Of a stretch of DNA of 64,000 bases, positions 1 through 64,000 are shown piece after piece. The DNA is taken from contig OX381721.1 in NCBI GenBank assembly GCA_947462335.1, positions 4,712,001 through 4,776,000 of the forward strand, written 5' to 3'. Within the stretch, counting starts at the first letter, position 1, and each line of letters begins with the position of its first letter. Origin of the DNA: Harmothoe impar (taxonomy: Eukaryota; Annelida; Polychaeta; Phyllodocida; Polynoidae). Both the position numbers and the translations under genes were made by a program. The notes below the pieces were generated by a model that saw only the letters and a program-made list of their open reading frames with translations, searched no databases and had not been told where the DNA came from.

Positions 1-101
1 TCGAAGAAGAAATCCCTCAAATACTTCCTAGAACCCTCCCTTTTCTTCTCTTCTGTCGCATCATCATAGCCTGGAACTCTTGAACTTGCTTTGGAAGCCA
101 T
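1..101 (-). CDS. N-terminal coding start of an unrecognised protein, continues off the window
   Basis: Read on the minus strand from the ATG at 101-99, an open frame runs without a stop to the window edge and gives about 33 residues beginning MASKASSRVPGYDD, followed by a Lys/Glu/Arg-rich stretch and ending in three phenylalanines. The start is chosen because it is the first ATG downstream of a cluster of ETS-type sites, as in a housekeeping promoter. There is no signal peptide. The peptide is too short to assign to a family. It could be a first exon or the start of a long exon; I see no donor site inside it. The opposite strand is also open here, so coding status is likely but not certain. 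Confidence 0.45.
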   Translation of the reverse strand, partial: MASKASSRVPGYDDATEEKKREGSRKYLRDFFF

Positions 102-200
102 TGTAGCAGACGAAACTGTGTACCGGAACTAGTTTTCCGCGCGACCGGAAGTGGCTTCGTTCTATATATATCCTTACGCTATACCGGAAGTGAAGGTTTG
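102..200 (-). promoter_or_regulatory. Candidate promoter with clustered ETS (CCGGAA) sites
   Basis: Two exact ACCGGAAGTG decamers (144-153 and 183-192) and a related ACCGGAAC (122-129) lie within 95 bases upstream of the minus-strand ATG, with a GCGCGAC tract between. ETS/GABP sites of this form are typical of TATA-less, often bidirectional, housekeeping promoters. Assignment as the promoter of the truncated minus-strand gene is inference from position; it could also fire to the right. Confidence 0.4.
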
Positions 201-1630
201 AGGAAATACAGAGGTTTGAGGAAATACGGGGGCTGGTTATTCAGCTTTTGCGAAATACGAGGCTCAGTGCTGAAGCCAACCCGGCTTGATATTTACTCAA
301 ACCATTTAAAAATAATGAATAGTACTGCAGGTCTTACATCATGCTGGGGGCTGCAGGTGTATTTGGCAGACTGTGCAGGGACCTCTCAACAATGTTGTGT
401 GATTGGTAAATCAATCAATAAATCAGAAGGGCCTGCTGTTGGTGTAACCTGAACTGTCACTTATCTTCACACTAACCTAAACCTTTACTGGCTAACTTTG
501 GTAGCCTTAGTCATCCAGAAATGACAATTGTGTATGTGGGGCTAAATACAGCACCAAAATATAACACAAAGCTGATTCTGTGTCAACTCAACCAGAGGCT
601 CCCTGATGACCATCCCCAATTTCTATGTTATTTTTCTTTCTGATTGCCCTATGTATCCATATTGTCCCCCCTAAATTTGTAATAAAGATTCCACACAGTT
701 TCTGTAATCTGGGTATATAAGAGGCCGTAGTTGGCCACATCAGGGAGTTCGTCCCCGGACAAGCTCTGACCCACAACCTTCGTGACTTCCGTGATCGAGG
801 CCCCTACACCCCTCCTGCTCCTGGATCTTGCACCAGCCCTTGCTGGGGCCAATACCAGTTCGTACAGCTCTTGCTCACTTCGAACCAGCGAGACGCTGCT
901 AGTGTACTTCAAACCTTGTCTGTGATCAATTGTGCGTTATATTGTGATAGTAAGGAGCAGTGTTTGTATGTGAACCAAAAATTAAAACTCGAATCATACA
1001 GCCTGTTGCATTCAAAGCAAATTAGGAACATATGTCCGTTTCATGGTTTCACAAACCCCCGAATTTGTGTTTTATAATGGAATAGACTTGATCCTACTGA
1101 CAGTCATGGCAGATCGGTTAGAGAAGAACCCTAATGCAGGTGGATTATGCAAATTCTTCACTGATATTATTTAACCAATTATTTATTGATGACAGATGGG
1201 AACTGTAAGTAGAAAAAAAGAGATTCCAGCACCAGATATATCAGCATGGCTGTACATGATGGGAGTATCCTCCATCTATTAGTGGTATAAGCCCTATTAA
1301 AGTCACTGTCACTAGATTACTCTGCACTAATTACATGTTGAACCAATCAATATCAATTAGTGTGTTTTTGATGTGAGGCTATGTGGCTCTATGCAGCATA
1401 TATTGCTGAAAGTACTTTATTACTTGGCTCCTGCATTGGATACCAGGAGCGCAAGGGAATGTTTTGTTCATCTGCTGTTCAGTGTCAAACCTTAAGAAAT
1501 TTCAGAGGGATTGAATCTGTTGAATATGAGATAATTGATCAAAATTTAATTACTCCTGGTTATTCAAAACATGGACAATGGGTGACAGACAGTCACAATT
1601 CATCAATGTTTTATCAGATCCTTAAGAAGG
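201..1630. other. No supported gene; TATA-like block near 714
   Basis: Short open frames here lack splice context or recognisable domains. A TATATAA box at 714-720 is followed by C-rich sequence, with an AATAAA about 30 bases before it. That arrangement resembles a solo LTR core promoter, but I find no terminal TG..CA boundaries or second copy in the window, so no LTR is called. Confidence 0.3.
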
Positions 1631-2971
1631 TATTTGGCATAAACTCCCCACTTATGTTGTTTTGGCTATTTCTGGCCCTTTTCAGGCTTATACCCCTACA
1701 GAATAACCAGTTTTGCACCAATTTATTCAAATTTTTGGTATATGTGAAAAAACATCTTAATAATTCAGGAAATCTCTATTTTTTTGTGTATTGGCCCAAT
1801 ATTTTCCGTTTTCTGGCCCTCCAAAGGCCCAAAAAACCCTAAAAACCTCAAAAACGCTAAAAATGACATGTTTTACTTGCCTCCCATGTGTACTGAGGCA
1901 GTAACAGCTTATTCCTAATATCATTTTCTATAGTCAATTGATTCACGAGGATTTCACTAGATATGTTCCGTATTTTTTTCTCCACGGTCATTTAAGTGTG
2001 ATTTGTGAGCAAAATATTCAAATGTCATTTCAGGTTGATACCTCTATAAAGTAAATAAAGAAGATCCACACAGTCTCTATAGTATCCCAGATTGTGAGGT
2101 AACTCTTGTGTCTTCTGCTGGAAAAAAGAAATTTTGAAAAATATCCAATAATCTTGCCTCCAGGAGCATATGTCTATTGGGATACATATTTTCCGTCACG
2201 GAGTCACCCGGAATATTCGTCACGGAGTCACCAGCCACCCTGAAGAAAATTTAAACCTTCATACAATTGTTAATACCCAATATATTTAAGTTATCTCTGG
2301 TTTTCCTGTGTCCTACCCGCTCCCTCTATTGTTCTAATGCAAAAATCCACCATTTTTATGCTCATTTATACAATAAATAATTTCCGTCACGGAGTCACGC
2401 GGGTGACTCCGTGACGTAAAATAGGTTAATAGGGGTACTTTAGGCCTTTACTGTGCAAATTTGGTCTAACCAGATATCATGATGCTTCATATTTCTTAAA
2501 GTACACCTGATTAGGACACTGTAGAGTGAATTTAACCAATAATGGGACCATTTTGAGGAAACTAGGGTAAAGTTGAGAGTATGTAGTTGAAATGTTAATA
2601 TTTCTGATAAATGTGCAAAATTCATCGGGCTGTATCTCAAAAACTATTACTAAGAGGATATCCATTCTTGGTATGCTTTAAGATATATATTGGCCCAGCT
2701 TGTAAACAAAATTATTAGTTGCTGTGATGTATTTTAAACAAAATGTTCATGATCATGGATTTTTGGTCACGGAGTCACCTGAAAAAAGGACAATAAACTT
2801 CACGAGGCGATAAAAACTGAACCACTAGGGTTAGAAATGTATCAAAAAGTGTTCCAAGGAGCCAAGATATATACCTATCAATATACTAAACTTGTTTAAA
2901 CATATTAAGAACTTTCTGATTTGTCCTTGCTCTATCCTAAAACAACATAAGTCAGGAGTTTGAGCCACTTA
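1631..2971. mobile_element. 1.34 kb non-autonomous inverted-repeat element, copy 1
   Basis: This stretch is nearly identical over its full length to 41259-42611. Its ends form imperfect terminal inverted repeats of about 31 bases: left end TTGGCATAAACTCC..., and the reverse complement of the right end GTGGCTCAAACTCC..., both followed by ACTTATGTTGTTTT. No coding frame is shared between the copies, so it looks like a non-autonomous DNA transposon. The motif GTCACGGAGTCAC recurs several times inside on both strands. I could not define a target-site duplication with confidence. The two copies differ by scattered substitutions and a short indel of about 13 bases near 1930, suggesting fairly recent amplification. 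Confidence 0.65.
2386..2415. repeat. 30 bp palindrome inside the 1.34 kb element
   Basis: GTCACGGAGTCAC is followed after a GCGG centre by its exact reverse complement. The other copy has a perfect 28 bp palindrome at the same place (42028-42055). Further single GTCACGGAGTCACC motifs lie at about 2194-2233 and 2766. Confidence 0.7.
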
Positions 2972-3246
2972 CACCATTCCTTGCAGATGAGCGAGTGCTG
3001 GTTCTCCTTTCAATGTAGAGTGGGTGACTCCTAATCAGATAATTGCACTTTTCAATTGGAAATTCCAACCGACCAAGACTTGTCATATCAGGTACACCTC
3101 CAAAACTCCAAAATTTTTCTTGGATGAGAAGACTTAGTGGGAAACTTAGCATGACAGTAAAACTACCATCCATCAACCGTCATTATGTAAGATTTAACTC
3201 TTCAATAACGGTATCACTAAAATATGACATTTGTCGTCATGATGAT

Positions 3247-3358
3247 TGAATGCAACCGAACTCAAGCATCATGCCAACCCTGCAGGTTTGAGACACTCCC
3301 AAAGGCCAGCATGATGCACCAATGTAGCACCAGTAAGTTTCTCACCGGGTTGCATTCA
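3247..3358. repeat. Short foldback repeat, GAATGCA family, copy 1
   Basis: The ends pair imperfectly (TTGAATGCAACC with GGTTGCATTC), and the interior carries the family words GAGACACTCCC and CATGATGCACCAATG. Related copies occur at 10476-10611, 15362-15510, 16090-16195 and 20866-20920. No coding content. Confidence 0.5.
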
Positions 3359-4239
3359 TGCATATAATGTCTTCCTTTAGTGATGTCTCTCCTTAATGTG
3401 TTAAAGGCTCATCATGATGGTTTGTGAAATGATTTGTCTCTCCGGGATTATCTTCTGGAGGCTACTGTTGAATAACTAATAAGTTTTATGCTCATACATT
3501 ATCAAAGTATAGACACTAAACATAGTCATAAAGTGTGGAGTGAGTGTTATGGGGCAGGTGTAAGGTGATGCATGGAACCGTTATCACACAATGACTGCTT
3601 TAGTACACCTTCAGTTCATGAATTATCCAATGTTTAATTAGAGAATCCATAGAGCATCAGATGTATAGGCCTCCCCCTTGAAGTAGACAAAACTCCATGA
3701 ATCATCAACAGATTTATGATCTGTACAACGTCTTATAGTGTTTTAAGTGGCACAGACCTGTTCCTCAAGTACAGTGTTTACACTGACACAGGCATTATTT
3801 CCACTTCCGGTTTTGCTCTTGGCAATTTCCCTGTTCCATGCCGGCTATGGCATCTGTAAGTGTTGTCACTATCTTAGGCTGACGATAGATTGCAAGCTAA
3901 GAACTAACAAAGCCACCCATATGGAGAATCCCAAATTATCGCTAAAGTGGCCACCCAAGAGAGAGGACCAGGGCCTACCCTATTAGTGCCTTAAGCTAAG
4001 GTGTCAGGGATGTTATGAACCACTAACAATATCAGAATTTGCTGTGGGGGATGTTATGACAGAAACTAGAATCACCTGCTCATGTTGACCATGACATAAT
4101 GCAGGATAGCTCTAGGTTAACCCTTTATGGACGCCAGGATACCTTAATGCATCTTAGCCTTGGTTGTCATGATGCATTTTTTATGAACAAGTTTGACTTT
4201 ATTGACCACACGTTCTTAAGGCTTAACATTTTGCTTTTT
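3359..4239. other. No supported gene
   Basis: I see only degraded fragments of the GAATGCA/CATGATGCA foldback family (for example near 4125-4180) and no splice-supported frame. Confidence 0.3.
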
Positions 4240-4571
4240 TGTCGAACACTCGTATATGAAATAAAGTAATTCTTTTACCCAATAACCAGCAAAACAATTT
4301 TTCTCAATACATGAAGTCGAGTGTATGTAGTATCTATACTTGATCAATAAAGCCGATGACCCACTGTCAGGCTAGCTGTTGTATAGTGGTATCATCATAT
4401 AAACAATCTCATCATAATACATACATGAAATAACTATGAGTCCTTTTGCGGAAAACCTACAGGCAGCAAATTCATTTAGTTTTTAACATCTAAATGATAT
4501 AATATAATATCCCCCTATTTAAAAAGAAAAAAGTTAAGAAAATACATACGGTTTCATGTCTTATATGTGTT

Positions 4572-7395
4572 TTAGTGTACCGGTATAGTGTTCAGCATTT
4601 CTTCTTTAGCTTTACGCTTGAAAGAAATGAAATCTGGGATATTTCTATAGTCCGGAGGTAGAGCATTGAAAACTTGTGCACATGATACACCCACCGAATT
4701 TTCATATGAAGCACTATGTATGATATCATACCTCAACAAAGGTGCTGTACTAGCCCTTGTAATTCTTGTTTTTTTTACTAAAAATTTATCCTTTTTTGAT
4801 CTTTTATAGGCATATAGCTTAGTATGGTATAGGCGTCTCTTCTCTAGTACCGGTAGTTTAGCTTCTTTATGTACTTCTTCAGTAGGTGTCAAGATATGCT
4901 TCGAAAGGCAAGTTTTTAAGCACTTATTTTGGACTCTTTGCAACTCCTCGAGAGTACCAGCTAAGGATCGAGAGTACAATACATCACAATAGTCAATAAC
5001 TGGCAACACATGACTTTTGTAAACCCTCAATCTGGCTTCTTTGGCCATACTCAGCCTTGTCCTATACAACAATATTGACTTGAATCTGAGATTTTTTATC
5101 ATATTTCTCAAGTACATATTAAAATTAAGTTGCTCGTCGAGGATGACTCCCAGATATTTATATGATATCACATTTTTTATCTCCTTTTGATTTACTACAA
5201 TTTTTGGTTTTTCTAGTCTTTTTAATTTAATATTAGAGGCAAATGTCATAATTTTGGTTTTTGATTCATTCATCGTTAATTTATTTATGGATGCCCAGTT
5301 CGAAAATTTGTCTAAAGCAGTCGAAAGCCTATTTTCTAAAGTTGGTATAGTTTTTCCAGACACATATAGGACTGAGTCATCAGCATAAAGTATAGTCTGG
5401 TGGTCATCCTCAACATTTATACAATCATTTATATATAAAAGGAAAAATAAGGGGCCCAAAATTGAGCCTTGAGGCACGCCACATGTTAAAGGAAGGGTAC
5501 TAGATCTGACATTATTAGCTATTGTGCACTGCTGTCTCTGAGATAAATAATTTTCTATTAAAGTTAGAGTTCTATTTCTAATACCATACTGCTCCAATTT
5601 TGAAATTAAAATAATATAATTTACGGAATCAAAGGCTTTTTTTATATCTATAAATGCAGCCATACTTATATTACCTTTATTTCTATTCTCAAGTACATTA
5701 TCTACTAGCTTACTTATGGAATCCACGGTTGACTTAGCTTTTTGATACCCGCCTTGGTGCGGGGACAGAATATTATTTGCATCTAAGTGGTCTGAAATAG
5801 CAGTGTGTAAAAGCCTCTCAAGCACCTTCCCCGGGACAGGTAAAACACTAATTGGTCTCAAATTCGATACGTTCGTGGAGTCACCCCCCTTAGGTAGAGG
5901 GGTCACTGTCGCAATTTTCCAGCTATTTGGTATCATACATGTAGCCACACACAAATTTATAATTTTTATAAAGCGTGAGGGATTATTCAGAACAGCCCTT
6001 TTAAAAATGTTGGTGGGTAACAAATCTAGCGCAGAAGACTTTGAGACATCTAAATTCTTAACACAGTTAATTATGTCTTTGTCCGAGAAAGAGACATCAG
6101 GCATATCCTCTAGGCATCTAGTCCCATTAAATTCAAAATCCTTTTGATGGGCTTGAGCCAATTTTGGACCAATTTCTGCGAAGAAACAATTTATAAAATC
6201 TGCTTTGTTGTCTTGAGAAATTTGGTTACCTAAATCATCAATTAAATTTATAAATTTAGAACCTGATTTGTTTGAGGGTAGAATTTCTTTTAAGGTAGCC
6301 CAAAAGCCCTTTGAATCATTCAACATTGCCTGGCTAAGCTCAGAAATTTTTTTATTTCTAGCTTCGTCAATTTCCAGATTAACTGTGTTTCTCAGGCGTC
6401 TCGCTCTGTACCATGTTAATACACTATTAGAATGTCTTGCTTCCTTCAACAAATTATTTTTATCAGCAATCCATTCTATTAGATAGTTTGTGATCCAGGG
6501 GTCTGGCTTATCTCTTACTTTAAACTCTCTTACTGGTGACTGTACGTCCAACATTCTTTTCAGCATATTTTCATATATTTCCCAACACTCCGATGCATTG
6601 TTACAGTTTTCAAAATAAGTCCAATCACATTCCTCTAGACTAGACAAATACGTCTCCATATTGAAATTTCTGTAAGATCTGCCTTTAAATTTTCTAAACA
6701 CAGGTTTTACATAATTATATTGCCTTATCAGGTGTATAGGTAAATGATCGCTTAAATGGATATTTAAAGGACCACTAGAAACAATTTTCGTACAATTTGT
6801 AAAAATTAAATCTATACATGTATTAGTTCCTGATGTTGTTGTTACACCATGTACTAGTTGGGTCAAATTAAATTGATCCATACACTCATATAAGATATGT
6901 TTCTCATTCGTGGCATTGAGTGCATTTACATTAAAATCCCCTAGAATGAATACGTCAAAAATGCTGAGGTCATCAACCTGTAGTAGCAGAGCTCTTATAG
7001 TGTCACAAAAAGTCTGTATCGAGCCAGAAGGGAGTCTGTACACATTACATATTAGAGCCTTCTTACACTCTCCCTTGACTGAAAGCAGCCATTGGACCTC
7101 TATGTTTTCCATTACATCTGTTTAGATGCTTAAATTTATCTATTGAACAAGAGACTCCCTCGTCTACATGCGCACAAAGGCCACCACCCCTGTAAATACT
7201 GATACGATCTTGTCTAAATAAACTATAGCGTGGAAATGTGTACAAACCATCCTCATCTGTATCGTTTAACCAAGTCTCGGAAAATAATATTATATCTATA
7301 TTTATGTTAGCTAATTCAAGTTTCAAATTTGTCATTTTGTTTCTGATGCTTCTTGCATTTAGATGGACTACAGAGAATCCCTTCTTAAAATTCAC
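4572..7395 (-). pseudogene. LINE ORF2: APE endonuclease plus reverse transcriptase, one frameshift
   Basis: The first segment (7395-7063) has the N-terminal endonuclease motif VVHLNARSIRNK and the metal-binding SETWL motif, but starts after a stop at a GTG codon, with the first ATG about 18 codons in. The second segment, in another frame (7112-4572, 846 residues), continues the endonuclease with GDFNVN (about residue 58) and LSDHLP. It then carries the reverse transcriptase: DIKKAFDSV (motif A), GVPQGSILGP (motif B), and YADD near residue 575 (motif C). A single indel around 7113-7120 explains the frame change. The enzyme nicks target DNA and copies its own RNA by target-primed reverse transcription. 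The frame is otherwise uninterrupted to its stop, so this copy was lost recently. RT motifs fit the CR1/L2 side of the Jockey superfamily; the exact clade needs a tree. Confidence 0.85.
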
Positions 7396-8735
7396 GTCTT
7401 CGCCTTATGAAAATTTTCCCACATTTTTTCAAGTACCATTTCACATACAAGACAAAAAAAGAAAAAGAACAATAAACCCCAAAAAAACCTACCCCCCAAC
7501 AATAGGAGTCGGCACTTGTGGCCTCCCATGTATATGCTCAGATAAATTCTATGAGCTGGCGTGCAGAGTTTGGCATAGCTCCTGTTTAATTTTTCTAAGT
7601 ATCTAAATTCAATTTCCAGAAAACTCATGTCAACCCATGTCAATCCATGTCGATAAATGTCAGAGTCTACATGTTGCCAAAGTTTTATAAAGAGCTTATA
7701 AAAAAAGAAAAAGATCCAATTTTGAATTTGAATTAGATCAGAAAACCAAAAATAATCAATGAACTAGGATACCGGTAAGTAGTCGATGAATTATCAAAAC
7801 CCATATACACATTCCATTCCACATATAAATGAGAATGTCTACAAATATAATCACAATACCATTTGCCCTACACAAGGGTTAAGGAAAAGTAATAGTTATA
7901 TAAAGTTAGGTACCGGTAAGATGCTACGTTCACATCTAGTAAATTAAATCACACATAGAATACCGGTAAATTTAGACAAAATAAACCTCATACATACCCA
8001 TATCCACATCACATTCCCAGTCTACCGGTATATTCAGATTTTAGAATAACCTTTGTATTATACACGTCACAGTCAATAAAGTACTCTTTGCCTAAGGAAT
8101 AAATCCAGGTACAAAGGTAACAATTTAAAGATGCCCTGAGAGGACGATTTACAATTTTACACATTTTCATTTTACACATTTTTTTGAATTTTACACAGTA
8201 GTCGGATATATAAATCTCCGGTAAATTAAGAATAAGTAGACCACATACAGTATTTCATTCGATTTACAATCATACATATCAAATCGTGTCCATGATAATG
8301 GTAGATTCAGACTAAATAGACCACATATAGTATCTATACCAGCTTTTCAATCTCACATGGCTATCTAATATATATTACCGGTAAGCCCAAACAGCGAGGC
8401 AAACCACCTCCAGTATTTGTACTCTCATACACATTTTCATTTTGATTTAGGTTCGAGTCCTGATACATTGCTCAGAGATCTCTTGACAACTTAATTTGTA
8501 CCCGTATACCCCCCCAGCCCCAACTAGCATTACTGGAGTTTGACTTAGCTTCAATATACAAAAGACCAGAGCAAATTTGATAACGATTCAAGAAATCTTG
8601 TCATTTTTCCTTTAAAATTTGTTATAAATATATACATGTTTATATATTTATCTAAATTAAAATAGATGTGGGATTGATTTATAAATTAAAATTTAAAATA
8701 TAAAACAAAAGACATATGAATTTACACTGCTGGAC
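7396..8735 (-). other. LINE inter-ORF spacer rich in TACCGGTA
   Basis: No conserved frame is visible. Five copies of the 8 bp palindrome TACCGGTA lie between 7770 and 8383 (7770, 7911, 7961, 8023, 8376). A B-box-like GGTTCGAGTCC occurs near 8451. A minus-strand open frame at 7643-7392 ends just before the ORF2 frame opens, but its translation is T-run-derived hydrophobic sequence with no domain. Confidence 0.5.
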
Positions 8736-10328
8736 CTATAGATACGAAGCACTAGGCGTTGGGGTTGGCGGAGTACACAAGCCAATTGTCACAGTTTTTC
8801 TTGTGTGCCGAGGAATTTTTCCTTGGTCTTCACCCAGTTCTACTGCTGGCGCTGCAGCGTCGGGTTGGTTCTGATCTTGTTCTTCTAGTTGATCTTCTTG
8901 AAGAGGAGGAGGAGGAGCAGGGGGCGCTGCTGCTGCTGCTGTAGGTGCTTCGTTCAGCTTTGGTTCTGGTAGTCCATCCTCCGCATAGATTTCTCGTCTC
9001 ACCCGTTCTAGCACCCTGCCATGTCCATTCTCATTCCTAAGGTTGTTTTGTTTACATTCTGCTCCTTGACCTAGGTGGAAACCAGAGCCCCACACAGGGT
9101 GATAGCTGGCCTCATACATCCTGTTGCCCTTGGTGTTTTTGAGCAGCTCTCGGAGATCTGGAATGGTGAATTTTGCCTTGTTGCATTGAAAGAGTACTCC
9201 CTCAGCAAGTCGAGCCCATTCAGCATTGGACTCAATCCTTTTTGCCTGCTTCATGATTTTATACAGACAGTCCATGGCTTTGATCACCTCCCAGGCTCTA
9301 GGATCCTCACAGATAGTAGCTTTTCTACACTGGAACGCCTGCTCCACAGATTCGAACCATTCTCCCTCAACTTTAATTTTGCACGGGTAAAGATTAGAGA
9401 AAGGATTATACTCGGATCTAAACAGGATCCCATCTGGTGTGTCGACTGTCGTGGCATTTTTCATTGTTAGCTCAGGGTACGGCATGTTTCTGAGTCGATA
9501 GTGTGGATATGCTTCTTTATTGATGATGATGAATTTCTGTCGCAGTTTGGCTTCCATGCCTTTCGCTCTAGCATAGAAATACATAGTCCTTAGATCAAGG
9601 AATTGCCTGTGTTCTGTGTCGGACAGTTCATCCCCAAATGATACTCCATACCAATAAGGCTTCTTCTTTAAGAATTTGAGAGACTTCATAAGTTTCGACT
9701 TGTTTGTGGGTTTGAGGAAGACGATTTTTACCGCTCGGACTTTTTGTTTACGTTTTCCGCCATCTTGGTTCTGCCTGTACGGTCCTACCCTTTCCACCGA
9801 GTCTAATACATCCTGAGTCCAGTCCAACCCAACGTCTTTAAACAAACGCACCATAATCACAGGTAGGTTCTCGGCCTGATCCTCTGGGCAGCCTTCCATT
9901 ATAACTACCTTACGCTTGTCCTGGTAGTCCATTTTTTCAAATCGATTACCGTGAGCTGTCAGCATTCTAGTCTGGGCCATAGCGGTGTCACTTATCTTTT
10001 TCATAGTGGCTCCAGTCTCTGTCAACGCATTCTGAAAGCCCTCCAGACGTTCATCATGTCCGTCCATTTTTTTAGAAAGACTGGTCATGGTTTGCTGTGT
10101 AGTGCAATTCGTATCATTTAGGCCTTGAAGAGTCTTGTTAATCTCCGTCAGCGTTCCCTGCATGGTGGTATTTGAGGTTTCGACCACTGTCATACGTTGT
10201 GACAGCTGGTTCACTGCCGCTATGACCTCAGCCGGTGACGCGTCCCCTGTCAACATGTCGAGCTGTCCTTGGGGCGGTTGTTTTCTCGTCTGCATATCCA
10301 CTCTGGCTCCTCTCCCTCCTCTCGACAT
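8736..10328 (-). CDS. LINE ORF1 with L1-ORF1-like RNA-binding region and C-terminal NADAR domain
   Basis: The 530-residue frame is intact and starts at ATG 10328. Residues about 35-135 look like a coiled coil. Residues about 139-230 resemble the RRM of L1-type ORF1 proteins (VVIMEGCPED..., then VRAVKIVFLKPTNKSK), followed to about 295 by a C-terminal-domain-like part (FIIINKEAYPHYRL). Residues about 301-448 match the NADAR/YbiA superfamily (DUF1768): FSNLYPCKIKVEGEWF, then ESVEQAFQCRKA with the conserved Glu and Gln, KAKFTIPDLRELL, YEASYHPVWGSGF, and a closing NGHGRVLERVRREI. The tail is Ala/Pro/Gln-rich. NADAR proteins include N-glycosidases and enzymes that remove ADP-ribose from guanine in nucleic acid. 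A role in protecting retrotransposon nucleic acid is my inference. It lies upstream of ORF2 on the same strand, as expected for a LINE ORF1. Confidence 0.8.
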   Translation of the reverse strand: MSRGGRGARVDMQTRKQPPQGQLDMLTGDASPAEVIAAVNQLSQRMTVVETSNTTMQGTLTEINKTLQGLNDTNCTTQQTMTSLSKKMDGHDERLEGFQNALTETGATMKKISDTAMAQTRMLTAHGNRFEKMDYQDKRKVVIMEGCPEDQAENLPVIMVRLFKDVGLDWTQDVLDSVERVGPYRQNQDGGKRKQKVRAVKIVFLKPTNKSKLMKSLKFLKKKPYWYGVSFGDELSDTEHRQFLDLRTMYFYARAKGMEAKLRQKFIIINKEAYPHYRLRNMPYPELTMKNATTVDTPDGILFRSEYNPFSNLYPCKIKVEGEWFESVEQAFQCRKATICEDPRAWEVIKAMDCLYKIMKQAKRIESNAEWARLAEGVLFQCNKAKFTIPDLRELLKNTKGNRMYEASYHPVWGSGFHLGQGAECKQNNLRNENGHGRVLERVRREIYAEDGLPEPKLNEAPTAAAAAPPAPPPPLQEDQLEEQDQNQPDAAAPAVELGEDQGKIPRHTRKTVTIGLCTPPTPTPSASYL

Positions 10329-10475
10329 GGCTATGTTGGTTCTATGTGTTGTTATAATTCAGCGGGCTGAAGAGATTTTGAATTTCGACTTAGTTTTAGT
10401 ATCTGAATGTTCAAATCATTGCGGAGCGCCTTTTCCACCGTCTTAGCCCGTTGCCGCCATGTTTTCCCTATTAAT

Positions 10476-10611
10476 GAATGCAGCCCTGGCAAGTGACTAG
10501 CCAGTGCTGTAATTAAATACTATGCACACCCTCCAGGCTTGAGACACTCCCAGAGGGTTGGTATGATGCTCCAATGCAGCATCAGCGAGTCACTTGCTGG
10601 GGCTGCATTTC
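10476..10611. repeat. GAATGCA foldback repeat, copy 2
   Basis: The ends pair: GAATGCAGCCCTGGCAAGTG against the reverse complement of CACTTGCTGGGGCTGCATTT. The interior has GAGACACTCCCAGAG and ATGCTCCAATGCAGC, as in the other copies. It directly abuts the 5' end of the LINE. Confidence 0.6.
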
Positions 10612-11087
10612 ACAACATTACAACCAATGTCATCTTTTATTGAAACTTGTCCTTAAGGGGTTAAGGTGATTACTAATATGGAACAGATATGTCCTTAGAT
10701 GAGGAGCATGAGAATTGGGAAACAGGATGAATTTTTAAGGCAACACCATATATATTTAATGCTATCAGGCCCACATGACAAAACTTATGGCTTTTCTTAT
10801 GTCATTGGAATGGGTAGTGGAGGGTACATGGGAGGGGATGGCGGGGGCGGGGGAGCGGTAGAACATATATCATCTAAATGCAATAATGATAGAATAAAGC
10901 ATACATTATGATCATAGCCTCTCCAAGTTTGTTATATCTGTGGTAGATTATGCACAATTTCAGACTCTAATCCTGGAAGTATCGTCATCATAAGGACTGG
11001 GTTATTTCGCTTTGAGTAGGTGCGCTGTATAACTGACGGTTGACATTTTGAATATCATTTTGAATATTATTTCCACAAGCCATCGCT
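10612..11087. other. No supported gene
   Basis: Unique-looking sequence with a G-rich patch near 10815-10860. The short frame at 10699-10911 is low complexity and has no domain or splice context. Confidence 0.3.
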
Positions 11088-12300
11088 ATGGCGGATGCCT
11101 GGTGCTACAGGTGTGGACATGATTATGCACCCCCAAGGGGAGTTGTAAAAAGGAGCCGGCCCATTAAGCCCAGGAGGAGTAAACGCATAGACGGTTCAAA
11201 AAAGACCGTTGAGGAGGTAGCTGCCATCGCCCAGGAGGAGCTGAATGCCAGCCTGGCTACTCTACTGCCAGAGGAAAAGTTTCCCTCGAGGCAGGAATAC
11301 CTCAAATACCTCGATGAACTGGACGTGGCTCACAAGGAGCAGGATCGAGTGGAAAAACTGGAGGAAAAAATCCGGGGACGTTTGACTTTGTGTGTCAAGA
11401 TCAGCGGTCGCCATGAAGAAAAGACCAAGACTCCGAGGACTCTCCTGGACTCCCAAGAGTCAAGCCCTGGAGGAGAGGGTCCCAGGACTTCAACACCGAG
11501 ATTTGATTTACCAGCAGGTAGAGACAGTTATCTTGATCGTTTGACCAAGGTGAAAAAGAAATTTGATCTTAAACGCTATACCAGAGGCCGCGAGCCCAGA
11601 TCACTTTTGTTTGAAGAACTAATGTATGTGTCCCTTAATTGGGCTTGTGTAGGGATTGATGAGGGTACATTTGGTACCCTAGAGAAAATGAAACAGTTCC
11701 TCAGGCATTTGGGTTTTATTTCTTTTAAAGCCTCTAGTGACCTCTATGATAAGCATCAGTTTGCAGGCTATGATGCAGATCTCCGCGAGGAATGTGTACA
11801 TGGGAAGGGTATTGGTGAGTTTTGTTTTGGCAACGACCTTCTATCCAAACAATATTTCGATACAGATAGCCTAAAGAAGGTGAAAGAGCTGCACCGTGAT
11901 AACTCTGCGCGGCCGGGGTAGAGGGCAAGATTCTGGTCGGGAAAGGGGGGATGCCAATCAGGGCTACTTCAATCAGGGTCAGGGTTACCCCCCCAATCAG
12001 GGTAAAGGTTACCAGGGTCAGTACTTTCCCTAAAAAGAATAGTGAAGGTATCAGAATTGATGAGAATGGCAAAATTATAATTTTACAATAGGTTGGGGTG
12101 CGACTCCCGTGCATGTATATTTGGCCATGTCTGCTCTAAGTGTGGCGATCCGACACACAGGTCTACAGGGTGTACCAATGTCAGAATGTATTCAGGATAG
12201 GGCTTACACTCATCTAACAAACGGCTACCAGCAACTGTTCACCCCACTGATGAGTTTGTATGTTTCAAGCCAACCACATGTAGTAGTAGTGACCCAGTGA
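11088..12300 (+). pseudogene. Degenerate gag-like gene of a retrotransposon, with CCHC zinc knuckle
   Basis: An ATG frame of 277 residues (11088-11921) starts MADAWCYRCGHDYAPPRG, with a Cys pair, a basic stretch, a Glu-rich helical part, and a globular-looking C-terminal part from about residue 170. Near 11910 the frame shifts; the next frame continues with an RG-rich and then QGY/NQG-rich tail to a stop at about 12033. After one more stop, 12132-12173 encodes CSKCGDPTHRSTGC, a canonical CX2CX4HX4C knuckle. Capsid-like region, basic or RG linker and knuckle in this order are the layout of a retrotransposon Gag. The family (DIRS-like or Ty3-like) is not resolved, and no protease, RT or integrase follows, so it is a fragment. 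It might instead be a captured host gag-like gene. Confidence 0.5.
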
Positions 12301-14341
12301 GGGCACGTGTTGATGTTAATCAGCTTAGTGGTAGTGTGAATAACAGTGAGGCCGCTGCCCCTTGTGCTAAGTATGTAGGTGAGGTAAAAGGGTTAAGGCA
12401 GTACATGATAAATTGGCCCAATCTGTTTTCTCAGCAAAAATATAACTATGCCATTCAGATACTGTCAGCAAAGATCTGCTGGTTTAATATTTTTACACAC
12501 TATAATATCACATGATATGAAGCTTTCCCTGTGGTAGGTAAACATGGCTAAATATGTTATGCTCATAAATATGCAAATAAGCTGGTGATCTACATGGGGA
12601 TGCAGTATGGTGGTCCGGCTCTATCTTTTTTTTACGATTCATCCATCATATTGAGTGATAATAAACCAGAGGCGAATGCTGCAATAACTAACACTAAAAC
12701 AGGCAGCCGGTCCTGGCAATCACCACCAGGTGTCTCTGTCACAAGGATTAGGCCAACATTTTACGTTTAATTGAACTCTATAGCTCCCATCCAAAATTGG
12801 TTTACTTTAGAGCTCATTGTACTTCTGGGCTATTTTCACACCTTGATAAAGAGACAAAGGTTCAAATTTTTTGGCCTGTTGACTGGGTTATTTCATAAGT
12901 TCAAATTTGGGCCATATTTCACGAGGCTGTAGGCTGATTGAAATGCGGCCCAAAATTCAGCAAGTGAAATAACCCTGACAACATTCCTAAATGAGTGAAA
13001 CTTCATGTTTATTTTTTACCTTTTTCGTTTTAAATAAAATTATCATACAGGGGTAGGGCCTAAATCAGCTTAAATAGCCTTTTTCGACGCTGCTAAACGT
13101 AAACAAACTGCCACTTTGATGACGTCACAAGGCAGCGAAATCCGGCCAATGGTTATTTCACAGGGGGTGTGAAATATGGCACTCTTTGGTAAAAGCAATA
13201 GACATGTTGAGGACATACCCACTATTCTGGTACGCCCTAAATGTACTCACCTTCTAGGGCATACTACTATAATGGTCTGCCCACCATCATCATTGTATTT
13301 AGACATTTGTAAATTACATTCAGAATACTTAACCCAAAGCAAGGTGCAATGAAGCCTGACAAGTAGTCAAATAAGGACCTGGAAACCCTGCCAGTGCCCT
13401 TAGAAAGGATCGTCATTCTGGAGGTAACCTTGACTCCCTTTTTGATGCTGTTTCTTTCTCTGTGTATAGGATTTATACAGTAGGGTTCATAAGGAAAAAC
13501 CCAACAACAATAACTGTTTGGAATTTGAACTTTTCATGCATATATTTTGAAATGTTGTTAGTATCGGTAATAGCTCCTACATTTTAACCAAAAGGTCACT
13601 TTCCAGCTCCAAGGATTAAGGAAGTATGAAATTGCAAATATTGATACCGTCAAAACATGTGAAAAATTGCTTAAAGATAATTTTGGTTATGGACAATGTG
13701 TTCTGCAATTAAATTCTAAGAGCTGAGCATCCAGTGTGCTTTTGAAGTATAGCTTATTATGATGCACTTACCACCCTCACTTATTATTAAGTTTAATTAA
13801 TTGATTTGAAATAAGAACTGAAAACCAAGAGGTATTATACTATTAATTAGGTCATTGAGCTTGAGAGGGATATCGACCACTGATGATAGGTTGTTCCATC
13901 CTGATAAGTTATAGAACTATTTTTGTGTGATTATGTATGTATCTTAATTAGTTTAAGCTAACATACTGATTGACTACCAAGTTCTCTGTTGCGTACCATC
14001 ATACCATCATCTTGTTATTGTTTCATTGTATTGTTCTATTGGCTATAATTCCTGCATGCATACAACATGATGTGACTCCTAATGGGTTACCAAAGTAATG
14101 TCAATTAGACCATTAACTCTATGCGGGTGTATTGGATGTAGTACAGGACAAACAACCCACCAATTTAAAGCAACATGGTCCGATTTTCTCTATGTTTAAA
14201 ATCTTGAATAAATGTGTCTGAAATGTTAGTACAGTAACATATCTGTAGCCCAGTCAAAGAGCTGCATTCATGTAGCATGACAAGGCCAAGGCAATGTGGA
14301 AAGTCAACAAGTTAACATGATGTGTGTAATAACAAGTTATT
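12301..14341. other. No supported gene; one imperfect foldback
   Basis: GGGTTATTTCA at about 12884 pairs with TGAAATAACCC at about 12965-12975, with further imperfect pairing between, so 12884-12975 is a degraded foldback. The same TTATTTCA word recurs near 13143. The rest is unique AT-rich sequence. Confidence 0.35.
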
Positions 14342-14639
14342 GCTGTGTCTCATGAGATTGGGCCAATGTGATAGTCTTTGACCAGGCTGCCATTTTTGAC
14401 CGGGTGCCATCTATGACTGGATAACATCTTTGACAGGCCACCATAGAAAAAAAGGTATTTAAGATTTGATATGGAACAGATAAGATAAAGAAGATGGCAG
14501 TGGGTATATCTCTATTTACAACTTAATCTGCCCTAGATAAACCATTTTATGTCGGGAGGTCAAAGATGGCACCCAGTCAAATTAAAGAGGGTACACAGTT
14601 AACGACGGTCACATTGGCCCAATCTCATGAGACACAGCC
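14342..14639. mobile_element. Foldback element with GGCTGTGTCTCA-type ends, copy 1
   Basis: The left end GCTGTGTCTCATGAGATTGG continues into GCCAATGTGA and matches the reverse complement of the right end over about 30 bases. The flanks of the interior repeat TTTGACCAGG/TTTGACCGGGTG. A longer-armed copy lies at 16257-16523 and a half copy at 51748-51960. No coding frame; a MITE is the simplest reading. Confidence 0.65.
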
Positions 14640-15076
14640 TAATACGAACAAAGGTAAACACTAAGTGCCTTCAAGTGTAACATTACATGCAACCTTTTGT
14701 AATGCATGCATGGATGATGTAAAGGGCACTTTGGTCTCTGCATGCAAGTATGGCTTCTAATTAAGACTTCGTTTTGCTGTTATTTTTTTTTTTTACGATT
14801 CAATAAACCCTTATAGGTGGTGTGTCGTGTAATAGCCTTACTTGACATCATGAATCTTGAATGCTGCCTCAGCATACCTTGTGGGAGTGTATCAGACCTT
14901 TATGGTTGACATGATGCACAAAGCATCAAAACAGCCAAGGGTAGGTCACAATAAAGCAGGGTGCAGCCCTTAAAGGTTTACCAATGTGCGTCAGTAGTGG
15001 ATACTGTAATACAGCACACACAAAAGCCGACAATAAATAACTCTAGACATCAGTTGGACGGTGAGTCTTCACCAAG
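14640..15076. other. Upstream region of the tandem-PEBP gene
   Basis: A degraded member of the CATGATGCA foldback family lies at about 14840-14960. No TATA box at a convincing distance from the ATG at 15077 is evident; AATAAATAA at about 15033 is the only AT-rich box nearby. Confidence 0.3.
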
Positions 15077-18000
15077 ATGTGGCGATCAACACATCTAGCG
15101 GTATATCTCTTTCTGGGAGTAGGACTGTCAGGTTAGGGAAATAGTTTAATTCAGATAACATAAAATTCATGGGAAAATCTGATTCCTGTAAGTGTAGATC
15201 CATATATATTCATTGATATGAATTTGGATTTGCTTAAAAGTAAAATTCTGTGCAGTTTTACTGCTTCATTGTCAATGGTCACTTGTCATTTTGATACACC
15301 CATGCAGCATGCTGTTAATAGTAGTTAACCATTTAAGGACAGATCTATGCCACTATAAAAGTTGTTGTCATGATGCACTAATGCAGCCCCTGTGAGTAAC
15401 TTGCCGATACTACATTGGTGCATCATACTGACACTCCAAGAGTGTCTTTTCCCCATAAGGTCGGCAGGATGTTTAAACGCAGTCCTTGCGAGTAACATCA
15501 TGACGACAAATTTTTAATTTTGTACAGGTCCCATGACCCCGGGAGAGTGCAATACAACCACAGCGTGCAAACCGCCTTGGGTTATTGCACTTTGGCGTAG
15601 TGAATGACCCACCCATAGGTTTAACAGTGACAGGCTGTATTTACAATGAAATAATCATTGTTTCCCATTACAGCAGTGGCAGGGCAGGACACAGCCTGTC
15701 ACCCTGATGTGAGACGTACAGACAGAGGGGTGCGTTGTCTGTCCCTGATACGGCAGAAGGCCCAGGACACCTCAGGGTTCTCTACAGTATGTCTCCCAGA
15801 GCCGTCTGATATAGACGGTTGTCGGGCTGAGACTCGGTTCCCAAACCAGCCCAACTCCCTGTCCATGTTAGTGTTTGGGACGCCCCCTAGGGTGGATCCC
15901 CTGTCTGGTATAGACCGCTACCTCAGTGTGCACTACACCTCTCCCCCAGGTAGTTGATACTATACATTACATGGCTGATACAGCAGTGCTTTCTTCTAAA
16001 GGCAGTGTTCCCATATGCTATGCCTGTCTGCCATAGCTTATGGTGTACAAAGTATTTTTTAATCTTTGAGTATACATGTCGCTAAAAGGTGACATTTGTT
16101 GTCATGATGCACCAATGCAGCCCGGGTGAGTTACTTACTGGAGCTGCATTAGTGCACAGTGCTGACCCTTCTGGAGTGTCTCAACCCCTCAAATCTTTCC
16201 TAAACTTGTCAAGTTTATTGAGTCGCTTTATTTTGTGGCTGTGTAAAGTTGTTCAAGGCTGTGTCTCACGAACTTGGGCCAACGTTTTTGTCTCTGACCA
16301 GGTGCCAGCTCTGACCCGGTGCCAGCTCTGACTGGGTGCCAGCTCTGACCGGCCTGAATAAAAATGGGTTATTTAGGGCAGATGTAGATAGAATTTGGCT
16401 GAAATTTGGGAGAATTTGCCCTAAATAACCTGTTTTTATTCAGGTCGGTAAAATCTTGCACCCGGTCAGAGCTGGCACCCGGTCAGAGACGAAAACATTG
16501 GCCCAAGTTTGTGAGACGCAGCCTCAATTGCATGAAGTGTAGATTCAAGCTATCCCTTAAATTTAGCTGTATTTGATTTAAGTATTTTACAGTTATATAG
16601 CTTAGAGGAAAAAAACAACATTTATTTTTTTAATTAACAAGCTGTCCTCTTCATATCCAGGTAGTTATACAGGATGTGACTATAAATATGAAACCCAGGA
16701 CCTGATTGACTTTGAGTTGGATCCATTGTCTGACTCCCGTGTAAAAGGCTGGGACATAAGGGAGATGCCTCGGTTCAGTTGGCGTGCAGAGAGGAATGAA
16801 CTCTTCACCCTCATATTTCTGGATGTTGACAGGAATGTCATCCATATGGGCTTTGCAAACATCAGAGGCAATGATGTCACCAATGCATTGGTAACTGATG
16901 TATAACTTCATATATCAAGAAAGTTACATTTTGGGAATGGTCATTTTTTAACAAGACAGGGGGTCACAGTCTACGTTTTTTGCCCCCCCCCCGGCAGGTT
17001 GAAATTAAATGTGGCAAACCCCTTTGAGCTTTAGTAAGGCTATTTGGCTATAAAGTGGTGCATTTTCTTTGGTTCCGCCCCCTTAAGTGAGGTCCGAATT
17101 CTTTTGGTCCCCCCCCCAAAATCAATCAACCCCCTGTTGTTAAAAAACGACACCCCCCTTAGTACCAGGATGTCCAACTATGTTGAAAGAACTTTCTTAT
17201 TTATCATGCAATATTTTGCAAAAGGAATAATCAAACTCAACCTCAAATGTCTAGGTCACTAATTTAGCATGTCCCTATGAGCATTCAGTATATCAAACAT
17301 AGGGTTTTATCATTGTTAAATGTCAGTTTTGAAAAGGAAAGAAAATAAGAAAGCAAGGTGGGCTCGTGCACAGAACCCCTTAATAGTTTTGGTACTGACT
17401 ATATCACAAATGACACCTTCTAAAGTCTGTATTTGGCTGCATTATATAGCCATAGAGTAGGTATAAAATATTGCCATTGCTTTACATTCTTTGTAAAATC
17501 TGGTCTATGTGGAATTTACAGGTGTTGAGGCGATACGAAGGATCAGATGCACGGTGGAGTGGTGCGCTTGTCTACTCCTTCCTACTGTACAAACAGAGGG
17601 GGCTGATAGTCTCAGACGAAGAGCCTTTACTATTCAACCTCTCTAACTTAGTACAAAAGCATCACCTGGATGGTAAATGGAATGTTCTCACTTTGTAATA
17701 TTTGCATCTCATTGATATTGTAGACAAAAGTGGTGAATCAGTGAAAATGGTAAGAAATCCTATGTACCGTAAAACCTCGCCTATAAGCCAAATTTTATTT
17801 GACGTTTTTATTTGCTATAAGCCAAATTTTAAGCCCAAACTCCCATTTGGCTTATAGGCGAGGTTTTAATAATGTAGAAACATAGTGAAAACAAATTTCA
17901 AGCACTTTTGTTATAAGCCAAATTTTTACTCCTAAACTCACATTCGGCTTATAGCCAAGGTCGGCTTGTAGCCAAGGTTTTACGGTAGTAATAAATTTGA

Positions 18001-21000
18001 GTTTGGGCAGTCTTGAGCAAATTTTGATGGTACCACAATATTTATTCACTTAACTGCATCAACCTACTAGAATATTTTCACCTGTAGTCAGCCACATACC
18101 TTGGAATGGACACTGGATTATTGGAGTATTTGACTATGTCGAGCTGATTGTAAAGGTGCCTGCTCCACCATCCAGGTCCTGTTGGCATCAACTGGCTGAT
18201 CCTAGACGCTGACCCATACTCTGTACAGCTCTCCAACACACACCTTTCACAACAATTCTGTCCACTCTTAACCCAGAAGGGTGAGTTTAACTCTAAGGAT
18301 ATAAATATCAACAACAAGTGGTAAGAGCCATTTTAAATACATTCTTAAAGATTGGATTTCTCTTGTATTCATAGATAAACAAACAGAAATGATATTGATA
18401 TGTTGTGTATAATCTTGTTAGGGTAACCCTGCATTCATTCATCATTAGAACAAAGTGCTAACGCAAATGCAATGCGGTCAAAAGCAGGGGTAGACACTAA
18501 CATTTGAGACCATGGGTTAGCCGGGCCTGTGGCTCAGGAAAGTTGTGGCCCTTTGATTAAAGCTGTGGGCACAGGAATTTTTCAAGGTAGGACAGTAAAA
18601 TGGACCCATCTATTAAGAGTCTTAGTCTCTAGAAACCTTAACAATGGTCCAATTCGCAAGCCGTAAAAATTGGCATGTAAAGCAAGGTTAGGGCCACTCG
18701 GAAAATTATGGGTCCTGACCCAAAACTATGGACCATTGGCTCCTGGCCCAGCGTTTATGTCTGATAAGCAGTTAAACATAATAGATGACTATGACATCGA
18801 TCTTTGTGATACCTTACAGCACTGGAGGAGAATGCACCAGACCTGCCCTTCCTGACTCAGCCCTACAACCTGACGGTGCACCTCCGTGTCAGGTTTACGT
18901 CTGATGACTTTACGTACAAGTGTGGGCCACTCTCAATCACTCACCCGTAAGTATCAGGTTGTATAGCATACTTAAAGGTATGCAACACTATCTATGCATA
19001 AGGCATCTGGTGGCAAAAAAATGAACTACCTGCAACCATGATATTTGCAGATTTATCTTACTTATGTCCTGATCTACTTCTATCAACCATTTAAGTGCCA
19101 TACCTTGGCTTTCTACATATCTTGATCACGGTAATTCCTTAAGGGCCGCATTCTACGATGTAGAATGTGGCCGTTAAAGGGTTTATTCAAATGTCTTATG
19201 TTATTGGTTCTTTTCAGGCTATTTTTATAGAGTACGAAAATGTTGCATTTTTCACTTGGGGTATATAGAAGAGATCTTAAATGAGATAATGCTGGAAGAA
19301 TTATAACGCTAGCCCTACTAGAATATGCTTAATCTGTTATTTCTTTGCAAAATGTAGGGGTGCATTCGGAGGACAAGAGGGCTCTGTCTTACCATAAAGT
19401 GAACTGACTCAGGAAAAAATTTTGCTTTCAATCTCCATTCCCTTACTTATAGGGGAGGAGTTGAGGCCAGCATGTTTCATCAGACGTTTGGTGCATGGCT
19501 TAGCCTCTAGGTGGCTGCACCAACACAGCCGATACCTATGCCGGTTTGGTCGATATCTTTTGCATGTCTAGATGCATGGACACACACCCTGATACCCACA
19601 CAGGGGAGAAACCTCTCTTGTGTTACCTACCTTACAACTTATCATAGTAATGTAGATACATCTATCCCGTTTAGTTCATCCTGGTGTAAAGAAAGAACTC
19701 TCCATTTCCCGACCTCCCCTCTCCATTTCTCGACCTCCCTTCTCCATCCCCCGACCTCCTTCTCTATCCCCCGACCTCCCTTCTCTTTAGCCTACCTCCG
19801 TATGTTTATATATTTTAAGATGTCTAAGAGGGATTGGTATGCTGTATGCAGCACAATATATGGCAATACTGTATTCACATACGGACGTGATATGGAGGCG
19901 AAAAAAAAAAGTTCTCCTTCCCAATACGGATCCTGTATACATAATTATGGTCTGCATTTTTACTCCCTCCTGTGACCCCATATTTTCTTGTTTTCAACAT
20001 GTTCCTAATCATCATATAAATGCATGTCTGCATTTATATTGAGAGATTGTAGGAAGATTTTTTTGTGCATTTAAAATTCTAGAAAAATGTGATGTTCTCA
20101 TGAGGGCCTATACATTATGTTCTCAAATCTAAATGCTCTCTAAAAGGCAAATAAACACTGTGAAATATTATGTTCCATAAGCTTCAGGTAAGGGGCATTA
20201 AGGAAAATTGATGGTCGATCTAAGATTAGCTAGATTGTCTTGTATACCTTCAACCCTTAAAGGGGTCACGTTTATTTGTCACCATGTTTATTTGGCAAAT
20301 GCATTGAAACACTGCCTTTAAAAAGATCCCCTCCTTCCCAAATAAAAGTCTTAAATATGGGGTTCACAGTACAGCACATGTCTCATTCTAGTGGCAGCGA
20401 CCTGTTCCTGGACCCGATTGGTAACCCCATCCTGAATGCGGCTGACCTACGGGCAGAGTCTAATCACAGGCACTCCCTGGAGATGTACAGCAAGTCTCCT
20501 AATAATGATATAGACTTTGCAGGTGAGTCAGGAAGTGGTCACTTCTTAATAACAGGGAGGGTGGGCTTGGTGAATTTAAGGGGGGGGGGATAAGGACCCC
20601 TCTCAAGAAGGGGGAACAAAAATATCACACCCTCCTTAGCGGAAAAGCCCACATGTTACTTTAGCTCAAAGGGGTCAGCCGCGCTCAATATCAACCTACC
20701 TGGGGGAAGCAAAAATGTTGACCCCACCCACAGGGGGACTAGGTAGTTTTGGACCCACTCTCGCTAAAATCCACCAACCCCATTTGTTAAAAAATAACCA
20801 CTCCCTGATACAAAACTAAGTTTTCTCAAATATTGTACTTTAAGAGCAACATATTGTTTTGATACATGAACGCCAGATGCAGCATAGGTGAAAGATACTT
20901 TCCTGGTGCTGCATTCATAAACAGTTTATTGTTGCAATTGCTGTACTAGACCAATCAGAGACACTCCTACTAAATGAACAGTCTTCTTTGACATGTACCA

Positions 21001-22162
21001 AACATGTAAGTTATTATTTGTAACTTTGAGTTCTGGGCCTAGCTAACAAAAACAATTTTTGCCTGCTGCGTCTATTGACTTTTCCCTGTAACACCATTTG
21101 TTGATCTTATGGATTGCTCCTGTAGGAAAAAGTCTAAATACATCAAGTTTTGCTGGCTCTAGAATCTACTGTTTTTTACTGGGTGGTAGTGTTGTGATAT
21201 CCCACTGCCTTTGTATGTAAAATCTTTTAAACTTTGAATTCCTCTTAATTCCAGATAAGCTATACACCATGTTGATAATAGATGGAGATGTCTCTATCCT
21301 TCATGGACTCATCATCAACCTTGAGGGACCTGACAAAAGTTTGGGTGACGTAATCGCGCCGTACCGGGAGCCGGGGCCTCCATCTGTACACACCTACTAC
21401 TTCCTGCTGTACGAACAGAGGACACACATCAGTGTCGCTGCCACCGCCGGCTTCACACAGACCAACTGCCACTTTGTCAGGTAGGGCACCACTTGTTAGT
21501 TATTTATGTCAAATTAAAAAAACTGTACCACTAACAGGTAGGGCACCACTTGGTGTTTTAGTGTTATTTATAAATGTTATAACTGCCACCGCCGGCTTCA
21601 CTCAGACCAACTGTCCCTCTGTCAGGTAGGCACCACTTGTAAGTTATTTATGTAAGTATAATAACTGTCCCTTTAACAGGTAGGGTACCTCATGGTGTTT
21701 TTTTGTTGTTTATGAATTATAAAGCTGCCACCACCGGCTTCACTCAGACCAACTTTACACATCACTAAATTGTGTTTTTTAAGAATATTTGATAGAATCA
21801 AAACCTCCTGGGAACAGACCACTTACTAAGCTGTTATGAAGCCCTAAAATTCTCTGTAGGGGTTGGTGAGAGCTTAATAATACCCCTCGTGCTGGATTAT
21901 GCCCATTTGGTGTCATGAATATCTGGAAAGGTGAATCTTCAAGTAGTGTACCATAAAATAAAATCAAAATTAAGAAGAACTTCCTACTTTTGACAAGAAG
22001 AGTGATTAATATGGTTGTTTCCCTTACAGGTGCCTGCATGGTGTAGTACAGGCCCTTATCTCTGTGAACAACCTACAGCTAGTGGGGGCCACCTGGATGA
22101 GAGCTGATGATGACGACTACGTACAATGTATGAAGGGGCCAGTGACCACCCGGTTCCTGTAG
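15077..22162 (+). CDS. Secreted protein with two tandem PEBP-like domains, nine exons
   Basis: Exons: 15077-15131, 15674-15949, 16661-16890, 17522-17672, 18176-18280, 18820-18946, 20392-20522, 21255-21480, 22030-22162. All junctions are GT-AG, phases agree throughout, and the joined frame is 477 codons plus TAG. Residues 1 to about 22 form a signal peptide (MWRSTHLAVYLFLGVGLS then AVAG). PEBP domain 1 is about 99-262 (LFTLIFLDVD, ANIRGNDV, VYSFLLYKQ, PVGINWLILDADP). Domain 2 is about 288-457 (YTMLIIDGDVS, IINLEG, YYFLLYEQ). The canonical DPDxP and GxHR ligand-site motifs are replaced in both. There are ten cysteines and two NXS/T sites (226, 289), consistent with extracellular folding. PEBP proteins bind phospholipid head groups or inhibit kinases and proteases; with altered pockets, function here is unknown. 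The first ATG preceding a good signal peptide fixes the start. Exon 3 could alternatively end at GAT before GTATAAC. Confidence 0.85.
15362..15510. repeat. CATGATGCA foldback repeat in intron 1
   Basis: TTGTCATGATG at the left pairs with CATCATGACGACAA at the right. The interior contains GCACTAATGCAGCCCCTG and GACACTCC, the words shared with the other family members. It lies between exons 1 and 2 of the PEBP gene. Confidence 0.55.
16090..16195. repeat. CATGATGCA foldback repeat in intron 2
   Basis: It begins GACATTTGTTGTCATGATGC, then ACCAATGCAGCCCGGGTGAG, and includes GGAGCTGCATTAGTGCA and GGAGTGTCTCAACCCC. The same order of words is found in the copies at 3247 and 15362. Confidence 0.55.
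16257..16523. mobile_element. Foldback element with GGCTGTGTCTCA-type ends, copy 2, in intron 2
   Basis: The two halves pair over roughly 100 bases or more, starting GGCTGTGTCTCACGAACTTG at the left and the reverse complement GGCTGCGTCTCACAAACTTG from the right. Inside, GGTGCCAGCTCTGACC is repeated three times in the left arm. The centre, around 16390, separates GGTTATTTAGGGCA from TGCCCTAAATAACC. Almost the whole element is a hairpin. It sits between exons 2 and 3. Confidence 0.75.
16933..17161. mobile_element. Poly-G foldback element in intron 3
   Basis: Left end GGAATGGTCATTTTTTAAC leads into a G run; the right end has CCCCCTGTTGTTAAAAAACG. Ends of this type, with G/C runs just inside, recur at 20535-20808, 44325-44640 and 61066. 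No coding capacity. Confidence 0.6.
17765..17987. mobile_element. Foldback element with TACCGTAAAACC ends in intron 4
   Basis: Termini TACCGTAAAACCTCG and CCAAGGTTTTACGGTA are inverted repeats. Inside, CCTATAAGCCAAATTTTA and its inverse (TTTGGCTTATAGGCGAGG) alternate several times, so the element can fold in more than one way. A similar GGCTTATAAGAGG fragment occurs near 28770. Confidence 0.6.
20535..20808. mobile_element. Poly-G foldback element just after exon 7
   Basis: The left end (AAGTGGTCACTTCTTAATAAC, trimmed) and right end (GTTAAAAAATAACCACTCCC) are diverged inverted repeats of the poly-G family. AAAGGGGTCAGCC followed by CGCTCAA inside matches the copy at 61200. It begins only about 12 bases beyond the exon 7 donor. 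Confidence 0.55.
20866..20920. repeat. GAATGCA foldback fragment in intron 7
   Basis: GAACGCCAGATGCAGCA pairs imperfectly with GGTGCTGCATTC over a short spacer. It is a reduced member of the dispersed foldback family. Confidence 0.4.
21481..21760 (+). repeat. Two extra copies of the exon 8 end in the last intron
   Basis: The last part of exon 8 (GCCACCGCCGGCTTCAC, then CAGACCAACTG and a GTAGGG-type donor) is repeated at about 21581-21625 and, less completely, at about 21723-21755, with GGCACCACTTGT-like sequence between. The spacing is about 140 bases. The first extra copy keeps a donor (TCAG then GTAGGC) but I see no acceptor that would make it a full exon. Confidence 0.7.
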
Positions 22163-23768
22163 TGAGGACTCCTATACTGTGGACCCACTAAGGCAACAGA
22201 GAGAGACATGAAACATTGTAACGTTTTAAATCATTTGTGGTTGTCTTTTTTACAAGAAACCTTAATACACTCAATTACAGCCTGAGTAAGAAACTCTTTA
22301 TTGCAGTGTTTTATGTGGTTTATATGCTTGGCACCATGAATATGATTATAATTTCTTGGTAGTATACCCTAGCTAAGGCTCATCCAAAACATGGTTTAGG
22401 GAATGCTCCACCCACACTTCAGAGCCTCTGTCCAAGCACAAACTACTCAAACCCCAACAGGGACAACTTCTCGTATATTTTTTCTTTGGGCTAGGAAAAA
22501 TGTTATACTGACTCCTGTCATTGTTCACCATCTTGGCAAAAATAAAGTAAAAGCCCCAAACAAAATTAAAATAAGGGGAAAATGAAGGTAACCTAAAGAA
22601 CACTGGGTGAGTAAAAAAACAGCTTTTATGCAACATAAGCTCACACAGTACATTAGAAAAACTGTACAACTGATATTCTAATTGAAACATGCTAAAGAAC
22701 TTACGGTTGTAAAATTCCTGAATGCTTATTGTGAGCTTCTTCAATTGATAAACAGATTAAACCCTTCTGTCAACCGCCATTAGAAGTGTCAGTCTTACTC
22801 CATATGATCCATCCTTTTACCCTTGGAATAAAGTATGGACATCTATTCTACTAAGCGACATTTTGTTTGGTCACATTCCCAGGAAATTCTAAGTATCTAA
22901 TCTCAAGAAATGCTCACCATAATAGTATGTGTGGAAAATTGATACTGAACACAGCAATCTGTGTTTCACTCAGCTTGCAACTGGAGAGACGTATCAGTGA
23001 ATCTCGAGAGATGCTGACCATCTTAGTATCTGTGGTAAATTGAGACTGAACACAGAAGAGATGTGTGTGCCTCCCTCAAAGTGGGTGTGGATGGCATCCC
23101 TCTGAGCTATGTGCAGTGTAAGACCTGCTTGTGTGTTCAACTTGACTCTAGGAGTGACTTTAATGCCCCCCAAATCTATAGACAAACATTTACAGAATCC
23201 TGATTATCCCAACAATAAGCTAATTATATTAAGACACCCTTTTTGGATAAAAGTATAGGAATAAATCTCATCGAATCTGGAGGAATTTCGTAAATATCCC
23301 GACTAGAGCTTTTTATTGATGTAAGAATGGTATCCTTCTTTGACTCAATTATGATCGAACTGTTAATGTGAATCACAAACTGCTATTTTTCAGCACGTGG
23401 AACAATAAATTGTAAAAAAAAAGCCATTAAGTAGCTATCTTTGCATATTTCCTATTCATCATTTTTTGGCTCCCTATACAAACAACCATGGTAAGTCAAT
23501 ACTATCAGGTATAGTCAGTATATATTGCTTACCCACCCTAGTCATTCCATTCCTACGAGTATTAGGGCTTAGCCATATTTTTTATGCCGAAGTGGTGGCG
23601 TAGCCACCTGGTGGTGCCGCCAGGCACCACCAGAACGAGGTATATGATGTTTGCACTTTGTCAGAACGGGTGCCGCCATCTTGGATTGTGCCACCATCTT
23701 GGATTAAGGTGTCACAACACAAATTTATGCTATGTGATAACAATAATATAAATCAACCTTTGATAGTT
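22163..23768. other. 3' side of the PEBP gene; one diverged tandem duplication
   Basis: No AATAAA is evident within 150 bases of the stop. At about 22899-22985 and 23002-23090 a block containing TCAAGAAATGCTCACC / TCGAGAGATGCTGACC and ACTGAACACAG is repeated with about 103-base spacing. No gene is supported. Confidence 0.4.
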
Positions 23769-24345
23769 CCTGAGGTTGATTATAATCATACCTACCCCCC
23801 CTAATATACACTGGGCTCCTCGGCGGCGGTCGGGGCTGCTTCGCTACGACTTCGCTGACGCCTCCAATCTTACCTCTGGTAACGCCCTCCATGAGCGGCG
23901 ACGCTCGTAGTGTGAGCGGCGCACTGTTTACTTTTGAATTCTCCTGGGTATGGTGGGTTAACTCTTTATTTACCCATACAAATTAGAGACCATATATGCA
24001 TAAGGGTTTGGTGAAGCGAACTGCAGGTGAGTTTTGTTGATATAAGTTGTATTTTGACCAGCCCAGCCTGTTGTTTACCCAAAGTTTGGGGAAAATGTCA
24101 ACTGTCAAACTGACAATCTGGCTCTAAATGGGTATTATTGTTCAATATTTCTCCCAAATCAAGGGCTCAGCTTGTCAACAACATGTTATTTTACATGTAT
24201 ACAGGTCTTTACCCCCACTGATTTGCTTAATTTTCAACTCAGGGCTAGTTTTCTCAATTGTCATAATCACAACAAAGTGCACATTTGCTCTGTTTCCATG
24301 GTAACGGGTGTGCCCAAGTTCAGCCCATTTTTACTGAAAATACTA
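23769..24345. repeat. Dispersed repeat, copy 1 of a 1.45 kb-spaced pair
   Basis: A piece of the 146 bp satellite (GGTTGATTATAATCATACC, at about 23773) is joined to CTGGGCTCCTCGGCGG. From 23811 the sequence matches 25264-25680, including GCTTCGCTACGACTTCGCTG, CTCCTGGGTATGGTGGGTTA and TTTCCATGGTAAC. Copy 2 lacks about 115 bases present here around 24105-24218. No coding frame is conserved between the copies. Confidence 0.6.
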
Positions 24346-25263
24346 GAAACCTATGTGCAACTGTAGGTATAGTCCAAAATACAATCAGGGCAAGAATAAA
24401 AAATGGGCTGGGGTTTAAAGATTCATTTTTGGTAAGTGGAAATTGGGTATTGTCAACAAGTTTGTCCATTACCATGGTAACGGGTATAAATTTTCCATTT
24501 TTTTCTACCGTAAAATTTAGAAATAAATGTCTGGGAATATTTTAGTATAGCATAAGGCATTATTTTATTAGGGTGAAGCACTTATATATGGCCCCAAAAG
24601 TACATGGGAGAGTCCTCTGGCTACCAAAATTCATGATATTGGGCCTGTTTCCATGGTAACCGATCAGCCCAAGTCCAGACCATTTTTATATCCCTTACGG
24701 AAAAAATAAATCTTTAAATAAGAATAACACTGAAAACTGTCAGACCGACCATAAGCGTAGGGTGAGGGCTTAAATGGTCATTTTCAGTGGGGGGGGGGGG
24801 GGGGGAAGGCGAGGGGGCACCTGTCTTGGCATCCCCCAGGGCCCGTCTTCACTAGACTCACCCCTCTTTGTCTAAGGAAGTGAACATTTCTTAACAGGGT
24901 TGTAGGGGGGGGGGGTTATATGGAGGAGAGGGAACAAATTTTCGACCCTACCTCATTTTTGCCCCCCCCCCCCCCCCCACCACATACACCCACACACTAC
25001 TGTCACTACTAGCCCACTATGATTCAGTTCCATATACGCAAAGTCCCATCTTCCTGGGGCACATCCGGGTATCCTATACATAACTTTAGATACATTCAAG
25101 AGTTGTCAACCCCCCCCCCCCCCCCTTGAAGAAGTAGTGCACTGGTTTTTTTCGCTGAAAAGGGGCGACACCCATCGGCTATTAAGGGAGTGTTCATTTA
25201 TTAATTACTGTCCATGGTCATGTTGACAAAACTCTGGGCTCCCTAGTGTACTATTGATGTACA
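24346..25263. other. Homopolymer-rich sequence, no gene
   Basis: Long G runs near 24788 and 24905 and C runs near 24962 and 25110 are set in sequence resembling the poly-G foldback family (GTGAACATTTCTTAACAGGG near 24880; GGGAGTGTTCATTTATTAA near 25186). The copies look nested or rearranged. Confidence 0.4.
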
Positions 25264-25680
25264 CTGGGCTCCTCAGCATCGTTCGGGGCTGCTTCGCTAC
25301 GACTTCGCTGACGCCTCCAATCTTACCTCTGGTAACGGGTTCCGCGAGTGGTGACGCTCGTAATGGGAGCGGCGCACTGTTTACTTTTGAATTCTCCTGG
25401 GTATGGTGGGTTAGATCTTTATTTACATATATATGCTAGTGCCCATAGATGCACAAGGGTTTGGTGAAGCGAACTGCAGGTGAGTTTTGTTGATATAAGT
25501 TGTATATTGACCAGCCCAGCCTGTTGTTAACCCAAACTTTGGGGAAAAACTCAACTGATTTGCTTAATTTTCGACTCAAGACTAGTTTTCTCAATTGTCA
25601 TTATCATAACAAAGTCAACATTTGCTCTGTTTCCATGGTAACCAGTGTGCCCAAGTTCAGCCCATTTTTACTGAAAATAC
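25264..25680. repeat. Dispersed repeat, copy 2 of the pair
   Basis: Matches 23811-24345 in the same orientation with about 10 per cent difference by eye and one internal deletion relative to copy 1. Confidence 0.6.
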
Positions 25681-26887
25681 TAAAAATCAGTTTTTAAAGG
25701 CCCTCCGACTATGCATGTGCACTCCTTTTAAATACTAATTCTACTTAGCAAGTGGTCATTATTGACCCAGGGACCCTGGGTCTCTGTGAGACGGTTTTCC
25801 AACAAAAAACATAGATTGGTCAGCTGACTTTGAAAATTCACCCTGCTTTTGTTTTTTGGTATTTCTCTCCCAAAAAAAGCTCATCCACATCTCGGGAACT
25901 ATCTTTCTCTTCCCGTTTTTCCCAAAATTTCCGTACAATTTTTTTTCCTAGTGAAAAAAGACAAATAAAAAATGTCAAAAACTACCCAAAAAACAAGTCT
26001 CTGTGAACTAATGCTGAAGATAGGCCAGTGACCTTGAATCCTGACTTTAAAGGAGTCACGTTCACACAGACTTCCTATACCTGCAATGGTGAAGAGCAGG
26101 TGAGACGTTTTTATGAGACGCTTTTTGGTCAAATAGAGCCTTCCATAAGGGTGCTCTCGGAATCCACGGGCATCAACTTTCGCGCATGTTTTTGCGTGTA
26201 GTGCATACAACTTACAGCACAGGCATGTTGAAAACGCTAAAGTTAATGCCCGTGGGTGGTGGTAGATTTATTTTTTATTTTTTGGTCTGCCAAGTGGGCC
26301 CTGGGTCACTTGTGATGTATATCACACAATCCATCTTTCAACAATAGGGTGCTGTTTCTCCACAAATTTACAATTCCCTACCCCCCCCCCCCCATGAAGA
26401 CGACCAGGTATTGCCATTATAGAAACCATGGTGATAGATCTAATGATATTCATTCATTAATAATTGTAGCTATTAAATCGATCTGTACAGCTCTAGACCA
26501 GGAGGCTAGGTTATTGATATAATAATTAGCAGTACTTGAGCTTGCCCACCCTACTGCGGTTTAAAGTATTATGGTACACCAATCTATGGCTTAGAATATA
26601 TTGAATTCTTTGGCACAAAGGAAGAGCTAACTGAAATACACCTCCCCAACTGCCACATTATTGAGAGGAACAAAAATAACAATTTTCTGTCAATTGAAAA
26701 TGCACGTATAAAGACAATCATTAAACCTAGGAATTAAGAGATCACATCGAGGGGGGGGGGGAAATTCCACCCCTCTGCGCGAAATCTCACCACCCCCCCC
26801 CCTGTAATTAATAAATGAACACTCCCGGGGGGGGGGGGGCACTTCATATATTTTGTATACACAGGTGTGCGGCTAGGAAGGGCACTT
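25681..26887. other. No supported gene; C-run and poly-G fragments
   Basis: Contains a C run near 26382 and poly-G family pieces at about 26748-26840 (TTAATAAATGAACACTCCC). A minus-strand frame at 26210-25899 has no recognisable domain. Confidence 0.3.
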
Positions 26888-27190
26888 TTTGAGCAAAATC
26901 CCCTTCACCAAGGGTCTGCTTTTCACCGAAATCCCCCTCACCAAGGGTCAATTTTCACCAAAATCCCCCTCACCAAGGGTCACTTTTCGGAGATTTCAAC
27001 AAAATCCCCCCAAAACAAGGGTTACTTTTGACCAAAATTCTTACACCAAGGCCAACTCCTCGGGAAAAATTGCTAAAACCTAGGCACTTTTGTCCAAAAT
27101 CCCCCTCAGCAAGGGTTACTTTTGACCAAAATCCCCCTCACTTCTGACCAAAATCCCCCTCACCAAGGGTAAGGGTTGCCAAAGGGCCAG
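26888..27190. repeat. Minisatellite, roughly 30 bp unit
   Basis: About nine irregular copies of a unit containing AAAATCCCCCTCACCAAGGG and a TCACTTTT-like linker. Unit length varies. The array is bounded on the right by a GTGAACACTCCCTTAG word of the poly-G family. Confidence 0.65.
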
Positions 27191-27540
27191 CCGCACACCC
27201 GTGTCAAAAAAGAATTGAGTACCCCCCCGGGTGAACACTCCCTTAGTCACTGGGAAAACGTTCACAAATAACGCCACCAGCTGGGGAGGGGGGGGTTGCT
27301 GCGTCTTGGGCTGAGGGAAGTGCTCTAATTTTCTCAGACTGCTCAGATTTACCAAACAAACATCTAGATTCCAGGGGCACGCAAGATTTTCACTGCTGCC
27401 TCACCTCCCTTTCACAACCCCCCTGCTGTTAAATAATGACAAGTACTTTGGATGATTTTTGTGACTTTGCTCTCTTCACGTTGGTACAGCCCTCATATAC
27501 AGGTATGTTGTGTATATTAACCACTTTACATTTTCTCTCC

Positions 27541-27737
27541 CAAGCAGCCCACATCATGTCCAAGTAGCCCACATTGTGTCCAAGCAGCCCACATCGTGTC
27601 CAAGCAGCCCACATTGTGTCCAAGCAGCCCACATCATGTCCAAGCAGCCCACATTGTGTCCAAGCAGCCCACATCATGTCCAAGCAGCCCACATCATGTC
27701 CAAGCAGCCCACATCGTGTCCAAGCAGCCCACATTGT
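27541..27737. repeat. 20 bp minisatellite, about ten units
   Basis: The unit CAAGCAGCCCACATCATGTC repeats head to tail with only a few variable positions (ATCATG, ATCGTG, ATTGTG). Because no unit contains a stop, frames are open on both strands, but these are repeat artefacts. Confidence 0.85.
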
Positions 27738-28343
27738 GAGTTTATTCATTTGTCAAATACATGAACCAGTACCGGTACTCTTTAAACAGGCCCTGAGACC
27801 TTCCCCACCATTCACGATTAACTTTTAGTCACGATATCAGTGAACATTACTTTACACTACAATTTTCGTACCATTTGATACACTGCAGCAGTAATGATGC
27901 TGTAAACGTAGCTATTTCACACTATACATATATTTGCGTATCCTAAAAGCCAAGAAAACATGTACATATTTTTGTACTAGCCGCGGCCTATATGCAAAGT
28001 TTTACTGTCGTCTTTAAGTGTAAATACCGGTAGTAATATTGATAACTTATTTTCTCTTACAGGTTTTCTCAAGCACTGCTCATTATATTGACGTGCAGCT
28101 CCACACCTGGGGGCGACCCCACACACCTGGTCTAGGTCTATACCCTAAGTGATGCCGAAATTTACAAATCCAAGAGTTAATGCAAAATCACATGGGTGGT
28201 TTAAAGTATTTTTAGATTTATTTTCTTTCGCAGATTAACCTTAACTTGACATAATGTACATGTTGGTACCATATCAGGACTAAAGATGGTCCTTGGATAC
28301 TATCAGTAGCCTACATTTTTCGTTTCCGTTTTAACTACTATGG

Positions 28344-28632
28344 GACAGGTGTGTGTACATGTCCCCAGGTGTGTGTACATGTCCCCAGGTGTGTATAGAC
28401 ATCCCCAGGTGTGTATAGACGTCCCCAGGTGTGTGCAGACGTCCCCAGGTGTGTGGAGTCGCCCCCAGGTGTGTGTAGATGTCCCCAGGTGTGTGTAGAC
28501 GTCCCCAGGTGTGTGTAGACGTCCCCAGGTGTGTGTAGACGTCCCCAGGTGTGTGTAGACGTCCCCAGGTGTGTGTAGACGTCCCCAGGTGTGTGGAGTC
28601 GCCCCCAGGTGTGTGGAGTCGGCCCAGGTATG
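28344..28632. repeat. 20 bp minisatellite, about fourteen units
   Basis: The unit CCCCAGGTGTGTGTAGACGT repeats head to tail, with TGGAGTCG and TATAGACAT variants at the edges. A short stretch at about 28104-28130 (CACACCTGG on both sides of GGGCGACCCC) carries the same words in the opposite sense, upstream of the array. Confidence 0.85.
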
Positions 28633-29842
28633 TGTAGTTTATTAAATGAATTATTGTTGTATACATGCAAGAATTAGGTGAATACTCCAATCAGAAGCGA
28701 ACTTATAATAAGATAAGTGCTATTTAACCATTTTTTTATTCCCTGTCCCGGCTAATATTCGGGACTCGGCTTATAAGAGGTAATATGGTATACAAGGGGG
28801 GGAATCAAGTGCCACAGCGCCCTCTATACTGCAGAGCATATATGTAGCTGCACCAGCCTGTAAGTGCCAGTCTCAAGCAGGGCAGGGAGGAGGTCACACT
28901 GTACAGTCCAGTGTGGGGACAAGGTCTTTAGTGTACATGATTGGTGTGAGGTGGCAGCACTGTACTGTAGGAGGGCCATGGTCATATAGCCTACCCCCAG
29001 TACATTTGTATTGCATTGAGAGAGCATGAATGAAACCCTCGTATTGATATAACAACGGAAGCTTCATGATGCTACATTGAAATATAACTGGCAAAAGGGT
29101 AAATCTTCCCAGGAGAAAATACAACAGAAATTAAGCTTGAATAGCTTTGGTGTAATAAATGCAATTTGTATGGTACTTGGGTTCGATTCCCAGCGTTGGC
29201 CTGAGGTACAGAGATGCCATTCTCCCTACTTTTACAGGAATCCCACTTTTTGGCTGGAATTTCTATATTCATTTAAGTCGATTTTCTACTGAAAATTTTA
29301 CTAAAAATTCTAGGGTTTCCTACTTTTTGTCAACAATTCAGTGGCATCTCTGGAGATATTAGCTGGTGCAAAAGTGGACAAATTGGCCAATGGTCCCGCC
29401 ATACAAATGTTGCTCATGTGATTTAAACTGATACATTATGTCCGACACCAGCACTCCACCCACCATTGCAGGAAGCCTCGGGGGCAGCCACATCAGGGAC
29501 TGCATCTCGGGTTGGCAGCGTTTTTCCTGGGGAGGAGAAATATAAAATTCTGTAGAGTTTGTATGAATACTTCAAATGGCTCCTTGAGTTAGGAGAGGTC
29601 TTTATTCTAGGAAAAAATTGTCAAGCCTCTTCTGTGTGTGTACCGCTATGTAAGTTTGGACAAGAGTAAGTGGTGCTATACATATGATATCTATGACCTT
29701 CCACACATGTCCTGACCTTCTGATCTATTTGTCCTGACCGTCTGATCTATTTGTCCCGACCGTCTGATCTATTGTTTTTTACTCAATATGTTTGCTGGTT
29801 CCCCGTCCATTATCAAGGACGCAGGTCCCTAGCGTGGGGTCA
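28633..29842. other. No supported gene; possible tRNA-derived fragment at 29140-29200
   Basis: TGGGTTCGATTCCCAG at about 29178-29193 forms a complete T-arm with a perfect B box, preceded 40 bases earlier by TAGCTTTGGTG, a degenerate A box. This fits a tRNA-derived SINE head, not a working tRNA. Nothing else is supported. Confidence 0.35.
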
Positions 29843-29967
29843 CACTCTCCATCTTTGGCAAAGTCCAAAACATGTGTACAGGAGAGTGTACATCGCGCAT
29901 GTGCATGCACATGCGCAATGTACACTCTCCTACACATGTTTTGGTCTTTGCCAAAGATGGGAGAGTG
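29843..29967. repeat. 125 bp near-perfect palindrome without a loop
   Basis: Arms of about 62 bases meet at the self-complementary centre CATGTGCATGCACATG. The outer words are CACTCTCCATCTTTGGCAAA and its inverse. The lead-in CCCTAGCGTGGGGTCACACT (from about 29827) occurs again at about 31154, without the rest of the palindrome. Confidence 0.85.
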
Positions 29968-30399
29968 ATAGATGACGTCACTAGCTCTTAGAGAGCTAGT
30001 ACTAGATAGCCAGGACCTGCGGGTTAGCCCCAGGCACCCGTGGGAACCAGCGAACTCAATATGGAGCGTTCATGCCGGGGAGGGGGGTGTGTGCAAATCA
30101 GGGGTGAGGGCATTTTTTTTAGGGGTATTCGGAGGGGGGGAGGGTATTTTTTTTCCAACCTATTCTTAGGGGGGGGGGTCTCTTTTTTCAACCTATTCTG
30201 AGGGCAGGGGTAGGGATGGGTATTTTTTGACACAACATGACGCGAATTTCACGACACAGGTCGCGAATTGGGGTCATAAAGACAGCAGAACTGTGCTAAA
30301 TGTCTTGCCTACCCATCGACACTTTGAATGATCTACTACTTTTCTTTTCCTAAAACAGCAATAACTGGAGAAAGAACATATATTTTTTTGAAATATGAG

Positions 30400-31010
30400 A
30401 CTGATGACCCCAGCAAGGGCTGTCCGAGCCCATAGGTGGGCCTGGTGACTCAACTGAGGTATCTGCGAGCTCATAGGAGAGCCTGGTGAACATAGCGAGG
30501 GCTGTGTGAGCCCAAACAAGGACCTAATAACTGAATTGAGGGATGTGCGAGATCATACGAGGGCCTGGTGCACGAGGGCCTGGTGACCCAAGCGATGGCT
30601 GTACTAGCCCATAGGAGGGCCTGGTGAACCTAGCCAGGATTGTGGGAGCCCATAAGAGGGCCTGAGGACCCCAGCGATGGCTGTGCAAGCCCAACCAAGG
30701 GCCTGGTGACTGAATTGAGGGATCTGCAAGCTGATACAAGGGCCGGTTGACCCCAGCAAGGACTGTACGAGTGCATACAAGGGCCTCATGACCCCAGCGA
30801 TGGCTGTGTGAGCCCAAACAAGGGCCTGGTGACCCCAAAGATGGCTGTGCGAGCCAAAACAAGGGCCTGATGACCCCAGCAATGGCTGATACAAGGGCCT
30901 GGTGACCCCAGCAATGGCTGTGCAAGCCCATAAAAGGGCCTGATGAACCAAGCAGCAACTGTGAGAGCCCATACAAGGGCCTGGTGACTGAATTGAGGGA
31001 TCAATGACCT
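30400..31010. repeat. Degenerate minisatellite, GGGCCTGGTGACCCCAGC type
   Basis: Units of about 40-50 bases contain GGGCCTGGTGACCCCAGC, ATGGCTGTGCGAGCCCA and, in some, CTGAATTGAGGGATCTGC. The open frames on the minus strand across this block are products of the repeat. Confidence 0.7.
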
Positions 31011-31039
31011 CTCGTCTGGTCTTGCCCATCCTAGTTTTA

Positions 31040-31640
31040 GCTATTTGACCCCTCATTTGGCCTCCCCATATGATAGTTAGCTATCTGACCCCTTATTTGG
31101 CCTTGCCCACCCCATTTTGGCCTCTTTTACCGATTCTTAGTTTAAAAAAACATCGTCCCTAGCGTGGGGTCACACTCTCCACCCCACTTTTAGCTATCTG
31201 ACCCCTTGTTTTGCCTCTCCCACCCCATATTTAGCTATCTGATCCTTTGCTTGCCCACTTGCCTCCAATTAATAGCAATCTCACCCCTCGTTTGGCCTCT
31301 CTTAACCGATTCTTAGCTATCTGACCCCTCATCAGGCCTTGCTTGCTCCATTCTTAGCTATCTGCACCCTCGTTTGGAGTCGCCCACCCTATTTTTCGGT
31401 GTCTGATCCCTTGTTCCACCCCATATTTAGCTATCTGACCTATCGTTTGGCCTCTTCCACCACATTCTTAGCTTTCTTAACCATCGTTTCGCCTCGTTTC
31501 GCCAAAAGACGGGGTTATATAGCTAAAAATGGGATGGGCAAGGCCAAACAAGTGTTCAGATAGCTAGAAACGGGTGGGAGGGGACAAATAAAGGGTCATA
31601 TAGCTAAGAATATGGTAAGAGAGTCCAAATGTCAGGTCAG
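31040..31640. repeat. Minisatellite with inverted distal units
   Basis: Units of about 45-55 bases contain TTAGCTATCTGACCCC, CGTTTGGCCTC and CCCACCCCATT. From about 31500 the same words appear reverse-complemented (TATAGCTAAAAATGGGATGG, GGCCAAAC), so the array turns round near its right end and can form a large foldback. Confidence 0.7.
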
Positions 31641-32172
31641 ATAATCAGGTAAAAATTTCGACCCGTTGACCGGGGGGGGGGGGTGAAAAAAAATTTGCTC
31701 ACTCCGCGTCGAAAACCACCTCCCCCCCTGTTATAGTATAGGGCCGTGATCAACTCCATATCTGATCATCAACTCTATGCAGCATGATGTGGCTCCAGAG
31801 GGGTAAAAAGGGACCTGGATACCTGGGCTTTTTTCCAGGCGACCTGGTACAGTAATTTAAGCGACCTGGCGACTTTTGGAAAAATATGTCTATAGCAAAA
31901 ATAGTCTAAGAAAAGCGACTTTGTGACCTGGAGCCCTTAATTTCCGAGGGGTGGGCATATCTGAAAACCCTGGAGCCAATACAGGACTGGTTGTAGCCAA
32001 GACATGTTTTGGAAGAATGTGCAAAAAAAGGGCCTTCCCCGTTGGCATTTTTCACGAAGCGCAGCAGGGCACGTGCCCCTAATCCCCCTCAAGATTATTT
32101 CAGAAGTCTAGACTTAAAATGGTGTGTTCTGGTGCATTTTGGCACAAGATACATTATTGCTCCATTCTGTAA
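31641..32172. other. Poly-G fragment and degraded repeat upstream of the second LINE
   Basis: A G run at 31673 with GACCCGTTGACCG and a C run near 31723 belong to the poly-G family. The word GTGCATTTTGGCACAAGATA near 32130 has a close match at about 44174, beyond the far end of the second LINE. Confidence 0.35.
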
Positions 32173-33180
32173 TTGTCCTATTTTCATTGGGACTGGAACT
32201 TTGTCTTTGGAATAGTTCGTAGATTTGATAACCCCCAACTCAATGACCGCATTGACAAGGTCAACGTCTTCTTGGAGTCACTGCAGTCCGAGACGACTTG
32301 CTATGTGGACCACAACCCCACATTCAAGTATCTCCCCAGCGCCCTACAGAAGGACAAGCTACATCTACGCGAATCAGGACTGAAGCAGATAGCAGCCAAC
32401 CTAAAACTAGTGATTGCTGGGGAGAAACAGGGGGCACCGGTAACACCAACCCCAACATGTACCGACCCTAGTATGAAAACTCCTGGAGGGAATCAGCACC
32501 CTGATACAGTAACAGACAGCTGGTCGGTCCCCAGGCAGCAGAGGAAAAAGCAACAGCAGAAGGAACAGCAAGGTGCACAGTCCACGCATAGGCAGCAGAG
32601 GACTAACGACTGGGGACAGGTCCCAGTGCAGAATAAGTTCTCCAAGCTAGACAGCAGAGAGAATCACCCAAGTACAGATGCTGTATCCGAAGGGCCCCCA
32701 AAAATGATGCGGAACAAGGGAAAGAAGACCAAGCACAACCGCAGGTCCTCCCCACAACCACCCAAGGACCATGACATGCGCTCCAAAAGTCAGAGTAATC
32801 CTGAACTACATACCTTGATTGAAGCAACTCTTCGATGCCTGCAGGAAACGGGTACCAACTCAAAGATACCTGCACAAGGTCAAGCCGAGCCTCATGGCAA
32901 CTCCGCATACCAAGATCACCAGGCAGGTATGGCTAGATATGCACAGGCTGTACCATATGTACCGCAGCAAAGCTATAGTCATCACCCATGCCACCAAATG
33001 CCACACAGTTTTGCTCAAATGCCACACAGTTTTGCTCAAGTGCCAACAAGCACCCCAATGCAATCTGGAATGGTTTATAATGTAGGGCTCCAACCACACC
33101 ACCCCAGCTGGCAGTCGACGGTGCCCAGAGCATGGGATCAGAGTCCATGGGGGCAAGTTCCGATGATGTTATACCGTTAA
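32173..33180 (+). CDS. LINE ORF1, 5'-truncated: end of an SGNH-type esterase domain plus Gln/Pro-rich tail
   Basis: The frame is 335 residues, but the first about 14 probably belong to flanking sequence. What follows, from RFDNPQLNDR to DKLHLRESGLKQIAANLKLV, resembles the C-terminal part of the esterase (SGNH hydrolase-like) domain found in ORF1 of several CR1/L2-type LINEs, including a D-x-x-H element (DKLH). The catalytic serine block is missing, as expected if the copy was 5'-truncated during insertion. The rest is rich in Gln, Pro, Lys and His, with a short duplication of CHTVLLK-like coding in another frame (in this frame, PHSFAQ twice), and is probably RNA-binding or disordered. The last 49 bases overlap the start of ORF2 in another frame. 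Confidence 0.6.
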   Translation: MSYFHWDWNFVFGIVRRFDNPQLNDRIDKVNVFLESLQSETTCYVDHNPTFKYLPSALQKDKLHLRESGLKQIAANLKLVIAGEKQGAPVTPTPTCTDPSMKTPGGNQHPDTVTDSWSVPRQQRKKQQQKEQQGAQSTHRQQRTNDWGQVPVQNKFSKLDSRENHPSTDAVSEGPPKMMRNKGKKTKHNRRSSPQPPKDHDMRSKSQSNPELHTLIEATLRCLQETGTNSKIPAQGQAEPHGNSAYQDHQAGMARYAQAVPYVPQQSYSHHPCHQMPHSFAQMPHSFAQVPTSTPMQSGMVYNVGLQPHHPSWQSTVPRAWDQSPWGQVPMMLYR

Positions 33181-35145
33181 CATCTCCCCATGGACATAGT
33201 ACTTGTCCTAAAACTTTCAATGCAGAAGACTTCAAAAGAGTGCCCAAACTAGGAGAAGACCTGCCTACATCTGGCGAGTCACTCCCAATGCCCACAGCAT
33301 ACACCAAAAACCAGGCTCAAGTCAAAAGCCTGCGAATCTTGGGGTTGAACGTATGTGGCCTTGTCTCAAAGCTGAATTACTCAATATTGGAGGACTATAT
33401 CTATGATAACTTCGATATTATTAGCCTATCAGAGACAAAACTGGATGCTCTTGATGAAGCGAACATAAAAGTGGAAGGCTTTACTCCATTTTACCACCAC
33501 AGACAAAAGTTCTCAAGGAAATCAGGAGGCATAGCCACATTCATAAAAAGTGACTTAACAAAATATGTGAAAGCTCTTACTCCTAGTGAAAACGAGTATG
33601 TGCAGTGGTTGCAATTAGATCCCCTAATCTTAGGTTACAACCTGATACTGGGTACAGTGTATATCCCTCCATGTGATTCACCCTATAGTACAGGTAACGA
33701 GTTTGAAAACATACAGACTGACCTAATCCATATGCAAAGCCTCTACCCAGACAGTCAGATCTGCCTTATAGGGGACTTTAATGCAAGGACCGGGAATAAA
33801 CAAGACTTCATAGAGTCATGTGAGCATGTGGCATATGCAACGGGTTTAGAAGATGTGGCAGATGAACTTTTCTTAGACGAGTCTACGATAAGAAAACTTG
33901 GTATAGAAGTGAATAGGGTGTATACTGACAAGAAGTTGGACTCAAATGGGAAGAAACTAATTGAACTCTGTATAAGTGCAGGCATCCTAATTGCTAATGG
34001 CAGATTTGGGAAAAAGTCTTCTGAATTCACGTGTAAAGGGACCAGCATTATAGATTATGCCATTGCATCTGCTTCACTGTTTCCCTTAATTAATAGTTTT
34101 CATGTTGACACATTTGATTCCTGCCTGTCTGATGTACATTCGCCTATCATATTGGAATTGTCCACTACAGCTGTATCTACCGAGGTGATTGATAATCAGT
34201 CTAATCTGGAACTCTCTGACATGCAGGTACCACTTACCAGAGTTCATTGGGATAACGGTAAGACATCTAAATTTAAAGAGGCCTTTAACTCCTGTGATAT
34301 TGAGAAGATTGAAACACTAATCACCAATGCTCGGGGCCGTGGTACTGGGGTAGGACAAAAGGACATAGACCATATATCAAATTTGTTCACAGAGGTATAT
34401 ACTGAATGTGGTAAACATGCTGGTGTTATTAAGCCTGTGCACCGCAATGCCAGGGAAGGCACAAATAACTTCAGAAAACGTATCACCCCTAGAAAACCTT
34501 GGTTCAGCGACAGGTGTGAACATGCTCGGAAAGAGGTATTCAGTGCTAAGAACAGATTTGCGAGAAGTCAGAGTGAGTCAGACAAGTTGCTATTAAAAAT
34601 GTCCAGTAAGGCATATAAGGCTACCATAAAGTCAGCGTTGCTGGACTATAACAAGAAACTAAATGAGAATTTACGTAACTTAAAAAGTACTAATCCTAAA
34701 GACTACTGGAAAATCTTGAACAATGCACACGGGACCACAAGTAAAACTGGCCAGATTTCCCTGGACTCCTTCAGGTCCCATTTTGAAAATCTAAATACTG
34801 TTCCGAACATGTCCCCTGAGCATGTATGCACTGACCAAGGGAATCTATGCCCCGACCAGGGTACTCCAACACGTGATACCAGTGACCTGCCTTTTAACCA
34901 ACCAATAACAGTCACTGAAATTGAGGAAGTGGTTAAAAAGCTGAAAAATGGCAAGGCTGGAGGAAACGACTCCATCGTCAATGAGTTCATAAAAAACAGT
35001 CCTTCTGACCTCCTAGCTATCATCAGTGCATACTTTAACCTTGTCCTAGATACAGGTATTGTCCCAGAATCCTGGTCAGTTGGTGTTATAGTACCAATAT
35101 ATAAAAATAAAGGTGATATTAATAGCCCAGACAATTATAGAGGTT
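33132..35145 (+). pseudogene. LINE ORF2, piece 1: APE endonuclease and start of RT
   Basis: From residue about 73 the endonuclease is recognisable: LGLNVCGLVSKL, ISLSETKLD, GTVYIPP, LIGDFNARTG and LSDVHSPI carry the conserved Asn, Glu, Tyr, Asp/Asn and Asp/His residues in order. The RT N-terminal part begins near EIEEVVKKLKNGKAGGND and GVIVPIYKNKGD. The frame leaves LINE sequence after PDNYRG, where an inserted element begins. The start ATG lies inside ORF1, an arrangement compatible with translational coupling. Confidence 0.8.
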
Positions 35146-35230
35146 TATTATACGATATGGGCTTACACCGTGCTTTTTAGGTGATATTCCCGTTCTGATA
35201 TTCCTGCATAGCGCACACTTGGGGAGGTGA

Positions 35231-35313
35231 AATCGTTCTGATATTCTGGATATCAGAACGATTCTGAATTCCCCATTCAGAATCGTTCTGATATCCAGAA
35301 TATCAGAACGATT
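35231..35313. repeat. Perfect inverted repeat, 39 bp arms, 5 bp spacer
   Basis: Arm 1 (35231-35269) and arm 2 (35275-35313) are exact reverse complements around TCCCC. Each arm is itself a near-palindrome built from ATCGTTCTGATAT and ATATCAGAACGAT, so the DNA can form either one large or two small hairpins. Confidence 0.9.
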
Positions 35314-35340
35314 CTGAATGGGAATCGTCAGCCATAAAAT

Positions 35341-35415
35341 CCGAGGTTTCATGGAGACTCGAACACGCTACATCAAGACTTAGAGTCCGACGTGCTAACC
35401 ACCACGCCGTGGAGG
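35341..35415 (-). repeat. tRNA-like sequence (probable SINE head or tRNA pseudogene)
   Basis: On the minus strand GTGGTTAGCACGTCGG resembles an A box/D arm, and GTGTTCGAGTCTCC about 35 bases later resembles a B box/T arm. The acceptor and T stems do not pair well, so a functional tRNA is unlikely. Confidence 0.35.
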
Positions 35416-35649
35416 CGCTGGTAGAGGTAGGTGGCGAAACAAGGAGTCTACAGGCGGATTTTTAGCCCTGTAGGACCATTATTTACCGAGTTACAGAAGA
35501 AAAGGCATTTTTTGGTATAATTTCTTTGAAAATCAATATTCTTTTCTAATTTCTTTTTTACTATAAAGGTAGAAGTTGGACTTTACTTAGCCTTTCGTTA
35601 AAATAATTCTAGGGGCTTTTTTTCACATGTATATAGGCATTTTGAAAAT

Positions 35650-35731
35650 GGTTCGTTTCCACCCAGGATCGATCCGGGGACCCTTGGTGTATTGGGCTCA
35701 CACGCTGGCACCCATGCCTATCCGGCTGTGG
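35650..35731 (-). repeat. Second tRNA-like sequence
   Basis: On the minus strand GGATCGATCCTGGGTGG resembles a B box/T arm, and the upstream GGCATGGGTGCCAGCG could be a D-arm relic. Same orientation as the tRNA-like piece 250 bases away. Evidence is limited to box similarity. Confidence 0.25.
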
Positions 35732-35857
35732 TGAGTTTGGAGGGAAACGCTGCCTATATTGAAGTATAGAGGGGAGCGGTTATTAACCAAAACGGCAGGT
35801 GGCGACGCGGGAGTACAGTCGTATTCTTGGGGGTCTGGATGGGGGGTCCCGATTTCC

Positions 35858-36025
35858 TATGTCGATTTTAAGAAATGACCATGTCGCCCTGTCGATTTTA
35901 AGAAATGGCCATGTCACCCTGTCGATTTTAAGAAATGGCCATGTCCCATGTCACTCTCTCTGATTTTCCTCATGTCGCATGTCACTAGGCCCCAACACGG
36001 CCATGTCGCCGTGTCGATTTTAGTG
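35858..36025. repeat. Short tandem array, CATGTCGCCCTGTCGATTTT type
   Basis: The words CATGTCGCC(C/G)TGTCGATTTTA and AAGAAATGGC repeat about four times at roughly 34-base spacing, the last unit after a CATGTCACT variant. Confidence 0.7.
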
Positions 36026-36244
36026 GTCCACACCCATATTCTTTAGGCTGGCGAAAGCAGCGTAACAAAATAATAACCGATCCCCGCGCCTAGCTCTTTC
36101 TTCCTCACCTCCCCTACTGAAGAGTTCCACAACATGGCGCTACTGGTGTACGAGTGATATTCAGTCAATAATCCTTCAAAATGGCGAAATTAGGACGTTT
36201 TAAAGGTAATTAAAGACATATGAATCGAAATATCGTATAATAAA

Positions 36245-36371
36245 CCTAATAATATATGAATATGACTGCACTCGGGCTGTGTATAGATGAATAACGACCT
36301 CGGTGCTACGCACCTCGGGTCGTTATTCATCAATACACAACCCTTGTGCTTCATATTCATATATTATTGGT
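36245..36371. mobile_element. 127 bp foldback MITE next to the LINE junction
   Basis: Arms of about 54 bases, starting CCTAATAATATATGAATATG at the left and its near-exact inverse at the right, flank a loop that itself contains GGTGCTACGCACC. TAA stands on both outer sides (left TAA-ACC, right GGT-TAA), suggesting a 3 bp TAA target duplication of the PIF/Harbinger type. It overlaps by a few bases the end of the 1.1 kb insertion, so the two may be one composite. Confidence 0.7.
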
Positions 36372-36375
36372 TAAA

Positions 36376-37490
36376 TAACCCTACTTAGCTGTATGGGGAA
36401 ATTGTTTACAATGATATTAAACATACGGCTAGGTACCTATTTAGAATATAACAATATAATGGGAGAAGAACAAGCAGGATTTAGGGAAGGTTATTCCACA
36501 CTTGATCATATTTTTAACCTACACTGTATTATTGAACTATTCCTGTCACAGAAAGAGAGACTATACTGTGCCTTTGTAGACTATAAAAAGGCATTTGACA
36601 CTGTGGATAGGTCCTCATTGTGGGTAAAACTACTCAAGTCTAATATCGATGGTAAAGTGTTGAATGTTATAAAAAGTATGTATCAGACAGCAAAGTCTTG
36701 TGTACGTGTTGACACTTGCCTGTCAGAATATTTTAGTTGCAACGTAGGGGTGAGGCAAGGTGAGAACCTCTCACCACTGCTTTTTGCCATATACTTGAAT
36801 GACCTAGAAAGTCATTTCGAAAACCATTGTGAAGGTGTTAGCTGGCTGGGCACTGACCCTGAATCTCAAGTACTTCTAAAGCTGTATATCTTACTGTATG
36901 CTGATGATACAATCCTACTTAGCGAGTCTTCTGAAGACCTACAGAACATGCTACATGTTTTGGAGCAGTACTGCCATGACTGGAAGCTTACTGTAAATAC
37001 CTCGAAAACAAAGGTAGTAATATTCTCACGTGGCAAGGTAAAGAAGCTACCAAAGTTACTGTACCAGGGCGAACCACTGGAAGTGCAACACAATTATACA
37101 TATCTGGGAATAGAGTTCAATTATAATGGTAAGTTTACCCAAGCCATAAGAAAACAGGTCACACAAGCGAAAAGAGCCCTGATTAGCTTATTGTCAAAGG
37201 CTCGAAAACTACAACTCCCAGTCGATATCCAATGCCATCTTTTTGATGCATGTATTGTACCAATATTACTATACGGTTGCGAGGTATGGGGTTTTTCAGA
37301 CTTGCGTGAAATTGAAAGAGTCCAGAGCTATTTCTGTAAATTTGTCCTTAAGCTGAATGCACGCACAGCAAATTGCATGGCATTGGGAGAACTGGGACGA
37401 CTTAAGTTAAGCTGTATTGTCAAACAAAGGATGATCAGTTTCTGGCATAGAATTGTTGCTGGGAAAACAAGTAAAATATCCCACATCATA
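36376..37490 (+). pseudogene. LINE ORF2, piece 2: central reverse transcriptase
   Basis: LINE sequence resumes at ITLLSCMGKL, which directly continues PDNYRG of piece 1. Motif A is FVDYKKAFDTV, motif B is GVRQGENLSPLLFAIYLND, and motif C is YADD at 36898-36909. The thumb and connection region continue to KTSKISHII, where a second insertion begins and places TGA in frame. The codons are otherwise intact, so both insertions hit a recently active or young copy. Confidence 0.85.
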
Positions 37491-37670
37491 TGACTCAGTC
37501 TCACGAACGTGATGCAACTCAGGTAGCAAGGGAGCAGAACAGTAACTTTGGCATATGGTCAATTCCTTCTTTATTAGTATACTGCAGGTGTTGGTGGACA
37601 CTACTGGATGAGTAGTTTTATTTAAATATGTATGCAGTAACCATGGTAACTGTTCAAAATAGACTCATTT

Positions 37671-38083
37671 AATTAAAAAATCGCCTTTCTGACCACTTTT
37701 TGTACCTACTTGAATATTGGCTCTATTGGCAAGCAGTAATTATACATTCTAATTTCTATTAATGTTATTTACAGCCCATACAAAATGCAAACCAGCAAAC
37801 ACCAAATTGTACCAATAACCCATCCCATTCTCCCTTACTACCCACCTTTAATGTATCTCATTTCCTTCTTTTTTTCCACTTTTGAGTGTTCTGAAATATT
37901 TTAAAACTTTGCAGTATTTTCCTGTAAAATCTGTCATATATGTATTCAGACTTTTTGAAATATCCTATTACCAAATTGTGTCATCTATTCATTCATATAA
38001 AACTGAAATCTGTAGCAGTTTAATGCATTTATTTTTTCTCATCTAGCCCATATGTAAAATAATGGTCAGAAAGGCGAAAATAC
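37671..38083. repeat. Foldback bounded by GTCAGAAAGGCG words
   Basis: AAAAAATCGCCTTTCTGACC at the left is the inverse of GGTCAGAAAGGCGAAAA at the right. The same hairpin word is the core of the satellite at 39801-40855, and another copy stands alone at 41231. Confidence 0.55.
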
Positions 38084-38711
38084 TGTATTATTATGTCTAT
38101 ATATCACATAGATGAATAAAGACAACAAGGGGACAAATTCAAGGATTTTACGGCAAAGCCGTAGTGGCTTTGGGTTTTATAGGATTGTTATTAACTACAG
38201 GTGAGAAAACGAGGGGGTATAGATTTATAATTTTTGGTGTTTCTGGGGTTCTTATGCAATTCATGTTTGATGGTTTGCAGCAACACTGCATGGTCAATTA
38301 ATTACATGCACTTAGCTACATCTTTTTGATTTCTATTGGTTTTACTGCAGCTGGTATAACAATAGAACCCAATATGTGCCAATGGAATCAAATAGGTTCC
38401 AATGCAATTCCATTGGTGGCGGTGCACTCCATTGATGCCTATGCAAATACCATCTTGGCAGCCATCTTGAAAATTACCTGGATCAAAAATCGGAGCCTAC
38501 AAATGGATTCTACACCCCAGAAAACCCTATTATACGTACATGTGTCATACAAGGAAATCAGACAATCTTGAGTTTTTGGTGGCCATCTTGGCAGCCATCT
38601 TGGAAATTTCCCGAATTGAAATTGTGAGCCTGGAAATGGATTCTACATCCCAGAAAACCCTATTATCCATGTATCACACAAGGAAATCAGACAATCTTGA
38701 GTTTTCGGCAG

Positions 38712-39125
38712 CCATCTTGGCAGTCAGAGGGAGGAGGAGGGGGCAGAAGGAGGGAAGGCAGAGGGAGGGCAGAGGGAGGAGAATGGGGTAGAGGGGGGGA
38801 GGAGAGGAAAGATGGGGTAGTAGGAGGGGGCAGAGGGAGGAGGAGGTAACAGGAAGGAGGAAAATGGGGTAGAGTGGGGGGGGGGAGAGGGGTAGATGGG
38901 GTAGTAGGAGGGGGCAGAGGAAGGAGGAGAGGACAGAGGGAGGAGGAGAGGGCAGAGGGAGGAGGAGAGGGCAGAGAAAGGAAGGAGAAGGAGGAGAGGG
39001 CAGAGGCAGGAGGAGAGGGCAGAGGCAGGAGGAGGAGAGGGCAGAGGCAGGAGGAGGAAAGGGCAGAGGCAGGAGGAGGATGAGAGGGCATAGGGAGGCA
39101 CAGGGAGGAGGAGGGGGGCACAAGG
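38712..39125 (+). repeat. Polypurine minisatellite, about 410 bp
   Basis: The plus strand is almost wholly G and A, built from irregular GGAGGAGAGGGCAGAGG units of about 18-21 bases. Frames on the minus strand read as Pro/Ser/Leu-rich peptides in all three phases, as expected of a homopurine tract, and are not genes. The tract could form triplex or quadruplex structures. Confidence 0.8.
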
Positions 39126-39800
39126 AGGACTTGTGATGGCCTTCCTTTAAAGACTGTAAAATATTATTTCAGGATTGGTGCATGTGTGTTGGGTGGGGGA
39201 AGGTAATTATGTTGGACTTCACAGTTTGTCTTTGGGCGGGCTTGAGTGATTTCAAGAGCCACCCTGGACCCATTTAACTTCTAGTATAGGTCCTGTATGT
39301 GCATAGTATGGGAATTGGCATTGACATTGACAGCTTGGCTTGACATAGGAGTCAATAGTTATTAGGCTGGTACCTATCCTTGCCATTGACAGCCACATTA
39401 GAGAACTCAAAATATGGCTGTTCACAAGATGTCTAGGCCTTACCACAAGGTACATTGGTTCTACATGCAGTAACTGAAAACAAGATCTAGCATAAATTAG
39501 TCTTGCACACACCTACAAGGACACATGGGGATGCCAGTCCTAGGCAAGGTTTAAGGGCCAGCTAGGGCTATATCTAACAATGATCAAGGGGGCCTATGCT
39601 AGTCATTTCTTGCCGAAAAACTCACACTCTGGTCTGTGGTGTAAATGGCTTTGGGGACAAGGTCCCAAAGCCAATAATACATATGTTTTGAATGTAATAG
39701 CTTTATTTTTTCGATCTTATTCACTAGTTAAGTAATTGTGCTTCTGAACCAAAGTATTCCTACTTATGTTGCTACTATATAAAACCATTTAAAATTTTAA

Positions 39801-40855
39801 AATCGCCTTTCTGACTGCCTTCTTACCTGGTCAGAAAGACGATTTTCCTTTTTAGGTTGTACAGGTGGTTAATACTGTTTTTATTATTTATTCTTTCATT
39901 TCCACTGATGCCAATATGATGCCATATCAATATGTTATTTAGTAAAACACTAATTTTACCCCTGCTGCATCACGATTCTACTTTCCTAGTAAAAGAATGG
40001 CCACAAAAATCGCCTTTCTGACTGCCTTTCTGAGTAGTCAGAAAGGCGATTTTTGATTGTAGGTTATACTGGTAGCTAATACTATTTTAGCATATTTTTT
40101 TTCATTTCTATTGGTGGCAATATGATGACATATCAATATGCTATTTAGGAAAAACTAAATTCACCCATGATGTACCTCTATTCTTCCTTGCCAGTGAAAG
40201 AATGGTCAGAAAAATCGCCTTTTTGACTGGTCAGAAAGGCGATTTTGTATTGTAGGTTATAATGGTATTAAATACTATTTCTGTATGTATTTTCTCGTTT
40301 CTTTTGGAGCCAATATGATGCCATGTCAATATGCTATTTAGGAAAAAACTAAGTTCACCCATGATGCATCCCTATTCTCCCTTGCCAGTGAGAGAATGGT
40401 CAGAAAAATCGCCTTTCTGACTGCCTTTCTGGGTAGTCAGAAAGGCGATTTTTGATTGTAGGTTATACTGGTAGCTAATACTATTTTAGCATTATTTTTT
40501 TTCATTTCTATTGATGCCAATATGATGCCATATCAATATGCTATTTAGGAAAAAACTAACTTCACCCATGATGTTTGCCTATCCTCCCTTGCCAGTGAAA
40601 GAATGGTAAAAAGAAAATCGCCTTTCTGACCAGTCAGAAAGGCGATTTTGTATTGTAGGTTATAATGGTATTAAATACTATTTCTGTACGTATTTTCTCG
40701 TTTCTCTTGGTGCCAATATGATGCCATGTCAATATGCTATTTAGGAAAAAACTAAGTTCACCCATGATGCATCCCTATTCTCCCTTGCCAGTGAGAAGAT
40801 GGTAAAAGAAATTGCCTTTCTGACTGGTCAGAAAGGCGATTTTGCATGCTAGGTT
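39801..40855. repeat. Hairpin satellite with alternating ~200 bp units
   Basis: Six units begin at 39801, 40010, 40213, 40407, 40616 and 40809, each starting AATCGCCTTTCTGAC (variants) and folding with GTCAGAAAGGCGATTT. Two hairpin types occur: a long-loop form (GACTGCCTTTCTG...TAGTCAG) and a short-loop form (GACTGGTCAG). Their downstream sequences also differ (ACTGGTAGCTAATACTATTT after the long form, AATGGTATTAAATACTATTT after the short). Between 40010 and 40808 long and short alternate, giving a dimer of about 400 bp. Confidence 0.8.
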
Positions 40856-41258
40856 AGGATCCAGGATGAAAATATGAGGCATTCAGTTGCTTGTGCATTT
40901 GGGCCAGGGCCCTGATTTTTGGAATATATATTTGAGGGCCATAAGGGCCATTAATTTGCAAATATTGTACACAGTTAACTATGAGAACTCTTCATGATAT
41001 CACTACAGGTGCAAAAAAGGGTCAGAAAGGATCCCTGTGAAAAATATATATGTCACAATATTTTGGAGCACCACTGTGCATGGACTTGAGATAGATATGA
41101 GTAGGCTACTTTGTGTATCTGATGCTTCATGGGATCAATTTTGTTAGGCAACATGTATGACATGTTTAAAAATTATAATGTGCAGGGGGGGTGGGAAACT
41201 GTTTAAAAAGCATTAAAAATACAAAACAATGGTCAGAAAGGCGAAATTGGGTCAAAGG

Positions 41259-42611
41259 TACTTGGCATAAACTCCCCACTTATGTTGTTTTGGCTATTTC
41301 TGGCCCTTTTCAGGCTTATACCCCTACAGAATAACCAGTTTTGAACCAATTTATTCAATTTTTTGGCATATGTGAAAAAACATCCTAATAATTCAGGAAA
41401 TCTCTATTTTTTGTGTATTGGCCCAATATTTTCCGTTTTCTGGTCCTCCAAAGGCCCAAAAAACCCTAAAAACCTCAAAAACGCTAAAAATAACATGTTT
41501 TACATACCTCCCATGTGTACTGAGGCAGTAACAGCTTATTCCTAATATCATTTTCTATTAAGTCTATGGTATAGTTAATTGATTCACGAGGATTTCACTA
41601 GATATGTTCCGTATTTTTTTCTCCACAGACATTTAAGTGTGTTTTGTGAGCAAAATATTCAAATGTCATTTCAGGTTGATACCTCTATAAAGTAAATAAA
41701 GAAGATCCACACAGTCTCTATTGTATCCCAGATTGTGAGGTAACTCTTGTGTCTTCTGCTGGAAAAAAGAAATTTTGAAAAATATCCAATAATCTAGCCT
41801 CCAGGAGCATATGTCTATTGGGATACATATTTTCCGTCACGGAGTCACCCGGAATATTCGTCACGGAGTCACCAGCCATCCTGATGAAAATTTAAACCTT
41901 CATAAAATTGTTAATACCCAATATATTTAAGTTATCTCTGGTTTTCCTGTGTCCTACCCACTCCCTCTAATGTTATAATGCAAAAATCCACCATTTTTAT
42001 GCTCATTTATACAAGAAATAATTTCCATCACGGAGTCACCCGGGTGACTCCGTGACGTAAAATAGGTTAATAGGGGTACTTTAGGCCTATACTGTGCAAA
42101 TTTGGTCTAACCAGATATCATGATGCTTCATATTTCTTAAAGTACACATGATCAGGACACTGTAGGGTGAATTTAACCAATAATGGGACCATTTTGAGGA
42201 AACTAGGGTAAAGTTGAGAGTATGTAGTTGAAATGTTCATATTTCTGATAAATGTTCAAAATTCATTGGGCTGTATCTCAAAAACTATTACTCAGAGGAT
42301 ATCCATTCTTGGTATGCTTCAAGATATATGTTGGCCCAGCTTGTAAACAAAACTATTAGTTGCTGTGATGTATTTAAAACATAATGTTCATGATCATGGA
42401 TTTTTGGTCACGGAGTCACCTGAAAAAAGGACAATAAACTTCACGAGGCGATAAAAACTGAACCGCTAGGGTTAGAAATGTATCAAAATGTGTTCCAAGG
42501 AGCCAAGATATATACCTTTCAATATACTAAACTTGTTTAAACATATTAAGAACTTTCTGATTTGTCCTTCTTCTATCCTAAAACAACATAAGTCAGGAGT
42601 TTGAGCCACTT
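41259..42611. mobile_element. 1.34 kb non-autonomous inverted-repeat element, copy 2
   Basis: Full-length match to 1631-2971 in the same orientation, with the same 31-base imperfect terminal inverted repeats and internal GTCACGGAGTCACC motifs. The central palindrome (42028-42055) is perfect here. It lies inside the insertion complex that splits the LINE, so it moved with or after that complex. Confidence 0.65.
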
Positions 42612-42963
42612 ATTAGTGAGCTGTACCACCTGTATAAGGTATATGTATGTGATTCCGACTTAGAATGATGCAGAGTAATATTGTGCAATGATTCAAAACA
42701 AAAATAAGCCCAAAAGACCTGTTAGATCTTTTAAAATCCATGCTTAAGCCCATTTATGGTCAGAAAACGTCAACTTTGGGTCACTTTTGGGCATATTATG
42801 GGCATAATAAAATAAAGAGGTAGGGTAAACTATATATATTCTGGTAGAACTAAATACTTTGCAACTTAGAGGCCAAAAAAAATTAGAAAAAAAGTAAATG
42901 GGTTCGAAATATATAGAAAATAGCACGTTTCAGTGAGTTGCACCACGTTCATGAGAATGAGCC

Positions 42964-43632
42964 TTATATAAAATTGTGCAGGAAAGACAAAGGAATGATG
43001 GCTCTCAGTCGCAGTTGCTGACACATGTACAGGATAGTCTTAACCAAAGTGGGCTTGGCAATATCTTTTGTGACGAGGCTATAACTACCTCACACAGCCT
43101 CATAAAAGCCACAGTGAAAAGAAGGCTCACAGACATAGAACACCAGGATTGGCACAGCACTGTTATGGATTCTGGCCACTGTTATAACTACAGAATCTTT
43201 AAAAATGAGCTAAACCTTGACACATATATAGTCAATCTTAATGCCAAAAATAGAACATGCCTGAGCAGATTCAGGTGCGGGAACCACAGTCTCCCAATCT
43301 TAACGGGAAGGTATACCAGAGTTGAACATTCGGAGAGAAAGTGCCCTTTATGTAAGAGTGGTGACATAGGAGATGAATTTCATTACATCTTTCACTGCAG
43401 CACCTTCGATCATGACCGATCAATCCTCCTCGCCAACAATATACCATCCCGCCCAAGCACCGTAACCATGGCAAATCTCTTTAATAACAAAGACCCCAAT
43501 GTCCTAAGTAACCTATCAAAATTTTGTGCTACAATTATGGAAAAATTTAAACCCACAAAAAGGATACCACTTGCAAAAAAGGATAGGTCTGATATTAAAA
43601 GATCTAAGCATAAGAAGACTGCACTAAATTAA
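42964..43632 (+). pseudogene. LINE ORF2, piece 3: C-terminal zinc-binding tail
   Basis: Reading LYKIVQERQRNDG, it continues the frame lost at KISHII. The tail contains LSRFRCGNHSLPILTGRYTR and then a CX2CX9HX4C arrangement beginning CPLC, characteristic of the C-terminus of many invertebrate LINE ORF2 proteins of this type. It ends in a Lys/Arg-rich stretch and a stop. No internal stop or frameshift is seen in this 220-codon stretch. Confidence 0.8.
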
Positions 43633-44116
43633 AGCTCTGCCAATCCTGGTTAATTAATTAATAAGAGTGGTGCTATTATCTCTTAATTATTATCTCTTTG
43701 TTTTCATTGTATCTCACTGTCTTTGCACCCTTACTAGTCAACCTGGTGCTCATTGGTGCTGAAAAGACAGAGAATCTCTATATATTTATTGGTGCTGCCA
43801 GATGTACCTGGCCTATACTACCTGATCAAAAGATGGAATGTTGTATAGCTAATAACTTGCCTGTTCCATTAATTTTACCTAGTCAAATATAGAGTTTGCA
43901 GACTATTAGTGTCTATCATGTAGATCTATGCAGAACATAGAGTGTATATTGTAAACCTCATAACTTTGTACCATAACTTTGTACACCAGTGATGCCATTG
44001 TAACTATCGGCTGAATCTGATTTTCTCTCTTATTTTCTTTCCTTTACCTCTCATGAGGATGTGAATAAACAAAAATTGAAATTGAAAAATTGAAATTGAA
44101 ATTGAAATTGAAATTG
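43633..44116 (+). other. LINE 3' UTR and AAATTG-repeat tail
   Basis: About 440 bases without a conserved frame are followed by AATAAACAAAAATTG and then seven or so TTGAAA-phase repeats, which mark the 3' end of the LINE. Confidence 0.7.
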
Positions 44117-44324
44117 GAAATGGTTTGGAAATTTAAAAAAATCTTAACCTATTTTAAAAATGGTGCACTCTGATGCATTTTGGCACATAATACTTTGCCT
44201 CATATCTGAATTATGAAAGGCCACCAAGTTTGGGCATAAGGAAGGGCCAAGTTTTGGCACCCAGGTTTTGGCACTAGAAAGGGCCAGATTTGGCTTCCAG
44301 TAACTTTGCAGTTTTTCTCCTCTT
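44117..44324. other. Flank carrying a match to sequence upstream of the LINE
   Basis: AAAATGGTGCACTCTGATGC followed by ATTTTGGCACATAATAC resembles 32117-32155. The LINE may have landed inside, or between two copies of, an older repeat. Confidence 0.35.
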
Positions 44325-44640
44325 TAGGGAGTGATCATTTTTTATCAACAGGGGGGGGGGTTGGTTTTGGGGGGGGGGGGGCAAAAAAAATCGGACCCCT
44401 TCACCGGGGGGGGGTGTAAAAAATTTGGACCCCTCTTTAAATTTAACCTGTTTTGGGCCAAAAAGCCAGCGCGTTACTATGCTTCAAAGGGCCCGCTCGA
44501 GTGCCAATTTCTGATCCGTATGGGTGGGGGGGGGGGGGGGTTACAAATTTTGACCTGTTGACCGAGGGGGGATGAAATTTTTTTTGCATGCTCCACGCGG
44601 AAACCCCCCCCCCTGTTGTTAAAAAATTATCACTCCCTTA
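44325..44640. mobile_element. Poly-G foldback element, best-defined copy
   Basis: Left TAGGGAGTGATCATTTTTTA and the reverse complement of the right end TAAGGGAGTGATAATTTTTT pair over about 32 bases and run into G/C tracts (CAACAGGGGG). The interior has several G runs with AAATTTGGACCCCT-like words. No coding frame. Confidence 0.7.
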
Positions 44641-44955
44641 ATTTTTCTCGATGTTTATGATTTTCAGGGTGCAGGGCCCCCCCCCCCATCTCCAATTAAT
44701 TGACCACTTGCCCTGGGCCATTTTTAACAAGAGATTGCCAATATGGACCTGACGTTAATCTCAATCTTTTTCAGATTAACATTTTTTTAAGATATTGAAG
44801 TCAAATAATGTATTTTAGTGCAAATGTATCATAACGTTGGTTCTAGCTAAGGCTTAGGAGGGTATTGTCGCCAATTTCAAGGCCAGTGTCGCCACTTTTT
44901 GGCAACATGGCGACAGCTGCCCACCCCACGAAATCTTCGACGACTTTCTGACCTG

Positions 44956-44988
44956 AGGGGGGGGGGGGGGGGTCCCCCCCCCCCCCCC
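44956..44988. repeat. G17-T-C15 homopolymer palindrome
   Basis: A run of 17 G is followed by a single T and 15 C, within a GC-rich stretch (44900-45140). Run lengths are as given in the sequence and may be affected by sequencing error. Confidence 0.7.
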
Positions 44989-45156
44989 ATGATGTTGTTG
45001 TTTGCTGACGGGCACGACGCGCCAATCTGACGAGACGCGGTGCGAACTCTTCGCAGGCGGAGGCACGAAGCGCGCAAAACAAACGACCGTGACCTTGGTG
45101 GCGGTGCGCGCTGCGAAGGAGTGACCAGAGTCGTGACTCGGGGACCAGTGTACCCC

Positions 45157-46165
45157 TAATATGGACCCAAGGAATTCAATGGATCTATTGGTTTGTTGCA
45201 TATACAGCTGGTTGCCTAGCGACGGCTATTCTAATTGTTTATCTGCCTAGCAACACACATTTCCATGGTCCTGAAAGGGATTATAATCATACCTACCCCC
45301 GCTAATATGGACCCAAGGAATCCAATGGTTCTATCCGTTTGTTGCTTATACAGCTGGTTGCCTAGCAACAGCTATTCTAATTGTTTATCTGCTTAGCAAC
45401 ACACATTTCCATGGTCCTGTAGTTGATTATAATCATACCTACCCCCCCTAATATGGACCGAAGGAATTCAATGGCTCTATCTGTTTGTTGTTAATACAGC
45501 TGGTTGCCTAGCAATGGCTATTCTAATTGTTTATCTGCCTAGCAACACAAATTTCCATGGTCCTGAGGTTGATTATAATCATACCTACCCCCCCTAATAT
45601 GGACTCAAGGAATTTAATGGTTCTATCCATTTGTTGCTTTTACAGCTGGTTGCCTAGCAACGGCTATTCTCATTGTTTATCTGCCTAGCAACACACATTT
45701 CTATGGTCCTGAGGTTGATTAAAATCATACCTACCCCCCCTAATAAGGACCCAAGGAATTCAATGGTTCTATCCGTTTGTTGCTTTTACAGCTGGTTGCC
45801 TAGCAACGGCTATTCTAATTGTTTATCTGCCTAGCAACACACATTTCCATGGTCCAAAGGTTGATTATAATCATACCTATCCCCCCAAATATGGACCCAA
45901 GAAATTCAATGGTTCTATCTGTTTGTTGCTCATACAGCTGGTTGCCTAGCAACGGCTATTCTAATTGTTTAAATGCCTAGCAACACACATTTCCATGGTC
46001 CTGAAGTTGATTATAGTCATACCTACCCCCCTAACATGGACCCAAGAAATTCAATGGTTCTATCTTTTTGTTGCTAATACAGCTGGTTGCCTAGCAATGG
46101 CTATTCTAGTTGTTTATCTGCCTAGCAACACACATTTCCTTACCCCCTAACATGGGCCCAAGGAA
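45157..46165. repeat. Satellite, seven units of 146 bp, with X-box-like palindromes
   Basis: GTTGCCTAGC recurs at 45211, 45357, 45503, 45649, 45795, 45941 and 46085: five steps of exactly 146 and one of 144. Four units have the perfect palindrome GTTGCCTAGCAAC; three have one changed base in the right half. Each unit also has CTGCCTAGCAACAC about 35 bases later, TTTCCATGG, GATTATAATC and a C run. Units are very similar. An isolated fragment occurs at 23769-23807. Confidence 0.9.
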
Positions 46166-46299
46166 TTCATCGGAAATGCCATATTTGAAGTAATATCATC
46201 CTTCCCCCTGATAACCCCTTCCCGGCCCTGCTTTTTTGGTGTCTTGAACGGGTTCCCTTCAAACATACCAACCATCTAGACATTATGTTTCTTCGAATG

Positions 46300-46371
46300 C
46301 AAGAATTGCGGTTGTTGCCGCGTATAAAAATGCCTGAGGCATTTTTTTACGCGGCAACAACCGCAATTCTT
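46300..46371. repeat. Long hairpin 1, about 33 bp arms
   Basis: CAAGAATTGCGGTTGTTGCC and onward (CGCGTA...AAAATGCC) pairs with its inverse across a GA-centred turn, with one or two mismatches. Between this and the next hairpin are 68 bases. Confidence 0.85.
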
Positions 46372-46438
46372 GTTAGTTTAGCCTTAGTCCTTTTTGAATA
46401 TCAATTCTTCATTCTGACCAATATCCCTACATACTCAG

Positions 46439-46539
46439 AAAAGTCAACGTCATTGTCGCCGAAACCACTCTCACCTGAAAGTCAGGCACTGTCTTACTTT
46501 CAGGTGATTTTGGTTTTAGCGACAATGACGCTGACTTTT
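46439..46539. repeat. Long hairpin 2, about 43 bp arms
   Basis: AAAGTCAACGTCATTGTCGC pairs with GCGACAATGACGCTGACTTT, and CACCTGAAAGT pairs with ACTTTCAGGTG nearer the loop, with a few mismatches between. It is the partner of the hairpin just upstream; both may be arms of one foldback element. Confidence 0.8.
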
Positions 46540-49500
46540 AGGAGTGTGTATAACTAACCTGGGATTAACACTACAGACTAAGGCCTGAAGCTTTATGATT
46601 ATCAATGAGCACACAGTGACTTCATGTGCACCTAAGATACAAAGAGGCAGGCATGTAACAAGATGAGTGAACTATTCAAGTTTTGACTCTGAAACCCTTT
46701 GAAAGTCTATCCGCTTTTAAGATCTTTCAGGGGCATATAGTGCTTATGCCATCTTAGGCAGTAAAACTAATCTGAGTTTGCCCAAGACCCAAAGAAGTTT
46801 GTAGCTTGATTAAGGTAACAAAGAACAACTATTTACAGGATGTCAAGAGATTAGCACCTTTTATTGTGAACCATTTTGGGGGATTGTCTTCTGCGTGAGC
46901 AGGAATTAACTCCTTGAGGTGAAAGAGAACATGCCTTCTCTGATTACAACAAAAAGGTAAATGTACTGATTTAAAGAGACTTATAATGGCTTACATAGAT
47001 TACAATTACAAGAGTTATTAAAGTTTTGAAGGTAAAACGCCTTGTTGCTGTTCAGCAGTAATTATTCACCGGTAGCAGGGTGGGTGAGAAAATTCTAAAC
47101 AAAAGTACAATTTTTAATAGTTTTCATCATAGTAATTTTGCATCAGATCCTCTACTTCAGCTATTTCTAATGACATGGACCTGATAGTTCCTGTCAGTGG
47201 AAATCTTTTACTAGATTTTTGTCTAGAGACCTCTTCCATTTCCAATGAGACACTTTGTAGATTTAGCAGTTAATGGGGGTTATTATCATGTTGTTATTAT
47301 AACAGTACAACTCAAGTGTACTACTTCTATTACTCCTGCGGTAGTCTACTACTCAGATGCTGCAGTCGATTCCTGGTCTCTCTCCTAGGGGTTACCTGGT
47401 TGACACTTCCCACAATCCACCAGTGTGACCCAGTTAGCTTTCAAACACTGGGACCAGGTACAGCCATTCTTTTTTTACTATACTATTCAAGTACAGGAAT
47501 ATATGAATAATCTCTTACCTTCTGTCAGCTAATTTCTTTGTTTTTTCCCTTGTGTTTCCTGACAATATCCACTTATTGTATACCATCTATATACAGAGCG
47601 GCTAAATCGTTAATTAAAATATTAACACACCTTGGCTAGAAAGGTACAAGTTGTAAGAGCTAAGAGTTAAGGAAAAAAGATGTCATCTTTGACTGCTTGT
47701 GTCTGATTCTTCACACTTTCCAAAGTTATGCACCATTTGTACATTTTCATAAGAACAGAACACAACCACAAGAGACACCCGTACCAAGGTGGGGTATATT
47801 GGACCCTTTTCCTGATTATAAATGACAGGATTGAGATATAATTCATCAGCTTTGGCAAATTGCCTGGTGTATCTGTGTGTGACCTCAATCATGAGCTGTG
47901 CCCCAACACTGATACCTGCACTCTTCCACCCATCCATATAGACCCATTCTTTATCATGGTTTATATAGGGAAATACGTGACAGTCTATTGTATATAGCAT
48001 GGGAAAAGAAGAATGGCTTTCTGGTGGAAATCTCTGAATCTATCCTGTTTCAGTTAGGTATTTATTTTGTATTATTTTGATTGACTTGCAGCAAAGGTAA
48101 TAAAAGTTCAAGGAACAAAAACAAGTACATTGATGAGCATGAGGAGGTCTTCACAATTAGGATATATGTTATTCCATCTGTGTCCTTGCCCTGGTAATTG
48201 GCCAAGAGACATGCAAGGTTCTGGAGGTATCTCGCCTTGGTGTTAATCATGTGTGGTTACTTGTAAAGATGATGAGGACCTACTCCCTACTGCCTCATCT
48301 ACATGTAGACAGTGCTGTAAGGTATTCCCCAGGAAGAACTGATAGCGCTACAGCAGTAATTGGGTTGTGCAGATTCATTGTTCTGCCAAAAGGCATGTAA
48401 TCATAAGATTTGGATGTTGTGCCAGACAGAAAGTTCCTGAGTGGTATTCAGTGAATACTGTTCCAAGATTGTCTCCACGAAAATGAGCCTTTGTGAAATA
48501 TTGATAACTTCTCAAATAACTGTACAAGGGTGTATTGTATTGACTTATATTGGAATTATGTAGTTCTGGCATTGTATTGGTGCAATAAAGGGACACAGCC
48601 TCTAAGCCTTAAATCGAAGAGAAAAAGATAATATCTTTGGCAACAACCAATGAATGTCCTACTTAGGTAGGATATAGTTTTAAGGGTTGGTAGGCAAGAC
48701 CCCTTGAAAACAACTGGAATTTTTTCAACCCACAAAATCATGTTTACACTGTAAGTAGATTCAGAATTGGGTAGCATGTTGTGCGACAGAGAAAACAAAG
48801 TCAAAAACTGAAGTGGACCTCTGCTTAACCCTTTACCCAATTTTGTAAGCTCAAGTCCAAACAAGTCCAAAAGATATGATTCATGGCCAATGATTTAATA
48901 CTGACACTATAACTGATCAACAGAACATATCACAGACCTACCCGAATTCTCTACAGCACTCCAGTACACAGACTAGGAACCATCATCCTAATGCGTGTGC
49001 AATAATTACAGCTATCAAAATGTATTATACACCAACTAGCTGACCTCTGTTTCTGTTTCACTGTCTCCAAAAAGGGGAGCCTGTCTGCCTTCACACTTTA
49101 TCATTGATCTCCTTCTGTTCAATGACCACTTTTGTTAGCAGCAATTCTCTATTATAATCTGTCAGACAGATCAAGTTTCTAGTAAATAAATAACTAAAAA
49201 TAAAGCCTTCCGCTAGAATATGTCACAAAAGCCATAAACATTCATACTTGAATGAGCTTTGCTGCAACAAAAAATCCCTTTTCAATGTCATTTGCTTTCC
49301 CTACAAAATAATACAGCCATACTCAGAAGACAAATCAGGAGATAGCAGGATGCTTAAAGCTTTAGATTGCATTGCAGCTCTAGCAATAACAACACCATTA
49401 GTACCACTGTACAGGCTGGGACCCTATATTATGATGCCTGTAGCTCAATCTCCATTACTTGGTGCAGGTGCTGTCCCCTATATCCCCCTTACCACGGGCA

Positions 49501-49964
49501 TCAGGCCTGAAATGAGGCTGTAAACCTCCAGGTACCAAACACTATAAAGCCTTAGTTCAGCTGGAGGTGCCGTTAACTCTGTGTGGGCCTATTGTATTAC
49601 TGGGGTTGGGAGGAACAGATAAAGACTAACACAGGACCGTTGGTAGTCTAATGAAGGTTCATAGCATTTGTTTCTTTTACAGGTGCCTAAATGTTATGCC
49701 CTTGGTAACCCTTAAGGATATGTTATGGAATACCTCTTCAGAGCTGTAGTATTTACTGTTTGAAAAAGTTCATTTGGCGTTGACCTGTGTTTAAAAGAAC
49801 TTATAACTACTTTTTTCTCTCTAATAATTAACCTTAATAGAAATAAAGCATCAATCAATGAAAAAAGTTAACAGGAAAGGCAAAGCAAAAGTTATACATG
49901 ATCATTTTGAATTTCTGCCTCATCTTTACAAACAGACACCTGGCAGTTTTTTTCATAAATATAA

Positions 49965-49967
<3 letters not shown>
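46540..49967. other. Unique-looking sequence without supported genes
   Basis: Two minus-strand frames (48000-47683 and 48870-48556) are of ordinary composition. The first, with VYMDGWKSAGISVGAQL, could be an exon, but I find no convincing splice pair or family. No repeats shared with the left half are seen. Confidence 0.3.
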
Positions 49968-50030
<63 letters not shown>

Positions 50031-50043
50031 GTATATATATATT

Positions 50044-50078
<35 letters not shown>

Positions 50079-50079
50079 G
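49968..50079. repeat. TA dinucleotide microsatellite
   Basis: About 110 bases of TA repeats with occasional GT/TT/CA interruptions. Open frames across it are artefacts of TATATA translation. Confidence 0.9.
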
Positions 50080-51747
50080 TCATTAAATGAGTTATGCACG
50101 CATTATCATAGGATCCTATATTGCCTAGTGTTGCATTATAGAAAGATTGTCCCACTGTGCTCCTTTAGACTCAGACACCCAGTATGCCCCACAGGGTACA
50201 CCAGCAGACCTATCCACTTTACCTCAATGACAACAACATCCACTGTTTTCCCGCAGGGGGCATGTTATTTATTGATCCAGCATGACATGCAGACGGGTAG
50301 GTTACAATATGTAAGTTATACTTTAGTAATAGTGCTCTAGGCAAACATCCAGTAACATTCTGCTAGTCACCGTACATAGAAAGTCACTTTGTGAGACACC
50401 CCCATGAGATGTGCTTTCAGAGTAGTAGACTTACACACGGCTGTTTGCTGAGATGCCCAAAACACACATCCTATGTAATGAAACGTATGCATGGTATATA
50501 TACATCAATGTGAACCAGACATAGTTCTTTCATTCATATTCACACAAAGTTGACGTCTACTGCTGACTCGGGGATACCGATAGATAAGCAAAAATGGCAC
50601 GGCCATTGCATATTTGTGATTGTATTCAACAAGTGTATGCCATAGACCTCTAATCTAATGAAGTTGAACCTCTCACTATCTAAAGTTGAAGCAGTCTGCC
50701 CTTCAGAAATTATGCTGTGTCTGGGATGATATATCGAGTGTGATAAACCCCAAAGCATGCATGAGATGAATAGCAAGGCTAAGTGACAGGGTCTAATAAA
50801 AAAAGGTATTGGACCTTAACCAGCTGATTCATTACATATTGTGTGTTAATGTATATTGCCCAAAAACTAAATCTGAACTCAGACTCTAACCCACTTTGCC
50901 TGTACAGATACTGGCAGTAATAAAGGTGATAAGAGCTTGGAGGTAGGAGATTAAAATCTCAGTTTGGCATGCAATGACTATCACAGCTCAAAACTGACAG
51001 CTCAAAATTGATTGATTTCAAAGCAGTACTTATGGAGCTATCCATCAACTTGTGTGACTATTGCATGTGAAGCCTAGATTCATGAGCTGTCACAATCCAC
51101 CACTACCACACAAGGTTGTGTAGAGTGGTTGTAGTGATGCATGCCATAGTGCAGACAGTGCGCCAATTACTGAACTTCTTAATATTTGTATTTTCTTACA
51201 TAAACTGGTCTTTTGTAAACCAAATTTGATGCCTCCCTAAGGAAAAGTTTTCTAGTGATATAACTATATTTCCTCAATAACCGTGAAAGCCCAACCTTTT
51301 CATTGTTTCTGAATAACATGAATGGTGCATTTTTTCTTTAGTGATTTGTCTATTCTTGATGTAAAGCAGGTGTATAAGAAGTTTGTATCACAAGACATAC
51401 ATGGGTGAAGGGGGCGATAAATTGATGCCCTATGTGAGAAGTAACACATTGCCTTACTAATTCAAAAACAAAACCGAAACTGTGTAACCTTAGCCTGAGG
51501 TGCATTAAGGGCAATGTTGTGTTTTATTTCAATATAGATGTTCTCTTCATGTTCCACAACTCATCCTAGCAGGTAACAAGCATAACAACTCACCTTTCTT
51601 ATGTATATCATGTCCCAGCCTTTAACATGCATTACCATCTACAGCCATACTGTTTGTGAGATGAATGGCTCAATCAACTTTAAACAGTGCAAGCTGTTAA
51701 GTTCCCAGTTGACATCTCAACGGGAGTAGAAGGGTAACATTTCTGAG
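50080..51747. other. No supported gene
   Basis: Unique AT-rich sequence; no domain, splice-supported frame or repeat recognised. Confidence 0.3.
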
Positions 51748-51960
51748 GGCTGTGTCTCATTGGATTGGGCTGATTGGAAAGTCTTTGACTGAGTGCAATC
51801 TTTGACTGGGTGCAATATTTCAGCGGGTGCAATCTTTGACTGGCTTGATAGAAAACGGTTTACAATGGGGATATTAAGGTTGACTATTTAAGTGTGATGA
51901 AATCCGTTCAGCCCATTTATATCTTCATCTGCCTTAAATAAAGCGTTCACCAGTGGATAC
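51748..51960. mobile_element. Half copy of the GGCTGTGTCTCA foldback family
   Basis: It starts GGCTGTGTCTCATTGGATTG and has three TTTGACTGGGTGCAAT-like repeats corresponding to the GGTGCCA/TTTGACC repeats of the other copies. The right inverted end is missing or too diverged to see. Confidence 0.5.
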
Positions 51961-54391
51961 AGTATTGACCAGTGTTAGAGAGCTTGAATACTTAGTTTTG
52001 TGGGTTAATTCAAAGTCCTTCTTCAACAAATGAACACACTAAAGAATATCAAAAATAAATCAACCACTGTCATAAGAGGCAAGTCATCTACCCTAGAAGA
52101 CACAGCATACCAAGGTTGTTTTTTTTATTATCAAAGAGATCAACATTGATGCTGGATATAGCAGGAATATTCAGGACTTTATTATTGAATATTTGTCATA
52201 AAGTATGATAAAGATACAGCATTTCAATAAGACTCAGCACACCGAACTCCCAATGATTCCAGAACCATCCTCATCTAATATCAAAGCCACCTTGCCTCAT
52301 GTTCATCTTCTGGGAAATCTAAACATCTGAGAAGACAGTTTCCATGCTTAGCATCCTGTAACAGAAACCTGTTCTGACTGATAATAATAATCTCACATTA
52401 TCAAAAGGATCAACGTTAAGCATGGATCTTAATTAACCTGACTAGGAACTTAACCCATTCCTTTGGCCTCGGATACCCCACACCGCCTGCCCATTGACTC
52501 TTAACAAGGGTTAAGCAGCAATGCCTGACCCATCCAAATTAGGGTCAAGTATTGCTGGACTCCCCTAAGTGGCTGGAGAGTCTGGCCACTCCAGACAATC
52601 TTTTCAGAGTCTGGCAATGCTGGACGCTAGGGAGCCTATTTTTCAACTTCCAAGAGTCCAGAATTGCAGACTTTGTGGAGTAGGTTCAGCATGACCAGAT
52701 CCTCCAACCATTTGGGTGAGTGCAGCATCGAAATAAAAGTCCATTAGTCCCTAACCTTCACTAACTTGTGGGTTGTTCTGGCAACATGGTCAAAGGACAG
52801 GTTGACTGACATTTTTTTGAGTGCCTTACACTTTCAGAAACCCATCTGTGTGGTTCTCTACTTACCCATAACCCCGCAATAGGTCTTCCCTACCTCATAC
52901 TTTCAGCTGCTTGAAGCTGCATTGGCGGGGGAGGGGGGGAGGGGGGAGGTAAGCTGTAACCTTATCTAGCCACCATGTCCCTGCTATCTGCATGGTAGTC
53001 GCTTATGGATTAATTTTTGGCCTATTTTATCTGACTTAAGAATAAGGTAATTCTTTGGTTCAAGGGTGAAGACAGCAAACACTTTCTCATACAGAGAATA
53101 TAATGCGATAAAGGCTAGATAAAAGCTGAAACGTTGTGATCGATGCATACTACCTGTATTATGGTGAAAAGGAACTTCTAAATTTTATGTTTTGTCATTC
53201 TAGTTGTGTCCATTATAAATATTTAAATCTAGTGTTGAGAATCATTTTGCTTACTTGCAAGCATATTTTCAGGAAGGCAGAGGACATAAACTATTAAAGC
53301 ACTTTTCTGCCCTTGAAGCAATGAAGTGTCATTTTGCCAGTGTAACCCCATTTGCCAGTGTAACCCCATAGTCTAGACACTCTAAGGTAATCCAATATAC
53401 CACCTTTACTACTCCTTGTGGATCTACTTCCCCTTGGCCATGCTTTCTGATTACATGGTTATTTCTGGTTTCACTGCAGCTTACTTATCAATGTCCTAGA
53501 CCTTACCCATGACGAAGTAGGGAAAGTAGAGAGATATTGTCCATATTCCTATGCTATACTAAACTTGTATGTCTGTAGACCATCTGAAGTGCAGCATCTT
53601 GAATACCAGATTGAATAGGGCCTCAGCAAAAAAAAGCTTCTTGCTAATTTTTCCTTGATTAACTGACAAAAACAGCTTTGTGGAGCCTCACTTTAGACTG
53701 TGCTGCCTAAAGAAATAGAGTCTGGTAACACTTTTAGACTCAATAAAATGTGCCGCATTTTCCATGATACAGCCAAGAAAAAACTTTGGAAAACTATACA
53801 ATGTAATTCTAATTCCTTCCTGAAAACAGCATTTTAAGATTATTGACAATTCATTATTTTACCTACTGCAAAACCATAGAGGATTCCAAGAATCAAAAAA
53901 GCACAGTTTTGTGTAAGTGTGGAGACAAACTATTAATGGCCTTAGACACACAGTGCCAATTCTCCAAATGATACACCAATGATATACCAGCTATGAATCT
54001 GGAAGTAATATATAACCTATTGCAAGTAACATCCAACACGGGAGTGCCATTTGCCTAGACACACTGGCAGGGGGTGAAAGTAAGCAAAATGTTCCAGGGG
54101 GAAGTAATACAAACACAGTATACACACGGTAAACACACGGTTGCCAGGGACCTGCACACCACCAGGGGAGTAAGTGAGGCACTAGTGTAAGCCTCGACAC
54201 AAATAAAGATGCTTTTTATGATGAGGTGCGTCAATCACATCTCTTAGGCACTTAGTTCTTGGTTAAATTCAGGAAAGGTGATACTGCCTTGCACCAATTA
54301 CCACTTATATCTTTAAAATTTATACATTCCTTCTGAACCCTTCTTTATCCTGTTAACACATCAGCCCTAGCTGTACCTATAGAATACTGTG
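51961..54391. other. No supported gene
   Basis: Only a G-rich patch at 52925-52950 and a short direct repeat near 53337-53370 (TTTGCCAGTGTAACCCCAT, twice) stand out. Confidence 0.35.
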
Positions 54392-54790
54392 AGCCCTTGG
54401 CGCTGCAGTTCAGAGAGTTATTAAGGTGGAACCCGCCTGGGGGCCGGGGCTGAACAGATAATTGAAAGGGGTCAACTTATCTGTGATACATCAGGCCCTG
54501 AGCTGCTACCATTATGTCCTTAGGGAGTTGATATAATCATCATCAGAAGATGGAAGCATCTCTCTGTGGACTAGAGGTGTCCAATAGCTAAATTACCATT
54601 GGGTCGTGTATAGTAGTGCCTTCAGAATACTGATGTATACTAACAGTCAAAGCTGTGAGGTGGGAGCTGCCTGGGTGTCTGGGGTGAGCAGTAGTAGGAA
54701 GGTGTCATCTTATCTCTGATGCACCAGGCCAAGGGCTGCTCCCATTAATGGCATTAAGGGAGATGATATACTCGTCATTAGAGAGAGAAG
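54392..54790. repeat. Diverged tandem duplication, about 235 bp spacing
   Basis: Two blocks share, in order, AGAATACTG, TGCCTGGGTG/CGCCTGGGGG, TCTGTGATACATCAGGCC / TCTCTGATGCACCAGGCC, GCTGCTACCATTA / GCTGCTCCCATTA and AGGGAGTTGATATA / AGGGAGATGATATA. Divergence is considerable, so the duplication is old or the sequence is partly constrained. Confidence 0.55.
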
Positions 54791-55537
54791 ATGGGGCAGT
54801 TCAATGTAAACCACAGGTCTGCTTTTATTGTTGGGATATATCTCTAAGGAACACCAATCTAGATGTCTTTACTCAAACCAGAATATGTGTTATTTTGAAA
54901 AATGCCAATCAAGTGCATGGACGGGCCTGATAAATTTGATCCAATCTGAACATGTTATTTGTTCGTTGGAGGCATATGGTTTGCCCTCTATTTTGTTAAG
55001 CAAACAGATGTCCATGGTGCCTAGCCCAAGTCAGGTATGATCCATGGCTACCTTAGGGCAGACACCTGTCACCTGCTAGTAGCATCATAGCTCTTCATAC
55101 CTCAAGATACATATCAAAGCAATGTATTCATGGCTTACAGGCTCGACAACCATCTTTTCACCACATATCCTGCTTAACAGTCACTTCGCACCTGTTGACA
55201 CAAATTCAATGGTTTATTATCCTACTTCCAGCCATTAATAGTGATCTATGAACTCTGCTACAAGGGGTGTCAACATAATTTATCACTCTTTAATGTAATT
55301 TACCACCTGTCTTTTGCTACTAACTGCCCATAAAGTCAGGCATAAACTGCAGTAGTACATCAGCCCATGTTAATACCTTTGTTTCATATAAGCCAATTCC
55401 ATATTAGTAACCTTAAATGTACATTAAATTGATTTGTTATTGCTAATGGTGGGAAGAGCGTTTATCCAAGTGAGCCAGGCTGGTGCAAGGAATATGTGAG
55501 GCTTAGGAAGAGACTATAGCTTTGGCATAAGGAAAGC
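54791..55537. other. No supported gene
   Basis: Unique sequence with no repeat or splice-supported frame recognised. Confidence 0.3.
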
Positions 55538-55749
55538 CTACTGATCAAAAAGAGATTTCAGCAATCTTTGCCCCAGGGTGCTACAAACCCTATGCACTGC
55601 ACAGTATGCCAGAGACAGGTATTCCGGATCAGCCTCACCAATGGCGGGATTTTCGAGGTAGTTCATGACCAGAAGAATATTGTGATAAAGTATATCAACA
55701 TCTATGAACTGCCAAAGTGCATGCCAAAGATAATGACTTAATGAAGTGT
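55538..55749 (-). CDS. Candidate terminal exon, unrecognised
   Basis: On the minus strand an acceptor-like GGCATGCACTTTGGCAG is followed by a frame reading YHNILLVMNYLENPAIGEAD and on through a Cys-containing helical-looking stretch (AYCAVHRVCSTLGQRLL) to a TAG stop. The composition is protein-like and not derived from a repeat. No family is recognised, no partner exon is proved, and the acceptor is only moderate. It lies downstream of the other minus-strand candidate, which ends in its own stop, so they cannot simply be joined. Confidence 0.25.
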
Positions 55750-55756
55750 AGGACAA

Positions 55757-56315
55757 GTCGGTTTAAATCACTGCCTAAGGCATCTTGGTCAAATTTTTTG
55801 GTGAATTACCAGTGCTCCATGACTCAGTCAGAATGATATTAGAGATACATTACAAAACATCAGCCATGCCTTACAATATATATTGTGAGTTACTCACTAA
55901 GGCTACTTTGAGTAGAGCCAAACATAGTCAGTCCTCATAACATGGTGGTCTGGACACTAATACAGACCACCATACATGGGTAAAGCACTCTGGAGGAACA
56001 ACTTCTCCCTGATTGCTGCAGTGGTTAATGGTAATATGGGCTGACTAAAGGTCACTTTAGGGTAAACCAGAATCCACATTACTGGATAGGCTATGCAGTT
56101 AGATAGACTAGTAGGTGATGCTCACCTTCTACCAATCCAGAGTGCAATCATCAGCCTGACATGACAGAGTGCTAGACAAGGTCCTACTATTTGTAATGGC
56201 CAGGCCTCATTCCATACAGGTCAGGAAGAAGGGGTTTTATTTGAAGTATGACATGAGTTCCACCCTTTTTCCTACAACTTCAATTGAATTGATGTATGAC
56301 TAGTCATATTCATTG
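55757..56315. other. No supported gene
   Basis: Sequence between the two minus-strand exon candidates; nothing recognised. Confidence 0.3.
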
Positions 56316-56662
56316 TTATATTAGATATTCTCTTTCGCTTGATGTGAGGTGCTCTTCATAAAAAGCTGTTTTCCTTAAGAAAAAAACTAATTGGTAACTT
56401 CTCCTTAGTTTTGATTCAAAGTGACTGTGCATGTCTTTTTTCTCAAGTACAAAACCTCCTAAACTTTTGAAGGATCTTGATGTTTTTAAGCACCACCTCA
56501 ATGGTGCAAAGAAGCTGTCCAAATCTTCTTGAAGTACAGTTTGACATGGCTCAAGGTTCATAAAAAGCAATGTGACCGCAGCGGACACTTGGCCAGCTTT
56601 AATGCCAGATGTTAAGTTTCTGTCTAAGAGACTGTGGAGGATACTTGACGGTGAAAGCATTT
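56316..56662 (-). CDS. Candidate terminal exon, unrecognised
   Basis: On the minus strand the acceptor CCCGTCTACATCCAG precedes a 114-codon frame (MLSPSSILHSLLDRNLTSG..., ...LRRSYQLVFFLRKTAF..., ending SSEREYLI and a stop). The amino-acid composition is balanced, with a predicted helical character (HSLLDRNL, LLFMNLEPC, LVFFLRKTAFYEEHL), and there is no repeat origin. This is the strongest coding candidate in the right 17 kb. I cannot assign a family. It could be the last exon of a gene extending to the right. Confidence 0.35.
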
Positions 56663-59259
56663 CTGGATGTAGACGGGCATTAACTGCAGCACTGTTATCC
56701 CCCAGACATAAAGGTTAGCTGGGTCTGACATGGGTATATTTTATATGAAGTGTAGATATTAGCGTATGAAGCTTTGGGGAGATAAAAAAAAGAAACCATC
56801 CCCTTCACTGAAACAATAGTAATACGTCTGCTTCCTTTCAAGGGGTGCATGTGGGCCCAGTCTGGCAGTGTGAAATATTTTCTTGAGGAAAAACACTCCC
56901 CCCCCTGCTTTGAGCTGGATTCATAACTCCCTCAGTGACTCTGTCACTATGGAAGGGAGTTAGACATTTGGGTGGTTGAGGGTGAGGGAAATTCACCAAA
57001 GAAGTGTACCGCTCCAATTTGTGAAAGCTTTAGTTGGGGCAAGGTGTGTAGTGGTCTGGTCAATTCATAGCCACACCATTTGTGAGATTATTATGGGCAG
57101 GGTAAGAAAGATGATTGCTTAAAGTGCCTGTTCATAATTTAAGCCAGAGGCAAGGGATGACATCACCAGGAGGTTAAGGAAGCCTAATTAATGTCAAGGA
57201 AGGTATGTAGGAGCACGAGGTAGAGCAAGCTGTATGATAGGGGTTAAATCATCACTACTCTTAGAACAAATATTTATCTCACTCCACTTTTTTAAACTAT
57301 TTCAAGATTTTTTAAATTCCAGCTTTCCATGCAGACAAAGTTTTGAATTCAAATGATAACCTCCCATGGTCATAGGATGATTAAGAAACCCTCCTACCTA
57401 CTGCAAATCTGTAAAAGAAGGGAAAAAATCAGACCTTAATTTAAATAACTATAAATGAAAGGCCACAATACATGGCTCCTAACTGAGTATGTGTGAAGGA
57501 CTAGTTTTATGCTTCTTTGTTTGAATAAAATGTTTAGTGTCAAAATCCAAGAAAACTCCACTGGGATTACCTTTGTCAAAGGCAAGATAATTGATTCAAA
57601 TTAAATTAGTTCTGGTTTTATAAAACACAGTTGGTGGATGAGACACAGTCATGATTCATTACATTTTTTACGATAATAATGAAGGTATTTCTCCTTTTCC
57701 TCAGCCACATGAGTGAGTCCTCATGTCATATTCAGTGCAGTGCGGCTCACTGATAATCAGATAATGGCGCTTTTCAGAGAGTTAAAAATCCCTTTGGCCG
57801 ACAGCTAATGTTTTATTCTAGTTTTATTATGATTATCGAAATGAGTAAATATGTTATTGCATTTCAGTGAATGGTATTAACTGAAGCAGCTGCATACTTG
57901 GAAAACCCTTTCTATGTTGCAGGGGGTTTTATGAATTCTGGTTGACAATGCAACGTTACAGGAAAGTACTTGCTTTATGCTAGTTGAAAGGGGTGTATGG
58001 ACACACTTGAGATTTGACACAGAAATACACAGGCTCCGGCCTTTCAGCAATAAACCAGCAAATAACCAGAGTAGTTGAGAGAGGATGCTGCCGTGTACTA
58101 CAAGGGGAAGCCAGTATAATGGTAAGGCTTTATTTGACCATAGGGATCATCTCTGACTTGGAACAGTGATAAAACCAGCACTAATTCTGGAGTAACTCAG
58201 ACCAAAACTTGCTAGCGCTGCAAACTCTCATCAGCATTAAGAGAAGGACAACTTAACTCTTGGCACAGCATTCCTCAAGAAAAGGTTTATTTGCAACCTT
58301 CTTCTCTTAAAACAGAAATATCATTAACCTCATTGATATCAGCAAGGCCAATACATAATGATGATTACCAAATTGAAAAAAAAACACATCTGAATTCCCT
58401 GAATTACCTTGCATTACCATCTTGTGTATACTAGCAATCCACAATTGAGTCGAACTTGTTTTCTTAGACTTGCCATCTTAGTCCTCATAGTGTCACAATA
58501 TACTTTATGGGCATGGATGGGGTTTCATAAAGGTGTTTTTATGTGCCTGTTATTGTCAGTACTATGTGTAGTGATGAGGATATACACACCCTGAAGTCTA
58601 TTAATAGCATCACCATCATTTATGTGTTATAGAGTGTCATTAACTGCATGGTAGCCCACCTTATTGCTACCAAGGTCATAACTAGAGTCAGTCAAGGTGG
58701 GGTGTTAAACCAGGATGTACCAACTAGTAACATATAGCCAGGAGTCTGACAAGCAGCTTTCAGTAAGTGCCCTTGATTACCTTTTTACAACTTGTATCAT
58801 GAGTGCAGTGTCCGTATGCTGTCTACAGAATTAGGTATAATCAATCTTCCTTTCAGATTTAATACATCGGAAATAGTAAGGAATCTTTACCCTTGATTAG
58901 TTTAGTTACTGTTAGCAGCCATGTGACATTCTGTCAGCTAATCAGAGCCCTTCACCTGAGGGCAAACATTGCCTCCAATGAAGGCAATCCACAAGGGATG
59001 AGAACTGGTTTGTCAAATGACTTGCCTTGGAGACTAAACTGAATAAGTCCCCTAATGGGATGGTATATATGTACACATTCTAAAAGAGAAATTAGTTTGT
59101 AGTTCTTCCTCGAGTTTTCTTGAAATAGTCTGTTTCACACCTGGTCTGTCAATTTCATGACATCCTGATAATCAGCACCTCAAGGATCGGAACATTTTTT
59201 CAATCTTTTTATAGCTTTTTACAATCAATATTCATAAAAATGCTTGAAGAATAAACAGC
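56663..59259. other. No supported gene
   Basis: Unique AT-rich sequence; no repeat family of the left half is recognised and no splice-supported frame is seen. Confidence 0.3.
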
Positions 59260-59600
59260 TTGAATTACAAAAAAATGTAACACATCATGAAAGCCATTTT
59301 ATCTGTCCCTTTTATCCGGCTAATTATTAATAATGACTATTATTCAAAAGGCCTACTTCCCTAATGGCAGCTCCCAGCGCGGAGAAGTGAATGGGTCACC
59401 GGGTGAAACTGATCATGAAATGCTCCAAATTATTCATACGAAACAAAATAACACCAATTATTCATAATGGGTTTCTGAACTCATTTTAATAATGATAACC
59501 ATTCAAATTCATTAATATTTATCCGATGAGAATGAGATGAATTCTTTAATGGTTGATTACCTTACTTTATTAAATGATTAATTTGGATTCACAAGCATCC
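59260..59600. promoter_or_regulatory. ATTA/TAAT-dense block, possible enhancer
   Basis: The stretch holds many homeodomain-type cores (GCTAATTATTAATAATGAC, ACCAATTATTCATAATGGG, ATTAATTTGG) around one GC-rich island (CAGCTCCCAGCGCGGAG). It is not a simple repeat. Dense mixed TAAT sites are common in developmental enhancers; the call is inference from composition only. Confidence 0.25.
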
Positions 59601-61065
59601 TAACACCTTGGCACCCTGGGATGTTCGTAAGCTGCACAACAGGTTCTTAGGTAGCTCCACAATAGTTAATTTGAATTTTAAACAACCCTGAAAAAAAGGT
59701 GTGCCCAATTCTTATGGGGATTGACAGAATTCCTCCGATGCAAAAATGGACAACAACAATTAGATTTGGTGTTCTATATTTTAAGTTATTTGCACAGACC
59801 TCAGAGCAGAAATGTTTATTGTTGGTGATTCAATTGAATTGTGACTACCGCCCATTAGGCTTTGAATGATTTGTTGTTTTTTTCCTACTCTGGCACATTT
59901 ATTTTCGAAGTGACTTTACTCGACAGTGAAGCATTAGAACCAATGACAAAGAGCAAGTGACATGATTATTTTCTTTTATGAAAGAATCAATGCCCTTTAG
60001 CTCCCCCAAATGGGCCAATAGGAGTGAACATGTGTCTTCATTCATGTTTTCCAAAATACACTTTCAGAAAGAATCTTTGAGGCAAATCCATCACAATTAG
60101 GGATTAAATGCAAACACTAGAAATATCTGTGACCACAATGCTTGTGATCCATCCCCATTCATTAAAGCATGCCCGTGAATGTGGAAGTGTGTGTACCAGT
60201 CCATTGATAGATTTAAGAGGTGTCAGTAATGTCTATCCCTGTCTGTTTATTCTTTGCTATTCCCCAGTTATAGCACATATATATACCAAAATGATTTAAT
60301 GTTCTAGAATGACTACAGATGCTTTACTATCTAGAGCTAAGGAGCTTACTGTTCATTATCCCTATAACTAACCTGGGAGTGCTACTACACACTAATACCT
60401 AAAGCATTCTGACTACCAGAGCTTCAAGGAACTGCACCAACCGCTCAAATGCAAATTAAAGACTTTGAAGGCAGTACATGTGCCAATGTGTCCTTGTAAA
60501 AAAATTAATTCAAAAGCTACTGTACTTTCCTACTTGATCAAATCTCCAAGGTTCACAAGAACATTGCCGGATAGTATACCCTGTGTTTGGATACAAAGGC
60601 CACTGTATGTCTCTTCGACAAATTACATCCAACTCCTCCACCCAGGATCCCAGCTTTGTATGGTAATTTGATCCACCCGGGAAGAGTAACTTTGATGTCA
60701 GCCACATTCCCAGTCCCGCAGGGGATATTCATAAGGAAGCAACTACACTGGATTCCTGCCCAATGGTATTGGTTAGGGCTAGCTTAGTCCTTAATGATAA
60801 CAGTTAGGGTAAGGTTTATAGGGTTAGCTATCTTAAGAACCATTAACCCTCAACCGTGATAAAAGGTTAAGATCTTCAACTACAACACAGCGCAGGATCA
60901 ACTTCACTATCAACAGGATACTACTACCTCTCAATTATAGATAAATATTTGAGCCATTCATCTTAAGCGACAAGACTATGAATGAACAGGGCAAGGACAC
61001 TACGTACCTCAGATGGTCTATCTCCCTCTGATATTTATAGATGATTGAATATCAGTTTCATAAAT
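59601..61065. other. No supported gene
   Basis: Unique sequence; the short open frames overlap each other on both strands and have no domain. Confidence 0.3.
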
Positions 61066-61310
61066 AGGGAGCTGTCATTTTTTAACAATATGGGGGTTTG
61101 TGAATTCGGGGGGGGAAACCAAAAAATAAAGACCCCTTAAAGGGGGGAACCCATACATTTGTACCTGTTTTGGGAAAAAAAAAAACATTATATAACTCTA
61201 AGGGGTCAGCCACGCTCAACTTCAACCTGCTTGGGGGGGGGGGGGACCCAGAACATTTCGAGCCTTTCAATGGGGGGGGTGGGGGGGGGGTGGGGGGGGG
61301 GGGTTGAATG
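61066..61310. mobile_element. Poly-G foldback family, one-ended copy
   Basis: It begins AGGGAGCTGTCATTTTTTAAC and contains AAGGGGTCAGCCACGCTCAA as in 20668, then long G runs (61236, 61273-61310). The expected right inverted end is not visible. Confidence 0.5.
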
Positions 61311-62725
61311 CCCTTTGAAAAAGCCATTGTCCAATGATAAGATGAGCAATGCAAAACTAATAATGTATAGTGAATAAAAGTACATATCCAAGTGGGCACT
61401 TTTGAATCAATATAAAAAAGAAGTTTGCCAATGCCGAGTCAATATTGATTTAACCTGAGCATATTTGAATTTTCTACAAAATTCTAAATCTTACTTCATT
61501 AATTGTATTCCAAACACTGTAAAAGCATAGTATTAAGAGAATATAGGTTAAGTAAATGTCAATTTGTGCATACTCATAGGTCACAAAGTTATCAAATGTC
61601 CCCCAACCGATGGATTTTCGATGGAGGGAATAATATGCATGCCTTTATTCCAAAATGACCATATCTTGGACAAAAAATATAATTAGAGAGAATTCGGAGG
61701 ACATTCGGGGGAATGTAACAGATGTGATATCAAATATATGACAAATGAACATTCTGACGAATCGTTAGAGAAATCTTTTTTTCCCACAACCTTAATGCTG
61801 AGCAGTATTTTGGGCTCACTGGGTATGTGGCTTTAAGACTCTAACAGGTTCTTCATCCAATTACCAGACGTTGAGAGTGTAGGTAGCAGAGGCTATAGAC
61901 AGGCAGGTGAGGGACATGACTGTGTAACATGGACACTAATGAGGAAAGGCAGCAACACAGGCAATGTACAATAAACAGGCACATATCTTACCCTCAAGGC
62001 CTGGTTTACTCTGGAGTGAGATGTATTGGAAAAGAGTATAAGTTATTGTGTAGATTCATTTTCCCTGATGACCAGATGTTAAGGGTTCATGAAGGCTGGC
62101 AAGTTTGCTAGGGGACAGTCCTGGGGGTTAGTTGTCCTCAGGCCAGTTATCAGGTTGGCTTTGGCTTTAGTTAAAGGGACTCGCTACTTGTCGCACGATT
62201 ACCGATGTTCTTTAGACTTTTGCATATAACTCAGGATTATGTTTGTTTGATTTATCATCTAATAGAAAATCAAAAGAAATTGCCATGTCGCAGTACTAAC
62301 TTTCATGATACGGCCATTTGAGCAAAGGAGCACCTTAACTAAAGAAATGAATAGGAAAACGGCATTTTCACATTATCTGTCATGGATAATCCTCTTCTTC
62401 TATTGATATTGCAACCAAACCTTGGGAATGTATAATGGACACCTATACAAAGATTTTATGACCAATAAAACAGGGGGTCACGGATGAAATGAGAAAGGCA
62501 TGATTTTTGGAAAAATATTTCTTTGGCCTTAACTATAGGATCCTATGGGTGTCCTAGCAGTTAATATGTGTGAACAATGGAGGTATACTTTCAGAATAGC
62601 AAATACAAATAGTTGATTTAGGGAAAGTGGTCTATGTAGGAATATGAATATAGCTTAAAGAATACTTTTCATGAGCTTCAATTTTTGCCGCCAGGTGGCT
62701 TCTGTGTAGGAACCAGCAATTCCCT
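61311..62725. other. No supported gene
   Basis: Unique sequence, nothing recognised. Confidence 0.3.
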
Positions 62726-62921
62726 TCAACTGTGTCTCCCACATGGCTCTGGTAAAAATGGAGTGTCAAACAGCTATTCACCCTGCTTGTATCCAGGGTC
62801 ACCTTGATTTGACACTGATAGTACAGAATGAACTCAAGTCGACCCTTCATATTAAAGTATATTAGAGTAATCACTGGTTCAACTTTCTATTTTACCAGAG
62901 CCACATTTGAGACACAGTTGA
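62726..62921. mobile_element. Short foldback element, about 30 bp arms
   Basis: TCAACTGTGTCTCCCACATG followed by GCTCTGGTAAAA is matched by the inverse TTTTACCAGAGCCACAT and TGAGACACAGTTGA. The spacer of about 135 bases is open on the minus strand but has no domain. Confidence 0.6.
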
Positions 62922-64000
62922 CATCTTTACTTTTTTCTGTGTATATACAAGGATAGCTCAGAGATCACTCATAAAATAGATCCTCCTGATGCTACTGCAT
63001 CCAACAGGGAATTCTTATCCATGCCTCTTTGCCACCGATGTGAAGAATAAGATCGGCTTTGGCTCTGTTTTTTTAAGGAGGTAAGGTGGGACAGAAGAAG
63101 AGTGTCAATGGCCATTCTGGGCTTCAGGCTTTCAGGAATGGCTCAATGATCAACTATAAACTACATGTATGTGCGTATGTTTGTATGTGAACCTTTAGCA
63201 GGGAACAGAATGTAGAGCCCGTTTTAGATTGCGCAGAAAACTTAGTCATTTCAGTGGCCAGGAATCAAAGCACAGACCTTTCAAACTGGTAAAAAGCACG
63301 CTAACCGGTAATCTACCAACCTGTGTCTGACTGTTCTCCACTCCCTACATTACTTGATCGGTTAGGAGGGTAGCAGTGACTTTTCAGGCCTATTACTTGG
63401 ACACAAGGTATTACTGATCCCCTACACTTGTATCCGTACCAGCCATGTAAGATTCCCTTGGCATAGTTATAGTTTTCAACAGTGTTTCAAAACAATGAAT
63501 CACACATTACGCTTTCAATACACTTCTACATAATATTATGTTTTAGTCATACTGTTTACATGTATGTATACTGCCACTATCCTGAGCCCCATGCTAACCG
63601 AGCGGTAAGTCTGCAATCAAATTATTTTCAAGGCAAGTCATTTTCTGTTACTTGATTGTAGATGATACTTTCTAGCTTGCCAGGAGGTATAGTTGTTTTA
63701 CACCATCATCATCATGTCCTATCCACATGCATATGTGATACAATAAGTATTTTGCAAAGGATACTGATACCTTGTTCCCCGCTAAGCCAGAGGACTTTCA
63801 GCCATCATCCTTCCTGAAAACAATTACCTGCACAGAAGGAGACCGGAAGTATGGCCATTACCCCCCTGCTGGGACTCAGTCAGGCACTCTGGGAACTGTT
63901 ACAAGCGTAACATCATAGTGTAAAAAGACGGTGTAACAAAATACTCTTTTTTACACTGTTTTTCAAGGGGGTGTTACAAAACAAAAGTAATGGTCTTTTA
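62922..64000. other. No supported gene; one tRNA-like piece
   Basis: On the minus strand at 63321-63256, GGTTGGTAGATTACCGG (A-box-like) and GTGCTTTGATTCCTGG (B-box-like) are correctly ordered, about 30 bases apart, as in a tRNA-derived SINE. ACCGGAAGT occurs at about 63841. Nothing else is recognised. Confidence 0.3.

Follow-up and report, generated by a model that had tools for sequence, protein, structure and literature searches.

Must a retrotransposon clear its own nucleic acid of ADP-ribose, and is it the host that attaches this mark? The question is raised by a LINE of the polychaete Harmothoe impar, found in a 64,000-nucleotide stretch of contig OX381721.1 (the window), whose first open reading frame (ORF1) carries a NADAR domain. 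N2-guanine-linked ADP-ribose is hydrolyzed by NADARs, as described in PMC11543638 and PMC11125620, and the latter calls the role of NADAR in animals an open question.

The LINE lies on the minus strand, and its layout in window coordinates, with the pocket residues numbered along ORF1, is as follows:

4176..10469, minus strand: full-length LINE copy, ~6.3 kb, delimited by blastn against other copies in the genome
10329..10469, minus strand: 5′ UTR, between the common 5′ end and the ORF1 ATG
8736..10328, minus strand: ORF1 (530 aa), an uninterrupted 530-codon frame running from 10328 to 8736
9909..10235, minus strand: coiled coil, residues 32–140, a single long helix in the predicted model
9624..9908, minus strand: L1-type RRM, residues 141–235
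9444..9623, minus strand: probable L1-type C-terminal RNA-binding domain (CTD), residues 236–295, from its position behind the RRM and Foldseek
8988..9413, minus strand: NADAR domain, residues 306–447, by Pfam and structural match
9342..9344, minus strand: Glu329, equivalent to E43 of the P. nicotianae NADAR (E88 of E. coli C7) by alignment to 8bau; Glu in 20 of 20 ORF1s
9321..9323, minus strand: Lys336, equivalent to K50 (K95) by alignment to 8bau; Lys in 15, Arg in 4, and Gln in 1 of 20 ORF1s
9111..9113, minus strand: Glu406, equivalent to E125, the YbiA-type Glu of the last strand, by alignment to 8bau; Glu in 20 of 20 ORF1s
8739..8972, minus strand: low-complexity tail, residues 453–530, with pLDDT below 50 from residue 459 onward
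7405..8735, minus strand: ORF1–ORF2 spacer of 1331 nt, longest sense frame 119 aa
7063..7404, minus strand: start of the ORF2 endonuclease, in one frame
4572..7121, minus strand: remaining ORF2 endonuclease and reverse transcriptase, in the other frame (RVT_1 121.3 bits, Exo_endo_phos_2 40.5 bits)

A search of the window's own assembly (1.51 Gb, 736 contigs) with ORF1 returned at least 82 matches, with identities from 100 down to 42%, and 20 of the 82 were fetched at 9.9 kb, picked to cover that range. The expected LINE arrangement, with endonuclease and reverse transcriptase in an ORF2 downstream of ORF1, was found in 19 of these 20 copies, L014 having no ORF2 in its stretch; four of the ORF2s were searched with Pfam. 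Among the eight copies compared with the window LINE by blastn, the 5′ end falls at 10467–10469 in seven (10478 in L009) and the 3′ end at 4175–4177 in five (4165 in L015, 4968 in L016, and 8054 in L014). In window-group copies the 3′ end is A-rich and AATAAA is present as a signal, 5′-truncated copies occur among the matches, and a target-site check found shared words of 5–8 bases in five of seven copies, most clearly in L015, and none in the other two. Copies L009 and L011 are 98.9 and 98.8% identical to the window LINE over its full length (blastn). ORF2 is frameshifted in the window copy, as its two frames indicate, but uninterrupted in several others, including close ones; many of these intact frames are 943–951 residues long, and some pairs are 100% identical (rounded figures). 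We infer that the window LINE family is young and recently active. The spacer measured 723–1733 nt in 14 window-group copies, and these stretches of 0.7–1.7 kb are non-coding and AT-rich, with repeated segments and length changes. Homology among the ORF2s begins abruptly, and a stop codon immediately precedes that point in L009 and in the copy of the window. A splice acceptor at this sharp start was considered and dropped, as the upstream AG is not common to the 15 copies inspected.

The domain content of ORF1 largely agrees with what the earlier note had read from the sequence. Its claim of a 530-residue LINE ORF1 with an intact-looking NADAR is borne out by the profile match (PF08719, 68 bits against a curated cut-off of 35.1), by the structural match, and by the ORF2 that follows. 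The predicted model of ORF1 matches both NADAR and human L1 ORF1p structures (Foldseek, VIA), so the NADAR fold is present, and the Foldseek alignments to L1 ORF1p extend over 178–229 columns. The coiled coil and L1-like RNA-binding region that the note had placed before the NADAR stand in part: the coiled coil and the RRM are recovered in the model, while the CTD is only probable, being less certain because the VIA alignments to L1 ORF1p end at residue 233–234. At the other end, the VIA match of the coiled coil to L1 ORF1p trimer structures begins at residue 94 or 95. The predicted order of coiled coil and then L1-type RRM would make this a Type II ORF1p on structural evidence; no L1 ORF1 Pfam model appeared among the families matched at E ≤ 0.001 by the members of alignment A2, which holds 16 ORF1s of the genome, namely that of the window plus 15 fetched ones (the other five, near-duplicates, being omitted), and three ‘ena’ proteins. 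ORF1 is 502–503 aa long in the four closest copies read, and that of the window runs 27 residues beyond their stop. A 277-aa open frame, to which no Pfam family matched at E ≤ 0.01, adjoins the 5′ end of the LINE (window 11088–11921, plus strand).

Copies of the ORF1 keep the domain. NADAR was found in all 19 ORF1s of alignment A2 (Pfam, E ≤ 0.001), which, together with the number of ORF1 matches in the assembly, speaks against the possibility raised in the earlier note that the domain is missing from the other copies. Selection was estimated as dN/dS by the Nei–Gojobori method on 20 ORF1s, L026 being omitted for its short frame, and 14 pairs were computed. In six informative pairs (WIN-L013, L009-L013, L009-L015, L015-L016, L017-L019, and L018-L019, where WIN is the window copy), the NADAR part gave 0.018–0.045, some of these pairs being near saturation because dS reaches 1.8; seven other pairs have no NADAR value because dS is saturated. 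The pair WIN-L009 gave 0.128, from four synonymous and two nonsynonymous differences, too few changes to judge. In the same six pairs, dN/dS was 0.021–0.036 for the RRM–CTD part (five values) and 0.29–0.52 for the tail, or 0.20–0.52 for the tail across the 10 pairs with a value. The comparison across copies that the note had suggested thus returns purifying selection: the NADAR part of ORF1 is strongly constrained, comparably to the RNA-binding part, and the tail is relaxed. Selection of this kind works on the lineage of active copies. Approached from ORF2, 51 matches in the genome divide into 32 with a NADAR-ORF1 match listed no more than 6 kb upstream and 19 without one. Four of the 19 were inspected, with candidates ranked by likeness: L033 and L034 hold the NADAR end of a 5′-truncated ORF1, no ORF1 was seen within 4.2 kb in L031 and L032, and a sister element with a NADAR-free ORF1 was not found among these four.

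The layout also recurs beyond the window group. A NADAR profile search of the genome listed 150 matches of 3484 first-look candidates, all above the cut-off and stop-free; the window family, at 68 bits, falls under the lowest listed match (88.4 bits). The four strongest matches (150–178 bits, frames of 183–268 residues) look like stand-alone genes, one of which was read (L040), and three of the four are grouped in 27 kb of the contig that also carries the window (C21:30057793-30084570). From the 146 loci that do not look host-like, five (L035–L039) were sampled by frame length (431–1331). All five encode long proteins in which NADAR stands far from the N-terminus, with coiled-coil and RRM-like stretches ahead of it, as seen by eye. 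A reverse transcriptase ORF lies downstream of ORF1 in L035, L036, L037, and L038, and none was reached within 4 kb after L039. Against four window-group ORF2s, the ORF2s of L035–L038 show 28–32% identity; the NADARs of the five loci show 24–34% to that of the window. In a 16-row tree, the window group forms one clade (99/97); one and several NADAR captures are not separable because the deep branches are long and have weak support (40/41) where they join the host-like gene and the other LINEs.

Could a functionless fragment of a NADAR gene simply have been inserted by chance into one ORF1 copy? We give this next to no weight. The architecture is present across copies and families, and the NADAR in it is under purifying selection with its core catalytic residues. 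A chance insertion is refuted by the many copies with the domain (at least 82 ORF1 matches, and NADAR in every aligned ORF1), by the low dN/dS in the six pairs, and by a like layout in families whose ORF2s are only ~30% identical.

The pocket was compared by sequence alignment to the solved P. nicotianae NADAR (8bau), whose chain index equals the paper number plus 2 by our own count. DarT1-linked, E. coli, phage, and P. nicotianae NADARs, as described in PMC11543638 and PMC11125620 and seen in 8bau, have the fold and the E43, K50, E125, and W133 equivalents in common with the window domain, which differs from them in being fused to an ORF1p and in missing the equivalents of D130, R93, K75, and Y84. 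W371 aligns to W89 and W413 to W133, both invariant in 20 of 20 ORF1s, and R79 of the solved NADAR aligns to K363 (Lys in 19 and Arg in 1 of 20). Glu406, constant in 20 of 20, is the last-strand Glu that defines the YbiA subfamily in place of Asp or His (PMC11543638, PMC11125620), although it sits in a poorly modelled stretch of the predicted structure. Among the deviating sequences, copy L020 has Gln in place of the catalytic Lys, and in L037 Tyr replaces Trp. PMC11543638 names E88 and K95 as the largely conserved NADAR residues, by which D130 is not a defining one. The D130 position is a gap in the HMMER alignment of the window group and His or Asn in that by MAFFT, the residue at or beside it being His in 18 and Asn in 2 of 20 ORF1s; Asp stands there in L035, L037, L038, and L039, and His in L036. 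In the account of SNA-3, the residues mutated as critical, after YbiA, include an Asp that precedes the Trp by three positions, and we read it as the same residue as D130. R93 is replaced by Ala, K75 is replaced by Met, and Y84 is lost; with no counterpart for these three residues, the domain may recognize its ligand differently. The loss of pocket residues that the note had named as a possible objection is therefore partial in the alignment: the E43, K50 (as Lys or Arg), W89, E125, and W133 equivalents are kept, and those of D130, R93, K75, and Y84 are not. Judged by sequence, the window-group NADAR is likely a hydrolase with altered ligand recognition.

The fusion itself is known. The earlier note was unaware of a report, but a passage in a 2025 paper (PMC12477816) states that the ORF1s of several Tx1 LINEs of Crassostrea gigas, taken from Repbase, appear to have NADAR, and its authors propose that the domain may help to process the RNA intermediate. 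These LINEs are like that of the window in holding a NADAR domain inside ORF1, and the passage on them does not treat selection, pocket residues, or the genome-wide extent of the LINE version. A further report of NADAR in a LINE ORF1 was not found in the literature covered, which had few subscription papers and no bioRxiv preprints. What is new here is a different-looking LINE group, the genome-wide scale, and the evidence of selection. PMC12477816 names the Tx1 clade for the oyster elements. The reverse transcriptase of the window, in contrast, carries the motif GVPQGSILGP where human L1 has GTRQGCPLSP. By motif, this would fit the Jockey/CR1/L2 side rather than L1/Tx1; matches to PDB sequences (L1 1.2e-15, R2 1.8e-10) were set aside as not diagnostic of the clade. 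If the motif placement holds, NADAR-bearing ORF1s occur in two LINE superfamilies, and a one-passage remark on oyster Tx1 elements is extended to a LINE group whose reverse transcriptase motif differs and, within a single genome, to several families.

Type II ORF1s are found in L1, CR1, L2, and R1 elements according to PMC4120745, where reticulate evolution and horizontal acquisition of ORF1s among LINEs are proposed. The coiled coil, RRM, and CTD of these L1-type proteins (PMC4120745; PDB 2yko, 2w7a) resemble residues 1–295 of the window ORF1p, the CTD less certainly, to which the window protein adds NADAR; the additions listed for Type II in PMC4120745 are PHD and esterase domains, not NADAR. 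A precedent for an enzyme domain in a LINE ORF1p is the SGNH esterase of ZfL2-1 (PMC3905857), although that enzyme is another one, and the SGNH-esterase ORF1ps are described there as lacking structural RNA-binding domains. Gypsy elements of Ectocarpus (PMC12477816) are also NADAR-bearing retroelements, but LTR ones with the NADAR at the N-terminus of Pol. Similarly, NADAR is reported in RNA viruses of nematodes, crustaceans, insects, annelids, and bivalves (PMC9503650), RNA-borne invertebrate elements with the domain in a replication protein, but within a virus polyprotein. The full ORF1, compared with 5.8 billion proteins, had three matches, and the identical three with a profile (7993 candidates scored each). 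No close stand-alone relative of the NADAR part was found at E ≤ 0.001 among 14 candidates, in a search that requires shared exact words, and among viral contigs 83 stretches fitted the pattern, with none confirmed.

What, then, might the domain do? In the reading we favor, the L1-type coiled coil and RNA-binding module of ORF1p would coat the LINE RNA, with NADAR fused behind as an active hydrolase held on the RNP. ADP-ribose would be set on guanines of the LINE RNA, cDNA, or nicked target by host ADP-ribosyltransferases or RNA repair, and NADAR would strip it, leaving reverse transcription unblocked and the RNA or cDNA readable. We put the probability that the ORF1p NADAR is an RNP-borne hydrolase removing ADP-ribose from guanine in LINE RNA, cDNA, or target at roughly 40%. 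Retention of E329, W371, E406, and W413 in 20 of 20 ORF1s and of Lys or Arg at 336 in 19 of 20, together with the low NADAR dN/dS, argues for such an activity, and Glu, Lys, and Glu are kept in all five further loci. An Arg at the Lys position is compatible with hydrolysis: the E. coli C7 NADAR with that Lys changed to Arg kept hydrolysis in vitro, although it lost rescue of toxicity (PMC11543638). Along the same lines, guanine-N2 ADP-ribosylating activity is contained in six edible clams (PMC11209040), and annelids and bivalves have the NADAR-bearing RNA viruses mentioned above; that NADARs erase the clam-type mark is assumed here, as it is in the structure paper (PMC11543638). The host genome has 52 matches to PARP catalytic domains (PF00644). 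Against this reading stand the missing D130 equivalent in the window group and the missing counterparts of R93, K75, and Y84, the poorly modelled surroundings of E406, and the substitutions in L020 and L037. A search for the Scabin-like guanine ADP-ribosyltransferase family (PF22596) also gave no genome match, an uninformative result in that the control matched nowhere. The role proposed in the earlier note, stripping of ADP-ribose against a host block, is plausible but undemonstrated.

The altered D130 and recognition residues, and the fusion to an RNA-binding module, would suit a non-catalytic NADAR that serves RNP assembly or localization by binding a protein partner or by recognizing ADP-ribose or features derived from NAD or found at RNA ends. 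Nematode SNA-3, described as acting in RNA processing with the cap-binding complex, offers a parallel, the first of its three NADARs being without the conserved critical residues. We nevertheless regard a binding module as less probable than the hydrolase: the Glu pair is fixed and Lys or Arg nearly always present in window-group NADARs down to 42% identity, the same Glu, Lys, and Glu recur in five further families at 24–34% identity, and there would be little reason for a module that only binds to retain both Glu. Less probable again is a hydrolase that is active near the RNP not on base-linked ADP-ribose but on a by-product of RNA repair or on a small derivative of ADP-ribose or NAD. A pocket lacking R93, K75, and Y84 equivalents would agree with this, and the YbiA NADAR is an N-glycosidase on riboflavin intermediates, while soluble ADP-ribose derivatives have been proposed for the viral domains (PMC9503650); the authors of PMC9503650, however, also argue that Macro and NADAR domains of eukaryotic RNA viruses primarily target macromolecular ADP-ribosylation. 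Fusion to an RNA-coating protein, too, suggests a bound substrate rather than a diffusing one. The PARP matches could finally indicate that NADAR lets ORF1p counter a protein-directed restriction by the PARP family, and not a modification of nucleic acid. ZAP reportedly inhibits LINE retrotransposition (PMC4423928). In the literature covered, however, NADAR activity is described on guanine-linked ADP-ribose and riboflavin intermediates and not on protein, and ZAP, which is PARP13, is catalytically inactive, which makes this account improbable.

Taking the guanine-directed hydrolase a step further, the LINE group, with ORF2s down to 28% identical, might counter a host defense by keeping on its RNP an enzyme that removes ADP-ribose from nucleic acid, to which some families would add a separate SGNH-like protein; we consider this wider proposal doubtful. 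If it were true, animals would have an unrecognized anti-retrotransposon defense in which guanines of foreign RNA or cDNA are ADP-ribosylated, and NADAR would be the LINEs' escape from it. With a NADAR that is strongly selected across the many copies of a young element and tied to an RNA-coating protein, the role of the domain in animals becomes testable.

Several observations bear on the genomic surroundings. Some PARP matches lie in open frames of 1699–3279 residues, with clusters on C3 and C12. The assembly holds two very different mitochondrial COX1 genes, on contigs C736 and C466. The gene on C736 reads with the invertebrate code and by eye looks molluscan, and that on C466 resembles, also by eye, one of a trematode flatworm; parasite DNA in the assembly is thereby suggested, and the window's contig, 65 Mb long, is taken as host DNA. 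The window has a second LINE (32173-37493, plus strand), with endonuclease and reverse transcriptase in separate frames and another ORF upstream. This element had no NADAR match, and its upstream ORF had no Pfam match at E ≤ 0.01.

One or two additional ORFs stand behind ORF1 in L035, L037, and L039. The extra ORFs located are:

L035:4504-5382, plus strand: extra ORF
L037:305-1099, minus strand: extra ORF
L042:211-1023, plus strand: extra ORF
L042:1077-1775, plus strand: extra ORF

They are 15–22% identical to the first of them. Pfam matched neither of the two tested at E ≤ 0.001, and the middle ORFs had no match to PDB sequences at E ≤ 1. A relic of such a middle ORF in the window-group spacers was rejected, the sole match being weak (23 residues, L017, E 0.026). 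A low-confidence model of a middle ORF (mean pLDDT 45.9) gave 17 Foldseek matches at E ≤ 0.001, and in 12 cases the title names an esterase, a lipase, or a hydrolase, which may mean little at that confidence; some NADAR LINE families are possibly three-ORF LINEs with an SGNH-like protein.
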